From assembly GCF_000194985.1 (NCBI RefSeq), contig NZ_GL878519.1, forward strand, positions 665,570 to 729,569: 64,000 bases of DNA. The letters run 5' to 3'. The translations under genes and the position numbers were made by a program. The notes under the pieces were generated by a model. The model had not been told where the DNA came from, did no database searches, and was given only the letters and a program-made list of their open reading frames with translations. The DNA is from Dialister micraerophilus DSM 19965 (GTDB lineage Bacteria > Bacillota > Negativicutes > Veillonellales > Dialisteraceae). Each line of letters opens with the position of its first letter. Positions within the stretch are counted from its first letter, which is position 1. Shown here in pieces: positions 1 to 64,000 of the stretch.

Positions 1-370
1 CTCTTCATGCGACTTAATCAGTATAACACTTTTGACATTTTCTGTCAACTCGTTTTTTTACCGATTCATGCCGTCGAGTGACGACAAAAGAAATAATATC
101 ACTTATAGTTTTTTTCGTCAAGCTTTTTTTTGCTTATATTTCTACTCATTTCACTTCTTTTTATCGCACATACTGCAACTAGTATTTCTCTATTTTTATA
201 CAACTATATTTTGTATGTAGTTCCTTTTTTTATTTTTATGTTATAATTAAATAAAAATTCAACGAGAAGGAGCTTCGGATGAAACCATTATTTCGTAAAA
301 TTTCCACTTAGTTTTCGGGAAAAACAACATGCTTTTCTCACTCTGTGTGAGCAAATTATATTTTGGTTAG
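1..370. other. AT-rich region without a convincing gene
   Basis: No convincing gene is visible. A TATAAT at 242-247 and an AAGGAG-like ribosome site at about 266-271 precede an ATG at 279 on the plus strand, but that frame stops after ten codons, at 311. This may be the 5' stub of a gene cut short before the IS30-type remnant that begins at 371. The phenylalanine-rich open frame at 32-220 looks like a composition artefact. Confidence 0.4.
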
Positions 371-967
371 TTGTAAAATGAAATCGGACACATAAAAATA
401 CAAGCAAGAAAACCTGCAGTAATATGAATTTGACCAATATATCTGCTGAAAGGGGTATCCTGCATGTCTCAACAGCATTCTAACACAAAGAAACGTTCTT
501 TCCAGCACTTGACGCCTTATCAGCGCTGGCAAATCCAGGCTCTTATAGAACAAAGAATTTCCAAAATCCATATTGCAAAGCAAGTTGGGATTGCTCGTTC
601 TACCCTATACGAAGAGTTGAAACACGGTACTGTAGACCAGATGCGCAGTGACCTGACATACTACAAGAGATACTTTGCTGATACAGGACAACTCGTCTAC
701 ATGACCGGAGTATTACCAGAGACAACGGAAGTGAGTTAAGTGGTTTAAGCGAATTATTTAAGGAAGGAAAAGTCCATTTTGCCTATCCATATTCCTCAGG
801 GGAGCGTAGAACAAATGAGAAGCATAACTCCCCGGTACGCCGCTTCATTCCCAAAGGGAAGGACATAAGTGCTGTACCAGAATACGAAGAACTTTTCAAG
901 GAGCAGATTGCTCGACTTTCATCCGCTACATAATTTTTCTGAGTGAATGTCCGATTTAATATTGCAA
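371..967 (+). mobile_element. IS30-family element, internally deleted, both ends kept
   Basis: Imperfect terminal inverted repeats lie at 371-390 and 948-967. They match at 17 of 20 positions and share the core AAATCGGACA / TGTCCGATTT. The roughly 600-bp interior holds only the first and last parts of an IS30-type transposase. Complete IS30 elements are about 1 kb, so a central segment containing most of the DDE domain is missing. The ends look intact, so the element might still be moved in trans by a full-length relative. A clear target duplication was not established. Confidence 0.7.
464..933 (+). pseudogene. IS30-family transposase remnant
   Basis: Codons 1-75 resemble the N-terminal helix-turn-helix region of IS30 transposases, with the pattern LTPYQRWQIQAL and a recognition helix near IARSTLYEEL. 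This frame stops at 739. From about 733, in a shifted frame, the sequence reads like the C-terminal end of the same family, with HFAYPYSSGERRTNE, RRFIPKGKD and a terminal stop at 931-933. Both the frameshift and the loss of the catalytic core make it non-functional. It lies inside the inverted repeats at 371 and 967. Confidence 0.7.
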
Positions 968-1003
968 TTTAGTAATGATTTCTATTTGACTTAAGGAGGA
1001 AGA

Positions 1004-1405
1004 ATGGAATTAAAAGAAATAGGGAAAATACACAGTCCTTACAAAACAGTAAAAGAAGCACCGCGGCAGGGAAAGTTTTCTGATAAATCTTGTGAGATTG
1101 AAATCTTTCCAGCTTATGAAGCAGCACTGCTTCATGTGGATGAAAGGAGATATTATGTGGTTTTATATTTTGCCCACGAAGCTGACCGCACGACCCTGCA
1201 AACAGTGCCGCCCTGGGCAAAGGAACCTTACGGCGTATTTGCCTGCCGTTCGCCGCGCCGGCCGAATCCCATCAATTTATGCGTGGTCAAGCTGGTAAGG
1301 CGGGAAAAGAACAGGCTTTTTGTAATCGGGCTGGATGCCGTTGACGGAAGCAGCCTGATTGACATAAAACCCTATGTGAAAGAACTGGATGAAGCGGAAG
1401 CGTAG
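1004..1405 (+). CDS. trmO: tRNA (N6-threonylcarbamoyladenosine37-N6)-methyltransferase TrmO (TsaA/UPF0066)
   Basis: The 133-residue protein is a single TsaA-like domain. TrmO uses S-adenosylmethionine to methylate t6A37 in tRNA-Thr. Family signatures visible are IGKIHSPYKT near the N-terminus, the central CRSPRRPNPI motif and GLDAVDGSSLIDIKPY near the C-terminus. A strong AAGGAGGA ribosome site precedes the ATG by a few bases. GC content is visibly higher than in the core genes of the window, and the 3' end runs directly into a truncated aminopeptidase gene on the other strand, so the gene sits in an acquired or rearranged patch. It appears complete. Confidence 0.85.
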   Translation: MELKEIGKIHSPYKTVKEAPRQGKFSDKSCEIEIFPAYEAALLHVDERRYYVVLYFAHEADRTTLQTVPPWAKEPYGVFACRSPRRPNPINLCVVKLVRREKNRLFVIGLDAVDGSSLIDIKPYVKELDEAEA

Positions 1406-1931
1406 GCAATAAATCATTCTGTATATTCCAGGCATGTCCGCTGTTGACGGTCCTGTCCATGTGAATGGCCACGGACGGAATCAAAAGCGTCGGATGGTCA
1501 AGAGATACCAGCTTGGAAATAATTTGCCTGTTATCTTTTACAAACAGACGTCCTACTACGGAAAGAGGGCGGTCAAGCCAGGTACTCATAATCATTCCGC
1601 CATAGCCTTCTACATTGAGACGGGTGTATTTGCCGTCCCGCATCTCAGGATTTTCTTTAATCTTGAAAGTAGGCGAATCACAGTGTGCGGCAGTGATTTT
1701 AAAAGTATTGTCTCCGTCTTCGGGAACGGAAAAGGCAATCAGGGCAGAACCGTTTCTTGTGACTACATATTTTCCGCCCCGCTTAATTTGCCAGGAATCT
1801 TCTTCACGGATTTCCGTGAATCCTGCATAGAGAAGGGCTGCTTTGATATAACGGACCGCATGAAAAACGAAAGGGGATTTACTGATAAAGTGCAGTAAAT
1901 CCCCTTTCGTTTCTTCAAAAGATATATCCAT
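1405..1931 (-). pseudogene. M18 aspartyl aminopeptidase, 5' fragment
   Basis: The first roughly 175 residues match the start of M18 aminopeptidases: a regulatory helix region, then ITAAHCDSPTFKIK with the first metal-binding His-Asp, the segment GGMIMSTWLDRPLS, and IPSVAIHMDRTVN. M18 enzymes are normally about 430 residues. Here similarity stops at about 1405, where the frame runs antisense into the 3' end of trmO, so the catalytic domain is lost. It could not form an active peptidase. The abrupt joint suggests deletion or recombination at the trmO end. GC-rich composition matches trmO. Confidence 0.7.
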
Positions 1932-1932
1932 A

Positions 1933-2220
1933 TTATTTTACTTTATTGACTTTTCTCCGGTAAACAGCTTCTGCCATGCGGGCCCGTTCGCAAATGACGG
2001 GGTTCGTGGAATTGACGGAAGCTGGAGAGAAGTTACTCTTGTAATGCAGTTTTTTGGTGGATTTTTCCATTTCCTTTACCTGGATAGTGCCTGCGATTCT
2101 GTCATATACATAGGTATAGGTGCAGGTGCCGTCCGCCAATTTTTCAACCGCTACAAGTTCAAGAATTTCATGGCCGTCAGTGGTCTTTTTGTAACTGGTT
2201 TCGTCCAGGTCTATGGTAAG
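1933..2220 (-). pseudogene. C-terminal fragment of an unidentified protein
   Basis: An open frame on the minus strand ends with TAA at 1933-1935, just upstream of the M18 fragment. It reads through hydrophilic sequence including LTIDLDETSYKK, GTCTYTYVYDRIAG and ARMAEAVYRRK. Codon use and GC match the neighbouring trmO/M18 patch, whereas upstream of about 2220 the sequence turns AT-rich and no start with a ribosome site is seen. The nearest in-frame ATG is at 2139, which leaves only 68 residues. I do not recognise the family. It is best read as the tail of a larger gene whose 5' part was lost. Confidence 0.4.
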
Positions 2221-2265
2221 AACATCATTATATTTCCATATTTTTCTGCAAATTTTTTTATATGC

Positions 2266-2302
2266 AAAAAAAACATCTCGAAACTTTTCCGAAATGTTTT
2301 TT
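2266..2302 (-). terminator. Rho-independent terminator
   Basis: The stem pairs ACATCTCG (2273-2280) with CGAAATGT (2290-2297), with one mismatch. On the minus strand it is followed by eight T, as expected just past the stop of the acetyltransferase gene that ends at 2327. Confidence 0.7.
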
Positions 2303-2326
2303 GTATTCTATAAATTTTTATGCTCA

Positions 2327-2779
2327 TCAATCTATTTTGATTGCGTAGTTGAGCCATACACGATCTTCTTCTGCACCTTGCTTTTTGTAGAATTCTTTTG
2401 CTTTAGTATTCCAGTCTGCAACTGTCCACTTTATATTCCAGCAGCCATGTTCTTTTGCCACTTCTTTTGCTTTTTGAATGAGTTTCGTTCCGATTTTCTG
2501 TCCACGGAATCCTTCTTTTACGAAGAGTTCTTTCATGTGCATGTACGGTTTGTTTTGTGCCGTATATTGTTGGAAGAAGTACACGAGTATGCCGGCTATT
2601 TCTCCGTCTACATCCGCCACAAGACAATTTGCAACTTTTTCTTTGAACATTTTCTGTTTTACGAGTTCGGGAGTTATCACAAATGTTCCTATGTAATCTT
2701 CAAATATCGCCAAGCCTTTCATGAGTTCCCATGCTTGTGCAATATCTTCCTCTTTTATAGCTCTTACTTCTACTGACAT
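2327..2779 (-). CDS. GNAT N-acetyltransferase, diamine-acetyltransferase-like
   Basis: The 150-residue protein spans one GNAT fold. The acetyl-CoA loop is visible as FRGQKIGTKL near residue 95, after the strand MHMKELFV, and the C-terminal NTKAKEFYKKQGA segment is also typical. Overall layout resembles spermidine/diamine acetyltransferases (SAT1-like, about 150-170 residues), but the substrate cannot be read from sequence. An AGGAGG ribosome site lies just upstream of the ATG, and a terminator follows the stop, so it is probably a single-gene transcript. No frame damage is seen. Confidence 0.8.
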   Translation of the reverse strand: MSVEVRAIKEEDIAQAWELMKGLAIFEDYIGTFVITPELVKQKMFKEKVANCLVADVDGEIAGILVYFFQQYTAQNKPYMHMKELFVKEGFRGQKIGTKLIQKAKEVAKEHGCWNIKWTVADWNTKAKEFYKKQGAEEDRVWLNYAIKID

Positions 2780-2934
2780 AATATGCCTCCTGTAGTATCA
2801 AACACTTTAATACACCTTGTATTACATATTAAATATAGTCCTTTTTTTCGTCCTGTTCAAATTTATGTTTTTTATTGTTTGATATTAAATTATTTTTAAA
2901 TGCGTTTCTGTATTTCATCGGACTTTAGATGATT

Positions 2935-3732
2935 TTATTTATGATTTTCACAGTTTCGGTTTTTCGTTGCTGTATTTGCAAATCGTTCATAATATTTTTT
3001 TATTTTTTGTGTGTCGGGCATTCCGAAGAGTCTATACATTGCTTCTGTCGTAATGAGCCATGTTTTGCCGCTTTTTCTGCAGTCTTTTCCTTCGACAAGT
3101 CGTGCGTTTCTATGTCCGGAACCTATTGCCGATGCTCGTACTTCTTGCGGATTTTTGTTCCATATGTATCCCGCTTCTTGTGTAGTGAGTATGAACAGGA
3201 GCGGATTGATTTCGGTTTCGATTTTTGTTTTTTCTTTTTTATACAGTGTCACGATTGCGTTTTTTGTCAATAGTATTGTGTTTTTGTATTCGTGTTTTTC
3301 CGTTTCTTTTATTTCCGATATGTCGTTTTTGAATTGTTTTGCATTTACTTCGTATTTTTCTTCTATTTCTTTGTCCGTCATGACTTCGTTTATTATGTTT
3401 TCGGGAAGTTTAAGATCATCGGTTTTTTCTTCGTCTTCTTTTTCGTATATGTATATTTTCCCGTTTTTTACGAGGAGTTCGGCGCCTCCGGCTATGGGTC
3501 GACCTTCCATGTATGCTTTGTATATCGTTTGTGTTTTCATTTTCGGGTATGTTCCGATTATTTTTATTCCTTGTATTTCTTGTGTTTCTCCCGTTTTAAT
3601 TTTTGCGTTTTCGGTGAGTATTATTTGTGTGGAGTGCGCAATTATGTCTTTTTCGCTTTTTCTGTAAATCAGGTAGTCTTGGAGTGCTTTGTATGCGATT
3701 TTTGTGTCTTTTATATTTGTTTTTATTTTCAT
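2935..3732 (-). CDS. Helix-turn-helix domain protein, probable DNA-binding regulator
   Basis: The protein is 265 residues. The first 175 residues are hydrophilic and lysine/glutamate-rich with no recognised domain. The last 70 form an HTH-like module, with LTTQEAGYIWNKNPQEVR followed by VEGKDCRKSGKTWLITTEAMYRLFG. This resembles small HTH proteins of Firmicute accessory regions in which a winged HTH reads TTQEAAE...CRKSG..WLIT. An AAGGAG site precedes the ATG. Two near-identical 19-bp repeats lie over the promoter at 3760-3778 and 3794-3812, so it may regulate itself. Its role is unknown. Confidence 0.6.
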   Translation of the reverse strand: MKIKTNIKDTKIAYKALQDYLIYRKSEKDIIAHSTQIILTENAKIKTGETQEIQGIKIIGTYPKMKTQTIYKAYMEGRPIAGGAELLVKNGKIYIYEKEDEEKTDDLKLPENIINEVMTDKEIEEKYEVNAKQFKNDISEIKETEKHEYKNTILLTKNAIVTLYKKEKTKIETEINPLLFILTTQEAGYIWNKNPQEVRASAIGSGHRNARLVEGKDCRKSGKTWLITTEAMYRLFGMPDTQKIKKYYERFANTATKNRNCENHK

Positions 3733-3749
3733 TTTTTCTCCTTTCTTCG

Positions 3750-3812
3750 ATTATACACTGAAATATTTACTTCGTTGTATGAAGTTCAAGAAAGAAATAT
3801 TTATTTCGTTGT
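3750..3812 (-). promoter_or_regulatory. Promoter with a duplicated 19-bp motif (candidate operator)
   Basis: On the minus strand a TATAAT (complement of 3750-3755) lies about 20 bp upstream of the HTH gene's start codon. Immediately upstream are two direct copies of GAAATATTTAYTTCGTTGT, at 3760-3778 and 3794-3812. They differ at one position and are spaced 34 bp apart, about three helical turns. The position over the -35 region suggests an operator. The binding protein is not identified; the downstream HTH protein is the obvious candidate. Confidence 0.45.
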
Positions 3813-3822
3813 GTCGGTTTCA

Positions 3823-3856
3823 AAAAAATTGAAGATACTCGTTTGAATATCTTCAA
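3823..3856 (-). terminator. Rho-independent terminator of the purL-side transcript
   Basis: A perfect stem pairs TTGAAGATA (3829-3837) with TATCTTCAA (3848-3856) and is followed on the minus strand by seven T. It lies just past the stop of the membrane-protein gene at 3863. Confidence 0.8.
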
Positions 3857-3862
3857 TAATTT

Positions 3863-4372
3863 TCAGCCGATTGTTTCCGCTATGCGCCGCATTGTTGCGA
3901 GATCGATTTCTTTGCTTTTTCCGAATATGTCGCATCTTCCTATTATGCTGTATGTTTTTCCTTCGCTTTGTATGAAAAGTTCTCCGATTTGCGCACGTCC
4001 GCCTTTTCGTTTTTCACGATACTTGGTTTTCATTCCTTCGCGCGGAAGTTTTATTCTTTTGTTTTCGTACATTACTACGAGTTCTTTTCCGTCAGTTTCT
4101 ATTTTGTAGTCGACTATGTATATTTTTTTAAGTTGTCGCATTACAACTACGCACACTATTATGGCGGGCATTCCGATTATTGCGCCGGCATACATAAATC
4201 CGGTGATTGAGTTTTCCGACATTTTTACTGCCGTTTCGGGTGAAATATTTGCTACAAGCATCGAGATTACGAGTGCCGTAAGTATGAGTGAGCCTGCAAA
4301 TGCCGAGCCGAGTACGGTTGTACTGTTTTTCTTTCCTGCTTTGAATTTCCAACGTTTTACAGTTTTTTTCAT
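3863..4372 (-). CDS. Hypothetical membrane protein, two transmembrane helices
   Basis: The protein is 169 residues. It has a basic N-terminus (KKTVKRWKFKAGKK), two hydrophobic segments at roughly residues 22-44 and 56-78, and a basic, hydrophilic C-terminal half that would face the cytoplasm. No family was recognised. The hydrophobic pair plus a soluble domain with alternating strands (IYIVDYKIETDGKELVVMY) resembles small PH-like membrane proteins, but that is only a resemblance. The start is 4 bp downstream of the purL stop, so it is probably translated from the purL transcript; a terminator follows it. Confidence 0.6.
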   Translation of the reverse strand: MKKTVKRWKFKAGKKNSTTVLGSAFAGSLILTALVISMLVANISPETAVKMSENSITGFMYAGAIIGMPAIIVCVVVMRQLKKIYIVDYKIETDGKELVVMYENKRIKLPREGMKTKYREKRKGGRAQIGELFIQSEGKTYSIIGRCDIFGKSKEIDLATMRRIAETIG

Positions 4373-4376
4373 ATTT

Positions 4377-7300
4377 TTATCCTTTGAAATATTTTATTCC
4401 GCTTTCAAATATCGGTTGATATTTTTTGCCTGTTATGTTTTTTGCAATGTTCGTTCCGCATCTTTCACTGTGTCCCATTTTTCCCAGTACTCTTCCGTCT
4501 TTGCTTGTAAGTCCTTCTATCGCATATACGGATCCGTTCGGATTGTATACGGGGTCGTATGTGGCTTTTCCTTCAAGGTCGGTGTATTGTGTTGCGATTT
4601 GTCCGTTTTTCGCCCATTCGAGTACTTGTTCTTTTGAAGCTACCAGTCGCCCTTCTCCGTGACTTATCGCTATGTTGTGGAGTTCTCCGACTTTGCAGAG
4701 TGAGAGCCACGGTGATTTTACGGATACTATTTTGGTGGTTACATACTTGGATACGTGTCGTCCTATGGTGTTGAATGTGAGTGTGGGTGCATTTTCGCTG
4801 AGCGGTTTGAATTCTCCGTAGGGTACAAGTCCGAGTTTTATTATGGCTTGAAATCCGTTGCATATTCCCAGTACCAGTCCGTCACGTTTGTGCAGAAGTT
4901 CTTCGAATGCTTCTTCTATGAGTGTGTTTCTGAATACTGCCGCTATGAATTTTCCGCTGCCGTCCGGTTCGTCTCCGGCTGAAAATCCTCCGGGGAACAT
5001 TACTATTTGTGCTTTTCGTATACGGTTTGCGATTTCTTTTACGGATTCTTTGAGTTCTTTTGCATCTCTGTTTCTTAGTATGAATGTATCGGTTTTACCT
5101 CCCGCTTTTTCAAATGCTCTTGCCACGTCAACTTCGCAGTTCGTGCCGGGCATTACGGGTATAAATACTTGAGGTTTTTCCGTGTGTATTTTTATATTCG
5201 CTTTGTACTTAGTTTCATTTTCGGGAAGTTCCGGTACGTCTTTTTTCTCGTCTTTTGCATATTGCGGGAAAATATCGTTCATCGTTTTTTCGTATGAAGT
5301 TTGAAGTTCTTCGAGTGTTATTTTTTCAGTTCCGATTTCAAATATTCCAGCTTTTGCAGTTCCGAGCAGTACGGTTTCTTCTTCTTGCAAGTATCTTTTT
5401 GCGTTTTCATTGTCGGTTTCGACAATTATAGAGCCGTATGAGTTCGTGAAGTATTCTTCCGCTTTTATTTCATCCGTAAGTTTTGCTCCGATACGGTTTC
5501 CGAATGCCATTTTCGCAAGTGTTACCGCAATTCCGCCGGCATCTACCGCTTTCATGGATTGTATATTTCCTTTTTGTACTTCTTTGTAAATGAAGTCGGC
5601 ATGTTTTTTGAATATTTCAAGGTCGGGCATTTCGTCTTGTTTTCTTGTTTGTTTGAAGAGTACGAGTGCGTTTCCTTCTTTTTTTATTTCCTGTGTTACC
5701 GCTTCGGATGCTTTTCCGATGTTTACCGCAAATGCGATGAGTGTCGGCGGTACGTGTATGTCGTCATAGGTTCCGCTCATGGAGTCTTTTCCGCCGAGAG
5801 ATGCTATGCCGAGTTCTTTTTCCATGTAAAATGCACCCAAGAGTGCCGCTGCCGGAGTTCCCCAGTCTTGTTCGCTTGTAAGTTTTTTGAAGTATTCTTG
5901 CAATGTGAGGTGTGCATTTCTCCAGTTGCTTCCCAATGTAGTGAGTTTCGTGAGTGCAAGGAGAATTGCATATGCCGCTCCGTGGAACGGACTCCAGCTT
6001 GCAAGATAGGGGTCGTATCCGTGTGTCATGTAACTTGCCGTGTCGGTCGTACCTTTTACCAACGGTATTTTTACAATGCTGCCGTCAGCGGGTGTTTTTT
6101 GGTATTTTCCGCCGAAAGGCATTATGACCGTATTAGCTCCTATTGTCGAGTCGAAATGTTCCGCCATACCTTGTTGCGATGCGTTGTTCAGTTCGCTCAT
6201 GGAGTCTATCCATGTTTTTTTGATGTCTTTTATATTTTTTGTTTTGAAATATCCGTTTTCTTTTGCGTCAATTATTTTTGCGTTTCGACAGTACCTTGTG
6301 CCGCTTGTATTTATGAAATCTTTTGAAAGGTCGGCTATAATTTCACCTTTCATATGTATTACAAGTCTGTGACTGTCGGTGATTTCCGCTATGACGGATG
6401 CTTCAAGGTTTTCTTCTCCTGCGTATTTTATGAATTGTTGTGCATTTTTTCTGTCGACTACTACCGCCATACGTTCCTGTGATTCGGCAAGTGCGAGTTC
6501 CGTTCCCGACAGTCCTTCGTACTTCTTTTGCACCATGTCGAGATTGATGTATACTCCGTCCGCAAGTTCACCTACGGCTACCGCAATTCCGCCGCCGCCG
6601 AAGTCATTGCATTTCTTTATGAGTTTCGTTACTTCTTTTCTTCTGAACAGACATTGTATTTTACGTTCGGTAAGAGGATTTCCCTTTTGTACTTGTGATG
6701 AAAAGTCTTTTATTTTTTTGCTATCACGTTTTGCCGATGAGCCGGTTGCTCCGCCCATTCCGTCACGTCCGGTTCGTCCGCCCAGAAGTATGACGAGATC
6801 TCCTTCTTTCGGCTTTTCAAATATAATGTCTTTTTCTTTCGTTGCAGCAATTACCGCTCCGGCTTCAAGTCTTTTTGCTATAAATCCGTCATGGTAGTAT
6901 TCCTGTGCTTGTCCTGCCGTAATTCCGATTTGGTTTCCGTATGAACTGAATCCTTTTGCGGATTCGGTGACGATTTTCATTTGAGGGAGCTTGCCTTCAA
7001 GTGTTTTTTCAAACGGTGCATGAGGATCTCCGGCGCCGCTTACTCTCATCGCCTGATATACGTATGCACGTCCCGAAAGCGGGTCTCGTATGCATCCTCC
7101 GAGACAAGTTGCGGCTCCGCCGAACGGGTCTATTTCCGTTAAATGGTTGTGTGTTTCATTTTTGAAAAACATTATCCACTTTTCGTTTTTTCCGTCCACT
7201 TCGACATCCGTTCTTATTCCGGCGGCATTTACTTCTTTCGTTATTTCAAGCCTCTCGAGTTTGCCTTCTTTTTGAAGTGCTTTCATGGGTAATGTCGCCA

Positions 7301-8114
7301 TGTCCATGAATGTTATCGGATGTTTTCTGTTTTTCCCGTATACTTCTTCTTGCATATCCAAGTATGCGTCAAATGCTTCTTTTATGGGTTGCGTGTATTT
7401 TCCGTCTTGAATTTCTATATTTTTCACGTTGGTTTTGAATGTCGTATGACGTATATGATCCGACCAGAATGTATCCAAAATCAGAAGTTCGGTTATCGTG
7501 GGATCTCTGTGTTCACGTGATTTGAAGTATTCGGCGATAAATTTCAAATCTCCGATGTTCATTACCAAGTTCAAATTTTCTCCGAGTGTCTGAAGTTCTC
7601 CCGAACTCATGAATGTAAATCCTTCTATAACGGATGAGGTTTTTTCTTCGCTTTCTTTTATTTCAAAGTCTTCTGAAATACCGAGATCGACTTCTTTACA
7701 TTCTGCCGGATTTATAAGGAATTTTACGATTTTTTCACGATCGCCTTTTTTGAAGTTTCCGCAAAGTGCATATATTGCGGCATATCGTACCGCTACATCA
7801 TCTTTTCCGGTAAGTACGGTAACGCATTGTTTTGCCGAGTCCGCACGTTGATCGAATTGTTCGGGAAGTGTTTCCACGCCGATAATTATATTTCCTTTCG
7901 GTGCGTCTTTATAAATATTGTCTACCGGCGGTTCCGAGAATATCGTTGCGGTCGCTTTTACAAATTCTTCTTCCGTTATACCTTCCACTTCATAACGGTT
8001 GTAAATTCCTGCACTTTCGATTTTCCCTTTGATTATTTCTTCAAGTTTCAGTTTCAATCTTTCTTCCGCTTGTCTGTATTGTTTTTTCTTTCTTACGTAA
8101 ATTCTTTGTATCAT
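4377..8114 (-). CDS. purL: Phosphoribosylformylglycinamidine synthase, single-chain
   Basis: The 1245-residue enzyme catalyses the glutamine- and ATP-dependent conversion of FGAR to FGAM in purine synthesis. Its length and layout match the one-chain clostridial-type family of about 1240 residues. It has an N-terminal PurS-like region, two AIRS-like synthetase halves (the ammonia-ligase motif FKNETHNH near residue 315 and GGKDSMSGT near 765), and a C-terminal class I glutamine amidotransferase. In the amidotransferase MPGTNCE, MFPGGFSAGD, the nucleophile in LGICNGFQ and HGEGR are all visible. No other pur gene is adjacent. It lies 20 bp after an exported-protein gene and 4 bp before a membrane-protein gene on the same strand. 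Confidence 0.95.
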   Translation of the reverse strand: MIQRIYVRKKKQYRQAEERLKLKLEEIIKGKIESAGIYNRYEVEGITEEEFVKATATIFSEPPVDNIYKDAPKGNIIIGVETLPEQFDQRADSAKQCVTVLTGKDDVAVRYAAIYALCGNFKKGDREKIVKFLINPAECKEVDLGISEDFEIKESEEKTSSVIEGFTFMSSGELQTLGENLNLVMNIGDLKFIAEYFKSREHRDPTITELLILDTFWSDHIRHTTFKTNVKNIEIQDGKYTQPIKEAFDAYLDMQEEVYGKNRKHPITFMDMATLPMKALQKEGKLERLEITKEVNAAGIRTDVEVDGKNEKWIMFFKNETHNHLTEIDPFGGAATCLGGCIRDPLSGRAYVYQAMRVSGAGDPHAPFEKTLEGKLPQMKIVTESAKGFSSYGNQIGITAGQAQEYYHDGFIAKRLEAGAVIAATKEKDIIFEKPKEGDLVILLGGRTGRDGMGGATGSSAKRDSKKIKDFSSQVQKGNPLTERKIQCLFRRKEVTKLIKKCNDFGGGGIAVAVGELADGVYINLDMVQKKYEGLSGTELALAESQERMAVVVDRKNAQQFIKYAGEENLEASVIAEITDSHRLVIHMKGEIIADLSKDFINTSGTRYCRNAKIIDAKENGYFKTKNIKDIKKTWIDSMSELNNASQQGMAEHFDSTIGANTVIMPFGGKYQKTPADGSIVKIPLVKGTTDTASYMTHGYDPYLASWSPFHGAAYAILLALTKLTTLGSNWRNAHLTLQEYFKKLTSEQDWGTPAAALLGAFYMEKELGIASLGGKDSMSGTYDDIHVPPTLIAFAVNIGKASEAVTQEIKKEGNALVLFKQTRKQDEMPDLEIFKKHADFIYKEVQKGNIQSMKAVDAGGIAVTLAKMAFGNRIGAKLTDEIKAEEYFTNSYGSIIVETDNENAKRYLQEEETVLLGTAKAGIFEIGTEKITLEELQTSYEKTMNDIFPQYAKDEKKDVPELPENETKYKANIKIHTEKPQVFIPVMPGTNCEVDVARAFEKAGGKTDTFILRNRDAKELKESVKEIANRIRKAQIVMFPGGFSAGDEPDGSGKFIAAVFRNTLIEEAFEELLHKRDGLVLGICNGFQAIIKLGLVPYGEFKPLSENAPTLTFNTIGRHVSKYVTTKIVSVKSPWLSLCKVGELHNIAISHGEGRLVASKEQVLEWAKNGQIATQYTDLEGKATYDPVYNPNGSVYAIEGLTSKDGRVLGKMGHSERCGTNIAKNITGKKYQPIFESGIKYFKG

Positions 8115-8134
8115 AGTGTCCTCTTTTCTTGAGA

Positions 8135-8812
8135 TTATTCACCGTTTGCCATGCGCAGTACAACATTGTCGAATGCGTATAAAAGTAAAGATTTTTCCTC
8201 AGCTTTCGCAACTAAAATTACAACTTTCATATCGTCTTTTTCCGGATATATATAAATTTTCATGTAAATGGGAAGTTTCTTGCCTTCATTTTCAAAGTCG
8301 AATATACCTCCCGAGATGTATATGTATTTTTTGCCGGAATTTATTTTTCGTACCGGTTCGATTTCTTTTAAATTTATTTTTGCGTTTTCGTAAAAATTCT
8401 TTTCGTTTTCGTCTTTCGATTTCACCGTCAATATATTTCGTGCGATTTCTCCGAAATTTTTTCCGTCTTTCATTATCGAAACATTGAATTTCGACAGTTC
8501 GAGCCATTGGTCTTTTGTGAGATTCATTCTGAAAAACGGAGCGATTTCTTTTTTGTCTTTTTCGGAAAGTTGCGTTTGCAGAATGTGTCCGCAGGTAAAT
8601 ATTTTGTGCCGCTCGTCTTGTCCTATAAGTTCGCCGGAGGTGTAATTGTATGTTTCTTTGTCGAATTCAAGTTCTCCGAGTGTCACATCTTCTTCGTATT
8701 TATAAAAGTCGTTCGATATTTTTTCCGTAATCGTTTTGAATGATGCTCCGACAGTTATCGACACGGTAAATGCAAGACAGATTACGGTATAAAATATTTT
8801 TTTCAAATTCAT
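8135..8812 (-). CDS. Hypothetical exported protein
   Basis: The protein has 225 residues from the chosen ATG at 8812, which follows an AAGGAG ribosome site. A longer upstream frame to 8977 lacks such a site. Residues 1-23 form a signal peptide (basic start, then FYTVICLAFTVSITVGA). The mature part is charged, with no recognised domain, and alternates lysine-rich stretches with short beta-like segments such as KYIYISGGIF and MKIYIYP. It probably faces the periplasm. The stop lies 20 bp before purL, so the two could be cotranscribed, but no functional link to purine synthesis is evident. Confidence 0.6.
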   Translation of the reverse strand: MNLKKIFYTVICLAFTVSITVGASFKTITEKISNDFYKYEEDVTLGELEFDKETYNYTSGELIGQDERHKIFTCGHILQTQLSEKDKKEIAPFFRMNLTKDQWLELSKFNVSIMKDGKNFGEIARNILTVKSKDENEKNFYENAKINLKEIEPVRKINSGKKYIYISGGIFDFENEGKKLPIYMKIYIYPEKDDMKVVILVAKAEEKSLLLYAFDNVVLRMANGE

Positions 8813-9005
8813 ATTGTACTCCTTATGTTGTACATTTTGAGTTGGCGTTTTATACCACATGACTTCAGATAATTTTACTTTTTCGGATAAATATTTGTCA
8901 CCGTCTTTTATCGTTTGTATTTGTAATTTTTGTATTTTAAAATAGATTTTCCATGTATATAGTATTAAGTGCCGCACTTGTCGGCATTATTATGAGAAAC
9001 GGCGC

Positions 9006-9048
9006 AAATTATATTTCCAAATTATATATTTCCAAATTATATCTTTCC
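9006..9048. repeat. Three tandem copies of a 13-15-bp AT-rich unit
   Basis: Units at 9006-9018, 9019-9033 and 9034-9048 share AAATTATATNNTTCC. They lie in the spacer between rpoC and the exported-protein gene, upstream of the latter on the minus strand. They could be copy-number-variable or part of the promoter region; no function can be read. Confidence 0.6.
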
Positions 9049-9084
9049 TTTTATATTGTAAGGTTTATATGAAATTTATACAAG

Positions 9085-9120
9085 AAAAAAACCGAATTCC
9101 TTTTATAAGAATTCGGTTTT
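9085..9120 (-). terminator. rpoC terminator
   Basis: The long perfect stem pairs AAAACCGAATTC with GAATTCGGTTTT around a nine-base loop. It lies directly after the rpoC stop on the minus strand and ends in a T-rich tract. Confidence 0.85.
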
Positions 9121-9126
9121 GTTTCA

Positions 9127-12100
9127 TTATTCTTCAAACGGTTGAACGGTTTTTTTGTCTTTTCGTTCAAGTTCGAGTTTGCGATATTTCGCCATTCCCG
9201 TTCCTGCCGGTATAAGTTTACCGATGATAACGTTTTCTTTCAAGCCCAAGAGCGGATCTTCTTTTCCTTTGATTGCCGCTTCGGTGAGTACTCTTGTCGT
9301 TTCCTGGAATGATGCCGCCGAGAGGAAGGAGTCTGTTGCAAGTGCCGCTTTGGTTGTTCCCAAGAGCAGGTTTTCGCCTTGTACTTTTGCTTTTCCTTCG
9401 TCTTCGAGTCGGTTGTTTTCTCTACGGTATGCGACAGTGTCGACTACTTCGCCCGGAAGCCATTTCGAGTCGCCCGAGTCGATAATTTTTATCTTTCTGA
9501 GCATCTGATGTACGATGACTTCTATGTGCTTGTCATTAATTTCTACACCTTGTGAACGATATACTTTTTGTACTTCTTTTACGATGTAGTTTTGTGTTGC
9601 TTGTACACCGAGTACTTTGAGTATGTCGTGCGGGTTTACGTTACCTTCTATCAAACGTGTTCCGGCTTTGATTTCTTCTCCGTCTTTTACGGAAATTCTC
9701 TTTCCGAACGGTATCTTGTAGCTGTCGGATGATTCTTCGTTTGTTACGGTTACAACTTTTACATTTGCATTGTCTTCGGATTCGGAAATTTCAACTGTAC
9801 CGGAAATTGTCGATATAATTGCATTTCCTTTCGGTTTACGTGCTTCGAACAATTCTTCTACACGCGGCAAACCTTGTGTGATATCTTCTGCAGATGCAAC
9901 ACCGCCGGTGTGGAAGGTACGCATTGTAAGCTGTGTACCGGGTTCACCGATTGATTGTGCCGCAATAATTCCGACCGCTTCTCCGATTTCAACGTGGCGA
10001 CCGGTTGCAAGGTTTCGTCCGTAACATTTTGCACATACACCTTGTTCCGCATGGCAGGTAAGAACGGAGCGTACAACGAGCGAGTCATAGTGTTTTTCAA
10101 TTTCTTCCGCTACGTCGTCGCTGATTTCTTCATTCTTCTTGGCCAATACTTCGCCCGTTTCCGGATTGATTACGTTTTCAAGCGGACAACGTCCGGTAAT
10201 ACGGTCTGCAAGGGATTCGATCAATGCACCCGTTTCCACTATCTTCTTTACTTCTACGCCTTCGGATTGTTCCATGCGTACACGGATTTCCGATATATTT
10301 GCATCGAGAAGTGTGTCTGCGATTTCGTCTGTGATGACGCTTCCGCTGCCGATTACGAGTTTTCCTTTTTTGTCGTATACGGCACTTTCAAGTTTTTTAC
10401 CTACATAGTTTGCGTGAAGTCTGTGATTCATCGCTTTCTTGTATTCTTCAATTATTCCGCTTGTTCCCAAATCTATATCCTTGATTTCGGATGTTCCGTC
10501 TTCACCTTGTTTCAAGACGGAGATTTGATTTACCAATGCACGCTGAATAATGTATGTGTCTTCCATGTCGAGTGCTTTGCCTTTTACTATAAGCACGTCT
10601 TTTGTACGAGGATCGCAAATATCTTCCTGTGTGATTGTACCGATTAAGGTTTCACGTATTTCTTCCATTACTTTCTTGGAGTTCTTTTCGATTGCGATGT
10701 TTTTGAATTCTTTGTCGAAGTTCAATACTTTTATGTCGCAGTCTTCTTCACGTACGATAACGTCTTGTGATACGTCTACAAGACGACGTGTGAGGTATCC
10801 GGAGTCTGCAGTACGGAGCGCCGTATCTGCAAGTCCTTTTCTGGCACCGTGTGAAGATGTAAAGTAGTCCAATACGGTAAGTCCTTCACGGAAGTTTGCT
10901 TTAACCGGAAGTTCTACAGTCTTACCGGATGTGTCGGCGATAAGCCCACGCATACCTGCAAGCTGACGAATCTGGTTGTCGTTACCACGGGCACCGGATT
11001 GTGCCATCATCGTAAGCGGGTTGAATTTCTTCATGGATTCTTTCATTGCCGCACCTACAAGATCGGTTGCTTTACTCCATATTGCAACTACACGTTTGTA
11101 ACGTTCTTCTTCGGTCATTAAACCTCTTCTGTAGTAGTTCTTTACTTTTTCTACAAGCTTGTCGCTGTCGGCAAGTATTTCGTTCTTGCTTTCCGGAACC
11201 GCTACGTCATTGATACCGATTGAAATACCGGATACCAATGCATAATGGAATCCGAGGGCCTTGATGCTGTCCAAGAGTTCGCCGGTTTTTGTAAAGCCGA
11301 GTTTCTTGAAGCAATCATTTACAAGTTTACCCATTTTCTTTTTGTCGATTGTAATTCCCAGACCTTCGTATCCGTCACTTCTCTTGTAGTAGAAACGGAG
11401 AGGTTCGGCAATTGCAAAGTTGAATATCAAACGACCCGGTGTTGTAACTACTTTTCCGTGTCCCGGTATTCTTACCAGAATGAATTCATGTATTCCTACG
11501 TCTTTCAACGCATATGCCGTCATTACTTCGTCATAGCCGGTGAATGCGTGTAACGTACGCGGATCCAAAGCAGCTTCTTCTTCCGGACTTTCATTTGTGA
11601 TTGTGAGATAGTATGATCCCAAAATCATATCCTGAGACGGAATTGCAACCGGTTTTCCGTCTTTTGTGGACAGAATGTTGTTGATGGAAAGCATCAATGT
11701 TCTTGCTTCCGCTTGAGCTTCTACCGAAAGCGGCAAGTGGCACGCCATCTGGTCTCCGTCAAAGTCCGCATTATATCCCGGACATACGAGCGGATGAAGC
11801 TTGATTGCTCTTCCTTCCCAAAGTATCGGTTCGAATGCTTGAATACCTAAACGGTGCAATGTAGGAGCACGGTTCAAAAGTACCGGATGTTCCTTGATTA
11901 CATCGTCCAAAATATCCCAAACTTCCGGAGCGAGTTTATCTACTTTTTTACGGGCAATTTTCAGATTTCCGGCAACTCCTCTTTCAATGAGTTCATGCAT
12001 GATGAACGGTTTGAAAAGTTCGATTGCCATTTCTTTGGGCAGACCGCATTGGTACATCTTGAGTTCCGGTCCTACAACGATAACGGAACGTCCCGAGTAG

Positions 12101-13113
12101 TCTACACGTTTACCCAAAAGGTTCTGACGGAAACGTCCTTGCTTACCTTTGAGCATATCCGAGAGAGATTTCAAAGGTCTGTTTCCCGGACCGCTTACGG
12201 CACGTCCTCTGCGGCCGTTGTCGATTAATGCGTCTACAGCTTCCTGAAGCATACGTTTTTCGTTACGAATGATGATTTCAGGTGCGCCGAGTCCGAGCAA
12301 ACGTTTCAATCTGTTATTTCTATTTATAACTCTGCGGTAAAGGTCATTCAAATCGCTTGTTGCAAAACGACCGCCGTCCAATTGAACCATAGGACGCAAA
12401 TCCGGAGGAATTACCGGAAGTACATTCATAATCATCCATTCCGGTTTATTTTCGGAGTAAATGAATGCTTCCACTTCTTCCAAACGGCGAATGCTTCTGA
12501 TTTTACGCTGACCGCTTCCGTTTATTACTTCATCTTTAAGTTCCGCTTCCAATTTGTGCAAATCAAGTCTGCGGAGCAATGCCTGTACGGCTTCGGCTCC
12601 CATTTGAGCTTTGAAAGAGCCTCTTCCGTACATCTGAACGGCTTCTTGATATTCCTGTTCATTCAAAATCTGTTTTTCTTCAAGGTTTGTTGTACCCTTG
12701 TCCAAAACGATATAAGCCGCGAAATAAAGTACACGTTCCAATTGACGTGGAGAAATATCCAAAATCAATCCGATACGGCTCGGTGTACCTTTGAAATACC
12801 AAATATGCGATACCGGACACGCAAGGCTGATATGTCCCATGCGTTCACGACGAACTTTGGAACTTGTAACTTCCACGCCGCACTTGTCGCAGATCGTACC
12901 CTTGTAACGCATCTTCTTATACTTACCGCACTTACATTCCCAATCTTTTGTCGGTCCGAAAATCTTTTCGCAGAAAAGTCCGTCCGCTTCAGCTTTGAGT
13001 GTACGGTAGTTGATTGTTTCCGGCTTGGTAACTTCTCCGTGAGACCATTCAAGAATCTTTTCCGGAGAGGCGATGCCTATCTTCATAGAGTCAAATTCAT
13101 TTACATCCAACAA
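9127..13113 (-). CDS. rpoC: RNA polymerase subunit beta'
   Basis: This is the 1328-residue catalytic large subunit of RNA polymerase. The N-terminal zinc site is formed by C60, C62, C75 and C78. The active-site motif NADFDGDQM is at residues 448-456, and the trigger-loop and jaw regions follow, with the second zinc cysteines around [13 protein letters not shown]. The frame opens at a TTG (13113) about six bases after a GGGGTG ribosome site; a nearby ATG is out of frame. It lies 21 bp after rpoB. Unusually, it is followed by a terminator and an unrelated gene rather than rpsL/rpsG/fusA. Confidence 0.97.
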
Positions 13114-13134
13114 TTACAGCACCCCTTTCCGTAC

Positions 13135-16100
13135 TTATGAATCCTGACCGTCGTCAGATTCAAAATCACCCGGTACGAATCCGCCGTCCGACGGCGCATC
13201 CGTATCCATATTTTGCACATCGTTGAATGATGCCACATCGTTGTTTTCTACAACATTTTCACCCGACATACCTGTTTCAAATACCGAGCGTGAGTGAATG
13301 AGCGCATCATCACCTTCAATAAGTTTCTTTATATCTTCTTTTTCTTCTTTATTTTCTTCCGGAGCTTTATAAAGCTTTTCATGCTCATTGCCGGAATCAT
13401 ATTCGTTTTCGTCCAATTCCTTCAAAATTACATCGTCACCGTTTTCATTCAATACACGAACATCCAAACCGATTGACTGCAATTCTTTCATCAATACTTT
13501 GAACGATTCCGGAACTCCCGGAGAAGGAATATTCTGACCCTTTACAATCTTTTCGTAAGCCTTTACACGTCCTACGACATCATCGGACTTAACTGTCAAA
13601 ATTTCCTGCAATGTATATGCCGCACCGTATGCTTCCAATGCCCAAACTTCCATTTCACCGAAACGCTGTCCGCCGAACTGAGCTTTACCTCCGAGCGGCT
13701 GCTGTGTAACAAGTGAGTAAGGACCTGTGGAACGTGCGTGAATTTTGTCATCTACCAAGTGGTGGAGTTTAAGCATGTACTTCCAACCGATTGTAACCGG
13801 ACCGTCCAACTTCTCGCCGGTACGTCCGTCATAGATAACACTCTTACCCGTTTCCGGTAAACCTGCAGCTTTCAAAGTTGCAGCCAAATCTTCATCACGA
13901 CAACCGTCAAATACCGGTGTTGCGATATGAATTCCGGATTCATCCGGTTCGGGCATTCCGTACTTGTCGAAATCGTAACCCAAAGCACGAAGTCTCTTTT
14001 CAACTTCCTTCGGATTTTTCTTGATTTCTTCACCGAGCATGTGACATGCCCAAGACAAGTGTATTTCCAAAATCTGACCGATATTCATTCGGGAAGGAAC
14101 ACCCAACGGATTCAATACCAAATCCACAGGGCGACCGTCCGGAGTGAAAGGCATATCTTCTACCGGCAAAATGCGTGAACATACGCACTTGTTACCGTGA
14201 CGACCTGCCATCTTGTCACCTTCACGAATTTTACGTTTTTGAGCTATATAAACACGTACAAGCTTATTTACACCCGGAGCCAATTCATCTCCGTTTTCAC
14301 GTGTAAATACCTTGACATCGACAACTTTACCGAATTCACCGTGCGGTACACGAAGAGATGTATCACGCACTTCACGTTCCTTGTCGCCGAAAATCGCACG
14401 CAAAAGACGTTCTTCCGGAGTAAGTTCGGTTTCACCCTTAGGAGTAACCTTACCTACCAAAATATCCCCCGGACGTACATCTGCGCCGACCATAATAATA
14501 CCGTTTTCATCCAAGTAACGAACGGCATCTTCACTTACGGAAGACAACTGACGTGTAATTTCTTCTTCGCCGAGCTTCGTATCTCTGGCATCACATTCGT
14601 ATTCTTCAATATGAATTGAAGTGTACAAATCATCCTTACACAAACGTTCTGAAATCAAAACTGCGTCTTCGTGGTTGTAACCTTCCCAAGAAACGAACGC
14701 AACCAAAACGTTGTGACCCAATGCAAGTTCACCGCCGTCGGTAGCCATACCGTCAGCCAAAGTCGAACCGGTTTCAACACGATCTCCCTTGTAAACAAGA
14801 GGACGCTGGTTTATACAGGTAGACTGGTTTGAACGCAAGAACTTGGTAAGCTCATAAGTATCAAGCTCACCGTTATCCGCACGCACGATAATCTTCTTTC
14901 CTGTGACTTTTTCAACCACACCGGAACGTTTTGCCAAAAGACAAACGCCGGAGTCCTGAGCTGCAACCCATTCCATACCGGTACCTACAAGAGGAGCTTC
15001 CGGACGCAAAAGCGGAACGGCCTGACGCTGCATGTTCGCACCCATCAATGCACGGTTCGTGTCATCGTGTTCCAAGAAAGGAATCAAAGACGTACCGATA
15101 GAAACGACCTGCTTAGGAGAAACGTCCATCAAATCAACTTCTGCGGAATCTGCTTCCAAAACATCCGCACCATGACGACTTGCTACATTTTTATGTACAA
15201 AACGTCCCTCTTCATCCAAAGGTTCACTCGCCTGAGCAATTACAAGAGAATCCTCAACATCCGCAGTATAGTACTTACACTCATTCGTTACACGATGAGC
15301 CTTCTTATCTATAAGACGATACGGAGTTTCAATCAAACCGTACTTGTTGATAATACCGTAATTGGACAAAGACGAAATAAGCCCGATGTTAGGACCTTCA
15401 GGAGTTTCAACCGGACACATACGTCCATAGTGAGAATAATGCACGTCACGAACTTCGAAACCTGCACGTTCACGAGAAAGACCGCCCGGACCCAAAGCCG
15501 AAAGACGACGCTTATGAGTAAGCTCCGCCAAAGGATTCGTCTGATCCATAAACTGAGACAACTGACTGCTGCCGAAAAATTCCTTGATAGCGGCAACAAC
15601 CGGACGAATATTTACAAGCACCTGAGGAGTCATCTTGTCCTGATCCTGAGTAGTCATACGCTCACGAACAACACGCTCCATACGGGAAAGACCTATACGG
15701 AACTGATTCTGAAGCAACTCACCCACACAACGAACACGACGATTTCCCAAATGATCTATATCATCCACGGAACCGTAACCCTGCATCATATTCAAAAGAT
15801 AATCGATATAAGCGATAATATCCGCACGTTCCAAAATACGGAAATTATCCTCTCTGTTACCGGAAGAACAAATAACCTTTACAGGAGTACCGTCTTCCTT
15901 CTGAGTCATAACCTCAACCTGATCGGTATTTGCAAAAACACCGCTCTTATCCAAAAGCTCTATAGCTTCCTTGTCGATATAAGAATCGGCATCGATAACA
16001 ATCTCGCCCGTCTCGGTATTTACAATCGGTCCCTCGGTACGATTGCCGAGCAAACGATTCTTCCAAGACAACTTCTTATTCAACTTATAACGTCCAACCT

Positions 16101-16914
16101 TCGCCAAATCATAACGGCGAGGATCGTAAAAGAAATTATTCAAAAGAGTAGTACCGCTCTCAACGGTAGCCGGTTCACCCGGACGAAGCTTTCTGTAAAT
16201 TTCAAGCAAAGCCTCTTCGGTAGAAGTAGTCGAATCCTTCTCCAAAGTCTTGATAATATGAATATCGTGATCGAACAAATTCAAAATTTCATCATTCGAA
16301 GAATAACCCAACGCACGAACGAGTACGGTCACAGGCATCTTACGATTTCTGTCGATACGTACGGAAATCACACCGCCGGCATCCGTCTCAAGTTCAATCC
16401 AAGCACCGCGATTAGGAATAATCTGCGCATTGTAAATTTCCTTACCGAAAGTATCCAACTCTTTCTTGTAATACACACCCGGAGAACGAACAAGCTGAGA
16501 AACGATAACACGTTCCGCACCGTTGATAATAAATGTACCGGTATCGGTCATAATCGGGAAATCACCCATGAAAAGCTCATGTTCCTTGATTTCACCGCTC
16601 TCCTTATTTACCAAACGCACCTGCACATGAAGCGGAGCACAATAAGTCGCATCTCGAGACTTACATTCCTCAATATTATATTTTTCCTCACCGAAAGAAT
16701 AACTACCGAAATACAGTGCCCACTTATGTGCACCGTCTTCGATCGGAGAAATATCCGCAAATACATCCTTCAAACCTTCAGCCTTAAACCAATCATAAGA
16801 ACGAGTCTGAAGATCCAACAAATGGGGCATTTCCAGAACCTCTTGCGACCTCGCGTAAGTATATCTCTTTCTCTTACCGACCTGAACAGGTCTGAACATT
16901 TTGCTCTTGGGCAT
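13135..16914 (-). CDS. rpoB: RNA polymerase subunit beta
   Basis: The subunit is about 1259 residues from ATG 16914; a GTG four codons upstream overlaps the ribosome site and is less likely. The rifampicin pocket is the unmutated-looking [13 protein letters not shown] followed by [12 protein letters not shown]. The active-site region [12 protein letters not shown]-like (here NKCVCS follows GRHG) and the C-terminal [11 protein letters not shown] are intact. A roughly 90-residue acidic tail follows, ending in DDGQDS. It is upstream of rpoC in a two-gene operon. No rplJ/rplL precedes it; a terminator-like hairpin and then a restriction gene lie upstream. Confidence 0.97.
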
Positions 16915-16962
16915 TCCGTGCCTCACCCTTTCTACACAACACCGATATCAGATGAAAAAACG

Positions 16963-16992
16963 AAGCAAGGTCCTCACACTATAAACCTTGCT
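16963..16992 (-). promoter_or_regulatory. Hairpin in the rpoB leader (candidate attenuator)
   Basis: AAGCAAGGT (16963-16971) pairs perfectly with ACCTTGCTT (16984-16992). On the minus strand a T-rich run follows within a few bases, about 50 bp upstream of the rpoB start. No gene ends here on that strand except the distant res terminator, so it is more likely a leader attenuator than a plain terminator. On the plus strand it is also followed by T, but no plus-strand gene ends here. Confidence 0.45.
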
Positions 16993-17345
16993 TTTTTATC
17001 TGTAAACCTCTTTCTGCAAAATAAAATTCATTACAAAAGAATATTTTACCACCACGACAAATATATGTCAACTTCTAGAATAAATTGACATTCTGTTTTT
17101 TCATATTAAATTTTAAACGAAAAACGTTATTTGCTAAAAAAATATTTATCAAATGAACCTCTTTCCCATAAACATACTGAAATAATAATAACACAATAAA
17201 CAAAAAAATACCACGCACAACAAAATGCACTATAAAACCTTATATAAAACATGCACAAATAAAAACATACACAAAAATTTCAACAAAGAAAATTCCAAAT
17301 AAAAAACGAAACTCAAATTGCACATCAAAAAAACAAAGATATTTG
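16993..17345. other. AT-rich spacer, no gene
   Basis: An A-rich spacer between the rpoB leader and the restriction locus. It must hold the rpoB promoter on the minus strand, though no single -35/-10 pair stands out. The 62-codon frame at 17230-17418 is antisense-like, phenylalanine-rich and lacks a ribosome site, so it is not called. Confidence 0.4.
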
Positions 17346-17363
17346 TAAAAACACAAAAGGACG
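17346..17363 (-). repeat. 18-bp inverted repeat, left copy, flanking the R-M locus
   Basis: The complement of 17346-17363 reads CGTCCTTTTGTGTTTTTA, identical to 22157-22174 on the plus strand. The pair brackets res and mod, with 4.8 kb between the arms. Confidence 0.7.
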
Positions 17364-17388
17364 TACAAAATAAATTCATACGTCCTTT
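17346..17388 (-). terminator. Terminator of the type III R-M operon
   Basis: The stem pairs AAAGGACGTA with TACGTCCTTT (17356-17388). On the minus strand it is followed by TTGTGTTTTTA, directly after the res stop at 17427. Its distal arm and tail (17346-17363) are an exact inverted copy of 18 bases in the terminator on the other side of the locus (22157-22174). Confidence 0.75.
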
Positions 17389-17426
17389 CAAAACAAAATC
17401 ACTCACGCATTCAAACAATCAAATTC

Positions 17427-20042
17427 TTATAACTTCTCAATCTTTTCAAGAAGTGCTTTCTCAAACTCTTGAGATTTTTTACTGTTGAAAAACGGTATAC
17501 CTATTATCGTATAATCGGAATTTACAGTTAATGCATTATGCAAAACTTCATGTTTCTCTTCTATTTCAAGTAAAAATTTTTCTTTCCAATTATCTTTTCC
17601 AAAAAACAGTTCACCCTTCGGTTCGATATATACTTGGTAATTTTTATCATTGCCGTAATTATTTTTACGTTCAATAAAAAGCAAGAAATCCGGCTCAAAG
17701 CGATTACCGTTTGCAAATGAATAAATCGCAAGCTCCGGCACACGCTCATTGCGTATAAGATAAAAATTCAATTGCTTTTCTTGAATCTTCGGTCTTATAA
17801 ATTGATCGAAACGTTTCACGAAAAGTTTTTCTTCACTTGTACCGTAATTATCTTCAAATGCAAACCATGAATTATTAAATAAATTCATTTGATACTTTTC
17901 ATTGGAATTTTCATTTTGCGATTCGCCCTTACCCCCGTTTTCATCAATATGAGAAAGCTGTATCGATTTGCTACGTATAATATCGGACAATTTATGCGGA
18001 TAAAACTCTCGACTTCCTTCAAACTCCGGTTTCAAATTCAAAATACGTGACGAAATATCGGAAAACGCCTCTTTTACAAGACCGTTGAAAATATCTCGAC
18101 TTGTAAAATCTAAAGAATAACACAGTTCCAACGAATTATTTCCCAAGTATTTCTCACCGGTTAAAAACTCACGTACCGATTTCAAATGCGGATATTTTTC
18201 TTTCAATACATTGAAACGAAGCTCACGATAACACTCCGAAGCTCCGCATAAAATATTGTAGGGAATTTCGGAAAACTTGAAAACTTTACTCTTACCGTTC
18301 TCTTGCCTTTTTTTCAATCTTACGGAAAACAAATTTGAGATTTTTCCTTGTGAATCAGGAACATTATAAAAATACGGCTTGTTTTTAAAATTATCTTCCA
18401 ATTCGGTAATATTGCTTCTGTCTTTAGGTATTCGTTTATTTGAAAAAACTACGCCTTTTTTGTAAAAATCCGACTCCATAAATGATGCTTTCAAAATATT
18501 TTTTATTATAATCGGCTTTTCATCCGCCATACCGCTCTCAACCAATGCACGATTAAGTTCTGCAATATATTTCGAGTCATCTTTTGAATGAAAATACATC
18601 GTTTCAAGAATGCGATACTTGTTATCCAAATCATAATCATATTTACGCTTGAAACGTTCTTGAGAACAGTCTAATTGAAACGGACAATATCTCGCACCAC
18701 GACCGATAAGCTGAGCTTCTCTTATAGTATAAGGAGAAATTTTCTTACCGCTCTGACGTGTATCGTACAAACGCACGATATCGAAGAGATTTAAAACGTC
18801 CCAACCTTCATTGAGCATATCTACAGCAAAAACGGAGCGAATATTATTATCTTTATCCTCAAGTGAATTTACAAGCAATTGCTTTTTTACGGTATTGTCA
18901 TCGTTTCCGTTCATAATAATACATTTTTCTTCATCAAAAGAATCCTGCAAGGAATTTATAAGAAATGCAAAAGTCTTGTCCCTTTGATTGAAAAAGTCCA
19001 AAGCATTCCTCAGACTCCCGATACCTACCGTATAAAGTTCTTCGATATCGGTAGACGAAAGATTTTTCAATTTTTCAAAAAATTCTACATAAAAAGCCTT
19101 GGACTCTTTAATTATTTGCGACTTGAAAAGTACGACCGGCTTTACATTCACACCGGCATCGGCAAAAAGATACTTTCTGTACTCGCTCATAATAATTGCC
19201 ATCAATGCGCGTTGCCACAAAGTGGAATTTGTACGGAAATTGTCAAACTCCTTTGTATATCCCGACTTACGAAATTCTTTCAAAGGATAATTATAAATCA
19301 TCTTATCTATATACTTTGCAAGAACGTTTTTATCCTTTAAATTACATGTCGCCGTAAATTCGAGCATTATATTGTCACGATTTGCACAAAAAGCACGCAA
19401 AACGGAATATTCCCAAGAATTTTCATCTTCCGTTTCCGACTTTGTTTTCTTTTTCGTCGCTGAATTTACATGATGAGATTCATCTGAAATAAAAACGATT
19501 TTTTTATTTTCAAAATCTTCATAAGTAAGAGAATTTTCCGACGGTACGCTTAAATCCATGTGTAATTTTTGAGTTGTAAGGAAACAAATATTTATATCTC
19601 CGGAATTTTCCGAAACATGCGAAAAATTTGCAACGGAATTGATTTTTATATTTTCACCGGCATAAACAAGTTCATTTGCAAAAAGATACTTAGATGAAAG
19701 AGCATTCAAAAAATTATCCTTAGTTTTTTCCAAAATATTCGTCTGATTTACAAAGAAAATAAAGTTACGATAACCGTGCATGTACAAGTACAATATAAGC
19801 CCCGCCATTATAACCGTTTTCCCCGAACCGGTCGCCATATGGAAAAGTGTATGCACTTGTTTGTTTTTCCTTAAATTTTCATTTTCAAAATACGTAATGA
19901 AATATTGAAACGCTTCTTTCTGATAATCTCTCAAATTTATACGTGACGAAAGCGAACTTTCCACAAAATATGGAACATCTTTCAAATTGCCGGATTCTTT
20001 CAATGCGTCCAATGTTTTGTACAAAAATTTCGTATCCATCAT
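17427..20042 (-). CDS. res: Type III restriction enzyme, Res subunit
   Basis: The 871-residue ATP-dependent restriction subunit needs Mod for site recognition. The SF2 helicase core shows motif I ATGSGKT at residues 70-76, motif II SDESHH near 190, and later motifs LNEGWDV and QLIGRGARY. Near the C-terminus, FEPDFLLF followed by YIEPKG fits the PD-(D/E)XK nuclease of this family. The length is usual and the frame is intact. The start overlaps the mod stop by a few bases, so translation is coupled. Because mod is out of frame upstream, restriction is probably silent in the sequenced state. Confidence 0.92.
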   Translation of the reverse strand: MMDTKFLYKTLDALKESGNLKDVPYFVESSLSSRINLRDYQKEAFQYFITYFENENLRKNKQVHTLFHMATGSGKTVIMAGLILYLYMHGYRNFIFFVNQTNILEKTKDNFLNALSSKYLFANELVYAGENIKINSVANFSHVSENSGDINICFLTTQKLHMDLSVPSENSLTYEDFENKKIVFISDESHHVNSATKKKTKSETEDENSWEYSVLRAFCANRDNIMLEFTATCNLKDKNVLAKYIDKMIYNYPLKEFRKSGYTKEFDNFRTNSTLWQRALMAIIMSEYRKYLFADAGVNVKPVVLFKSQIIKESKAFYVEFFEKLKNLSSTDIEELYTVGIGSLRNALDFFNQRDKTFAFLINSLQDSFDEEKCIIMNGNDDNTVKKQLLVNSLEDKDNNIRSVFAVDMLNEGWDVLNLFDIVRLYDTRQSGKKISPYTIREAQLIGRGARYCPFQLDCSQERFKRKYDYDLDNKYRILETMYFHSKDDSKYIAELNRALVESGMADEKPIIIKNILKASFMESDFYKKGVVFSNKRIPKDRSNITELEDNFKNKPYFYNVPDSQGKISNLFSVRLKKRQENGKSKVFKFSEIPYNILCGASECYRELRFNVLKEKYPHLKSVREFLTGEKYLGNNSLELCYSLDFTSRDIFNGLVKEAFSDISSRILNLKPEFEGSREFYPHKLSDIIRSKSIQLSHIDENGGKGESQNENSNEKYQMNLFNNSWFAFEDNYGTSEEKLFVKRFDQFIRPKIQEKQLNFYLIRNERVPELAIYSFANGNRFEPDFLLFIERKNNYGNDKNYQVYIEPKGELFFGKDNWKEKFLLEIEEKHEVLHNALTVNSDYTIIGIPFFNSKKSQEFEKALLEKIEKL

Positions 20043-22008
20043 TGCACCTCATAGAATGAGCGTGTAAATACTTTATCTTCTTCGGACACATGTCGCTCTT
20101 CGTCTTCCATTTCGGAGTAATTTACATAGAGTTTGTTCTTGTCGATAAGAGAGAGTAAAATTTTCTTCTTGTCTTCAAGTGATGCCTTTTCAAATTCTTC
20201 TTCAGCCTTTTGTAAATCAGCTTTAGTAATATACGGCACAATGCGTTTATCATTGTAAATTTCTTCTTTTATTTGTGAAATATTATGTCCGCTCGCCTTT
20301 TGCACTCTATTTACAAGGTACTGTGCGTCTTCCAAAAGTTCACAATATACAAATGAACCTCCGCCTTGCCAATTTACGGCTTTCGATATACCCCCTTGTT
20401 CACCTTCGATAACTTTTTTCAGTCTTTCGACGGTAATATCTTTTATATAGTCCATCTGCTCTATACCGATATAACGACGTCCCATCTTATGAGCAACGGC
20501 AGCGGTAGTACCGGAACCCAAATTAAAATCGAGAACGATATCATTTTCTTTGGTTGAAGATAACAAAATATCCTTTATTAATCTCTCTGGCTTTTGTCCT
20601 TCTCCAAACCCTTTTATTCCCTCTTTATTAATATTTCCCATATCTTTCTCATAGCCTACATCCCAAAAATCACCTCTTAAAATAGTCAACTCCTTATCTT
20701 CATTAAATTTCCAACTCAAAGGTTCCATTCTTTCATACCCTGAATCAGTATCAAATATTAATTCATATTCATCACTATTTTCTTTAAAAACTTTATAAAC
20801 ATAATTTCTTGATTTACTTTTTTCTTTACGTTCAAATATCTTAAATTTTTCATCTATTCTATCTACAGCCCACTTTGAAGGTTTATCTCTTCTATATATT
20901 TTTTCATGATTTTTTTGTATATATTTTTTTATATCTTTAAAGTCAAAATATTTTTTTATATCTATATTTTCATAATTTTCAAAAACTTTAATTATTTTAT
21001 CTCTTAAAGAAGTAAAAGTTTCACCATCAAAATAAATTGTATAATTTACTTCATACTCACTCATTACATCATTTATTTTAGATAAATTTATAGTATTTTT
21101 CTTATATAACAAAATAAATTCTTTATTTTTTATAAACTTAATATTTGCAAATCTTCTTTTTACACCGCTAGATGGTGACATTTTTTACAGCTATATTATT
21201 TACAAAATTTTCTTTCCCAAAAATATCGTCCATAAGCACTTTTAGATATGCCTGTTCATTGTCGTCACATTGCACGAAAATTACTCCGTCATCTCTTAGT
21301 AGTTTTCTTGCGAGTTCGAGTCTGTTTTTCATGAATGTGAGCCATGTAGAGTGATTGAAATTGTCGTTGTAATTAAAGCTGTCGTTTCCCGTATTATACG
21401 GCGGATCGATATAGATACATTTTACTTTGCCTTCGTAACGTTTCAGAAGTGATGCGAGTGCGAGCAGATTATTTCCTTTTATGATAAGGTTGTCATCTTC
21501 CGAAAAAGTTTTACAAGGTTTTACCCCCCCCCACACTGTACCACGCAGCATGCGTGAAGACTTTCGGTTCCATAAGTCTTCGTACTTCATCTATTGCAAG
21601 TGTTTCATTATAAAATATTTCACTTCTTTTTTGATCGTCTTTTGTCTGTCCGCCTTCGAGTATGCAGTCTTTATACGGAAAATCTAAAACTACATCGTTT
21701 TTCCCGCTTAAGTATTCTCCATGTACTGTAAGTCCTATTTTGTTTGCATATGCGGTATAAGAGTCCGGTAAAAATTCCTTTGATTCAACAGTCCATGCCG
21801 TCTTACTTTTATCGAACACAAGAGTTCCGTCTACATCAACAAAAAACGTTTTTTTGATTTCTTCATCGGAAAGCAAAAGTTTTATAAACTCTTTGTTCAT
21901 TGTTTGAATATCTTCATACACTTTCGCTTTCAGAAGTGTACCGTCTTCGGCAATATATTTCTCTTTACTCTTGAGTAAGTTCTCGAGTTTATCATAAAAT
22001 CTGCTCAT
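20039..22008 (-). pseudogene. mod: Type III DNA methyltransferase Mod, phase-variable, out of frame as sequenced
   Basis: The gene lies in three frames. Part 1 (22008 to about 21530) is the conserved N-terminus, with DVDGTLVFDK, VVLDFPYKD and GGQTKDDQKR. Part 2 (to about 21180) holds IKGNNLLALASL and catalytic DPPYNTGNDSF. Part 3 (21181-20039) holds the AT-rich target-recognition region and the AdoMet motif LGSGTTAAVAHKMGRRYIG. The first break is in a G9 tract; G8 would restore the frame. The second is in an A6 run, where A5 would join NNIAVK to MSPSSG. This gives the beta-class order: catalytic motif, recognition domain, AdoMet motif. The start at 22008 follows an AGGTG site. Poly-G switching of mod genes is a known mechanism of phase variation; the A6 break may be a real lesion or a sequence error. 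Confidence 0.85.
21524..21532 (-). repeat. G9 homopolymer tract inside mod
   Basis: Nine C on the plus strand (nine G on the coding strand) sit exactly where the reading frame of the methyltransferase changes. Frame 1 runs out to a stop soon after the tract, while the catalytic domain continues in the frame that needs one G fewer. Tract length and location fit slipped-strand phase variation. Confidence 0.85.
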
Positions 22009-22136
22009 TTTTGCACCTTTTCTCAAAAATTACTATTTATCGTAAATTAATATTCTAATAAACACTGTTTTTTACATATTACCTTTTATTTTACCTTTTA
22101 TTTTAATTTCACTCAAATTTTTATTTTTTGCAATGT

Positions 22137-22165
22137 AAAAGGACGAGTTTGCTGTTCGTCCTTTT
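22137..22165 (-). terminator. Terminator of the lemA operon
   Basis: AAAAGGACGA (22137-22146) pairs with TCGTCCTTTT (22156-22165). On the minus strand it follows the lemA stop at 22201. The flanking T/A runs could also let it work in the other direction. Confidence 0.75.
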
Positions 22166-22174
22166 GTGTTTTTA
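22157..22174 (+). repeat. 18-bp inverted repeat, right copy, flanking the R-M locus
   Basis: CGTCCTTTTGTGTTTTTA is an exact inverted copy of the left repeat at 17346-17363. Both copies form one arm and the tail of a terminator hairpin. Confidence 0.7.
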
Positions 22175-22200
22175 TGAAAATTTTTTCAGTTTTTCTTTTT

Positions 22201-22920
22201 TCAAAAGAATACTTCTTTTGATTTTTGTTTTATTTCTTCGTTTGCGATGAACGGTATGCGTGTTGTTCTGCCTTCTTTTGCCGCTACTATTTTTTTCAGC
22301 GGGAATTCGAATATTTCTCTGTTCCATGTGTTTACCGCATCGTTGTAGAGTGTTCTTGCCGCAGTGATTTCTCTTTGCAGGTATGAGTTTTGTTGTATTG
22401 CGTCTTGTATGGTGTCTTGGCTTTTGAGTTCGGGGTAGTTTTCGAGTGCTATATTTATGTTTTTGGTTGCAATGTTCATTTTTCTGTCGGCTTCGTTTCT
22501 TGTTTCGTCTGTGAAGTTTCCGCTTCTGTATTTTGCTATATCGGTTAATATTTTTTCATCGGTATTGATGGATTTTTCTACGAGTTTTGCAAGGTTTTCA
22601 AGTATTATTACTCTTTGTTCCATGTAGTTGTCTATTTCGGATGCTGCCGTTTGTATTCTTTGTTCCATTGCGTTGAAGTGTGCGCTGATTTTTCCCATTG
22701 CCCACCACGGGTATATTCCTATGACGAGGCCGATTGCTCCTACTATGTAGTCTTTGGAGTATATTCCGTATGCGATGAGTAGTATTCCTACGAGTATTAC
22801 TATGTAGGGTAATATTTTTTCGCCGCTTGTCGCGGTTACTGCGATTTGTTTGGGTATAACGTGTATTTCTCGTCCTTCTTTCATTATTTCGCTGTTCATT
22901 TCGTCTAATTGATTTGCCAT
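22201..22920 (-). CDS. lemA: LemA family protein
   Basis: The protein is 239 residues. After a roughly 35-residue hydrophilic start there are two adjacent hydrophobic segments (about residues 36-54 and 58-75). A long helical domain follows with the LemA pattern: multiple amphipathic helices, then LYNDAVNTWNREIFEFPLK near residue 190. LemA proteins are membrane-anchored helical-bundle proteins of uncertain function. The gene lies 4 bp after a large membrane protein on the same strand and is followed by a terminator, so the two form an operon. The second membrane segment near the N-terminus is unlike the single anchor of many LemA proteins. Confidence 0.8.
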   Translation of the reverse strand: MANQLDEMNSEIMKEGREIHVIPKQIAVTATSGEKILPYIVILVGILLIAYGIYSKDYIVGAIGLVIGIYPWWAMGKISAHFNAMEQRIQTAASEIDNYMEQRVIILENLAKLVEKSINTDEKILTDIAKYRSGNFTDETRNEADRKMNIATKNINIALENYPELKSQDTIQDAIQQNSYLQREITAARTLYNDAVNTWNREIFEFPLKKIVAAKEGRTTRIPFIANEEIKQKSKEVFF

Positions 22921-22924
22921 TTTT

Positions 22925-24661
22925 TTACCTCTTTTTCGTATAAATTTGTGCGGTGTAGTAGTCTTTGTATATTTTTCTTCCTTTTGTTTTGTTCAGTTCG
23001 CATTCGTTTGCTATTTTTATAATATCATTTTCGCTTGCGTCGGTGTTTACTTTTTTTATTTCTATTTGTGTTGTTTTTTGTATCGGTATGTATTCTTCCC
23101 ATTGTACCGGTACGGAGTAAATTCGTCCGTTTCCCGCCATTCTCGGTATGTAGTCTGTGTGAGTTTTCGTTTTGTATGAGTGTGCGGTTATTTCTACGAT
23201 GTCGCTTTCATTTTTTTCTTCTCGTATGCGTGTTTTCAACATTGTTCGTACATTTACCGCGTTTGCCGGTTTGAGCAGATTTATGTCAAGAAGGTTTGCA
23301 AGCATTTCCATAAGGTATGTGTTGCAGTTATAGTTGTAGCGTTTTTTGTAGATGTATTCGCTTGATTTCATTTGTTGGTACAAGGGGATTGAAAGCAGCG
23401 GCATGAATGATGCGAACATATGCTCAAAGTATTCGCAGTTGTAGTTTATGAATTTTTCGCGTGTTCGATCATATGAGAAGTCTATGTAGTTTTCCGGTGT
23501 TGTGTCCATTGCCCAGTTTCTCATATGTTTTGCTTCTATTTCGTTTATTTTCCGGTTTTTTCTGAATATGAAATCATCTCCATATGGGGAGTTTTCAAAT
23601 ATTTCTTTGAAGTTTTGTTGTGCGAGCGGTGTGAAGAGAAGGCGGAATTCTACTTCGTTGTTTCGGTTTTGTGCGTTGAATGTCGCATCAAATTCTTCGT
23701 TTGACATTCCTTGTATTTTTCCGTCTGTGGTCATTTCTCTTATTTTTAAATTTTTTTGTTTTATGTCGAAGAGTGTAGTTTTTTTGCTATGAGGAATGCG
23801 TGAGAATGTAAGGTTTGCCGCAGCATCGTTTCCGTATACGAGTGTCGTTTGTTCGTTGTAGTAGGGTCCGGGTTTTTCTACGCTTGCCGTGAGTGTCTGA
23901 TAGACGGTTCTTGAGTGTCTTTTCCCTTGTGAGTCGGTGGTGTATACGGTGTATGATACTGTTCTTTGTCCGGTGTATGTGTATATGCCTATGCTGTGTA
24001 CGAGTTCTTTTATGAATACGAACGGATTTCCCAGAATGTCTCCCGAGAGGAGATCGAGTGTGGAGTAGTCTTCATTTTTCGTTTCGTATAGGTTGTATTT
24101 TGTTACAAGTTGTTCAAAGCGTTTCATATTGAAGTTGTAGTCCAAATTTATGAACGGGATTACTTTTCGTATGAGAAAGTGTGTCATTTCTCTATGAAAC
24201 AGCGAGTTCAAAGGATACATTTGTTTGTATGCTTCTCTTTGTTTTTGCATGAGGTTTTCTTCTTTTTGTTGCAAAAGGTTTGCGAAAATTTTGGCTTTCT
24301 TTTTGAAGTTTATCGCTCCTATAATACTTAAGATTATTACAATCAAAATAATTATGTAGTTTATAGGATTTTGATTTTTGTCGATAAAGTAAAACCAAAG
24401 TCCTGTTCCGATTGCAATAAAAAGACAGAGTGCAAATAGTCCGAAAATATTTTCCCGACTTTTTTTCGCATTCGAAAGTTTTTGACTGTCTTGGTAGAGT
24501 TCGTCATATTCTTTTATAAGTTTTCTGTTTTCTTCCATATTCAAACCGGATTTTTTTACGAGTTCGTCAAAATATTTTTCCGTTTCGTTTTTGAATTTGT
24601 CTTTTAATTGTTCTCTGTAATATTTCGCCGGTTCGAGAAGTCCTTCGTCATAGTTTCGCAT
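22925..24661 (-). CDS. Large membrane protein of unknown function, LemA partner
   Basis: The protein has 578 residues from ATG 24661, chosen because an AAAGAGG site precedes it; the longer frame to 24712 lacks one. The N-terminus is coiled-coil-like and highly charged, followed by two transmembrane helices near residues 72-90 and 98-117. The remaining 450 residues are soluble, rich in aromatic residues, with no recognised domain. A YTYTGQRTVSYTVYTTD segment is beta-like. The 4-bp spacing to lemA suggests a common membrane complex. The general arrangement resembles LemA operons with a large partner of unknown role, but I do not recognise the family. Confidence 0.65.
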   Translation of the reverse strand: MRNYDEGLLEPAKYYREQLKDKFKNETEKYFDELVKKSGLNMEENRKLIKEYDELYQDSQKLSNAKKSRENIFGLFALCLFIAIGTGLWFYFIDKNQNPINYIIILIVIILSIIGAINFKKKAKIFANLLQQKEENLMQKQREAYKQMYPLNSLFHREMTHFLIRKVIPFINLDYNFNMKRFEQLVTKYNLYETKNEDYSTLDLLSGDILGNPFVFIKELVHSIGIYTYTGQRTVSYTVYTTDSQGKRHSRTVYQTLTASVEKPGPYYNEQTTLVYGNDAAANLTFSRIPHSKKTTLFDIKQKNLKIREMTTDGKIQGMSNEEFDATFNAQNRNNEVEFRLLFTPLAQQNFKEIFENSPYGDDFIFRKNRKINEIEAKHMRNWAMDTTPENYIDFSYDRTREKFINYNCEYFEHMFASFMPLLSIPLYQQMKSSEYIYKKRYNYNCNTYLMEMLANLLDINLLKPANAVNVRTMLKTRIREEKNESDIVEITAHSYKTKTHTDYIPRMAGNGRIYSVPVQWEEYIPIQKTTQIEIKKVNTDASENDIIKIANECELNKTKGRKIYKDYYTAQIYTKKR

Positions 24662-24894
24662 ATTATCCTCTTTCAATTTTGTGTATATTATACAACATTT
24701 CTTTGTAAACATTCATTTTGTTTTTTATTTTTATCTCTTTACTGTTTTGCAAGAATGTATTACAATTTTATATACATTTTTACGAAAGTTTTTACTTGTT
24801 TTATAAAATTTTCAATTGAGTTCAAAGTGCATAAATCGTTTTTTTCTTGTAGGCACTTTCATGTTTTATTTTACAGACCGAAGGGGGCGTTATA

Positions 24895-25599
24895 TTGCAT
24901 AAGAGTGCGGCATTTACGGCTTTTGAGGAGGCTTTTCCGTATACTATACCTCTTTTTGCCGGTTTTTGGTTTGTGGGTATTTCTTACGGTGTTTATATGC
25001 ATTCAATGGGATTCAATTTTATTTATCCTACACTTATGGCAGCAATTATTTATGGCGGGTCTTTGGAGTTTGTAACCGTTTCAATGCTCCTTTCTTCTTT
25101 CGCTCCTTTGGAAACGGCTTTGATTGCGTTTATAATTCAGGCAAGGCATCTTTTTTACGGTCTTTCTCTTTTGGAGAAGTACAGTGGAACAGGTAGGAAA
25201 AAGCCGTTTTTACTTTTTTGGCTTAGTGACGAAGCTTTCGCTTTGAATTATTCGGCACGCATTCCCAAGGATGTAGATCGTTCATGGTTTTATTTATGGA
25301 TTTCGCTGCTTTTGTATATATATTGGGTGAGCGGAGCTTTTCTCGGCGGTCTTTTAAGTAATCTCATTACGTTCAATACAAACGGTTTGAGTTTTGTAAT
25401 CGTTACTTTGTTTATCGTAATATTCTTAAATCATATGAGAAATGAAAGAAGTAAGTTGTCTTCATACATGGGTCTTTTCGTTTCGGCGATTTGTCTTGTT
25501 ATTTTCGGTGCCGATTCGTTTACAATTCCGACTATGATTGCTCTTGTAGCGTTACTTACAATTTTCCGTAAACAAATTGAAAAGAGGTATGAAAAATGA
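24895..25599 (+). CDS. azlC: AzlC family branched-chain amino acid exporter, large subunit
   Basis: The 234-residue integral membrane protein matches AzlC throughout: FTAFEEAFPYTIPLFAGF at the start, MAAIIYGGSLEFV, IQARHLFYGLSLLE, LSDEAFAL and six or seven hydrophobic segments. AzlC/AzlD pairs export branched-chain amino acids or related compounds. The start is a TTG at 24895 about eight bases after AAGGGGG. The stop overlaps the azlD start by a few bases, typical of translational coupling. Confidence 0.92.
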   Translation: MHKSAAFTAFEEAFPYTIPLFAGFWFVGISYGVYMHSMGFNFIYPTLMAAIIYGGSLEFVTVSMLLSSFAPLETALIAFIIQARHLFYGLSLLEKYSGTGRKKPFLLFWLSDEAFALNYSARIPKDVDRSWFYLWISLLLYIYWVSGAFLGGLLSNLITFNTNGLSFVIVTLFIVIFLNHMRNERSKLSSYMGLFVSAICLVIFGADSFTIPTMIALVALLTIFRKQIEKRYEK

Positions 25600-25934
25600 C
25601 AAGTATGCCCCTTTATCAGCAAATTGCAGTTATAGCGATTTGTGCCGTCGTTACAATTGCCACCAGAGTTGTTCCTTTTTTGATTTTCAAGCCGGATAAG
25701 CCGCTTCCGCCTTATATGGAGTACTTGGGAAAAGTTCTCCCCGGTGCGGTTTTCGGTATGATTGTCGTGTATTGTTTGAGAAATACTCCCGTTTGCAAGT
25801 ATCCTTACGGTATACCGGAAATCATAGGTATCGTGGTAACGGTTGCAGTTCATCTTTATAAGAAAAATATGATGATTTCAATGGTTGCCGGTACAATTGT
25901 TTACATGATTTCCGTACAGATGATTTTCATTTAG
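25596..25934 (+). CDS. azlD: AzlD family branched-chain amino acid exporter, small subunit
   Basis: The 112-residue membrane protein has four hydrophobic helices and the AzlD patterns ATRVVPFLIF near residue 22 and LPPYMEYLGKVLPGAVFGM. It pairs with the AzlC encoded directly upstream with overlapping stop and start. It is followed by the first copy of a 57-bp terminator repeat at 25953-26009. Confidence 0.92.
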   Translation: MTSMPLYQQIAVIAICAVVTIATRVVPFLIFKPDKPLPPYMEYLGKVLPGAVFGMIVVYCLRNTPVCKYPYGIPEIIGIVVTVAVHLYKKNMMISMVAGTIVYMISVQMIFI

Positions 25935-25952
25935 AAATATAAAGACTTAAAT

Positions 25953-26009
25953 AAAAAAGAACTTTATCTTCGATTTCTCTTTTGAGTATCGTCGATAAGG
26001 TTCTTTTTA
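25953..26009. repeat. 57-bp direct repeat, left copy; terminator
   Basis: Identical over 57 bases to 26577-26633 and in the same orientation. The repeat is a terminator hairpin: an AAGAAC...TTATC arm against GATAA...GTTCTT, with flanking A and T runs so that it can work in both directions. Its last three bases are the stop codon of the toxin gene on the minus strand. It also serves azlCD arriving from the plus strand. Confidence 0.9.
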
Positions 26010-26270
26010 CTTGTCTCTATAATGGGAACCGCATTGTGCTATTAAAACGGTATCGTTTTTTATTTTATATACTATACGATTTTTACTGTCAATTCTCCTA
26101 CTCCAATACCCTGAAAAATTGCCTTTCAACGGTTCGGGATTTCCAATTCCTTCGTACAAATTTCTGTCTATATCTTTCAACAGCATCAAAATTCTTTTCA
26201 ATGTTTTCTTATCTTGTTTTATCCAATAATTGAAATCCTCCCACGCTTCGTCAGACCACGATTTAATCAT
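26007..26270 (-). CDS. Txe/YoeB family toxin of a toxin-antitoxin pair
   Basis: The 87-residue toxin starts at ATG 26270; the open frame upstream to 26309 is inside the antitoxin gene. It carries the family pattern SWSDEAWEDFNYW at the start, GNPEPLKGNFSGYWSRRID in the middle and a C-terminal CGSHYRDK. YoeB toxins are ribosome-dependent mRNA interferases. The gene overlaps the antitoxin by eight bases. Its TAA stop is the last codon of the left 57-bp repeat, exactly as the stop of the upstream membrane-protein gene is for the right repeat. Confidence 0.9.
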   Translation of the reverse strand: MIKSWSDEAWEDFNYWIKQDKKTLKRILMLLKDIDRNLYEGIGNPEPLKGNFSGYWSRRIDSKNRIVYKIKNDTVLIAQCGSHYRDK

Positions 26271-26520
26271 AGAACTCCACCTCGTGAATTGTTCCCTTTC
26301 CGTTTTCAAGTTGTTCTATAGATTTTTTAAGTCTTTTCATGTTTTTTTCATTATAAAAAGGATCCGCTTCTATCATAAACGGAATTCGATTTTCACGTGC
26401 AACTTTTACTGCAAATAAAGTAAATGCCGCCGTCATGGTAAGTCCCATACTTTTACATGCTTTTTCCATATTCTTTTTTATATTTTTATCTATGCGAAAA
26501 TTAATTGTTGCCTGTTCCAT
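26263..26520 (-). CDS. RelB/DinJ-type antitoxin
   Basis: The 85-residue protein has a ribbon-helix-helix start (TINFRIDKNIKKNME, then GLTMTAAFTLFAVKVARENRIPF) and an acidic-basic C-terminal tail expected to wrap the toxin, ending GTIHEVEFYD. It precedes and overlaps the toxin gene. A GGGAGG ribosome site lies just upstream of the ATG. Pairing a DinJ-type antitoxin with a YoeB-type toxin is a known mixed arrangement. It probably represses its own promoter, though no operator is obvious in the short upstream spacer. Confidence 0.85.
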   Translation of the reverse strand: MEQATINFRIDKNIKKNMEKACKSMGLTMTAAFTLFAVKVARENRIPFMIEADPFYNEKNMKRLKKSIEQLENGKGTIHEVEFYD

Positions 26521-26576
26521 ACTTACCTCCCATATACATCATAAATACATTGTATATATTTTTCTGAAATTTGTCA

Positions 26577-26633
26577 AAAAAAGAACTTTATCTTCGATTT
26601 CTCTTTTGAGTATCGTCGATAAGGTTCTTTTTA
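26577..26633. repeat. 57-bp direct repeat, right copy; terminator
   Basis: Exact copy of 25953-26009, 624 bp away. Its last three bases are the TAA stop of the DUF2232-like membrane protein on the minus strand, and the hairpin follows as its terminator. Together the two copies bracket the toxin-antitoxin cassette. Confidence 0.9.
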
Positions 26634-27254
26634 TCTTCTTAATGCTTCTTTCAGTTTTTTGTATATTTCTCTTCCTATTTCCTGATTGAAATATGCATAG
26701 CAATATGCGTTTATTATGAATATTACCGTTACGGCTATTATTCCGGATGTCGTATTTACCGATTTTGCCGGATCCGGATCGAAGCCTGTCATTTGTGCGA
26801 GCGGTATCCAAATGAATTTTATTATTTTTACAAGTCTTTCTATAGATGTTGTAAGTATGTCTTTTATTCCCAGTATGTAGATTGAGAATATTATTTTGTA
26901 ACTCATTTCGATTATGTATGCAAGTGCGGTGATGTGCAGTGTTTTTACATAGGACCATTTCTTGTGAAATGCGTATCCCATTGCAAGTCCCAGTGCCGCC
27001 GCATAGAATGCCGTTGTGAGTCCTATTTCCGGTCCGCCGATGAGGTTTACCAGAAGTACTACTATTACCGATGTCGCAATTCCCCATTTCATTCCGCTGA
27101 ATGCGCATATTATCGCTATCGGAACGGGGGATATCAACATAGTAATGAATACGAAGAACGGTGCTATGAGTTTCAAAAGTACGAGTATTGCCGATATTGC
27201 CGCTGCCAATGATGCTTCCGTCAGTTTTTTCGCTTTCAATACAGATGTATTCAT
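26631..27254 (-). CDS. DUF2232/YybS-like or ECF S-component-like membrane protein
   Basis: The 207-residue integral membrane protein has about six hydrophobic helices. The start LTEASLAAAISAILVLL, then PVPIAIICAFSGMKWGIATS and ALGLAMGYAFHKK, matches the YybS/DUF2232 group, which resembles ECF transporter S components. YybS proteins are often near 300 residues, so this one is short. No energising ECF ATPases are in the window. It is cotranscribed or nearly so with the GIY-YIG gene behind it. The substrate is unknown. Confidence 0.65.
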   Translation of the reverse strand: MNTSVLKAKKLTEASLAAAISAILVLLKLIAPFFVFITMLISPVPIAIICAFSGMKWGIATSVIVVLLVNLIGGPEIGLTTAFYAAALGLAMGYAFHKKWSYVKTLHITALAYIIEMSYKIIFSIYILGIKDILTTSIERLVKIIKFIWIPLAQMTGFDPDPAKSVNTTSGIIAVTVIFIINAYCYAYFNQEIGREIYKKLKEALRR

Positions 27255-27276
27255 TCTGTCGCCTTTCCGAATTTTT

Positions 27277-27534
27277 TTATTTTTCTTCTTTTTGTTCTTT
27301 TGTGAGTCTTTTCATTTTTATTTCTTCACTTCTTGCAGTGTGTTCATCTTTCCATTCTTTGTACCATACCAGAGTGACGGGAAGTCTGCTTCTTGTGTAT
27401 TTCGCTCCTTTTCCTTCGTTGTGCGTTTCAAGTCGTTTTTGAAGGTCGGTTGTGTATCCGCTGTACAAACTGTTGTCGCAGCATCTCAGCATGTATGTGA
27501 AGTATTTCTTTTCTTTCATTGTTTTCAGTACCAT
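27277..27534 (-). CDS. GIY-YIG domain nuclease-like protein (YazA/UPF0213)
   Basis: The 85-residue protein spans a single GIY-YIG domain. [18 protein letters not shown] supplies the two motif strands (Y...M and YSGY), and an ARG-containing segment and the K(Y/F)TRSR loop follow. Most family members start at KEKKYF, which would be the ATG at 27519; the frame also opens at 27534, overlapping the eis stop by ten bases, with only a weak ribosome site for either. Members of this small family have no settled function. Confidence 0.85.
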
Positions 27535-28784
27535 TCACTTATCCATGTTTTTGCATGCGGAAACATATTTTCACAGAAAAGTACTGCAGATCTCCTGTCT
27601 TGTTCTTCTTCCGTCAACCATTTTATACGTCCTTTTTCGGAGAGTGTTTTAAGGTCTGTCGTTCCTGCAAGAATTTGTGAAAGGTCTCCGATTTTTATGC
27701 AAAAATACGGTTCGGGTACTTGGTCTCCCATTTTCAGTCCGGATATTTCTTCTATGTGAAGTTTCAGGTCATAGATTACGTCTTCTTTTACTACGTGTAT
27801 ATATCCGTTTCTTGCACGAAGATGGTAAATTCCGTTGTTTTCCGAAAGGAAGGGGTCCGTCACGATAAAGCTCAGACTTCCTTCGAGCAAAGGATTGCAC
27901 GAAAGTCCGTCAATTGCCATTACCGGATCGTTTATACGCATCATCATGAACGGAAATGTACGGTTTTCTATGTATTTGTGTTCAGCGCCGTCATTCCAGT
28001 AGAGGTATGATGTGTCGCTTATCGGTTCGTACCATGTGCATTTTTCGACTTGTCCTATATGTGATGCCATGTATGCATAAACTCCACGTCTGCCGTATTC
28101 GTTTGTGAATGCGATTTCGCTGCATATAATGGAGTTTTCGACTATTGCATAGAAAATGTATCCGCATGGATTTTCTTCGTCATACATTATTGCAATGTAT
28201 CCTTCTTGAAGTTGTCCTTCTATATGATTTTTCCATGCTTTTTCATCTCGCACTGTACAACCTTCAAAGTCTTTTGTATATGTTCTGTATATGAAATCCA
28301 GTGTTTTCCATTCTTTTGTATCTTCTATCGTTTGAGTTTTAAATGCACGCTCGGAGATTTTTTTCAAATCTTCGGGGCTTGCACTTCTTTCCCATTGAAA
28401 GGCATAAAATCCGAATCCTAAAGGATAGTAAATTGATGCATCGGACGGCATAAGTATTGTAATCGCCTGTCCTTTTTTGCACGCAAGACGAAGTGCCGAG
28501 CGTATGATTTCTTTTGCGTATCCTTTTCCTCGTGCGGCAGGATGTGTGGCAAGTCCGACAAGGTAGTCTACATTGAATATTTCGTTTCTCAATCGTATTT
28601 TATAGGGTCTGCAGTGTAAGTTGCATGCCGCTTTACCGTTTTCTTCACCGATCAAAACGTCTTTCACGTCACATATTCCGTTGAAGTACCAATCAAAAAA
28701 CGGTTCTCCTCTTTTTTCAAAACAATAATCCCATAACGCTTCTATTGACTTTTCATCGCTTTTTTTTGCTCTGCGAACTTGCAT
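27525..28784 (-). CDS. Eis-family GNAT acetyltransferase with SCP2-like C-terminus
   Basis: The protein is 419 residues. An N-terminal GNAT domain has the acetyl-CoA loop [14 protein letters not shown] near residue 85 and [18 protein letters not shown] second divergent GNAT lobe and an SCP2-like C-terminal domain follow from about residue 300, the Eis three-domain layout. Some Eis proteins acetylate aminoglycosides or other amines; the substrate here is unknown. It has a complete frame and is first in a small operon with the GIY-YIG gene. Confidence 0.85.
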
Positions 28785-29110
28785 ATATGCTCCTTTTTCT
28801 GTAAATACTTTTTATACAGTATACACAAAACAAATTGAATTGTCTTTAATTTTTGGAAGATTTACAATATTTCGTACACGTTTAGTTGCATTTATACTTT
28901 TATTTTTCATTACGTTCAAGTGCAATTTCATTTTTGTTTTTGAAATATTTATTCCGCATTTTTATTTCATGACTTTTTGTTTATAATTTTTATACATATT
29001 ACTTTTTGTTTATTATAACTAAAATTGAAGTATATCAATATATTATTTTTTATGATATAATTAAGCTGCTGTTTAACGGGATTTTCCCTTTTTTGAAAAA
29101 GGAGTATGTT
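28785..29110. promoter_or_regulatory. Divergent promoter region between eis-like gene and nhaA
   Basis: An AT-rich spacer of about 325 bp. A plus-strand TATAAT at 29056-29061 fits an nhaA promoter with a leader of about 45 bases. Near the eis-like gene a palindromic TATACAGTATAC at about 28813-28824 could be an operator or -10 element for the minus strand. Nothing else was seen. Confidence 0.4.
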
Positions 29111-30259
29111 TTGAAAAAGTTAATTAATTCATTTATAAATCACGAAGCCGCCGGCGGTATGATATTGTTGTTTTTTGCGGTGTTGGCTCTTATTATCGCA
29201 AATTCTCCGCTCGCACATTTTTATGAACATTTACTTCATCAGGAAATTACTCTCGGTTTCTCTTCTTTCGGAATTGAAATGTCTTTCCTTCATTGGATTA
29301 ATGACGGATTGATGGTTATCTTTTTCTTTGTTGTAGGTATGGAAATCAAGCGTGAGTTTCTTTACGGTGAGTTGAAGTCGCTTTCTGCGACAATTATGCC
29401 GATTACCGCAGCTATAGGCGGTATGATTGTACCGGCAATTCTTTATTTTGCAGTTAATGCCGGTCTTCCGACTGCCGGCGGTTGGGGTATTCCTATGGCG
29501 ACCGATATAGCTTTTGCACTCGGTGTAATAATGCTTGTCGCACGTAATGCACCTCCCGGTCTTGTGGTGTTTTTGACTGCTCTTGCAATTGTGGATGATT
29601 TGGGTGCAATTGTCGTTATTGCGCTTTTCTACAGTACCGATGTGTCTTTCATCGCTCTTGCGTCCGGACTTGCGGCATTGCTTGTAGCTTTCATTTTCAA
29701 TCGTATGAAGGTAAAATCATTTATTCCTTACCTTCTTGCCGGACTTGTTGCATGGTATGCTTTCCTGAATGCCGGTATTCATCCTACGATTGCCGGTGTA
29801 TTGCTCGGATTTACAATTCCCGCAGGTGAAAATTCACTGCTTGAAAAACTTGAGCATGCACTTGCTCCGTGGTCTTCATTTTTCGTAATGCCGGTTTTCG
29901 CTCTTGCAAATGCCGGTGTTTCGGTAAGCGGAGGTATCGGAGATATATTTTCGCCTATCGGTATAGGTATCATACTCGGTCTTTGTGTCGGAAAGCCTTT
30001 GGGCATTTGCGGTGCGGTTATGCTTATTAAAAAACTTTTCAAGGGAGATATTCCCGGCAAAGCACGTAAATTGCAGTTGATTGCAACCGGCGCATTGGGA
30101 GGTATAGGATTTACAATGTCGATATTCATAGCATCTCTTGCAATGGATACTCCTCATCACTTGGAAGTTGCGAAACTTTCCATACTTTGCGCTTCTCTCA
30201 TTTCCGGTATAATCGGTATGGTTCTTTTCAAAGTCGATGAGAAATTGCATAAATCATAA
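29111..30259 (+). CDS. nhaA: Na+/H+ antiporter NhaA
   Basis: The antiporter has 382 residues from a TTG start at 29111, chosen because AAAAAGGAG lies just upstream and NhaA proteins begin near this point. The open frame extends back to 29006 without a ribosome site. The hallmark GMEIKREFLYGEL, PMATDIAFALGV and LAIVDDLGAI (paired transport aspartates) are present, with about 12 hydrophobic helices. It exports sodium in exchange for protons at the inner membrane. It is transcribed alone and ends at a terminator. Confidence 0.95.
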   Translation: MKKLINSFINHEAAGGMILLFFAVLALIIANSPLAHFYEHLLHQEITLGFSSFGIEMSFLHWINDGLMVIFFFVVGMEIKREFLYGELKSLSATIMPITAAIGGMIVPAILYFAVNAGLPTAGGWGIPMATDIAFALGVIMLVARNAPPGLVVFLTALAIVDDLGAIVVIALFYSTDVSFIALASGLAALLVAFIFNRMKVKSFIPYLLAGLVAWYAFLNAGIHPTIAGVLLGFTIPAGENSLLEKLEHALAPWSSFFVMPVFALANAGVSVSGGIGDIFSPIGIGIILGLCVGKPLGICGAVMLIKKLFKGDIPGKARKLQLIATGALGGIGFTMSIFIASLAMDTPHHLEVAKLSILCASLISGIIGMVLFKVDEKLHKS

Positions 30260-30267
30260 ATAAAATA

Positions 30268-30301
30268 CAGTCTTGTTTAAAAAACAGGGCTGTTTTTTAT
30301 T
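30268..30301 (+). terminator. nhaA terminator
   Basis: An imperfect stem of ACAGTCTTGTTT with AAACAGGGCTGT is followed by a T run, just after the nhaA stop. Confidence 0.7.
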
Positions 30302-30369
30302 GTTTTTTTACGTTTGTTTTTTATTCAATATTTTTACGATTTGTCTTTATTTTCGTTTTTCAAAATAAA

Positions 30370-30397
30370 AACCTCGATCTGTTTTCAAATCGAGGTT
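30370..30397 (-). terminator. dxs-like gene terminator
   Basis: AACCTCGAT pairs perfectly with ATCGAGGTT, with A and T runs on both sides. It lies just past the dxs-like stop (30403) and could also catch plus-strand transcripts from nhaA. Confidence 0.8.
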
Positions 30398-30402
30398 CTT
30401 TT

Positions 30403-32157
30403 TTATAAAATTTCTTTTATGTCTTGAATTATTTGCGGAACCGTCATTCCGTTTTGTTTCAATATTTCTTCGATGTCGTATCTGTCCAAAAATTCTTTTG
30501 CCAATCCGTAGATTTTTACTTTTATGTCGGTAGATGAAAAGTATGCCGCTATTCTTTCTCCGTATCCTCCGTCTTTTATTCCGTCTTCAAGTGTGATTAT
30601 TATTTTGTGTTTTTCTTTTACTTTTTGTGCGATTTTTTCGTCAATTCCCGTTATGTAAATCGGATTTATGAGGGTGGCTTTTATGCCGAGCGTTTTTTGT
30701 ATTTCTTCGGCAAGTTCTTCGCCTTTCGTCATCATTTGTCCAAGTGCGTAAATCGCTACGGTATTTCCGTCTTGTATTATTTCCGATTTATTTATTTCGT
30801 CATAATTTTTTCTTACTTCTTTTTTCGTGTACTTCGTTTTTCCTACCGGCATTCTTATCGCTACGGAAAATTTTTTGTTTTCAAGCGACCATTCGAGCAT
30901 CGCCATGTACTCGTTTGCATTTGTCGGTGCAAGGTATACGAGTTCGGGTATGTGTGATATGAGCGGTATGTCGAATATTCCCAAGTGCGTTTTGTCACGT
31001 GTTCCGTACAATGATGCGTTGTTTACGAGCATTGTTATCGGAGTTTTGTTTATACATACATCTTGAGAAAGTTGGTCGAATGCACGTTGCAAAAAGGAAC
31101 TGTATATCGCAAGGAGCGGTTTGCCGTCATTTTTCGCCATTCCGCTTGCAATTGATACTGCGGCTTCTTCGGCAATTCCTACGTCCATATATTGTTTGCC
31201 GACTTCTTTACGTTCTTTGTCCCAAAATCCGACAACGCTGGGTGTACCGGCAAGTATTACCGTAACTTCTTTGTCTTTTTTCGTCTTTTCAAGTATGTAA
31301 TCTCTTGTGAGTGTCGTGTACGTTTCAATTTGGGTGTTGTTTATGTTTTTACCCGTTTTTTCGTCATACGGTTGGTGGTAGTGCCATACTTCTTTTTCTT
31401 TTTCGGCATAATCATATCCCATGCCTTTTTGTGTAACCATGTGTATTACAACAGGTTTTGAAATGTTTTTTACTCTTTTAAGCACTTCGGTGATTTCTTT
31501 CAAATTGTTTCCGTTTTCAACGAAAATGTAATCCAAATTCATCGCTTTGAAAATATTGCACGGATAAGCGCCTTTCGTTTCACGAAGTTTTTTCAAATTT
31601 TCATACAATCCTCCGTGATTTTCGGCAATGGACATTCCGTTGTCGTTTACTATCATTATTAAATTGGTACCGAGTTCGCCGGCAATGCTCAAAGATTCGA
31701 GTGCCTGACCGCCCGAGAGTGAGCCGTCACCTATAATCGCCACTACATTTTCATCACTTCCACGCATATCACGTGCTTTTGCAAGTCCCAACGCCAAGCT
31801 CAACGATGTGGATGTGTGTCCGATTGTAAAAAGATCGTATTCACTTTCATCCGGACTTGTAAATCCCGATAAATCGAAGTAGTGATCGGGATCGGTAAAT
31901 GCGATTTTACGTTCCGTAAGTATTTTGTGTGTATATGTCTGATGAGATACGTCAAAAACAATTTTGTCGTAAGGCATCGTAAATACGTCATGCAAAGCGA
32001 CCGTAGGTTCTATCATTCCCAAATTCGGTCCTACATGTCCTCCGGTTGTCGGCATTCTGTGAATTAAAAGAGTTCTGATTTCATCAACCAGAGCCTGCTT
32101 TTCTTCCGCAGTCATCTTTTTCAAATCTGCGGGAGTATTTATTTTTTCTATGTACAT
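30403..32157 (-). CDS. dxs: 1-deoxy-D-xylulose-5-phosphate synthase-like thiamine enzyme
   Basis: The enzyme has 584 residues from ATG 32157, behind AAAAGGAA. The transketolase-type layout is complete: a thiamine-diphosphate site IIGDGSLSGG...NDNGMS in the first third, the pyrimidine domain with VGIAEEAAVSIASGMA, and YSSFLQRAFDQLSQD. Compared with E. coli DXS it is divergent. The DRAG motif, whose Arg420 binds the substrate phosphate, reads NNAS here, and the RYPRG motif reads RMPVG. It may therefore be a DXS paralogue with another acceptor rather than the pathway enzyme. It is transcribed divergently from the MocR gene. Confidence 0.7.
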   Translation of the reverse strand: MYIEKINTPADLKKMTAEEKQALVDEIRTLLIHRMPTTGGHVGPNLGMIEPTVALHDVFTMPYDKIVFDVSHQTYTHKILTERKIAFTDPDHYFDLSGFTSPDESEYDLFTIGHTSTSLSLALGLAKARDMRGSDENVVAIIGDGSLSGGQALESLSIAGELGTNLIMIVNDNGMSIAENHGGLYENLKKLRETKGAYPCNIFKAMNLDYIFVENGNNLKEITEVLKRVKNISKPVVIHMVTQKGMGYDYAEKEKEVWHYHQPYDEKTGKNINNTQIETYTTLTRDYILEKTKKDKEVTVILAGTPSVVGFWDKERKEVGKQYMDVGIAEEAAVSIASGMAKNDGKPLLAIYSSFLQRAFDQLSQDVCINKTPITMLVNNASLYGTRDKTHLGIFDIPLISHIPELVYLAPTNANEYMAMLEWSLENKKFSVAIRMPVGKTKYTKKEVRKNYDEINKSEIIQDGNTVAIYALGQMMTKGEELAEEIQKTLGIKATLINPIYITGIDEKIAQKVKEKHKIIITLEDGIKDGGYGERIAAYFSSTDIKVKIYGLAKEFLDRYDIEEILKQNGMTVPQIIQDIKEIL

Positions 32158-32362
32158 ATTATTCCTTTTCAAATTTCAACAAGTATAAGTATAGTATACC
32201 ATAATTCACACCGCTTCCTTATATTTAAATCGATATATAAATAAATTTCACGAATTGCTTTTATTTGGTTATATACTTTTGTTTGAATTTGAACATATAC
32301 TATGTTACTATCAAGTATAATATTATTCTAATTAAGTATTCTGTTTTGTTAAGAGGTAAAAA

Positions 32363-33451
32363 ATGGAACACGATAAGAAAATATCCGCATATATGCGTTT
32401 GTACACAAAAATCAGAAGTTCGATAACCGGCAAAGTTTACAAGTACGGAAGTAAATTACCTTCAAAACGTCAGCTTGCCGAACGAATGGGAGTAAGTGTC
32501 ATAACGGTTGAGCATGCGTATGAACTTTTGGCGGAAGAGGGATATATAGAGCCGCGTCAACGTAGAGGATATTTTGTAATTTACAATGAAGACAATTCTT
32601 TTGCGGTGGGAAAAAAGCCGATAAATATTTCCCCTTCAATGCGTAAAAACATAGAAATCGAGCAGGGACGTCTTTATTCACGTGAAGATTTTCCGTTTTC
32701 AATTCTTGCAAAAACGATGCGACGTATACTTACAATGTACGGTGAAAAAATATTGAGCCGTTCACCCAACAAGGGACAGCCGGAATTTCGCAGAGCAATT
32801 GCAGAGTACCTGGCACGAAGCAGAGATATAATTGTAGATGAAGATCAAATTCTCATCGGTGCCGGTGCGGAATACCTCTACGGACTTACGGTACAAGCTT
32901 TAAGGCGAAACGTTTTGTACGGTCTTGAGGATCCCTCATACGAAAAAATCGAACAGGTATACTTGGCAAACGGTGCGAAAATAGAAAAACTGAAAATGGG
33001 CATTGAAGGTATAGAAACGGAGGCGCTGCAAAAAAGTAATGCACAAGTTTTGCATGTAACACCTTACAACAGTTATCCCAGCGGAGTAACTGCAAGCGCT
33101 TCTAAAAGAAGAGAATACATTAAATGGGCATCAAAACGTAACGGAATTTTGATTGAAGACGATTTCGATTCGGAATTCACCTTACTTTCAAAAGCTGAAG
33201 ACACACTGTTTTCATTGGCTCCCGATTCGGTAATATATATGAATACGTTCTCACGTACCATAGCACCGTCAATACGTGTAGGTTACATGGTAATACCGAA
33301 AAGATTGACGGAAAAATTTGAAAGAAATATAGGTTTTTATTCATGTACGGTTCCGGTATTCGACCAATTGGTGCTTGCCGAATTCATATCAAACGGAAGT
33401 TTTGAACGTCACATAAACCGTATACGAAGAAAAAAAGAAAAGAACTTTTAG
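32363..33451 (+). pseudogene. MocR/PdxR-type regulator, truncated, PLP lysine replaced
   Basis: A GntR-type winged HTH (residues 1-75, SKRQLAERMGVSVITVEHAYE) is fused to a class I aminotransferase fold (from residue 100, with SPNKGQPEFRRAIAEYL and IEDDFDSEF). MocR proteins are usually about 460 residues; this one ends at 362. At an A7 run near 33430 the frame stops; one extra A would continue only to a stop at about 33490, where a terminator lies. The PLP-binding Lys of the usual TFSK motif is Arg here (NTFSRTIAPS). It may be inactive, or act without PLP. An AAGAGGT site precedes the ATG. Confidence 0.7.
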
Positions 33452-33468
33452 AAAATCAGGCAATTCAA

Positions 33469-33500
33469 AAGGCTTACCCGATTGAGTAAGCCTTTTTTTT
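33469..33500. terminator. Bidirectional terminator between mocR-like gene and ECF S gene
   Basis: AAGGCTTAC (33469-33477) pairs with GTAAGCCTT (33486-33494), followed by eight T on the plus strand. The convergent gene's stop is at 33499, so the stem can also end minus-strand transcription only after a read-in of a few bases; its main role is on the plus strand. Confidence 0.8.
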
Positions 33501-34029
33501 ATTTCTTAATAATAATTCTCTGTACAATTGAAGGGAAACTCCACTTCCAACAAATGAAGAGACCGATAACACAATCAATTACACCTTCCAACAAATCGAA
33601 AGGTATCTTAATCATTGCGTATTCCATAGTACTGTATACGAATGATCTTCCCAAGAAATATCCGATGCATGAGATGATTTGACCTGCCGTAACACCCATA
33701 ACCGATGCGACAATCGGTTTATCGGTAAGGCATTTGCGTGCAATCACCGAAATCACGACACCTTGAATACCGTGTACTACAAGAGATACGAACATCGGAG
33801 CCGGATAGAAGAAGAAATCTCCCAAAAACGCACCGATACCCGCAACGACAAACGCTCCTGCCGGATCCAATGAAATTGCGGCAATGGTTATAATGATTTC
33901 ATTAAAATAAAAATGACCGCCCGGAACAGGGATACTGAAAGAACTTAAAATTACATTTATCGCCATCATAAGTGCAGTCAAACAAAGCCACTGTGTATTA
34001 TGCGGCAAACTTCCATATTCATGTTTCAT
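33499..34029 (-). CDS. ECF transporter S component (substrate-binding membrane protein)
   Basis: The protein has 176 residues from ATG 34029, behind TTGGAGG. Six hydrophobic helices are present. The pattern LTALMMAINVILSSFSIP, then GAFVVAGIGAFLGDF and VVHGIQGVV, is typical of vitamin-uptake S components that share an ECF ATPase module encoded elsewhere. The substrate is not readable. It lies tail to tail with a MocR/PdxR-like gene, a family often tied to vitamin B6, so pyridoxine is one candidate, as inference only. Confidence 0.8.
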   Translation of the reverse strand: MKHEYGSLPHNTQWLCLTALMMAINVILSSFSIPVPGGHFYFNEIIITIAAISLDPAGAFVVAGIGAFLGDFFFYPAPMFVSLVVHGIQGVVISVIARKCLTDKPIVASVMGVTAGQIISCIGYFLGRSFVYSTMEYAMIKIPFDLLEGVIDCVIGLFICWKWSFPSIVQRIIIKK

Positions 34030-34338
34030 ATATACCTCCAAAGAGTATTTTTGAACCCATGGCGTTCATTCTTAAAACATTATAAAATATTTTTTGAAAT
34101 CTTAAAATTGCCAAAATTGAATAATTTTATAATACCAGTTTTAAATGTAATTTTTTTTTACAAAAACAAAATACATATTGAAATATCAAATGCACTTAGA
34201 AATTTAAGACAAATATTTTCATCCGACATGTTTTTACAAAGTACAAATATTTCATAAAACGCAAAATAAAAACGGATAAAGAAATAAATCTTCATCGTTT
34301 TTAATGACGACTCAATTTCCTTAACCGTTTTTATTTTT
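34030..34338. other. AT-rich spacer with a cfa-side hairpin
   Basis: No gene is seen. On the minus strand, downstream of the CFA synthase stop, an imperfect stem (AACGG near 34327 against CCGTT near 34275, 11 of 14 pairs in the arms) could terminate the cfa transcript. The rest is T/A-rich leader of the ECF S gene. Confidence 0.4.
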
Positions 34339-35505
34339 TTAATACCATCTTGTCATCGGTAAATCGTTGTTTACACCTTTTGTCATAAGAATTTGATGCA
34401 AATCTATATTACCGAGCTTGAATGCGGCGGCACATCCGCAGAGGTATAAATCCCACATGCGAACGAATTCTTCACCACGTTCACTCTTGACTTTTTCACG
34501 AACTTTTTGGAAGTTTTCATACCAACATTTCAAAGTCTTGTAATAATGTCTGCGTAAACTTTCAACGTCAAGCACACGGAAATCATTCTCGTATGCGCGG
34601 TATATCATTTCACGAAGTGACGGAAGCGTTCCGCCCGGGAAAATATACTTACGCATCCACGGATTTTTCGATCCTTCGGTATTACCGCTTATGTAATGTA
34701 AGAGGAAAACTCCTCCATCACACAAAAGGTGGTTTGCCGTTTCCATATAAAGTGAATAATTCGAACGACCTACATGCTCAATCATACCTACACTTACTAT
34801 ACGATCGAACATCAAACCTTTTGATTCCAAATCACGATAATCCACAAGATCGATATGTACTTTGTCTTCAAGTCCCAAAGCCTTTATACGTTCACGACCT
34901 TTTTTACACTGTTCCTTGCTCAAAGTACAACCGTAACCGGAAACACCGTACTTCTTTGCAGCTTCAATCAAAAGATATCCCCAGCCGCAACCGATATCCA
35001 AAATTTTCATGCCTTTTTCAAGATGTAACTTTTCAAGTATGTAATGCACCTTGTTACGCTGTGCTTCTTCCAAAGTATCCTTTTCATTTTTGAAATAAGC
35101 ACACGAATAACTCATTGACGGATCGAGCCAAAGAGAGTAAAAATCGTTTCCTAAATCATAATGAGAAGAAACTTCCTTTTTTTGATTTGCTTTGGATTCC
35201 GATGTATGCAGAATACTGCCCAAAGCACCCTTGTCCAATGAAAATTGATTTGTTTGACTCAAAATTGCATACAAAGCTTCGTAAAGGTCGCCTTCAATTT
35301 CGATATCCTTGCGCATATATGCTTCTCCGAGCGCAAGCGAAGTAGATGAAAACAACTGCTTCTTGGGAATATCTTTATTTACCTTGACGGTAAATTTCGG
35401 CTCACCTTCTCCGATTTTATAAACTTTTCCATGTAAACTTACATTAAAACAAACTTTGTCGAAACGCTGCAAATAATGAATCAAAAATAAATCAAGCATC
35501 GACAT
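34339..35505 (-). CDS. cfa: Cyclopropane-fatty-acyl-phospholipid synthase
   Basis: The enzyme has about 388 residues from ATG 35505, which sits at a workable distance from GAAGGGA; a GTG at 35514 is too close. It has an N-terminal lipid-binding region, then the methyltransferase core with HYDLGNDFYSLWLD, MSYSCAYF, the AdoMet loop ILDIGCGWGYL, and VSVGMIEHVG with the family's active-site residues. It transfers a methylene group from S-adenosylmethionine to unsaturated phospholipid acyl chains at the membrane. It lies just downstream of, and on the same strand as, a DUF2156 gene, so the two may be coexpressed in lipid metabolism. Confidence 0.92.
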   Translation of the reverse strand: MSMLDLFLIHYLQRFDKVCFNVSLHGKVYKIGEGEPKFTVKVNKDIPKKQLFSSTSLALGEAYMRKDIEIEGDLYEALYAILSQTNQFSLDKGALGSILHTSESKANQKKEVSSHYDLGNDFYSLWLDPSMSYSCAYFKNEKDTLEEAQRNKVHYILEKLHLEKGMKILDIGCGWGYLLIEAAKKYGVSGYGCTLSKEQCKKGRERIKALGLEDKVHIDLVDYRDLESKGLMFDRIVSVGMIEHVGRSNYSLYMETANHLLCDGGVFLLHYISGNTEGSKNPWMRKYIFPGGTLPSLREMIYRAYENDFRVLDVESLRRHYYKTLKCWYENFQKVREKVKSERGEEFVRMWDLYLCGCAAAFKLGNIDLHQILMTKGVNNDLPMTRWY

Positions 35506-35531
35506 CCGATACACATCCCTTCACACTTTTT

Positions 35532-36413
35532 TTACTTAAGCGTGACATTGTACTTCTCTGCAAAATGATCGGGATGATACTCGTTTTTTGCTTTCCTCAA
35601 GCCTTCAATACCTAAATCCTCTTCGCGATTTACGAACTCGGTATCTTTGAACTCATTAAGAATAAAATCTCTGTTTATCGCCTGATATAAACCGCGCACC
35701 TCAGGATTTGCCTTTTCAAAATGTATATGTGCGACATTTTCATTAAGCAAATCTCCGCAAGTAAAAGCCTCTACCTTGCCATAAATACGAATAACGGCAC
35801 CTTTTAAGCCCAACGCCTTCCAATTGTCGAAAGCGAGATTTATGGCCTCTTCCTCTTTTTCAATATCACCATGACGCACGAACCATTCACTTATTCCTCT
35901 ACGAGCATCCTCCATATTTGTATCATTTACGGGTTCATACACATAGTCACCATATTCTCTTAAAAAATGATTCAGGTGGTTCTTTTTCATTCTGAATTTC
36001 TTTCCGGAAAGATTGATCAGATCACTCGTCTTGTAAATATACTCCCAATCATCACGAAAGGGCGTGAAAAGATACTTATCCGGTACTTGCGTCTCAATTT
36101 TTTCTACAACCTCTTTTGAGGCACCCATCAACATGAAAGGATGACCTGTTTTATCAAACTCATGCTGAATTAATTCCAAACCGTGAGAAAAAGAAGCACC
36201 TTCTTTTGCAAACGGCGGCATGAAATAGACTTGAGTTCCCCTTCCTGCACGTATGAACAAAATATCGTCCTGCTCTGCCCACATCGTATTGTAAGAATTT
36301 TGCCATAAAAATAATGTGTTGAACGAACAATCACATTGCTCATAATGATGAACCTTGAAAAAATCATTTATTCTTTCCTTATCGTCTATATTAAACCGTC
36401 GGAATTCTATGAT
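35532..36413 (-). CDS. DUF2156 (phosphatidylglycerol lysyltransferase C-terminal-like) protein, non-AUG start
   Basis: The GNAT-like DUF2156 fold is usually about 290 residues. The first ATG (36284) would give only 250 and has no ribosome site. The frame continues upstream with family-like sequence (CDCSFNTLFLWQNSYNT) to IEFRRFNIDDKER. There GGAGGGAGG is followed five bases later by ATC (36413-36411) and then ATA; no ATG, GTG or TTG lies in frame upstream. I therefore start it at 36413 (293 residues) with a non-canonical codon. The alternative is a mutated ATG and a gene with reduced expression. Confidence 0.7.
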   Translation of the reverse strand: MIEFRRFNIDDKERINDFFKVHHYEQCDCSFNTLFLWQNSYNTMWAEQDDILFIRAGRGTQVYFMPPFAKEGASFSHGLELIQHEFDKTGHPFMLMGASKEVVEKIETQVPDKYLFTPFRDDWEYIYKTSDLINLSGKKFRMKKNHLNHFLREYGDYVYEPVNDTNMEDARRGISEWFVRHGDIEKEEEAINLAFDNWKALGLKGAVIRIYGKVEAFTCGDLLNENVAHIHFEKANPEVRGLYQAINRDFILNEFKDTEFVNREEDLGIEGLRKAKNEYHPDHFAEKYNVTLK

Positions 36414-37116
36414 TTTCGCCTCCCTCCGACCTTCGAATAAAAATTATACCGAAGTCCTACCCATAATTTAAACCTTTATCGGAAAATTTTCAAATCAAAC
36501 TATAATATTAGAAAATTTACGCAACTGTTCACAACGAAAATACAAAAACAGGAAAGTTTGTTCGTTAAAATAAAAAAACTCCTTTTTTTACGTGTTTTTT
36601 ACAAAAAATACAACATTAAAATCAATAAAATCTGCATTTTAATTTTGTAAAATAAAAAGTTATTCACAGTTATTCACAAATATTTTTCATATTTCCACAT
36701 CTTAAAAAACTCGACAAAATAAAGTTTTTTTGCTATTCTCAATTAAAACGACGAAAATTTTATTCACATTTTTAAACCTGTATTTTTGTACACTCCTTGT
36801 AAACAATTCACAAAAAATGCATTTTTACTGTTTTTTTTCAATTTATAAATTTGTTATTGTCACAACTTGTGGAAAACTGTGAATAAGTATGTGAAAAAGG
36901 TGAATAACTGCGTATTTTACACATTTTTTACATCTTTGTTTTCAAAAAATTACACATTGGAAAATACAAACTTCCGTTTTTGTTTTCGTTATTCTCATTT
37001 AAACATATCGAAAATAATCTATATTTATATATTACCACAGTTGTCGCATTTTTCATAAATTTGTATTAAAATATCAGTTATGAATTTAAAAAAAATTATA
37101 ATAAAAGGTATTTTAT
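36414..37116. other. Gene-free divergent spacer with a DnaA-box cluster
   Basis: About 700 AT-rich bases between a minus-strand and a plus-strand gene. Exact TTATTCACA occurs at 36661-36669, 36671-36679 and 36761-36769. The reverse form TGTGAATAA is at 36878-36886. One-mismatch forms lie at 36868-36876 (TGTGGAAAA), 36890-36898 and 36899-36907. Left and right groups face each other around an AT-rich centre. The same motif forms the oriC boxes beside dnaA in this window. No TAG-triplet run is seen here. Confidence 0.6.
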
Positions 37117-38949
37117 ATGACTTTCATAAAAAAAATTTTAAACGCAAATAATTTAAAAAATCTGATGAAATTTTTATTTTCCGTTTTCATCGGTTTCATA
37201 TTTATTTTTATCATATCCGCACTGATAAACGGATACACTCCGATCAGCGGTAATGAAAGCTATGTTCTGTATGCGGCAATTTCCGTATCACTCACATATT
37301 TTTACTTCGGTAAAAGTAAATCATACCTGATTACACTTCTGCCGCTTTTCGTTTTATTTGCATCCGCATACCTTATCCGCAGATTTTCCGGACTTACATA
37401 TGATGCACAAGACTTTTACCGTTTTGCGGGCTTTACACTTTGCATCTACAATCCTTTACTTATAATTTTAAGATTTGTAAAAAACAAAATTTCACATATC
37501 TTTGCTGCATTCGTGACATTTTTCATTACATTGCTTCCCGTTGCAATTCTTTGGGGATACTGGACGATAACAAAAAAATTGATGCTTCCGGAAACTTTTC
37601 TCGCCATAAGTCAAACCGACTTCAGCGAAGCTTCTGCATATATGCAAGGTATGTTCAACTCAAATATTTACGGACTTCTTATACTTTTTCCGATTATTGT
37701 CTTAGGACTTTCAATTTTGTCCTATAAAAAACTTGTAAAAAATACAAATCTTCCGAAATATTCCGTTGTGATTGCGATTTTACTTTTACTTTTACACGGA
37801 CTTTTGATATTTCACACATCACGCAACTCGATAGCCGCACCTTTTATACAAACTAAAGAATACATGGACAAATACAGAGAATTTGCCGAAAATAAAGAAG
37901 CACGAAAACAATTTATCAAGCAAAATTTACAGGCAAAAGACGAAAAAGGCGTATACGTTCTGATAATAGGCGAATCCCAAAATCGTGACCATATGCAAGT
38001 ATACGGATACAATCGTGATACAACTCCTTTCCTTTCAAGTATAAAAAACGATCCGCACTTCATATTCTTCGACCATGCAAGATCGTGCCACACTCAAACC
38101 GTACAGGTACTCACATTTGCACTCACCGCCAAAAATCAATACAACCGTATACAAATGAAAGAAGCGCCCTCGATACTCGAAGTCGCAAATGCTGCAGGAT
38201 ACACTACGGCATGGCTCAGCAACCAAGGAAAATACGGAATGTTCAACACGCCGATTACCGTTATCGCATCGGATGCTAAATACCAAAAATTCATAAACGA
38301 AACGGCAGGCGAAACAAAACGTGAATGGACCGAAAAAGTAGACAAAAATCGAAACCGTAAAGGAGATTACGATGAAAATCTTGTAACGGAGCTGAAAAAC
38401 CTTCCGAAGACCGACAAAATGCTCATCGTCATACACCTCATGGGAAACCACACACCCTACGGAGCAAGATACCCCGACGGATACGATTACTACAAAGGAA
38501 ACGACATCTCCATAGACAAGTACGACAACAGCATACGTTATACGGACGAAGTTTTGAAAAATATTTATGAAACGGCAAAAGAAATACCTAACTTCAAAGG
38601 CATAATATACTTCTCCGACCATACCGATGCGGTAGATCAGGGACTTGCACACGATGCGACACTTTTCGTGCCGGAAATGACATATATACCTATGTTCATG
38701 ACATTCTCGGACGATTATATGCAAAACCGCAAGGAAACGATAAACATATTGAAAGAACATGAAAAAACATATTTCACAAACGATTTGATATTCAACACTT
38801 TGCTTTCGATAATGGATATAAAACTCGGCGGCATCTATGAAAGTACAAACGACATCACAAAAAATTCATACGATGACGACCCTCACAGATTTTTGACACT
38901 TTACGGAAAAGTTGAAATCTCAAAAGATCCCAACTTCCCGAACAAATAA
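37117..38949 (+). CDS. EptA-like phosphoethanolamine transferase (alkaline-phosphatase/sulfatase fold)
   Basis: The protein is 610 residues. The N-terminal half has five or six membrane helices, and the C-terminal half is a periplasmic hydrolase-fold domain from about residue 280. Metal and nucleophile motifs visible are IIGESQNRDHMQVYGYNR, DHARSCHTQTVQ (the Thr nucleophile region), HLMGNHTPYGARYP and YFSDHTD. These enzymes move phosphoethanolamine from phosphatidylethanolamine to lipid A or related glycans, which fits an outer-membrane organism. The target is unknown. It starts just past the DnaA-box spacer and ends at a shared terminator. Confidence 0.85.
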   Translation: MTFIKKILNANNLKNLMKFLFSVFIGFIFIFIISALINGYTPISGNESYVLYAAISVSLTYFYFGKSKSYLITLLPLFVLFASAYLIRRFSGLTYDAQDFYRFAGFTLCIYNPLLIILRFVKNKISHIFAAFVTFFITLLPVAILWGYWTITKKLMLPETFLAISQTDFSEASAYMQGMFNSNIYGLLILFPIIVLGLSILSYKKLVKNTNLPKYSVVIAILLLLLHGLLIFHTSRNSIAAPFIQTKEYMDKYREFAENKEARKQFIKQNLQAKDEKGVYVLIIGESQNRDHMQVYGYNRDTTPFLSSIKNDPHFIFFDHARSCHTQTVQVLTFALTAKNQYNRIQMKEAPSILEVANAAGYTTAWLSNQGKYGMFNTPITVIASDAKYQKFINETAGETKREWTEKVDKNRNRKGDYDENLVTELKNLPKTDKMLIVIHLMGNHTPYGARYPDGYDYYKGNDISIDKYDNSIRYTDEVLKNIYETAKEIPNFKGIIYFSDHTDAVDQGLAHDATLFVPEMTYIPMFMTFSDDYMQNRKETINILKEHEKTYFTNDLIFNTLLSIMDIKLGGIYESTNDITKNSYDDDPHRFLTLYGKVEISKDPNFPNK

Positions 38950-38951
38950 AA

Positions 38952-39019
38952 AAATCCCCGTCAAATGACTTCATAAATATCGTAAACGATACAAAATGAA
39001 AATCATAAAAACGGGGATT
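38952..39019. terminator. Bidirectional terminator between eptA-like gene and bcp
   Basis: AATCCCCGT (38953-38961) pairs with ACGGGGATT (39011-39019) around a long loop that itself contains a small stem, ATCGT/ACGAT. A or T runs lie on both sides. Two converging genes end here. Confidence 0.7.
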
Positions 39020-39021
39020 AT

Positions 39022-39489
39022 TTATTTCCCGGACAACTCTTTGAAAAGTTCCTCCACATGTGTAGAAGCTTTCACCTTTCGATACTCGGCAATCAAAACG
39101 CCTTTTTCATCAATAATGAAAGTGGACCTCTCTATACCCATGTACTTTCTTCCGTACATACTTTTTTCCTTCATAACACCGTACATATTGCAAACCTCTT
39201 CATTCTCATCGGACAAAAGAGGGAAATTCAGAGAATTTTTATCTCTGAAATTACAATGCTTTCGTACACTGTCACGACTGATACCTATGACATCGTATCC
39301 CAAACGTTTCAAATCTTCGAAACGATCTCTAAATGCCATAGCCTCCAATGTACAACCGGAGGTATTATCCTTCGGATAGAAATATAAAATTACCTTTCTT
39401 CCCTTGTAATCGGAAAGAGAAATATCATGCCCTTTATCTGAAGGCAAAGTAAACAGCGGAGCTTTTTCACCCACAACGGCATTACTCAT
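39022..39489 (-). CDS. bcp: Thioredoxin-dependent peroxiredoxin, Bcp/PrxQ type
   Basis: The 155-residue cytoplasmic enzyme reduces hydroperoxides. The peroxidatic cysteine is in FYPKDNTSGCTLEAMAFRD, near residue 46. The usual second cysteine five residues later (CTxExxxFRD with C) is replaced, so it may be a one-cysteine form or use the Cys near residue 79 (RKHCNF) or 99. GISRDS and MGIERSTFIID match the family. It is preceded on the same strand by a structured leader or small RNA at 39541-39660. Confidence 0.92.
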   Translation of the reverse strand: MSNAVVGEKAPLFTLPSDKGHDISLSDYKGRKVILYFYPKDNTSGCTLEAMAFRDRFEDLKRLGYDVIGISRDSVRKHCNFRDKNSLNFPLLSDENEEVCNMYGVMKEKSMYGRKYMGIERSTFIIDEKGVLIAEYRKVKASTHVEELFKELSGK

Positions 39490-39540
39490 AGTATCACCCT
39501 TTCACTTCTGTTTTATATAGATATAACACATTTATTCATA

Positions 39541-39660
39541 AAAAAGCAAAAAAGCAGGAGTTAACCTGCTTTCTCACCTATAAAATCTGCGGAGCGCTTA
39601 AAATGAAAAATTAAGCGTTTTCAGTAAAGAGGATAGGCTTTACTGATGTTTTGTAATATA
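39541..39660 (-). ncRNA. Candidate structured RNA: three hairpins ending in a terminator
   Basis: On the minus strand, in order, perfect stems form from CAGTAAAG/CTTTACTG (39622-39645), CGCTTAA/TTAAGCG (39595-39617) and AGCAGG/CCTGCT (39553-39570). The last is followed by TTTTTT, a rho-independent end. The bcp start codon lies about 60 bases further on. It could be a small RNA or an attenuated leader of bcp. It matched no family I recognise. Confidence 0.5.
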
Positions 39661-39884
39661 CCATATGTAAGTGGAAAGTACAACCGAAATATGAATATTT
39701 ATACTTTTATTTTTTAATTTATTTTATGTTTATTTTTCTAATGCTTAAAAAATAAACACATTTTATCGTATTTATCTTAAATATTATAATCTTGTATGTT
39801 TGATGACACTTTGTATAATAAACAAACTTTTCTTCCGGAATTTATATTTTTATCATTTTGTTAATTAATATTCAACCTTAAAAA

Positions 39885-39913
39885 TACCCTCCCTACCATA
39901 TGGTAAAGAGGGT
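39885..39913 (-). terminator. Terminator after a micro-ORF
   Basis: TACCCTC and GAGGGTA arms enclose an ACCATATGGT palindrome. On the minus strand it is followed by TATTTTT. It lies about 25-50 bp past the small ORF at 40010. Confidence 0.6.
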
Positions 39914-39935
39914 AAAACTTTTTATCTCGCTGCAA

Positions 39936-40010
39936 TCAACACTTGAATTTGCGCTTCAAGTTTTGCAATTCTTGCATTTGTTTCATTTTCGATTTGTTTT
40001 GTACGTTCAT
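39936..40010 (-). CDS. Micro-ORF, 24 codons, possible small peptide or coiled-coil remnant
   Basis: An AGGAGGG site is followed six bases later by ATG (40010) and a 24-codon frame (MNVQNKSKMKQMQELQNLKRK...), and a terminator follows. A second frame, offset by one base, reads QIENETNARIAKLEAQIQ and stops at about 39926; it looks more coiled-coil-like but has no start codon. Either it is a small Lys/Gln-rich peptide, or it is the frameshifted tail of a decayed gene. Confidence 0.35.
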   Translation of the reverse strand: MNVQNKSKMKQMQELQNLKRKFKC

Positions 40011-40138
40011 TTTGCCCTCCTACTTGTATTTATTGACTTTGACTGTTTCAAATATTTTATATTAAATTAATCATACTATTTTTACTGTTTTTATTTTATT
40101 CTTTCTATAGTAAAATATTTTTAAAGGGAGGGATTTTC

Positions 40139-40711
40139 ATGCGTAAAAATTTTGAGCCCAAGACTTGGTTGGTTCCTCAGCCGGTTATGGTTATTTCCAC
40201 TTTTGATAAGGATAATGTTCCAAATGCCATGGTGGCGGCTTGGGGTGGAATTTATGATACGAATCAAATCGGGTTTATGCTTTCTCATACTCACAAGACT
40301 ACTTCAAATTTGATGTTGAACAATGCTTTTACTTTAGGTATTGCAAATGCGTCTTCAATCGATCGTATTGATTTTTTGGGTATGATTTCGGGTAATGATG
40401 TGCCGGATAAGGTCGCTCGTGCAGGTTTTACCGTTTCCAAGAGCGATTTCGTTCATGCTCCGATTATCAATGAGTTGCCTTTCGTGCTTGAATGCAAGGT
40501 AGCAAAATGTGAGAAAGTAGGCGAGGATTTTTATTTTGTGAGTGATATTGTAAATATTTCCGTTGATGAAAATATTTTGAATGACAAAGGAAATATTTGT
40601 TTCAAAAAGTTGGATCCCGTTATTTTCGATGCGGTTCATTCTGTTTATCGCCGTTTGGGAAGTAAGGTTGCAAATTCATTTGAGGTCGGAGAAAAGTACA
40701 AAAATTTATAA
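40139..40711 (+). CDS. Flavin reductase-like (flavoredoxin-type) protein
   Basis: The 190-residue cytoplasmic FMN-binding split-barrel protein matches the flavin-reductase-like family: VPQPVMVISTFDKDNVPNAM at the start, then AAWGGIYDTNQIGFML, HKTTSNLMLNNAFTLGIA and ELPFVLECKVAKCEK. It probably reduces or carries flavin, but the electron partner cannot be read. AAAGGGAGGG precedes the ATG and a strong terminator follows, so it is a single-gene unit. Confidence 0.85.
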   Translation: MRKNFEPKTWLVPQPVMVISTFDKDNVPNAMVAAWGGIYDTNQIGFMLSHTHKTTSNLMLNNAFTLGIANASSIDRIDFLGMISGNDVPDKVARAGFTVSKSDFVHAPIINELPFVLECKVAKCEKVGEDFYFVSDIVNISVDENILNDKGNICFKKLDPVIFDAVHSVYRRLGSKVANSFEVGEKYKNL

Positions 40712-40722
40712 TTTTGAAATTC

Positions 40723-40757
40723 AAAAAGCACGGAGTTTTTTTCGTCTCCGTGCTTTT
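40723..40757 (+). terminator. Flavin reductase gene terminator
   Basis: AAAAAGCACGGAG pairs with CTCCGTGCTTTTT just after the stop at 40711. Confidence 0.85.
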
Positions 40758-40797
40758 TTGCGTGAAATCAATTACATTTTTTCGTTTTAAAAATATT

Positions 40798-40835
40798 CCG
40801 GAGTCATTTTCGTTCAGATTGAAAAATGTCCGGAG
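40798..40835 (-). terminator. Terminator of the EamA transporter gene
   Basis: A CCGGAG-TCATTTT arm pairs with AAAAATG-TCCGG with one bulge. On the minus strand it is followed by AATATTTTT. It lies just past the stop at 40851. Confidence 0.65.
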
Positions 40836-40850
40836 TATTATTTTTTATTT

Positions 40851-41735
40851 TCATTTTTGTCTTGTTACGAATATTACCGCACTTATTATCAGTGCCATTC
40901 CTATAAGTTCGTATATTCCGAATGATATCGAAAATATTAATATTGAGAATATTACCGATGAAAGAGGTTCCAATGCTCCTACTATTCCGGCTTCTTGCGG
41001 TTTTATGTACTTTGTGCTTGCAAGAAACAATCCGAATGCTATTACCGTTCCGAGTATGACTACGTAGATAAATGCCGCTACCGATTCCGTATTTATTTTT
41101 CCGACAAATGGTGTTGTTATCGCATAGCATAAAAGGCATATTCCACCGATTATCATTGCCCAACCTACTACGAGTGAGGTTCTGTATTTTTTCAAAATTT
41201 CTTGCGGCTGCATTGTATAGACTGCCGCACATAATGCCGATATAAGTCCCCATGTGAGCGCTTTAGGAGATACTTGCAATGTTTCATAGTTTCCGTGTGT
41301 AACTATGAAGAATGTTCCGAGTGTGGCGAGCATTGCACACAGCATTTCAATTTTTCCGGGTTTTCTTTTTTCTTTGATGCATGCCCATATTACGAGTATT
41401 ATCGGCATGAGGTATTGGAGTACGGTCGCTACTGCCGCATTACTTGCTTTTATCGTTACGAAGTATGTGTATTGCGCTCCAAGTACGCCGAACACTCCGA
41501 ATATCACCAGGTCTTTTAAATTTTTTGTTTTTTTCAATATTTCAAATATGTTTTGTCTGTTTTGCGTTATATCGAAAATGAGCAAAATTATGCCTGCCGT
41601 CAGCATACGAAACGTTGAGAGCCATTCGGGAGAAATTTCCATTACATTCAAAAGATATTGTCCGGCTATTCCCGAACTTCCCCAAAATATGGCTCCTGTT
41701 GCTGCCATTGATATTCCTTTTATTCTGTCGCTCAT
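40851..41735 (-). CDS. EamA/DMT-family transporter
   Basis: The 294-residue inner-membrane protein has ten hydrophobic helices in two EamA repeats of about 140 residues. The first shows AATGAIFWGSSGIAGQYLL, the second LISALCAAVYTMQPQEIL and ending EPLSSVIFSILIF before a final helix. DMT transporters export or import small metabolites; the substrate is unknown. It is bracketed by its own terminators, so it is likely a single-gene unit. Confidence 0.88.
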   Translation of the reverse strand: MSDRIKGISMAATGAIFWGSSGIAGQYLLNVMEISPEWLSTFRMLTAGIILLIFDITQNRQNIFEILKKTKNLKDLVIFGVFGVLGAQYTYFVTIKASNAAVATVLQYLMPIILVIWACIKEKRKPGKIEMLCAMLATLGTFFIVTHGNYETLQVSPKALTWGLISALCAAVYTMQPQEILKKYRTSLVVGWAMIIGGICLLCYAITTPFVGKINTESVAAFIYVVILGTVIAFGLFLASTKYIKPQEAGIVGALEPLSSVIFSILIFSISFGIYELIGMALIISAVIFVTRQK

Positions 41736-41757
41736 GTTTTTCCTCTACTTAAATTTA

Positions 41758-41779
41758 ATACCCGTATTAACGGGTATTT
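41758..41779 (-). terminator. Terminator of the LCMT-type methyltransferase gene
   Basis: A near-perfect ATACCCGT/ACGGGTAT stem with four loop bases and adjoining T runs lies between two same-strand genes, directly after the methyltransferase stop at 41798. Confidence 0.8.
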
Positions 41780-41797
41780 TTATGTTTGCTCTATTTT

Positions 41798-42604
41798 TTA
41801 TTCTTTCGTTTTTCTTTTATAGGTATATATTCCCAATCTGTTGTTTACGCATCTTATGAAAGGCATCATCATTTTTTTCCAGCCTTTTACGTGTTTTTCC
41901 ATTTCGTCGGTGAAATTTGTGTATCCTATTTGTTTTATGAGAGGATTTATTTTTGTTATTTCACTTCCGTCTTTGCATCCGAATTTGAACGGTGCTTTTT
42001 TCTGATCTACCACATCATGTTTTCCTGCAAATATCAGTGCATTTTTTGAAAGCAGGTCGAATTGTGCGGTAAAAGAGTCGAATTTGTCCGTAAGTATTTT
42101 CAAAAATTCTTTTACTTCTTCTTTTGAAAAGTACATGAGCATTCCTTCGGAGATGATGAGTACTTTTCTGTTTTTGTGGTTTATTTTATCGGGCCAAAAG
42201 GGATCGAGTGCCGACATTGCTATATTTTTAACTCTTGCGTGTTTTCCTAAAATTTTTTCTCTTGTTTGTATTACGGGTAAAAAGTCTATGTTGTACCAGT
42301 GTATTTTTCCGTTGTCTACTCTATAAAATCTTGTATCCAGTCCTGCTCCTACCGATATTATTGTTGCATCGGGGTATGATTGTATGAATTTTTTCGCTTC
42401 ATTGTCCATTACTCTTGCACGTATTACGCAGCCCAAGTAAGATGCCCATGCTTTTTTCAATTTTTTATCGTTTATTTCTATTTTTTCAGCTATTTCTTTT
42501 GCTTTGAAATCGAACAATATAGGTCTTTCGCTGTCAAGATCTTTTGCTCTCATGTACAACGTGATGAGTGCCGTTTCCGAAACTCCTTCCCACTTTGTAT
42601 TCAT
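41798..42604 (-). CDS. Class I SAM-dependent methyltransferase, LCMT/TcmP-like
   Basis: The protein is 268 residues. The leucine-carboxyl-methyltransferase fold is visible in TIISVGAGLDTRFYRVD (AdoMet motif near residue 83), WYNIDFLPVIQTRE, and VLIISEGMLMYFSKEEV near residue 150. Bacterial members methylate small carboxylates or hydroxyls in metabolite pathways; the substrate is unknown. No biosynthetic cluster surrounds it. The frame is intact. Confidence 0.8.
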   Translation of the reverse strand: MNTKWEGVSETALITLYMRAKDLDSERPILFDFKAKEIAEKIEINDKKLKKAWASYLGCVIRARVMDNEAKKFIQSYPDATIISVGAGLDTRFYRVDNGKIHWYNIDFLPVIQTREKILGKHARVKNIAMSALDPFWPDKINHKNRKVLIISEGMLMYFSKEEVKEFLKILTDKFDSFTAQFDLLSKNALIFAGKHDVVDQKKAPFKFGCKDGSEITKINPLIKQIGYTNFTDEMEKHVKGWKKMMMPFIRCVNNRLGIYTYKRKTKE

Positions 42605-42729
42605 AGTTTTTCCCTCCTGTCTATTTACAATATATCATATTTTTCACATTATTTTTCATATATTTTTTTTCATTTGTTTCCAAATTTTATAAATATGTTA
42701 AAATGTATAAAGTATAAGAGGAGGTTTTT

Positions 42730-44079
42730 ATGCGTATCGTTATTTTGGGAGCCGGTGATTTAGGTTACAGTATTGCCGAACTTCTTTCAAATGAGGATCA
42801 TGATGTCATCGTTATTGATAATGATGAAGATTCTCTTAATCTTGTAAAAAACAATTTAGATGTACTTACTATCGAGTCGGATGCATCTTCACCTTTGACT
42901 TTGCGTGATAATGATATTTCTTCCGCAGATATTTTGGTTGCAACGACACGTTATGACGAGGTAAATATCATTGCATGTATTCTTGCAAAAAAGATGGGTA
43001 TTTCTCATACTATCGCACGCATTCGTGACAGCAAGTATATTAACGAGACCGATGAATTTATGCGTGAAAATTTCGACATCGATCTTGCAATCAGTCCCGA
43101 GCAGGTTACCGCTTACGAGATGAATCGTATTTTGATGGCTCCTCTTTCTTTGAATATTGAAGATTTCGCAAATGGGAAAGTACGTCTTTTTGAAACGAAT
43201 ATTCCCAAGAAGTCGCATTTTGCAAATATGGCTTTGAAGGATTTGAATCTTCCGGATACCATTCTTGCCGCCATGATTTTCAGAGACCATGAGATGATTA
43301 TTCCTCACGGTAATGATATAATTCGCCCTTTCGACAGTGTCTACTTTATAGGAGATCCCAAGGAAATAGAAAAATTCAGTCACTCTTTCGTTCCGATGGA
43401 TACGGGCACGGTTAATCGTGTAATAGTTATAGGTGCCGGTCGTACCGGTCTTGCTCTTGCTCCTCTTTTGGAGAAAAACGGTGTTTCCGTAAAACTTATT
43501 GACAATAATGAAGATCGTTGCAAAGATGCTGCCGAGATTTTAAACAATTCGGCGGTTATTTGCGGCGATGCTACCGATATGGATCTTCTTATGGAAGAAG
43601 GCGTTTCCGATGCGGATGCGGTTATCTGCACTACCGGAGATGACAGATTGAATATGATGATGGCACTCATTTCAAAACATGCCGGTGCAAAGAAAACCGT
43701 TGTACGTGTCGCACAAAGCGATTATGTAAATTTAATGGAAAAAATAGGTGTCGATGTCGTTCTTTCAACTCGTCTTATTGCGGCGGAAGAAGTTCTCGCT
43801 TTTATACGTAAAGGAGGACTTGTTTCAGTTTCGTTCCTCGAAGATGCAAAAGTCGAAGCTTTGGAACTTATTCTTCAGGAAGGTTCACCCGTGTCCGACA
43901 AACCTCTTATGGATATAGATATGCCGAAAGAATGCCTTATCGGCGCTTACGTACGTGACGGAGAAGCTTTTATTCCTAAAGGTAAAACAATTCTCAAGAC
44001 CGGTGATCGTGTAATAATTATTACGAAATCTTCCGATGCTTCCAATATTATGGATTTTTTAAAGGGAAATGAATCGTAA
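42730..44079 (+). CDS. trkA: Trk potassium uptake regulatory subunit TrkA
   Basis: The 449-residue cytoplasmic protein has two tandem RCK units. Each starts with a nucleotide-binding GxGxxG (GAGDLG at residues 7-12, GAGRTG near 236) and ends in a C-terminal RCK_C lobe. It gates the membrane TrkH subunit in response to nucleotides. GAGGAGG lies just upstream. The stop overlaps the next gene's ATG by one base. First of a three-gene trkA-trkH-trkH operon. Confidence 0.95.
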   Translation: MRIVILGAGDLGYSIAELLSNEDHDVIVIDNDEDSLNLVKNNLDVLTIESDASSPLTLRDNDISSADILVATTRYDEVNIIACILAKKMGISHTIARIRDSKYINETDEFMRENFDIDLAISPEQVTAYEMNRILMAPLSLNIEDFANGKVRLFETNIPKKSHFANMALKDLNLPDTILAAMIFRDHEMIIPHGNDIIRPFDSVYFIGDPKEIEKFSHSFVPMDTGTVNRVIVIGAGRTGLALAPLLEKNGVSVKLIDNNEDRCKDAAEILNNSAVICGDATDMDLLMEEGVSDADAVICTTGDDRLNMMMALISKHAGAKKTVVRVAQSDYVNLMEKIGVDVVLSTRLIAAEEVLAFIRKGGLVSVSFLEDAKVEALELILQEGSPVSDKPLMDIDMPKECLIGAYVRDGEAFIPKGKTILKTGDRVIIITKSSDASNIMDFLKGNES

Positions 44080-45518
44080 TGGATTTCAGAGTTTATTTCT
44101 ACATATTGGGTCTTTTTACCCTTTTCCAATCTCTACTTCATTTACCGGCAATTGCAGATGCTTTATATTTATCTGAAAATGTCGTTCCTTTCGTGTTCTC
44201 TTTTTTATTTACATTTATAATCGGCTCGATTTGTGTATATTTTCACAAACGAAATAATTACACTCTTCCTTTGATGACAGGAGTATACCTTTTGCCCTCT
44301 TTGTGGATTTGGATGGCATTTTTCGGTATGCTCCCTTTTGTTTTTTCCGGTATGCTCGTACCTTTGGACGCTTTTTTTGAAAGCATTTCATCACTTACAA
44401 CTACCGGAATGGATATAATTCACCATACAAATTCACCGAGTTCCTTGATTTTGTGGCGAGACCTTTTGAAATGGAGCGGTGGACTCTACTTTGCAATTAT
44501 GCTTTTGACGGTTTTTTCAAGACTTTCACCACGCGCCGGATCGATACTTTCAATGTCATCAAGAGGAATTTTCCGCCCGAGTCATAACCGCATGCTTTCG
44601 ATAAGTCTTGACGTTTTTAAAATATATTCACTTCTTTCACTTATCATATTTTGTCTTTTTTACTTGGCGGGATTTCCGATATACAGTTCACTAAAACTTG
44701 CACTTCGAACAGTTTCGACCGCAGGCGCAATCATGCCCTCGACTATACAAAATCTGCCGCTTTCGTCACTCGTACTTTGCATAATCGCAATACTCATCGG
44801 CGGCTCAAACTTGATGTTCTATCATCCTTTATTCAAAAAGAATTACAATATTTCATTCAAAAACGACAAAGAACTGCATATTTACCTTGCATCATTCTTT
44901 GTAATAGCATCACTCTTTGCTATTCATATGTGGAGTACGAAATATTTTGACCTTAATCAATCAGTAAAAGTTGCGTTTTTCTACAGTGCATCATTCCTGT
45001 CTACAACCGGATTTGCAACGAAATCCATTGCAAACTTTCCCGAATTCGATAAATTCCTCATGCTTCTTTTACTCTTCTTCGGAGGTTGTATAGGATCGAT
45101 GGGCGGAGGATTCAGAATTTTCAGACTTATCGTACTTTTAAAAACTGTATCAAGAGGAATACGCCAAATGGTACATCCTCATCAAATTTCAGACATAAGA
45201 CTCGGTAAAAATCTCATACCCGTAAATGATTTCATCTACATACCCGTTTTATTCTTTTCGTACATTTTCATAATATTCGTATCATCGGCAATACTGTCTT
45301 TGGACGGATTTACAATGACAGAAGCACTTGGAATTTCCATAAGCTGCCTTACAAGTGCGGGAAGCGGAGCAATGATTTACGGAATAAACGAATTCTCGAC
45401 ATTTTCTCCGTTTATAAAAACATTTTCAATTATACTTATGATTATCGGAAGATGTGAAATATTTCCGGTAATGATTATATTCTTTAAAATTAAAGATCGT
45501 ATTATCAATCGTTGGTAA
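44079..45518 (+). CDS. Divergent TrkH-like potassium channel subunit
   Basis: The 479-residue membrane protein has about ten helices and four pore loops. The loop filters read SLTTTGMD, VSTAGAIM, FLSTTGFAT and LTSAGSGA. Each keeps the key Gly, but loops 2 and 4 carry Ala just before it, unlike the second TrkH. It lies between trkA and a more canonical trkH and is translationally coupled to trkA. It may form a second channel type or a partner subunit. Confidence 0.85.
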   Translation: MDFRVYFYILGLFTLFQSLLHLPAIADALYLSENVVPFVFSFLFTFIIGSICVYFHKRNNYTLPLMTGVYLLPSLWIWMAFFGMLPFVFSGMLVPLDAFFESISSLTTTGMDIIHHTNSPSSLILWRDLLKWSGGLYFAIMLLTVFSRLSPRAGSILSMSSRGIFRPSHNRMLSISLDVFKIYSLLSLIIFCLFYLAGFPIYSSLKLALRTVSTAGAIMPSTIQNLPLSSLVLCIIAILIGGSNLMFYHPLFKKNYNISFKNDKELHIYLASFFVIASLFAIHMWSTKYFDLNQSVKVAFFYSASFLSTTGFATKSIANFPEFDKFLMLLLLFFGGCIGSMGGGFRIFRLIVLLKTVSRGIRQMVHPHQISDIRLGKNLIPVNDFIYIPVLFFSYIFIIFVSSAILSLDGFTMTEALGISISCLTSAGSGAMIYGINEFSTFSPFIKTFSIILMIIGRCEIFPVMIIFFKIKDRIINRW

Positions 45519-45527
45519 GGAGGGACT

Positions 45528-46970
45528 ATGAATATAGAAATGCTTTTCTTCATGCTTGCAAGACTTCTTTTTGCAAGCGGACTTGCACTCATCCCCTCAC
45601 TCATGCTTGCATTTTTCTACAACGAACCTTCAACTCCTTACTTTATAACAATAGGTATATCACTGCTTTTATTTCTTTTCTTCTACAAAAACGGACGTGA
45701 AAGCGTAGAAATATCAACACGTGAAGGCATAGCAATCACATCGTTAGGTTGGATAGTAATCTCACTTTTATATGCAATACCCTACACATTCTTTTCAATT
45801 TCCTTCCTGGACAGTTTAGTCGAAAGTGTATCGGGACTTACCGGAACCGGAGCCACCATAATAAACAACGTGGAAGCAATGCCTCAAAGTCTGCTCTTCT
45901 TTCGCAGCATGACACACTGGATAGGCGGACTGGGAATAATAGTATTCTTTATTGCACTGTTTCCCCAATTCCAAAAAGGAACGGCACGAATGCTCTACAC
46001 CGAAAGCAGCGGCCCCGTATCATCAACAGCAATGCCCCGCATAAAAGAAATGACAAAAGCGCTCTTCATCGTATACACGATAGCAACCTTACTTTCAACG
46101 GCAGTATACATGGTACTCGGACTGGATTTCCTTACCGCACTGAACCACGCATTCTCCGCAACGTCAACCGGAGGATTTTCAACAAAAAATGGAAGCATAG
46201 CGGATTTCAAAAATCCGATACTCGAAACCGCCATAGCGATATTTATGGCAATCTCGGCAATAAACTTCAGCGTATACGTAATAGCATGGAAAAAAGGCTG
46301 GAAAACAATATTCAAAGATACGGAATTCAAAGGATACTTAGCAATGCTCGCATTCGGAACACTTATAATGGCAATAAACCTCAATACGCAAGCGGACGTA
46401 CCCTTCATGCAAGCACTTCACGACACATTCTTCACAGCATCATCACTATCCTCTACAACGGGATTTGTAACGGTAGACTTCGACACATGGCCGACATTCT
46501 CGAAATGGATATGCCTCATGCTCATGTTTGTAGGGGGAAGCGGAGGATCCACCTCGGGAGGCTTTAAAATAATACGACTTATAATACTCTTGAAAGGCGT
46601 ATACTCACTTATAAGATACAAACTCAATCCGAAATTCACAATGCACCTACATACAGATACGGAAAACTACGACAACACCGTACTCTTGAACGTATTCAGA
46701 TACTTCTTCGTATACTCGGTATTATGCGTAATATTTACACTCATATTCCTCTTTGACGGAGTAGCGACACCGGATGCACTGGGACTTTCAATAACGACAA
46801 TGAGCGGCACGGGACCGGCATTCGGACAATTCGGTCCGACAATGAACTATGCAGCACTTCCGACACTGAGCAAAATATCGGTATGCTTCTCAATGCTTTT
46901 AGGAAGACTCGAAGCATTACCGCTCATAATACTCTTCTATCCGACATTCTGGAGAAAAAGCGGATGGTAA
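45528..46970 (+). CDS. trkH: Trk potassium channel subunit TrkH
   Basis: The 480-residue membrane protein has the TrkH/KtrB layout. The four filters read LTGTGATI, TSTGGFST, LSSTTGFVT and MSGTGPAF, close to the canonical forms. HWIGGLGIIVF is also conserved. It should import K+ with TrkA. It starts ten bases after the divergent TrkH gene, behind AAGGAGGG. Composition of this gene is strongly A/C-rich on the coding strand, while trkA at the start of the same operon is G/T-rich. A terminator follows. Confidence 0.93.
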   Translation: MNIEMLFFMLARLLFASGLALIPSLMLAFFYNEPSTPYFITIGISLLLFLFFYKNGRESVEISTREGIAITSLGWIVISLLYAIPYTFFSISFLDSLVESVSGLTGTGATIINNVEAMPQSLLFFRSMTHWIGGLGIIVFFIALFPQFQKGTARMLYTESSGPVSSTAMPRIKEMTKALFIVYTIATLLSTAVYMVLGLDFLTALNHAFSATSTGGFSTKNGSIADFKNPILETAIAIFMAISAINFSVYVIAWKKGWKTIFKDTEFKGYLAMLAFGTLIMAINLNTQADVPFMQALHDTFFTASSLSSTTGFVTVDFDTWPTFSKWICLMLMFVGGSGGSTSGGFKIIRLIILLKGVYSLIRYKLNPKFTMHLHTDTENYDNTVLLNVFRYFFVYSVLCVIFTLIFLFDGVATPDALGLSITTMSGTGPAFGQFGPTMNYAALPTLSKISVCFSMLLGRLEALPLIILFYPTFWRKSGW

Positions 46971-46976
46971 ACAAAA

Positions 46977-47010
46977 ATTCTCTCGCTTAGCAACTGAAGC
47001 AAGAGAATTT
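46977..47010 (+). terminator. trk operon terminator
   Basis: AATTCTCT and AGAGAATT arms with an inner GCTT/AAGC stem are followed by TTTTTT, just past the trkH stop. Confidence 0.8.
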
Positions 47011-47075
47011 TTTGTAAAATACAGATTAAATATATATTATATAATCAATACTGAAATAAATATAAGAGGTTTAAA

Positions 47076-49073
47076 ATGTTTGAAAATTTCTACATCGGCT
47101 CGCAACAAGACTTAAAATTGATAATTATTCCTGCGATTATATGCACATTACTTCGTATAGCATTTATAAAAATATACGGAGATAAAAGCATTCCGGAATA
47201 CGACAAAAAATACAAAACATCATTATGGTTCGGATTTCTTTGGGGACTGGATTTCAATGCCTATGTATACCTTATATCACTCCTTCTCATAAGTTTACCG
47301 GCATCTTTTATTTCCTTTTACCATGATATAAGCGACCTTGTACGTATACTCTGGGTAGTCGGATACTCAATTGCACTATATATTGTTTTCATGGGAAAAA
47401 TTATATTTTACGGAGAATTTCGCGATATATTCAATCAAACAATGCTACTTGGAAAAAATGCCGACAAAGGTAACTTCGCAGACATATTTTTCAATCAATA
47501 CCATGGAATATGGATACTTCTCGGACTTATACCCTACATAGGAATAACCGCCATATCGACATGGATACTACTCCAAACTCCGACAATTCCATATCCTGAA
47601 ATCGAACAAAACATAGCGGCATACATATTCAATACATTTATATTCATTTTACTTGTATTACTCTTTTACTTCATACGTTACGGCGGACACCTTTCACACC
47701 TTTTCAAACCGTCAAGAAACAATATGCCGACCATACTGAAAAATGATATATTTTTCTCAAAAGCGGTAATTGACGACTTTATAGCAATAGAACTCGTTTT
47801 CAAACAACAAGAACAAAAAATACTTAAACACACCGAAAAAGAATCTGCAGAAATTTTAAAACCTCTTATAAATATAAAAGAAAACGGAAAAGACATCTGG
47901 AAACCGTTCTTACGCAAAGCTCAAGGAGCAAGAATACGCAAACCGAAACATATTTACCTTATAATCGGAGAAAGTTACGGACAAGCACCGTTTGAAGAAA
48001 AATACTCAAAACTTCACATAGTTGACGAAGGTAAAAAATTCCGTTCATCAAAAAATACAATAACAATATCCAACTTCCTTGCAGCCGGTATGATTTCACA
48101 ACCGTCCCTTGCAAGTATTTTCTCCGGAATTTTTGATGCAAACTTCGAAATAAATGAAATGCCTTCATTCCAACAAAAACAAGTACCCACCGCATTTGCC
48201 GCTCAAATGAAAAAACTCGGATACACCACAGCTTATTGGTACGGCGGAAATACAGCATGGGCAAGCTTGGGCAGATTCGGAAAAGCACAAGGATTCGACA
48301 TGAGAATCGGAGCGGTAGAATACTGCGACAAAAACGCACCAACAACATGGCTCGGTATCTATGACCATCTCTTCTTTGAAGGTTTGTACAAAGAAATACT
48401 CAAAATCGACAAAGAAACACCGATGTTCCACTTGATATATACCACATCCAATCATCCGCCATACACTATCCCCGTACAAAAATACGGATTCAAACCTGAC
48501 GAAATATTAAAAGAAACAACCGACGACATAAAGAAAAACAAAAAACTTGTAAACAACTTGGGAATGTATTGGTATGCGGACTACTACATGTGCGACTTCA
48601 TAAAAAAAGTACAAAAACTCGATCCGGACAGTTTAATAATAGTAACGGGAGATCACCCGAGACTTATAATTCCTTTCAACACGGAAATGTACCCTCAAAA
48701 AGAACCCACAGTACATGAAAAATACGGTACATCATTTTCAATGCACCATACGGACCTTGAAAAAGAAATGTTCCCGCAATTGAATATTGCCGGACATATG
48801 AACATAATGCCTACAGTAATAGAAGCAATAGCACCTAAAGACTTCGAATACTACTCGATTATGCCTTCACTCTTTACACCGATAGAAAAAGTTGTAACCC
48901 CGTTCCACTGGTTAAATCAGAAAATGATAGGTTACTACGGAGATGAAACGGCACAAAATTTGAACGGAAAAAACAATGAAACAAAACAAGGAATAAAAGA
49001 ATTCACAGACGAAAGAGCTGCATGGTGCGAACTTACGGCATGGATAATAAAACATCCGGAAGTTTTAATATAA
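47076..49073 (+). CDS. LTA-synthase-like sulfatase-fold membrane transferase
   Basis: The protein is 665 residues. The first 200 residues hold five membrane helices, and a charged linker follows. From about residue 300 there is a sulfatase-type catalytic domain: IYLIIGESYGQAPF, a candidate Thr/Ser nucleophile region MISQPSLASIFSGIFD, YGGNTAWASLGRF and VTGDHPR. Such enzymes transfer phosphoglycerol or phosphoethanolamine onto surface glycans. In a diderm host the acceptor is more likely LPS or capsule than lipoteichoic acid. It overlaps no neighbour; GT9 and GT2 genes follow directly, suggesting an envelope-glycan operon. Confidence 0.8.
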   Translation: MFENFYIGSQQDLKLIIIPAIICTLLRIAFIKIYGDKSIPEYDKKYKTSLWFGFLWGLDFNAYVYLISLLLISLPASFISFYHDISDLVRILWVVGYSIALYIVFMGKIIFYGEFRDIFNQTMLLGKNADKGNFADIFFNQYHGIWILLGLIPYIGITAISTWILLQTPTIPYPEIEQNIAAYIFNTFIFILLVLLFYFIRYGGHLSHLFKPSRNNMPTILKNDIFFSKAVIDDFIAIELVFKQQEQKILKHTEKESAEILKPLINIKENGKDIWKPFLRKAQGARIRKPKHIYLIIGESYGQAPFEEKYSKLHIVDEGKKFRSSKNTITISNFLAAGMISQPSLASIFSGIFDANFEINEMPSFQQKQVPTAFAAQMKKLGYTTAYWYGGNTAWASLGRFGKAQGFDMRIGAVEYCDKNAPTTWLGIYDHLFFEGLYKEILKIDKETPMFHLIYTTSNHPPYTIPVQKYGFKPDEILKETTDDIKKNKKLVNNLGMYWYADYYMCDFIKKVQKLDPDSLIIVTGDHPRLIIPFNTEMYPQKEPTVHEKYGTSFSMHHTDLEKEMFPQLNIAGHMNIMPTVIEAIAPKDFEYYSIMPSLFTPIEKVVTPFHWLNQKMIGYYGDETAQNLNGKNNETKQGIKEFTDERAAWCELTAWIIKHPEVLI

Positions 49074-49084
49074 ACGGAGATACT

Positions 49085-50071
49085 ATGAAATATTTTTTAA
49101 TTTATTCCGTTGCCTACTTCGGAGACACCTTAATGACAAACAGTCTATGTCTAAATCTGAAAAAAATTTATCCGAATTGTTATATTGTTTATATTGTAAA
49201 CAAGAACTTTTACGATGTTGCTATTAATTTAGAAGGTGTAAATGAAGTTTGGATTTATGACAAACATGGAGAACATAAAGGTTTAAACGGTATATTTTCA
49301 TTTATAAAAAAATACAAAGGTAAATATAAATTTGATTCGGCTTTCGTTACTTTTGCACCCTTAAGAGGTGTATTAATATCAAAAATTTTGGGAGCTGAAA
49401 AAATTTATACAGAATATAAATCAACAATATGTCGTCCATTTATATCAAATAAAAACACAAACTTTAAAAACTATATTCACATACAAGACAGAATTGCTTA
49501 CTTGGGAGAACTATACTCAAAAAAGCCTTTTGAAATTTTAAAAATTAAATATAATATACCGAAAAATGCAATTCAATATGTAGATGAAAATTTATTGTTT
49601 AACATAAAAAAACCTTTTGTAATTTTAAATCCTATTACAAAAAATAAAATAAAAGATTTCAAAAAAGAATTAATTACAGATTTAGTAACTCTTATAGATA
49701 AAGACGGATATATACCAATAATGACGGGCATCGGACAAGAATCAAACGATTATTATAATTCACTACCCGAACTCACAAAAAACAAACTTTTAAATTTCAG
49801 CAATAAAACTACAATACCTCAACTAGCCGCATTACTTAAACGTTCATCTCTACTTATAAGTGCAGATACGGGAACAGCACATTTAGCACTTGCAACAAAT
49901 ACCCCTTTAATAGATATTTTTTATAGAAATGAAGAATTCCGTTTAAAACGATGGGCACCCAAATCTATTTACAATGCAAAATCCGTTACTCATAAAAAAG
50001 CTTTAGATTCAATATATATATGGGAAAAAGGAAAAGAAATAATAAAAAGGAGATTTTATGAAAATTTATAA
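49085..50071 (+). CDS. Glycosyltransferase family 9 (heptosyltransferase-like)
   Basis: The protein has 328 residues from ATG 49085, behind GGAGA; the open frame from 49022 lies inside the previous gene. The N-terminal SVAYFGDTLMTNSL, LNPITKN in the middle and SADTGTAHLALATNTPLID near residue 260 are GT9 hallmarks of LPS heptosyltransferases (ADP-sugar donors). It shares an overlap of 14 bases with the following GT2. AT content is higher than in the trk genes, a common trait of variable surface-glycan clusters. Confidence 0.88.
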   Translation: MKYFLIYSVAYFGDTLMTNSLCLNLKKIYPNCYIVYIVNKNFYDVAINLEGVNEVWIYDKHGEHKGLNGIFSFIKKYKGKYKFDSAFVTFAPLRGVLISKILGAEKIYTEYKSTICRPFISNKNTNFKNYIHIQDRIAYLGELYSKKPFEILKIKYNIPKNAIQYVDENLLFNIKKPFVILNPITKNKIKDFKKELITDLVTLIDKDGYIPIMTGIGQESNDYYNSLPELTKNKLLNFSNKTTIPQLAALLKRSSLLISADTGTAHLALATNTPLIDIFYRNEEFRLKRWAPKSIYNAKSVTHKKALDSIYIWEKGKEIIKRRFYENL

Positions 50072-51092
50072 TCCTTTAATATCGGTAATTATTCCGATTT
50101 ACATGGCTGAAAACTTTTTACATCGTTGTGTAGACAGTGTAATAAATCAAACATATAAAAATTTGGAAATAATTCTTATAAATGACGGTTCAAAAGATAA
50201 AAGCGGAATTATTTGCGATGAGTACGCAAAAAAAGATACTCGTATAAAAGTTATTCATCAAGAAAATCAAGGTGTAAGTGCAGCCAGAAATAAAGGATTG
50301 GATATTGCAAAAGGAGAGTTTATTTATTTTCTCGACTCGGACGATTATATATCATTAAATGCTTTTGAAAAATTAATAAATGTACAAAAAGAAGAAAATT
50401 ACGATATTGTAGCTTCAGGACATTATTCGGTTCATGGTAACAAGTATATTGTAAAATCAAAAAATTGGGAGAAAAAGAGTACTGATTTTGAAATTATACG
50501 TAAAAAAATTTTATTAAATAAATATCCGAATTTTTGTGCAGGTAAATTGTTTCGGAAAAAATTATGGAATAATTTACGTTTTCCGATAGGAATAATTTCA
50601 GAAGATATGTATGCTTGTGCAAGATTTTTTATGATTGCAAAAAGTGCTTGCGTTATTTCAGACCCTTTATATTTTTACACTGCAGAAAATGTAAACAGTC
50701 TTGCAAACGGAGCAAATATTTCTTCATTGGTAAATTCAAAATACGGTAATTTCTTTGCATGGAAAGACAGAGAAAATTTAGCTCAAAAATATATGCCTTC
50801 ATTTTTAAAAATTTGTCGTAATTCCGTTACAATAAACGCAGTTCGTGCATTAATCATGAATTACCATACACATATAATTGAACAAAAGAAATGTGACGAA
50901 ATGATAACTTATTTAAAAGAAAATAAAGATGTAAAATTACCTTTTGCAAAAAATTTTCAAAGAAATATCATTTTAAATAATAATAAAATTTGTTTAAATT
51001 TTTTGGTTTTTTTAATAAATATGTTTTACTTTTCAGAACTTTTTTACGTAGAAAGAAGTTTGAACGTATCAATAAAAAATAAAACTTTATAA
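50058..51092 (+). CDS. Glycosyltransferase family 2
   Basis: The 344-residue protein has a GT-A domain in its first 220 residues: SVIIPIYMAENFLHRCVDS, INDGSKDKSG, the nucleotide loop GVSAARNKGLD and the metal motif LDSDDY. A C-terminal region of unknown role follows. It would add a sugar from a nucleotide donor to a surface glycan. It is last in the sulfatase-GT9-GT2 unit and is followed by a terminator. The AT-rich composition suggests exchange with other strains. Confidence 0.88.
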   Translation: MKIYNPLISVIIPIYMAENFLHRCVDSVINQTYKNLEIILINDGSKDKSGIICDEYAKKDTRIKVIHQENQGVSAARNKGLDIAKGEFIYFLDSDDYISLNAFEKLINVQKEENYDIVASGHYSVHGNKYIVKSKNWEKKSTDFEIIRKKILLNKYPNFCAGKLFRKKLWNNLRFPIGIISEDMYACARFFMIAKSACVISDPLYFYTAENVNSLANGANISSLVNSKYGNFFAWKDRENLAQKYMPSFLKICRNSVTINAVRALIMNYHTHIIEQKKCDEMITYLKENKDVKLPFAKNFQRNIILNNNKICLNFLVFLINMFYFSELFYVERSLNVSIKNKTL

Positions 51093-51100
51093 GTCATGCA

Positions 51101-51127
51101 AAAAGAGCCTTTCGGCTCTTTTTTTTA
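51101..51127 (+). terminator. Envelope-glycan operon terminator
   Basis: AAAAGAGCC pairs with GGCTCTTTT around TTTC and is followed by T, directly past the GT2 stop. Confidence 0.85.
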
Positions 51128-51134
51128 CTTTTTT

Positions 51135-51983
51135 TTATATTGTCGTTGCTTTTTGTATGAATTTGAATTTTTTTGTTTCTTTCAATTTTTTCATTATTTT
51201 TTCTTGTTCTTCTTTTTCGCATATTATGAAGAATGCGGATCCCGATCCCGACATTTGAACTGTTTCCGATATTTTTTTCAGTTCTGTTTTTATTTCTTTC
51301 AGTTCTTTGTTTTTTTCAAAGAGTGCTTTTTCGAAGTCGTTGTATATTTTTTCTTTCAGTTTTTTTATATTTCTTTCTTCTATTGCTTGTATTACCGTTT
51401 CGTTTTTATTTATGTTTCTTTTTCCGCTTTTGTCGATTTCTTCGTATGCTTCTTTTGTGCTTATTGTAGTTTCGCTTTGTACTATTATGAGGGGTATATT
51501 TTCATATTTTTTTATTTGTTTTATTTTTTCTCCTATACCTCTGCATCTTGCACTTCCTTCATAGATACAGAAGGGTATATCGGCTCCATATTTTACACCT
51601 ATTTCACATAGTTCTTCTTTTGTGAGGTTTGCTTTTGTAAGTTTGTTCAGTCCTCTAAGTACTGCCGCCGCATCTGCCGATCCTCCTCCGAGTCCTGCTT
51701 GTGCGGGTATTCTTTTGTATAGTTTCATGTGTACTTGCGGTTTTTCTTTTATTTTTTTATAAAATTCTTCCGCCGTTTTCCACATGAGGTTTTCTTCTTT
51801 TTCGGGTGCTTTTCCTTCTTCTACGGTAAGTTTCAAGTTTTCACTTTTTTCGAGTGTTATCGTGTCATGTAGGTCTATTGAGTGCATTATCGTGTCTATT
51901 TCATGGTATCCGTCTTTGCGTTTTTTTCCTACCGTCAGTGTAAGATTTATTTTTGCATGTGCTTTTTCTGTTATTTTTTCCAT
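51135..51983 (-). CDS. ispE: 4-diphosphocytidyl-2-C-methyl-D-erythritol kinase
   Basis: The GHMP-family kinase of the MEP isoprenoid route has 282 residues from ATG 51983; an earlier ATG at 52040 would overlap the clc stop and has no better ribosome site. AKINLTLTVGKKRKDGYHEI at the start, the ATP loop AGLGGGSADAAAVLRGL near residue 92 and VQMSGSGSAFF near the end are diagnostic. It starts 14 bp after the clc stop, so it is probably cotranscribed. With the DXS-like gene at 30.4 kb it shows that the MEP route is present. Confidence 0.93.
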   Translation of the reverse strand: MEKITEKAHAKINLTLTVGKKRKDGYHEIDTIMHSIDLHDTITLEKSENLKLTVEEGKAPEKEENLMWKTAEEFYKKIKEKPQVHMKLYKRIPAQAGLGGGSADAAAVLRGLNKLTKANLTKEELCEIGVKYGADIPFCIYEGSARCRGIGEKIKQIKKYENIPLIIVQSETTISTKEAYEEIDKSGKRNINKNETVIQAIEERNIKKLKEKIYNDFEKALFEKNKELKEIKTELKKISETVQMSGSGSAFFIICEKEEQEKIMKKLKETKKFKFIQKATTI

Positions 51984-51997
51984 TTTTCTATTATGTT

Positions 51998-53542
51998 TTA
52001 AAAAATTTCTTTGTTTCTTTGAGTGCTTTTTTTCGGACATGATACCGATAGCGAGTCTCCTACTTGCAGTGTCGTATTTGCGTCCGGTACTATGTGTGCT
52101 CCGAGTCTTTCTATGCTTACTATGAGTATGTGTTGAGGTATACCGAGTTCTTTGAGTTTTTTACCTGTTTTTGTGCTTGTGACCGGTATTTTCGTTTCAA
52201 AGAATGTTTGTTCAAGTGATGTCGGTACTACTCCTTTTATCATTCTCCAAAGCAGCGAGTCGTATACGGGCGGTTCTTTCAAGAGTTCCGCTACAAGGTA
52301 GGATACTATTGTTACCGTTCCTATTGCGTATATGTTGTTGAAGCTGTTTGTCATTTCAAGTACGAGAAGTATCGAAAGCAATGGCGATCTGATTGTGGAC
52401 GCAAGTATTCCGCCCATTGCACATATTACTATTTGCGGAAGGTATTGCGGAAGGCTCATTCCGAGTGTAAGCATTATTTCTTGCATGAATGCTCCGGATG
52501 ATGCTCCTATAACGAGTATCGGAAGAAATATTCCTCCTTGTACTCCGCTGCCGAAACAGAATGATGTAAGAAAAATTTTTCCGCAGATTATCATAAAGAG
52601 GTACATTGCGGCATATCTGTGTTGTGCGAGCATTCCTACAAGCGAGTTTCCTCCGCCCAAAAGTTCATGGTATGAGTATCCTATTGCCGATACTGCTATA
52701 AATGTTATTACAAGTTTTATTGCATTGTGTATTTTTATTTTATTGTAGAGTGTTTTGTATCCAAGTAATACTTTATTGAATATTACTCCGACTATTCCTA
52801 CGAATACTCCTAAAAGCAGAAGGTGCCCGAAATAGTATAAGGGGAGTCCTTTCATTACGGAAAATCCCAGTGAGGGTTTAAGGTCGAATATTACACTTGT
52901 AACGAAGTTTGATACAAGTACCGCCGAAAATGTCGGTATTACAAGTTTAGGATAGAAACTTTTGTGTACTTCTTCAAATACGAATACAGCTCCCGATACA
53001 GGTGCCGAAAATGCCGCTGTAAGTCCTGCGGCGGCTCCTGCCGATATCAGAATTCTTTCTTCACGCAGTGTGGATTTGAATAATTTGGATACTCCTTTTC
53101 CTATCGCTCCGCCCAGTTGTACTGACGGTCCTTCACGTCCGAGTGAAAAACCGGCAAGTGCATTGAAAAGTCCTCCGAGGTATTTCGATACCGCTACCGG
53201 AACTGCACGCATGTCGAAAAGTCCCATCATTTCACCTTCGATTTGCGGTATTCCGGATCCTCCCGACATCGGTTCCCATTTCAAGAGAAAGTATGCAATT
53301 ATTCCTAAAAATGAAACGAGTATTATCCATAAAATTACAGATGTCACGTCTGTATAACTCATCAAATTTTCACGGAAACTATCCATGAATTGTATTCCGT
53401 ATCTGAATGTTGCTCCTCCGATACCTCCGAAAAGTCCTACAATTGCACCTTTCAAAACCATTTCTATAATTATCTTGGTATTTAAATGGTTGAACATATC
53501 ATTATTTTTGCTTGCAATTTTTCCGATTTTGCCGAAGTTCAA
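51998..53542 (-). CDS. ClC-family chloride channel/antiporter with TrkA-C domain
   Basis: The protein is 514 residues. The transmembrane domain shows the anion-filter motifs GSGIPQIEG, GREGPSVQLGG (gating Glu) and GSGVQGGIFLP. Residues 435-505 form a TrkA-C-like cytoplasmic domain (LKELGIPQHILIVSI...LQVGDSLSV). It most resembles Cl-/H+ exchangers; the GSGIP filter argues against the fluoride-specific branch. It is upstream of ispE on the same strand. Regulation by the C-terminal domain is likely but the ligand is unknown. Confidence 0.92.
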   Translation of the reverse strand: MNFGKIGKIASKNNDMFNHLNTKIIIEMVLKGAIVGLFGGIGGATFRYGIQFMDSFRENLMSYTDVTSVILWIILVSFLGIIAYFLLKWEPMSGGSGIPQIEGEMMGLFDMRAVPVAVSKYLGGLFNALAGFSLGREGPSVQLGGAIGKGVSKLFKSTLREERILISAGAAAGLTAAFSAPVSGAVFVFEEVHKSFYPKLVIPTFSAVLVSNFVTSVIFDLKPSLGFSVMKGLPLYYFGHLLLLGVFVGIVGVIFNKVLLGYKTLYNKIKIHNAIKLVITFIAVSAIGYSYHELLGGGNSLVGMLAQHRYAAMYLFMIICGKIFLTSFCFGSGVQGGIFLPILVIGASSGAFMQEIMLTLGMSLPQYLPQIVICAMGGILASTIRSPLLSILLVLEMTNSFNNIYAIGTVTIVSYLVAELLKEPPVYDSLLWRMIKGVVPTSLEQTFFETKIPVTSTKTGKKLKELGIPQHILIVSIERLGAHIVPDANTTLQVGDSLSVSCPKKSTQRNKEIF

Positions 53543-53690
53543 GGTTTCACCTCTTTTATTAATACTTCTTCATAAAACACTTTTTATTTTACCATATGGA
53601 TATATTACATACATAATACATAAAGAAGATTTTTTATTTTAAACGTTGTATAATATAGGTTGCTTAAATTTTTTATTTTCAGGAGGATTT

Positions 53691-54716
53691 ATGCCTACTC
53701 GATCAAAAAAAATTAAAACATTTGATAAAAAAAGTTTTTTTATACAGTTTTTAGTGACTTTAATAGGTACTTTTGTCTATGCAATCGGTTTGAATACGTT
53801 TATGTTACCACATAAATTTTTGTCAGGCGGTTTTACCGGTATTGCAATGATTTTGTACTATCTTACAGGTTTTCCTATCGGTCTTACTAATTTACTTGCA
53901 AATATACCTTTGCTTTTTTTATCTTACAGGTACATGGGTAAAAGGTACACGCTCTTTGCAATTATAAGTACAGTTCTTTGTTCAGGTTTTTTGGATCTTA
54001 CGGTTTCACTTTCAAAAATTGTTCCTGTTCATACTCCTATAGTTTCGGCAATTGCAGGTGCTTTTATTATAGGTTCGTCCATGGGTCTTCTTTATCGTTA
54101 CGGAAGTTCTACAGGCGGACTTGATATTATCGGTGCAATGATAAAAAAATATTACAATATAGAAATAGGAAATGTTGTTTTATGTATAAATATTTTGATA
54201 ATTTTATCGAGCATGTTCATATTTCAAATCGAACCGGCGGTATGCACTCTCATTGCAATGTACTTGAATGCAATGTTTGCAAATCGTGTTGTTTTAGGTT
54301 TTGCAAAACGCAAAGCGGCATTTATAGTTTCAGATTATCCTCTTGAAGTTTCAGATACTATTTTGAGAAATATCCATCACGGTGCAACCCTTCTTTACGG
54401 TCAAGGTACGTTCAGCGGACGTGAAAAGCAAATCGTTTTTTCAATTATTTCCTTGACACAGATAAGCAAATTACGTAAATTAGTGGAAGATGTGGATAAA
54501 AACGCATTTATTTTCATAATTGATGCGACAGATGTTATAGGTAAAGGTTTTACCGCTCCGAATTTCTTGAAAACAGGAAGATTAATCCCTTCGAAACGAT
54601 ATTTCATAGATGAAGAAGGAGAAATGGTCGCAACTGATTCATGGGAAAATGTTCTTCACGATGAAGCAGTTCATTATAAATTTTTAAAAAATAACGAAAA
54701 ATCTAAAAAGGATTAA
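53691..54716 (+). CDS. YitT family membrane protein (DUF161/DUF2179)
   Basis: The protein has 341 residues from ATG 53691, after AGGAGG; the longer frame from 53646 covers the -10 TATAAT. Five or six helices hold two DUF161 repeats (GLNTFMLPHKFLSGGFTGIA and GSSMGLLYRYGSSTGGLDII). A DUF2179 domain follows from about residue 225 (GATLLYGQGTFSG...IFIIDATDVIGKGF). Function in the family is not settled. It stands divergently from clc and just ahead of an exported protein gene. Confidence 0.88.
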   Translation: MPTRSKKIKTFDKKSFFIQFLVTLIGTFVYAIGLNTFMLPHKFLSGGFTGIAMILYYLTGFPIGLTNLLANIPLLFLSYRYMGKRYTLFAIISTVLCSGFLDLTVSLSKIVPVHTPIVSAIAGAFIIGSSMGLLYRYGSSTGGLDIIGAMIKKYYNIEIGNVVLCINILIILSSMFIFQIEPAVCTLIAMYLNAMFANRVVLGFAKRKAAFIVSDYPLEVSDTILRNIHHGATLLYGQGTFSGREKQIVFSIISLTQISKLRKLVEDVDKNAFIFIIDATDVIGKGFTAPNFLKTGRLIPSKRYFIDEEGEMVATDSWENVLHDEAVHYKFLKNNEKSKKD

Positions 54717-54719
54717 ATC

Positions 54720-55190
54720 ATGAACAAATATACAAAAATATTTTTTTGTTTACTCGCACTTACAACAATTCCTTTTACATTGAAAGCCGGAAATATAAAT
54801 ATTTCAAAGGAAATGACATACACATCGAAAAAAATTTCCGATGTAAGTACGGATCGTGAAACTTCCACTTTCATAATGAAAGACGATATGGATAAACTTA
54901 CACAATTCGACATGGAACGTGTTGGAAATAAAATGACGATAAATATCCATCAAAACGGTGTAAGTGTATGGAAAAAAACTTACAATGTAAGTAACGGAGA
55001 TTTTCGTGTTTCAAAAAAAATAAACAATGATAAAACATCTTTTTTGATTATAGTAGGGCAGTACGCTTTGTATATCGAAGAGGGCGATGATGAAAATCAT
55101 TGGAAAATTGTTGAAACCGATGCAAGTCATGTAGATAAAAATTCTGTAGATTTTCAAAATTTGAAGTTTGAAGATATGGAGATTAAATGA
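54720..55190 (+). CDS. Hypothetical exported protein
   Basis: The 156-residue protein has a signal peptide (KIFFCLLALTTIPFTLKAG) and a lysine/aspartate-rich mature part, with strand-like segments such as FLIIVGQYALYIEE. No family was recognised. It lies 3 bp after the yitT-type gene, and its last bases overlap the next start (low-molecular-weight phosphatase), so the three are probably one transcript. A periplasmic role is likely. Confidence 0.6.
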   Translation: MNKYTKIFFCLLALTTIPFTLKAGNINISKEMTYTSKKISDVSTDRETSTFIMKDDMDKLTQFDMERVGNKMTINIHQNGVSVWKKTYNVSNGDFRVSKKINNDKTSFLIIVGQYALYIEEGDDENHWKIVETDASHVDKNSVDFQNLKFEDMEIK

Positions 55191-55630
55191 AAAACGTACT
55201 TTTTATTTGTCATGGAAACATTTGCAGATCGCCTATGGCTGAATTTGTATTGAAAGATATGGCAAAAAAAGCAGGAATAAAAAATGTAAGCATAAATTCG
55301 CTTGCCGCTACAAATGATGAAAAAGGTAACGACACGTATTATGCGACAAAGGAAGTTTTGGATGAAAAAAATATTCCTTATACAAAACGTCAGTCAAGAA
55401 AAATGACTTTGGATGATTACAACAATGCGGATATTTTAATAGTAATGGATGAAAATAATGTAAATCAGGTAAAGAAAATAACAAATGGTGACCCCGATAA
55501 AAAAATACGTAAGTTGCTGTCTTTTGTCGGTGAAGATAAAAATGTCGCCGATCCGTGGTTTACAAGAGATTTTGAATCTACATATAATGATATAGAAAGA
55601 GCATGTAAAGAAATTTTGAAAATTTTATAA
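55187..55630 (+). CDS. Low-molecular-weight protein tyrosine phosphatase
   Basis: The 147-residue phosphatase has the P-loop CHGNICRS at residues 8-15 with the nucleophilic Cys and conserved Arg, and the general-acid Asp in VADPWF near residue 125. Bacterial members often dephosphorylate capsule-related kinases or arginine residues; the substrate is unknown. It is cotranscribed with the exported protein gene through overlapping stop and start, and a terminator follows. Confidence 0.92.
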   Translation: MKNVLFICHGNICRSPMAEFVLKDMAKKAGIKNVSINSLAATNDEKGNDTYYATKEVLDEKNIPYTKRQSRKMTLDDYNNADILIVMDENNVNQVKKITNGDPDKKIRKLLSFVGEDKNVADPWFTRDFESTYNDIERACKEILKIL

Positions 55631-55634
55631 AAAA

Positions 55635-55671
55635 AAAGAATGAAAGCGCTGAAATTATTGTTTTCATTCTT
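55635..55671 (+). terminator. Terminator after the phosphatase gene
   Basis: An AAAAGAATGAAA arm pairs with TTTCATTCTTTT and is followed by T, just past the stop. Confidence 0.8.
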
Positions 55672-55711
55672 TTTTTATCCGATTTTTTCACTTTTTAAAA
55701 TTTACAACTGT

Positions 55712-56014
55712 TTAAGTATTGTAAAACATTTTTGATTCGTAAATTAAATTTAAAATTATTTCTTCATTTTTCTTTTGTATTATACTTTTCATTCTGAACA
55801 AATCAAAAAATGCCCATATTAAAAATCCGCCGCCTGTTATAATATAAAGTATATTTACAAAAGGTTTACCTACATAGAAATAGTGACATCCGAAGAAAAA
55901 CCATAATAAATATCCTATAAACAAACTTTTTTCTTTATTTGCAAAATTGTCAAGTACATATTTTTTCTGTTCATTCGGTAAACTGTTTATGAGATTTATC
56001 ATACGTTCATTCAT
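55712..56014 (-). CDS. TM2-domain membrane protein
   Basis: The protein has 100 residues from ATG 56014, behind AAGGAGACAA; the longer frame to 56065 would read through a tandem repeat. The TM2 domain shows two helices, GYLLWFFFGCHYFYVGK and YIITGGGFLIWAFFDLFRM, with a tight turn. An N-terminal soluble helix precedes them. TM2 proteins are of unknown function in bacteria. It lies convergently with the phosphatase unit and divergently from dciA. Confidence 0.85.
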   Translation of the reverse strand: MNERMINLINSLPNEQKKYVLDNFANKEKSLFIGYLLWFFFGCHYFYVGKPFVNILYIITGGGFLIWAFFDLFRMKSIIQKKNEEIILNLIYESKMFYNT

Positions 56015-56028
56015 ATTTGTCTCCTTTT

Positions 56029-56060
56029 TTTTTAATATCCTTTTTTTTAATATCCTTTCT
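56029..56060. repeat. Two tandem 16-bp units with T9 tracts
   Basis: The unit CC(T)9-AATAT is repeated twice upstream of the TM2 gene's ribosome site. Homopolymer tracts in a leader can change length; no effect can be read from one sequence. Confidence 0.5.
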
Positions 56061-56133
56061 TTCATTATAACAGAATTATGATTTTTTATGTTAAAATATA
56101 TAAAAGTTTCACATGAAACATAAAGGGGGATTT

Positions 56134-57000
56134 ATGGATAGAAAATTAGTCGAAGTTTCTAAAATTTTTGAAACTTCTTTATTGGATTCCCTTTTTAAAA
56201 ATAATGAAAATTACAAACTTTTTATTTTACAAAAGTCTTGGGAAAATATTGCAGGTTCTCTCCTTGCAAAAGAGTCTTTTGTTTTGAAATTCGTAAATTC
56301 CGTTCTTTTCATTCAGGTTACAAATTCCGTTTGGAAAAATCAGTTACACATGCTGAAAAAAGATTTACTTTCAAAAATAAATGCTCTTCCCTATAATTTC
56401 AATTTTACGGATTTGCGTTTTGTGGTAGGTTCAAATTTTGTAAAAAGAAAACCTTTTCTTTCAATAGACAAAGTAAATAAAAATAATAATTTATTGAAAA
56501 ACATTCATTCCGCAGATTTGGATGAAAAAGAAAAAAATCAAATTTTAAGATGGATTGACAGTCATATAAAAAATGATGATTTGAAAGAACCTTTTAAAGA
56601 TTTTATGTTGGGGCTTTTCAAAATAAGAAAGGGAGAGCTTTTATCTTCATATACTCCTTGTTTTTTATGTTCCGCTCTTTGTCCTCCGAGTAAAAAAATT
56701 TGCGTTTTGTGCGAAAATGTTTTGGAACGAAAGAAAAAGCATGCAATTGTTATTATTTTAAAGAAAAAACCTCATCTTAATTACAATGAGGTAAATGAAA
56801 TTTTTCCTTGTTCTTTCGAGTCTTTCAGCGATGCAAGAAATATGTTGATTTCACGTTACAAAGATAAAATTTTTAAAAATCATGATACCGTTGATGAAAA
56901 GAAATTTTTACTTTCTTTGCTTATTCATAAGCCTTTGCAAAATATCAGCGATTTTGAAGTAAATAATGCTTTGAAGTATATTCCGAGAAGTAAATTTTAA
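56134..57000 (+). CDS. DciA-like (DUF721) protein with a C-terminal cysteine cluster
   Basis: The protein has 288 residues from ATG 56134, behind AAAGGGGG. Residues 1-100 show the DUF721/DciA core (LFILQKSWENIAGSLLAKES, then VLFIQVTNSVWKNQLHM). DciA proteins load the DnaB helicase in many bacteria and are usually 90-180 residues. Here about 190 further residues follow, with a CX2CX3CX6CX2C cluster near residues 175-195 that could bind zinc. It sits next to recF-dnaN-dnaA, which fits a replication role. Confidence 0.75.
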   Translation: MDRKLVEVSKIFETSLLDSLFKNNENYKLFILQKSWENIAGSLLAKESFVLKFVNSVLFIQVTNSVWKNQLHMLKKDLLSKINALPYNFNFTDLRFVVGSNFVKRKPFLSIDKVNKNNNLLKNIHSADLDEKEKNQILRWIDSHIKNDDLKEPFKDFMLGLFKIRKGELLSSYTPCFLCSALCPPSKKICVLCENVLERKKKHAIVIILKKKPHLNYNEVNEIFPCSFESFSDARNMLISRYKDKIFKNHDTVDEKKFLLSLLIHKPLQNISDFEVNNALKYIPRSKF

Positions 57001-57012
57001 TTTATATAATAA

Positions 57013-57032
57013 AAACCCGCTTTTGCGGGTTT
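57013..57032. terminator. Terminator between dciA-like gene and recF
   Basis: AAACCCGC pairs with GCGGGTTT around TTTT, with A/T runs on both sides. Two convergent genes end here. Confidence 0.85.
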
Positions 57033-58101
57033 ATTTTATTTGTATTTCTTTTCCTTCTATATATGCAGGTTTTTCCGTCATTGTCATAATTGTTTGTATA
57101 TCTTTTTCTTTTACATATTCGAAAAGTACTTTTTTTCTTTCTCTGTCCAATTCACTTCCTACATCATCCAAGAGAAGTACGGGATATTCTCCGGTTTCTT
57201 TTTTTATAAATTCCATTTCTGAAAGTTTTATGGAAAGTATTGCAGTTCTTTGTTGTCCTTGCGATCCGTACTTCGATATGTCTTTTCCATTTAAGAGAAA
57301 AAGTATGTCATCTCTGTGCGGACCTACGGATGTTTGACAGAATTTTATGTCTACTTGTCTTTTTTCCAAAAGTTTATGTATATACCATTCTACATCGAAG
57401 TTTGTTTCATTTTTTTTGCTTTCTTTTTGTATGTAGTAAAGTTTCAGATTTTCACGATTTTTTGTGAGTATTTCTTCAGTTTTTTCTATACTTTCATTAA
57501 GTTTTTGTATTGCTTCAATTCTTTTTCTTACTATGTATGCCGCACCTTTTGCTATTTGCATGTCCCATAGGTCGGTTTGAGGTTTTATTCCTCTTATTTG
57601 TGCATTTTTAAGTTCGGCATTTCTTTGTTGTACCGCACGCTTGTAATTTATCCATTCATAGTAGTATCTCGGATTTATTTGTGATATTTCCATGTCGAGA
57701 AATCTTCTTCTTTTTTGAGGATTTCCTTTTATGAGTTGCATTTCATCCGGATTAAATAAAACTGTTTTGAATATCCCTACAAGGTCTTTGTTTTTTATTC
57801 TGTTTTCATTTAAAAATATTTGCTTTCCGTTTGTCTTTGAAATTTTTATTTTTATTTCATGGTTGCTTTTGCCGCTGTTGAATGTGAGTATTGTCGTACA
57901 TTCGTTTTTGTCGAATTTTATAAGTTCTTCGTCTTTGTTTGTACGAAATGATTTTCCGAATGATGCCAAATTTACAGACTCTAAAAGATTTGTTTTACCT
58001 GCTCCGTTTTTTCCGGTAAATATAGTTATATTTTTATCCGTTTCTATTTCTATATTTTCGAAATTACGCACTTGTATGAGTCTGAATTTCTTTATTTTCA
58101 T
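57031..58101 (-). CDS. recF: DNA replication and repair protein RecF
   Basis: The 356-residue SMC-like ATPase helps load RecA at gaps. Walker A GKNGAGKT is at residues 30-37. The signature SQGQQRTAILSIKL near residue 280 and Walker B VLLLDDVGSELD near 307 follow. It overlaps the stop of the S4-domain gene by a few bases, in the order dnaA-dnaN-yaaA-recF typical of Firmicute origins. Confidence 0.96.
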   Translation of the reverse strand: MKIKKFRLIQVRNFENIEIETDKNITIFTGKNGAGKTNLLESVNLASFGKSFRTNKDEELIKFDKNECTTILTFNSGKSNHEIKIKISKTNGKQIFLNENRIKNKDLVGIFKTVLFNPDEMQLIKGNPQKRRRFLDMEISQINPRYYYEWINYKRAVQQRNAELKNAQIRGIKPQTDLWDMQIAKGAAYIVRKRIEAIQKLNESIEKTEEILTKNRENLKLYYIQKESKKNETNFDVEWYIHKLLEKRQVDIKFCQTSVGPHRDDILFLLNGKDISKYGSQGQQRTAILSIKLSEMEFIKKETGEYPVLLLDDVGSELDRERKKVLFEYVKEKDIQTIMTMTEKPAYIEGKEIQIK

Positions 58102-58316
58102 TCATTTACTCCGACTATTCTATATACGGTGTCGTCTATGGTGAGTGCATCTCCGCTGCGTATTTTTTTTCTTTTTTCAAATACTTTTATACCGTTCAAG
58201 GATACTTTATGCTCACTTAAAAATATTGCAGTTTCGCCGCCGGTTTGTATAAGTCCTTCTTTTTTAAGTAATTGATCTAATTGAATGTATTCTCCCGTAA
58301 TTTGTATTATATACAT
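58098..58316 (-). CDS. yaaA: YaaA-type S4 RNA-binding domain protein
   Basis: The 72-residue protein is a single S4 domain, with QLDQLLKKEGLIQTGGEA-like spacing (here GGETAIFLSEHKVSLNG) and a second half KIRSGDALTIDD. It lies between dnaN and recF, the usual place of yaaA. It starts 1 base after the dnaN stop. Confidence 0.92.
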   Translation of the reverse strand: MYIIQITGEYIQLDQLLKKEGLIQTGGETAIFLSEHKVSLNGIKVFEKRKKIRSGDALTIDDTVYRIVGVNE

Positions 58317-58317
58317 T

Positions 58318-59427
58318 TTATCTTCCTCTCATAGGTGTTACTACATACTTATATGTTTTGTCGGATTCCTGTTCTACAAGCATTGGTCCGTTTTTTATAA
58401 GGTTAAGTATTATTTTTTCACCTTTCGAGTGTTTCAATATATCTTCTATATATGTACAGTTGAATGTTATTTCAATATTTTCTCCTTCAAGTTTCAAAGG
58501 TATTGTCGTGTCGGATTTACCGATATCGGGATCTTCTTCGTATATTTCAAGTTTGTCGTTGGAGAAGAAAAAGTTTATTGTCTGATAGTTTACGTCTCTT
58601 GATATAGGACTTACAAATCTTACTGCGTCTATAAATTCATTTAAATAAAGTTCGGCTTTTGCATCGAAATGTGACGGTATTACACGTTTATAGTCCGGAT
58701 ATTCTCCGTTGATAAGTGATGTGATGAAGTATGTATTGTTGAATGTAAATGCTACATGATTTTTTGCCCATGTTATTTCAACTTTTTCATCTTCGCCTTC
58801 AGGAAGAAGTTTTATAACGTCTGTCATTATTGCTGCCGGAACTATTATTCTTGCTTCTCCGTTCGCATTTTCTTCCAATTCGATTTCTTTTACCGCAAGT
58901 CTATGTGTATTTGTTGCGGCCATTATAAATTTTTTATCTTTTATTTCAAATAAAATTCCTGTAAATAAAGGTTTTTGCTTATCATTTGCTGCAGCGTATT
59001 GTACAAGATTTGTCATTTCTACCAAGTCTTTGCATTTAAGTATTGCTTTCGATGTATTTTGCATATTCAGTATTTCAGGGAAATCGTCATGTAATCTTGT
59101 AGGAAATTTTGCTATGTATTGTCCCGCTTTAAATGTTACAAGTGTTTCATTTTTTTTGATTTCCATAGTTATTTCTTCGGAAGGTATCATTCTTATTGTA
59201 GACAATAATTGAGGTGCTGCAATGACTGTTATGCCTTCTTCTTCGATTTGTGCGTTGCAATATGTTTTTATTCCTACAATATAATCGTTTGCTTGAAATT
59301 CTACTTTATTATCCTTTGCAGCAATAAAGAAACCGTTGTTTGTATTTGATGTAACTTTTGATTGTGCTGCACGTTGTACAGTTTCAAGTGAGTTTATCAA
59401 GTCTTGTTTTTTGAATATTATTTTCAT
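58318..59427 (-). CDS. dnaN: DNA polymerase III beta (sliding clamp)
   Basis: The 369-residue clamp shows three repeats of the clamp fold. Landmarks are ITLRFKQ-like KKQDLINSLETVQRAAQ at the start, NTHRLAVKEIEL near residue 172 and the C-terminal YVVTPMRGR. It is the second gene of the dnaA-dnaN operon. GAAAGGAAAAAC precedes the ATG. Its promoter region is the oriC spacer. Confidence 0.97.
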   Translation of the reverse strand: MKIIFKKQDLINSLETVQRAAQSKVTSNTNNGFFIAAKDNKVEFQANDYIVGIKTYCNAQIEEEGITVIAAPQLLSTIRMIPSEEITMEIKKNETLVTFKAGQYIAKFPTRLHDDFPEILNMQNTSKAILKCKDLVEMTNLVQYAAANDKQKPLFTGILFEIKDKKFIMAATNTHRLAVKEIELEENANGEARIIVPAAIMTDVIKLLPEGEDEKVEITWAKNHVAFTFNNTYFITSLINGEYPDYKRVIPSHFDAKAELYLNEFIDAVRFVSPISRDVNYQTINFFFSNDKLEIYEEDPDIGKSDTTIPLKLEGENIEITFNCTYIEDILKHSKGEKIILNLIKNGPMLVEQESDKTYKYVVTPMRGR

Positions 59428-59463
59428 AGTTTTTCCTTTCGCTTTTGTTTTTTATTAATAAAA

Positions 59464-59610
59464 CAGTAGTAGTAGTAGTATGGTGTGAAAAAGTGAATAA
59501 GTCTGTGAAAATAAGTTGTTGTGCGTTTTTCGGATTGTTTAAAATCTTGTGAATTGTTGAATTCTTTTTCAATTTATTCACAGTTTTATTGTCAACTTGA
59601 GTTATTCACA
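59464..59610. other. oriC: oriC unwinding region in the dnaA-dnaN spacer: DnaA boxes and DnaA-trio
   Basis: On the plus strand a CAG and four TAG triplets run from 59464 to 59478. Next, box-like TGTGAAAAA (59484-59492), AGTGAATAA (59492-59500), TGTGAAAAT (59504-59512) and TGTGAATTG (59548-59556) follow. TTATTCACA is at 59574-59582 and again at 59602-59610. AT-rich sequence lies on the far side of the triplets. Boxes, triplet run and AT-rich stretch in this order are the architecture described for the B. subtilis unwinding site. Confidence 0.8.
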
Positions 59611-59627
59611 ATTTAACCGCTTTTTTT

Positions 59628-61112
59628 TCAAATGTTTTTCAACATGTTTGAAAGTTCTTCTATTATTTTTTTAGTTTCGTTGTCTTTTGCAATGTCTTTT
59701 TCTACTCTTTCGCATGCATACAGTATTGTTGAGTGGTCTTTTCTTTTGAATATGTCTCTTAGTATCGGAAATGAAAGGTTGAGTTCTTTTCTGCAAAGGT
59801 ACATTGCTATTTGTCTTGGGATTACTATGTTTTTCGGTCTTCCTTTACCCAATAGATTTTCTTTTTTTACGTTGAATTTGTTGCAAACCGTATTTATGAT
59901 TATTTCCGGTGTAATTTCACGATTTTGTTCCAAAGGAATTTGATCTTTGAGTGTTTCTTTTGCAAATTCGAGTGTTATTTCTTTTTTCTTTACTTTTGCA
60001 TATGTGACGAGTTTATTGAATGCTCCGTCAAGTTCTCTTACGTTTGTATTTATGTGTTCCGCTATATAATTTATGACTTCAGACGGTATGTTTATTCCCT
60101 CTTTTTCCGCTCTTTTTTCCAGAATTATCGAGCATATTTCATAGTCCGGCGGAGATATCGGTACTATAAGTCCGCTTGAAAATCTTGTCTGTATTCTGTC
60201 TTCCAGTTCTTCTATGTCGCTTGGTGTACGATCGCTTGTGAGTATGATGTGTTTTTTGTTGTCGAAAAGTGTGTTGAATGTGTTGAAGATTTCCATTTTC
60301 GATGAGTTTTTCGATCCGAAGAATTGTACGTCGTCTATAAGAAGGTAGTCAGGATTTCTGTATTTTTCACGAAATTTCGGCATTGAATTTGATTTGATTG
60401 ATGCTATCAGTTCGTTTGTAAATGTTTCGCTTGATACAAATATGTATGAGAGATGCGGTGCATTTTCTCTTATGTAGTTACATATTGCATGGAGAAGGTG
60501 TGTTTTTCCGAGTCCTGACGGTCCGTATATGAAGAGAGGATTCATTTTTTTATCCATTTCTTCCATGTTTACAGCCATTTGCGCAACCGACAGTGCCGAT
60601 TGGAATGCCATTTCGTTACAGTTTCCGTGAACGAATGTTTCAAATGTGTGTTCGGTATTTATCGGATTTGGACTTTTATATACCGGCTTTTCTTTTATTT
60701 TTGTTTGTTTGGAGTAATTTTGTATGCTTGGAAGTACTATGTCTTGTGAGTTTTTAGGTATATTTATAAGTATATTTTCCGGAGGATTGTAAGGTTTTAC
60801 TTCGTCCATAAGAGGAAGTTTTTCTTCTTCCATGAAGTCCGGTATTTTTTCCGATTTTTTTTCTTCGTGATCTTCTTTTGATAAAATTATTATTTTCATC
60901 GGTTTATTAAGTTTTTCACTTATAATCGTTTCAAGTTTTGTTTTATAGAGTGCTTCTATCCAACTTACAAGATACGGGTCTTGTGTGATTATAGTGAGTT
61001 CTTTTTCGTCCAATAGTGACGGAAAAATTTTTTTGTAGAACATTTCGTAGTATTGGGGGTCGTTCTTTTTTATGTATTCGAGTATAAAACCCCATAGAGT
61101 GAAAAGGTTCAT
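59628..61112 (-). CDS. dnaA: Chromosomal replication initiator DnaA
   Basis: The initiator is 494 residues. The N-terminal domain (to about 85) is followed by a long charged linker. The AAA+ core has Walker A GPSGLGKT at residues 197-204 and Walker B LLIDDVQFF near 257. The C-terminal DNA-binding domain shows PRQIAMYLCRKEL and KDHSTILYACERV near residue 450. It opens the double strand at oriC, whose boxes flank the gene on both sides. It is the first gene of the dnaA-dnaN-yaaA-recF block. Confidence 0.97.
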   Translation of the reverse strand: MNLFTLWGFILEYIKKNDPQYYEMFYKKIFPSLLDEKELTIITQDPYLVSWIEALYKTKLETIISEKLNKPMKIIILSKEDHEEKKSEKIPDFMEEEKLPLMDEVKPYNPPENILINIPKNSQDIVLPSIQNYSKQTKIKEKPVYKSPNPINTEHTFETFVHGNCNEMAFQSALSVAQMAVNMEEMDKKMNPLFIYGPSGLGKTHLLHAICNYIRENAPHLSYIFVSSETFTNELIASIKSNSMPKFREKYRNPDYLLIDDVQFFGSKNSSKMEIFNTFNTLFDNKKHIILTSDRTPSDIEELEDRIQTRFSSGLIVPISPPDYEICSIILEKRAEKEGINIPSEVINYIAEHINTNVRELDGAFNKLVTYAKVKKKEITLEFAKETLKDQIPLEQNREITPEIIINTVCNKFNVKKENLLGKGRPKNIVIPRQIAMYLCRKELNLSFPILRDIFKRKDHSTILYACERVEKDIAKDNETKKIIEELSNMLKNI

Positions 61113-61270
61113 ATAAATCCTTTCTGTTGTGTGAAAGATTGTGAAAATATTGTGAATATTTGTGAATAAATTTTAAATTTTTTTTAAAATATGTAATATT
61201 TGTCGATAAAATCTGTTTTTTTCAGTGTGTATACTTGTGTTTAAAAATTTTATATATCTGTGAATAACTT
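61113..61270. other. DnaA boxes upstream of dnaA
   Basis: TGTGAATAA occurs exactly at 61161-61169 and 61259-61267. Near forms TGTGAAAGA, TGTGAAAAT and TGTGAATAT lie between about 61130 and 61160. The region is AT-rich. It probably serves both as the dnaA promoter/autoregulation region and as the second part of a bipartite oriC. Confidence 0.7.
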
Positions 61271-61326
61271 TATTTTATCATGATTGGTTATAAAGGTAAA
61301 TATTTTGTTTTATGTGTAGTTTAAAT

Positions 61327-61360
61327 AAAAAAAGTGATACTTTTGAAGTACCACTTTTCT
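61327..61360 (-). terminator. OmpA-like gene terminator
   Basis: AAAGTGATACTT pairs with AAGTACCACTTT with one mismatch, with a T/A run on each side, just after the stop at 61363. Confidence 0.75.
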
Positions 61361-61362
61361 TT

Positions 61363-62418
61363 TTATTTGTGTTCGTATATATCTATACGGTTTGTTTTTT
61401 CAACGTCACCGTCTTTTCTTGAAAGGCCGATGAATTGATCGATATCAAGTCCGTTGTCTACTGCATATTGAGCGATATTTCTTACTCTTTCATTTGTAGA
61501 TTTTTTGTCCTCGTCATCTTTTATGTGTCCGATAATTTTAAATTTATTCGGTGAAGATTTTACCTTTTTTACAAAATCGTCCAATTTGCCTTTTTGATCG
61601 GCTTTCAATACGGATGAGTTTTCATCAAAGTTTATGCTCGTGATGTAGTAGTCTTTTTCTTGAGTTGTTTTTGTTGTATTTTCAACTTCAGGTTTTTCTT
61701 TCTTTTCAACTGCGGTTTCGTTCACTTCCGGTTCGTTTTCGTCATCGTATGAATCGTCACTGTAGTCGTAATAGTCATCATCATTGTATGTGTTTTTTGA
61801 TGTATGGGAACCGGTACCGAATTTGTATGAAACGCCTGCCATAAATCCTTGATATGACATTGTTCCTTCTCTTGCTTTTGTCGTAAGGTATCTGTATCCG
61901 GCATTTACATTTATATTTTCATCAAGGTTGTAATCTACTCCGGCTTCTATAATTCCGGTCTTTTTTGTTCCTAATGAGCCTCTTGCATATGCTTCCATAT
62001 TGTTTTTTAAAGGATATTTTGCAATTACACCGAGTTGGAGTGCATTGTTCGCTCTTGAAGATTCACCTATAGGACTTGGAGCATTGAAGTCCTGCATTGA
62101 TATATGATTAAGTCCGCCGAATACCGTAATGTCATCTCTTAAGCGGTAGAGTACGTTTAATTCGCTGGAATCTCCGCCTGTATTTTTTGTATTCAATTTA
62201 TGATGTCTGAGTTCGGCTTCAATTCCGTCTTTGTAGCCGTATGTCAAAGCACCGTCAAAGCTCCACTTTCCGCTTTGTGAAAAGTTTTTTCCGTCTGCTT
62301 TTGTGTTCCACATTCCTAAATTTATGCTTGCATTTCCTTGTTCAAGGTCGTTTTGCATTGCATATGTCATTGCGGTAATTGTTGTCATTGCTAATAATAT
62401 AGATAATGTTTTTTTCAT
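61363..62418 (-). CDS. OmpA-like outer-membrane protein
   Basis: The protein is 351 residues. It has a signal peptide (KTLSILLAMTTITAMTYA), then a beta-barrel-like part of about 180 residues with alternating aromatic strands (GALTYGYKDGIEAEL, GVIAKYPLKNNMEAYARG, GYRYLTTKA) ending SYKF. An acidic, disordered linker (residues 210-250, DDDYYDYSDD) follows. The C-terminal domain of about 95 residues (ITSINFDENSSVLK...IGHIKDDEDKKSTNERVRNIAQYA) resembles OmpA peptidoglycan-binding domains, with LSRKDGD in place of the usual GYSK/GRR pattern. It points to a diderm cell. Confidence 0.85.
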   Translation of the reverse strand: MKKTLSILLAMTTITAMTYAMQNDLEQGNASINLGMWNTKADGKNFSQSGKWSFDGALTYGYKDGIEAELRHHKLNTKNTGGDSSELNVLYRLRDDITVFGGLNHISMQDFNAPSPIGESSRANNALQLGVIAKYPLKNNMEAYARGSLGTKKTGIIEAGVDYNLDENINVNAGYRYLTTKAREGTMSYQGFMAGVSYKFGTGSHTSKNTYNDDDYYDYSDDSYDDENEPEVNETAVEKKEKPEVENTTKTTQEKDYYITSINFDENSSVLKADQKGKLDDFVKKVKSSPNKFKIIGHIKDDEDKKSTNERVRNIAQYAVDNGLDIDQFIGLSRKDGDVEKTNRIDIYEHK

Positions 62419-62494
62419 ATAAACACCTCGCTATTATTTACTTTACTATATTATTAAGATTTTTACAATTTTTATTTTTATAATAAAAATCCAT

Positions 62495-62527
62495 AAAAAA
62501 AATACCCGATTTCTCGGGATTTTTTTT
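62495..62527. terminator. Bidirectional terminator
   Basis: ATACCCGA pairs with TCGGGAT around TTTC, with A and T runs on both sides. It lies downstream of the T-box leader and upstream of the ompA-like gene, so the short T-box transcript ends here. Confidence 0.8.
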
Positions 62528-62690
62528 AACTTTACAACATTCATCATTCTTTTTTTTATTTTTACATATATTTCAATTACGAGTTCTTACATTATCGACC
62601 CCCTTTAAATAATTTTTAAAACAGATTTCTATTCTATCACCTCTTTGTTTTGTTTTTTAAGAGTAAGAATTTAAGAAAATAAGTAAAAAA
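62528..62690 (-). pseudogene. Tiny remnant downstream of the T-box
   Basis: On the minus strand AAAGGGGG is followed by ATG at 62592, and the next codon is TAA. The frame then reads ELVIEIYVKIKKRMMNVVK up to a terminator. This looks like a gene reduced to a stub, or one with a nonsense second codon. No other gene is available to the T-box before the terminator at about 62500. Confidence 0.4.
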
Positions 62691-62945
62691 ACGTCCTTAT
62701 TGTAAAAACAACAAGGACGAAAATTTATTCCGCGTTACCACCTATTTTGCATAAAATGCCACTCTCAAGTACCAACATACTTTATCTCTGTAACGGGAGA
62801 TCCCGTAAATGCCTACATATCGACATTTCCTAGAAAAAGACCATCTTCATCAAAGTTCCTTTTACTTCTCTCACCAAACGAAGCTCTCTGAAAAAATTCC
62901 CTTCGATTACTCTTCTTTTTGTAAAGTTTGTTTTATAAAGCTTGA
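62685..62945 (-). promoter_or_regulatory. T-box leader
   Basis: Read on the minus strand, the conserved T-box AGGTGGTAACGCGG (62730-62743) lies 10-40 bases ahead of a terminator formed by CGTCCTT and AAGGACG (62692-62719) plus seven T. Upstream, AGAGAG, a GGAAC segment and a possible basal helix ATCGAAG/CTTTGAT fit a stem I. The specifier codon could not be assigned with confidence. T-box leaders sense uncharged tRNA and control synthetase or amino-acid genes. Here no such gene follows before the next terminator. Confidence 0.8.
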
Positions 62946-63017
62946 TATAATTCTAACAGATGTATTCAAAATGTCAATTTAAATTTCGTTTTTCTAACAA
63001 AAAATAACTTTAAATTA

Positions 63018-63042
63018 AAACACACTCGTGTGAGTGTGTTTT
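63018..63042 (-). terminator. dnaB terminator
   Basis: AAACACACTC pairs with GAGTGTGTTT around four bases, followed by T on the minus strand just past the dnaB stop. Confidence 0.8.
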
Positions 63043-63052
63043 GTTATCGATG

Positions 63053-64000
63053 TTACATATCTTCCGGTTCTTCCTGATCCGTTTGTTCGTAGAAAAGTGT
63101 GAATTGTCCGGCAAAGTACATTTTTACCGTTCCGACAGGTCCGTTACGATTTTTTGAAAGTATGATTTCAGTTTCATTTTGTTTCGGGTCTCCGTCTTGT
63201 ATTTCTTTGTTGTAGTATGCTTCACGATAAAGGAATGTTACCATGTCGGCATCTTGTTCAAGCGATCCGGATTCACGAAGGTCCGAAAGCATCGGTCTTT
63301 TGTCGTTTCTTGATTCAACTCCACGTGAAAGCTGTGAGAGTGCGATAACCGGTACATTGAGTTCACGTGCGAGTGATTTCAGAGATCTGGATATTTCCGA
63401 GATTTCCTGTTGACGGTTTTCGTTGTTTCTGTTGCCTTTTGCTTGCATGAGTTGGAGATAGTCTATCATTATAATGTCAAGTCCACGTTCGGCTTTGAGT
63501 CTTCTGCATTTTGAACGCATTTCTCCTACCGTTATACCCGGTGTGTCGTCAATAAATAACGGTGCTTCCATGAGAGCTCCTGCCGCATTTGCAAGGTTTG
63601 TCCATTCTTGTTGTGTGGAAATTCTTCCGGTACGAAGTTTTTGGCTGTCTATCAATGCTGTCGAGCATAAAAGACGTTGTACCAATTGTTCACGTGACAT
63701 TTCAAGCGAGAAGAATGCGACTTTTTTGTGTTCGGTTGAAAGGCTCATATTTTTTGCCATATTGAGAACGAATGCGGTTTTTCCCATTGAAGGTCTTGCC
63801 GCAACTATTATGAAATCGCCTTTTTGAAATCCGCTTGTCATTCCGTCAAGTCTTGTAAATCCTGTGGGAAGTCCTGTAATTCCTATTTTGTTTCTGAATT
63901 TTTCGGTGATTTCGGTGAGTTCTTGTTGTACGGCTTCTCCAATCGGTATGAAGTCGGATTTACGTTCATCTCTTGTAACTTCCAGTATGGAACGTTCCGC
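63053..64000 (-). CDS. dnaB: Replicative DNA helicase DnaB, 3' part (gene runs off the window)
   Basis: The frame stays open from 64000 to a stop at 63053, giving 315 residues of the C-terminal RecA-like domain and part of the linker. Motifs seen are TGLPTGFTRLDGMTSGFQKGD, Walker A AARPSMGKTAF, Walker B MIDYLQLMQ, SQLSRGVESR and the arginine-finger region LSKNRNGPVG. The 5' end lies beyond the window. It is near the oriC block and the DciA-like gene, which may encode its loader. Confidence 0.95.
   Translation of the reverse strand, partial: AERSILEVTRDERKSDFIPIGEAVQQELTEITEKFRNKIGITGLPTGFTRLDGMTSGFQKGDFIIVAARPSMGKTAFVLNMAKNMSLSTEHKKVAFFSLEMSREQLVQRLLCSTALIDSQKLRTGRISTQQEWTNLANAAGALMEAPLFIDDTPGITVGEMRSKCRRLKAERGLDIIMIDYLQLMQAKGNRNNENRQQEISEISRSLKSLARELNVPVIALSQLSRGVESRNDKRPMLSDLRESGSLEQDADMVTFLYREAYYNKEIQDGDPKQNETEIILSKNRNGPVGTVKMYFAGQFTLFYEQTDQEEPEDM

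Follow-up and report, generated by a model that had tools for sequence, protein, structure and literature searches.

Introduction

Chromosomal sites that tune the initiator DnaA are well defined in E. coli. The essential DnaA boxes of datA all lie in one orientation, and boxes arranged head to head are named as the prominent feature of DARS (PMC5742627). B. subtilis is described as having neither datA nor DARS (PMC13220808). Two papers describe six oriC-proximal DnaA-box clusters (DBCs) outside oriC in B. subtilis, identified by Okumura et al. 2012, and early initiation upon loss of all six (PMC5295017, PMC13220808). A single-locus element outside the origin, kept in sequence and spacing across several families of the Negativicutes, would mean that Bacillota, too, evolved or retained dedicated sites for the control of DnaA. 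Here we analyse a candidate for such an element in a 64,000-nucleotide stretch of a Dialister genome (the window); we found no description of it in the open-access literature searched. Judged from sequence comparison, it is quite likely to be a conserved, origin-proximal site that regulates DnaA without being an origin, similar to datA, DARS or the DBCs.

Results

DnaA boxes are concentrated in a gene-free spacer

The first-pass annotation of the window had pointed to two facing groups of DnaA boxes in a gene-free spacer of about 700 bp. A pattern search of the window found exact TTATTCACA boxes at 36660-36668, 36670-36678 and 36760-36768 on the plus strand and at 36878-36886 on the minus strand, together with one-mismatch boxes at 36868, 36890 and 36899 (all minus) and at 36915 (plus), confirming both groups at the positions given, and the interval from about 36415 to 37116 indeed contains no genes. 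The four exact boxes fall inside 227 bp of the spacer, where about 0.003 would be expected. The whole genome of 1,280,035 bp holds 17 TTATTCACA sites, about one per 75 kb, eight of which fall in the window, four of them in the spacer and four around dnaA, two per side. Dinucleotide shuffles gave an expectation of 1.35 sites for the window, and eight were reached in 0/100 shuffles. TTATNCACA occurs at 47 sites genome-wide, below the 73 of a reversed control pattern. The spacer is the densest exact-box cluster of the genome, and nowhere else do four TTATNCACA sites lie within 300 bp. Since there are 17 TTATTCACA sites genome-wide and no second place of this TTATNCACA density, similar clusters are not common by chance in this genome, an objection that the annotation had itself anticipated. 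An Rfam search of the spacer gave zero matches. A reading of the repeats as RNA structure was set aside, the left tandem boxes being spaced by 10 bp and the right ones by 12 bp, which is unsuited to a continuous stem.

The element is conserved at one locus per genome in Dialisteraceae

When the spacer DNA was used as a query, box clusters were matched in three relatives, none of them adjoining dnaA; second own-genome matches (L040, L041) fall in a low-complexity A/T stretch to the left of the boxes and were set aside. The nearest named matches to the dnaA locus come from Dialister succinatiphilus and two Dialister MAGs, which appear to be the same genomes as our G002, G003 and G005, given that the contig coordinates of the matches coincide. 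A sequence-only profile (R1), made from an alignment of the elements of four relatives with the present genome left out, identified one element locus per genome in 12/12 family genomes, eight of them outside the training set. In the window genome the spacer was the sole place matched (E=8.2e-7 genome-wide); within the window its value was 4.3e-8, and that of the next best match 7e-4. The R1 score of the window was reached by 1/1000 block permutations with random orientation, by 3/1000 block permutations that kept orientation and by 0/300 shuffles. The presence of boxes alone therefore does not account for the score.

In Dialister, the element has two rightward boxes in tandem, 1 bp apart, then, after about 6 bp, a TGTGTAyATCTCCAGTGkACA block and, after a further 60-70 bp, a leftward array in which boxes are separated by gaps of 1 and 3 bp. 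In the right arm, the stretch separating the facing boxes is shorter in G002, G003 and G005 than in G004 by a deletion of 10 bp, about one helical turn. The window copy extends over 36760..36907 on the plus strand in profile orientation, its core being matched by R1 at 36760-36899. Its left arm retains the exact box at 36760..36768 (plus), the tandem partner of which has decayed to TTTTTAAAC; two tandem exact boxes, TTATTCACA-1bp-TTATTCACA, lie at 36660..36678 (plus), about 100 bp outside the profile core, and other Dialister elements typically have such a pair, separated by 1 bp, as their left arm. Alignment places a diverged copy of the conserved block, containing two weak leftward boxes, at 36785..36805 (plus). 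It is followed by a degenerate box, ATTGTCACA, read from the sequence at 36856..36864 (plus), in which CACA is kept and which is separated by 13 bp from the exact leftward box that follows. The leftward array at 36868..36907 (minus), the best conserved part of the element in the alignment, comprises TGTGGAAAA at 36868, the exact TGTGAATAA at 36878, TGTGAAAAA at 36890 and GGTGAATAA at 36899.

The window copy is the lowest-scoring and most diverged of the 12 family copies, and its left arm is partly decayed, with one good box and the strong tandem pair 100 bp further left. Such divergence would be expected if the cluster were a product of chance or a functionless remnant decaying in this species. 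We give this explanation very little credence, given that exact boxes stand here at the highest density in the genome and that their spacing is kept above the level of the permutations.

Neighbouring genes vary around the element

The left neighbour in the window encodes a phosphatidylglycerol lysyltransferase-type protein (PF09924; 35532..36413, minus), and the right one a sulfatase-family membrane protein (PF00884; 37117..38949, plus), which is not conserved as a neighbour. The left gene probably starts near 36413 at a non-ATG codon and not at the ATG at 36284: an apparent start at ATC or ATA precedes the listed ATG by about 43 codons and follows a GGAGG (36400-36440, minus), and homologues begin with ATG at that upstream position. 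The lysyltransferase-like gene adjoins the element in 8/12 family genomes and lies downstream of it in these eight, an arrangement that a DnaA-controlled promoter region of this gene, or of another neighbour, would explain. In G002, G003 and G004, however, the element is kept without that gene adjoining; it stands beside an ammonium transporter fusion in the first two and beside a metQ-like lipoprotein gene in the third, the lysyltransferase gene lying elsewhere in each genome. No match to the lysyltransferase gene was found in G005, where the element is beside the transporter. In addition, the window element begins about 250 bp from the probable start of the left gene. A promoter function as the explanation of the element is thus unlikely. 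The element is conserved, present at a single locus, non-coding and independent of any one neighbouring gene.

Two other loci were noted during this comparison. In G006 (L047:1200-8700), a CRISPR-like repeat array with Cas genes, including one for a Cas9-like protein of 1365 residues, lies directly beside the element. Elsewhere in the window, at 17427-21590 on the minus strand, a restriction helicase is accompanied by an adenine methyltransferase apparently split in two frames (21168-21590 and 20039-21181); the locus resembles a type III restriction system and looks broken.

The element is probably not an origin

dnaA and dnaN are located at 58-61 kb of the window, with dnaA at 59628..61112 (minus; TIGR00362, 461 bits), 22.7 kb from the cluster. 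The spacer between the two genes (59464..59610) contains a DnaA-trio run at 59464-59481 and boxes at 59484, 59492, 59574 and 59602, and is probably where oriC unwinds; TAG runs adjoining boxes are the usual basal unwinding arrangement. The same arrangement of trio and boxes was found at five other Dialister loci, and every Dialister examined retains the trio. The second half of a bipartite oriC is formed by DnaA boxes upstream of dnaA (61151..61267, minus). The annotation had counted the spacer cluster as the third of its kind, which is fair, the other two being those that flank dnaA as this bipartite origin. It was also right that the boxes beside dnaA are of the same variant, with two exact TTATTCACA on each side, and that the spacer has no TAG run, TAG x4 being found at 59464-59481 in the dnaA-dnaN spacer instead.

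It had further been suggested that the cluster could be a second or former origin. As a second, backup or former origin, it would let DnaA open the AT-rich spacer for loading of the helicase. The dense boxes, the gene-free spacer with an AT fraction of up to 0.88 per 100 bp (right of the element core), the short distance to dnaA, the divergence of genes on both sides and a skew minimum only 13 kb off (window about 50000) are consistent with this idea. In the window genome, this minimum is broad (705-730 kb; window 49,991) and lies between the element and dnaA, so that skew alone does not tell the two places apart. In G006 (one contig), GC skew and gene orientation both reverse abruptly at 1175-1185 kb, where dnaA is located (1179-1181 kb), whereas the element is at 1085 kb, 94 kb from the strand switch. 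In G004 (one contig, noisier), the change falls at about 2140-2240 kb around dnaA (2185 kb), and the element, at 2393 kb, is 207 kb away. The element thus stands away from the switch in strand asymmetry in both relatives. Furthermore, no DnaA-trio was found in the window spacer and none was seen at the element in the alignment of 12 relatives, whereas the dnaA-dnaN spacer retains it. In GC-rich relatives, AT content rises only modestly at the element, with no clear unwinding peak. The origin-like succession of boxes, DnaA-trios and an AT-rich unwinding element was not seen there. The suggestion of a second or former origin is not supported by these data, and we regard it as quite improbable.

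Box clusters also occur in other families of the class

A second profile (R2), built from 12 sequences and trained on Dialister elements, was used for a class-wide search and gave matches in further families; because of this training, the positions and spacing of matches in other families are not fully independent evidence. In family f2, the element was present in 4/4 genomes, separated from nearby dinB by one gene and at a distance of 12-24 kb from dnaA; one of these genomes (G018) gave a weak R2 match (E=0.0045). In f3, a box cluster lies downstream of dinB in 13/13 genomes examined, five of which were missed by the profile, and the gene on its other side varies. In f5, f8, f11, f13, f15 and f22, one and the same small gene has its 3' end 10-180 bp from the cluster; the distance is 925 bp in f19. 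The cluster is near a putative ppk in f11, f13, f15, f19 and f22, with dinB often 4-16 kb off; the names ppk, ppx and azlC used here and below are what we take these genes to be from the starts of their proteins. The matches in f10, f12 and f16 are in other genomic places. The positions downstream of dinB in f3 and at the 3' end of the small gene in other families also argue against a promoter function. A cluster at dinB was not found in f4 (eight genomes) nor in most other families looked at there, so either the function or this location is not shared by the whole class. The distance from element to dnaA is about 148-192 kb in G019, G022 and G034, where both are on one contig. In the six genomes with a known size and one main contig, it stays below 9% of genome length.

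Some matches were discarded. Three in f3 (L123, L125 and L126) contain almost no boxes; two of these lie about 11 kb from dnaA. Partial R1 and R2 matches in Veillonella-like genomes were rejected because they stem from an array of tandem boxes that lies within an open frame. This array (L127:7700-7850, L128:7390-7550, L129 and L130) is a tandem run of seven DnaA boxes or sequences close to them, with starts spaced by 12, 21, 21, 21, 21 and 12 bp in codon phase, within the frame of an apparent pseudouridine synthase.

We also observed an uncharacterised protein of about 96 residues with the consensus ...TGVHVDWSRPV (L122 at about 7.7-8.0 kb; L159-L163, L171-L175, L214-L222, L232 and L233). Its gene ends 10-180 bp from the cluster in seven families and 925 bp from it in an eighth; in f4 and f18, it lies near dinB with no cluster. 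The protein matched no family in Pfam or NCBIfam, and no PDB entry was convincing as a relative. It is a candidate partner or regulator of DnaA.

Box geometry and box variant point to DnaA

Among 43 elements compared, 3-bp tandem gaps occur in 30 genomes of 11 families. A triple consisting of a rightward box (I), 13 bp, a leftward box (II), 3 bp and a second leftward box (III) occurs in 13 genomes of eight families, and the spacing of the degenerate box I of the window agrees with this core of other families. The I-II gap is 3 or 6 bp in Dialister (3 bp in two) and 5 bp in two genomes of f16; a facing gap of 5 bp is also seen in several f3 elements, but with a different II-III gap. The fifth base of the box agrees between the element and the oriC of the same lineage, being T in Dialister and mainly C, with some A, in f3; in f2 it is mixed. 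This agreement points to DnaA as the reader of the element. TGTGA half-sites are known in the sites of other regulators, so the main binder might instead be a CRP/FNR-like regulator or a nucleoid protein, with an incidental likeness to DnaA boxes. There is only a slim chance of this, since the repeats are direct and in tandem with 1- and 3-bp gaps, not one palindrome, and the variant at base 5 tracks the oriC boxes of the lineage.

Discussion

The first-pass annotation had offered a datA-like site, a site of DnaA reactivation and an origin as readings of the cluster. The first two are strengthened by its conservation, its single locus, its non-coding nature, its independence from neighbours and its use of the oriC box variant of the lineage; the origin part is weakened. 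We infer that DnaA binds the element, forms a nucleoprotein complex there and thereby affects initiation, and the element probably tunes how often chromosome replication starts. DnaA would bind the two facing arrays to form a defined complex, its molecules being in contact head to tail on tandem boxes and head to head between facing ones. We propose that the element, being near the origin, is copied early after initiation. The complex could then alter the amount or the nucleotide state of free DnaA and so set the timing of initiation, by titration or ATP hydrolysis, as for datA or the DBCs of B. subtilis, or by release of ADP, as for DARS. Our leaning gives negative control through titration or inactivation about an even chance, reactivation a distinctly lower one and other modes a lower one still. 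The element offers one small deletable target per genome and a clear prediction for initiation timing.

A broader proposal, which we consider possible but doubtful, is that this is an ancient element of the Negativicutes that handles the nucleotide cycle of DnaA through a DARS-like head-to-head and tandem core, with an ancestral neighbourhood of azlC, ppk-ppx, the small orphan gene and dinB. It would then be a DnaA-reactivating or DnaA-inactivating site outside the Proteobacteria, possibly served by the protein of about 96 residues, the gene for which adjoins it in about eight families.

Among known systems, the bipartite oriC of the same genome shares with the element the variant TTATTCACA and a similar dense leftward array, but it has a DnaA-trio and, in relatives, a position at or near the strand switch, whereas the element has neither. 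Both the element and datA, which acts on DnaA, lie outside oriC and combine strong with weak DnaA boxes in a cluster. The element is formed by two facing groups, whereas the essential boxes of datA are unidirectional, and it is not classed as datA because of this difference in orientation. E. coli DARS1 and DARS2, as read from K-12 DNA, both have the order -> 5 <- 3 <-. The element resembles them in being non-coding and in having a box I that faces box II, with box III in tandem 3 bp after it; it differs in that the I-II gap is 5 bp there and 13 bp in many families here, and in having further arrays. The comparison with the DARS core is mixed, with the topology and the II-III gap agreeing while the I-II gap varies and box I is degenerate in the window, and we do not file the element as DARS. 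The DBCs of B. subtilis are likewise box clusters outside the oriC of a Bacillota genome, six per genome there as against one profile-detected locus per genome here. The element is such a cluster outside oriC, above background, and the DBCs of B. subtilis are its closest functional precedent in Bacillota.
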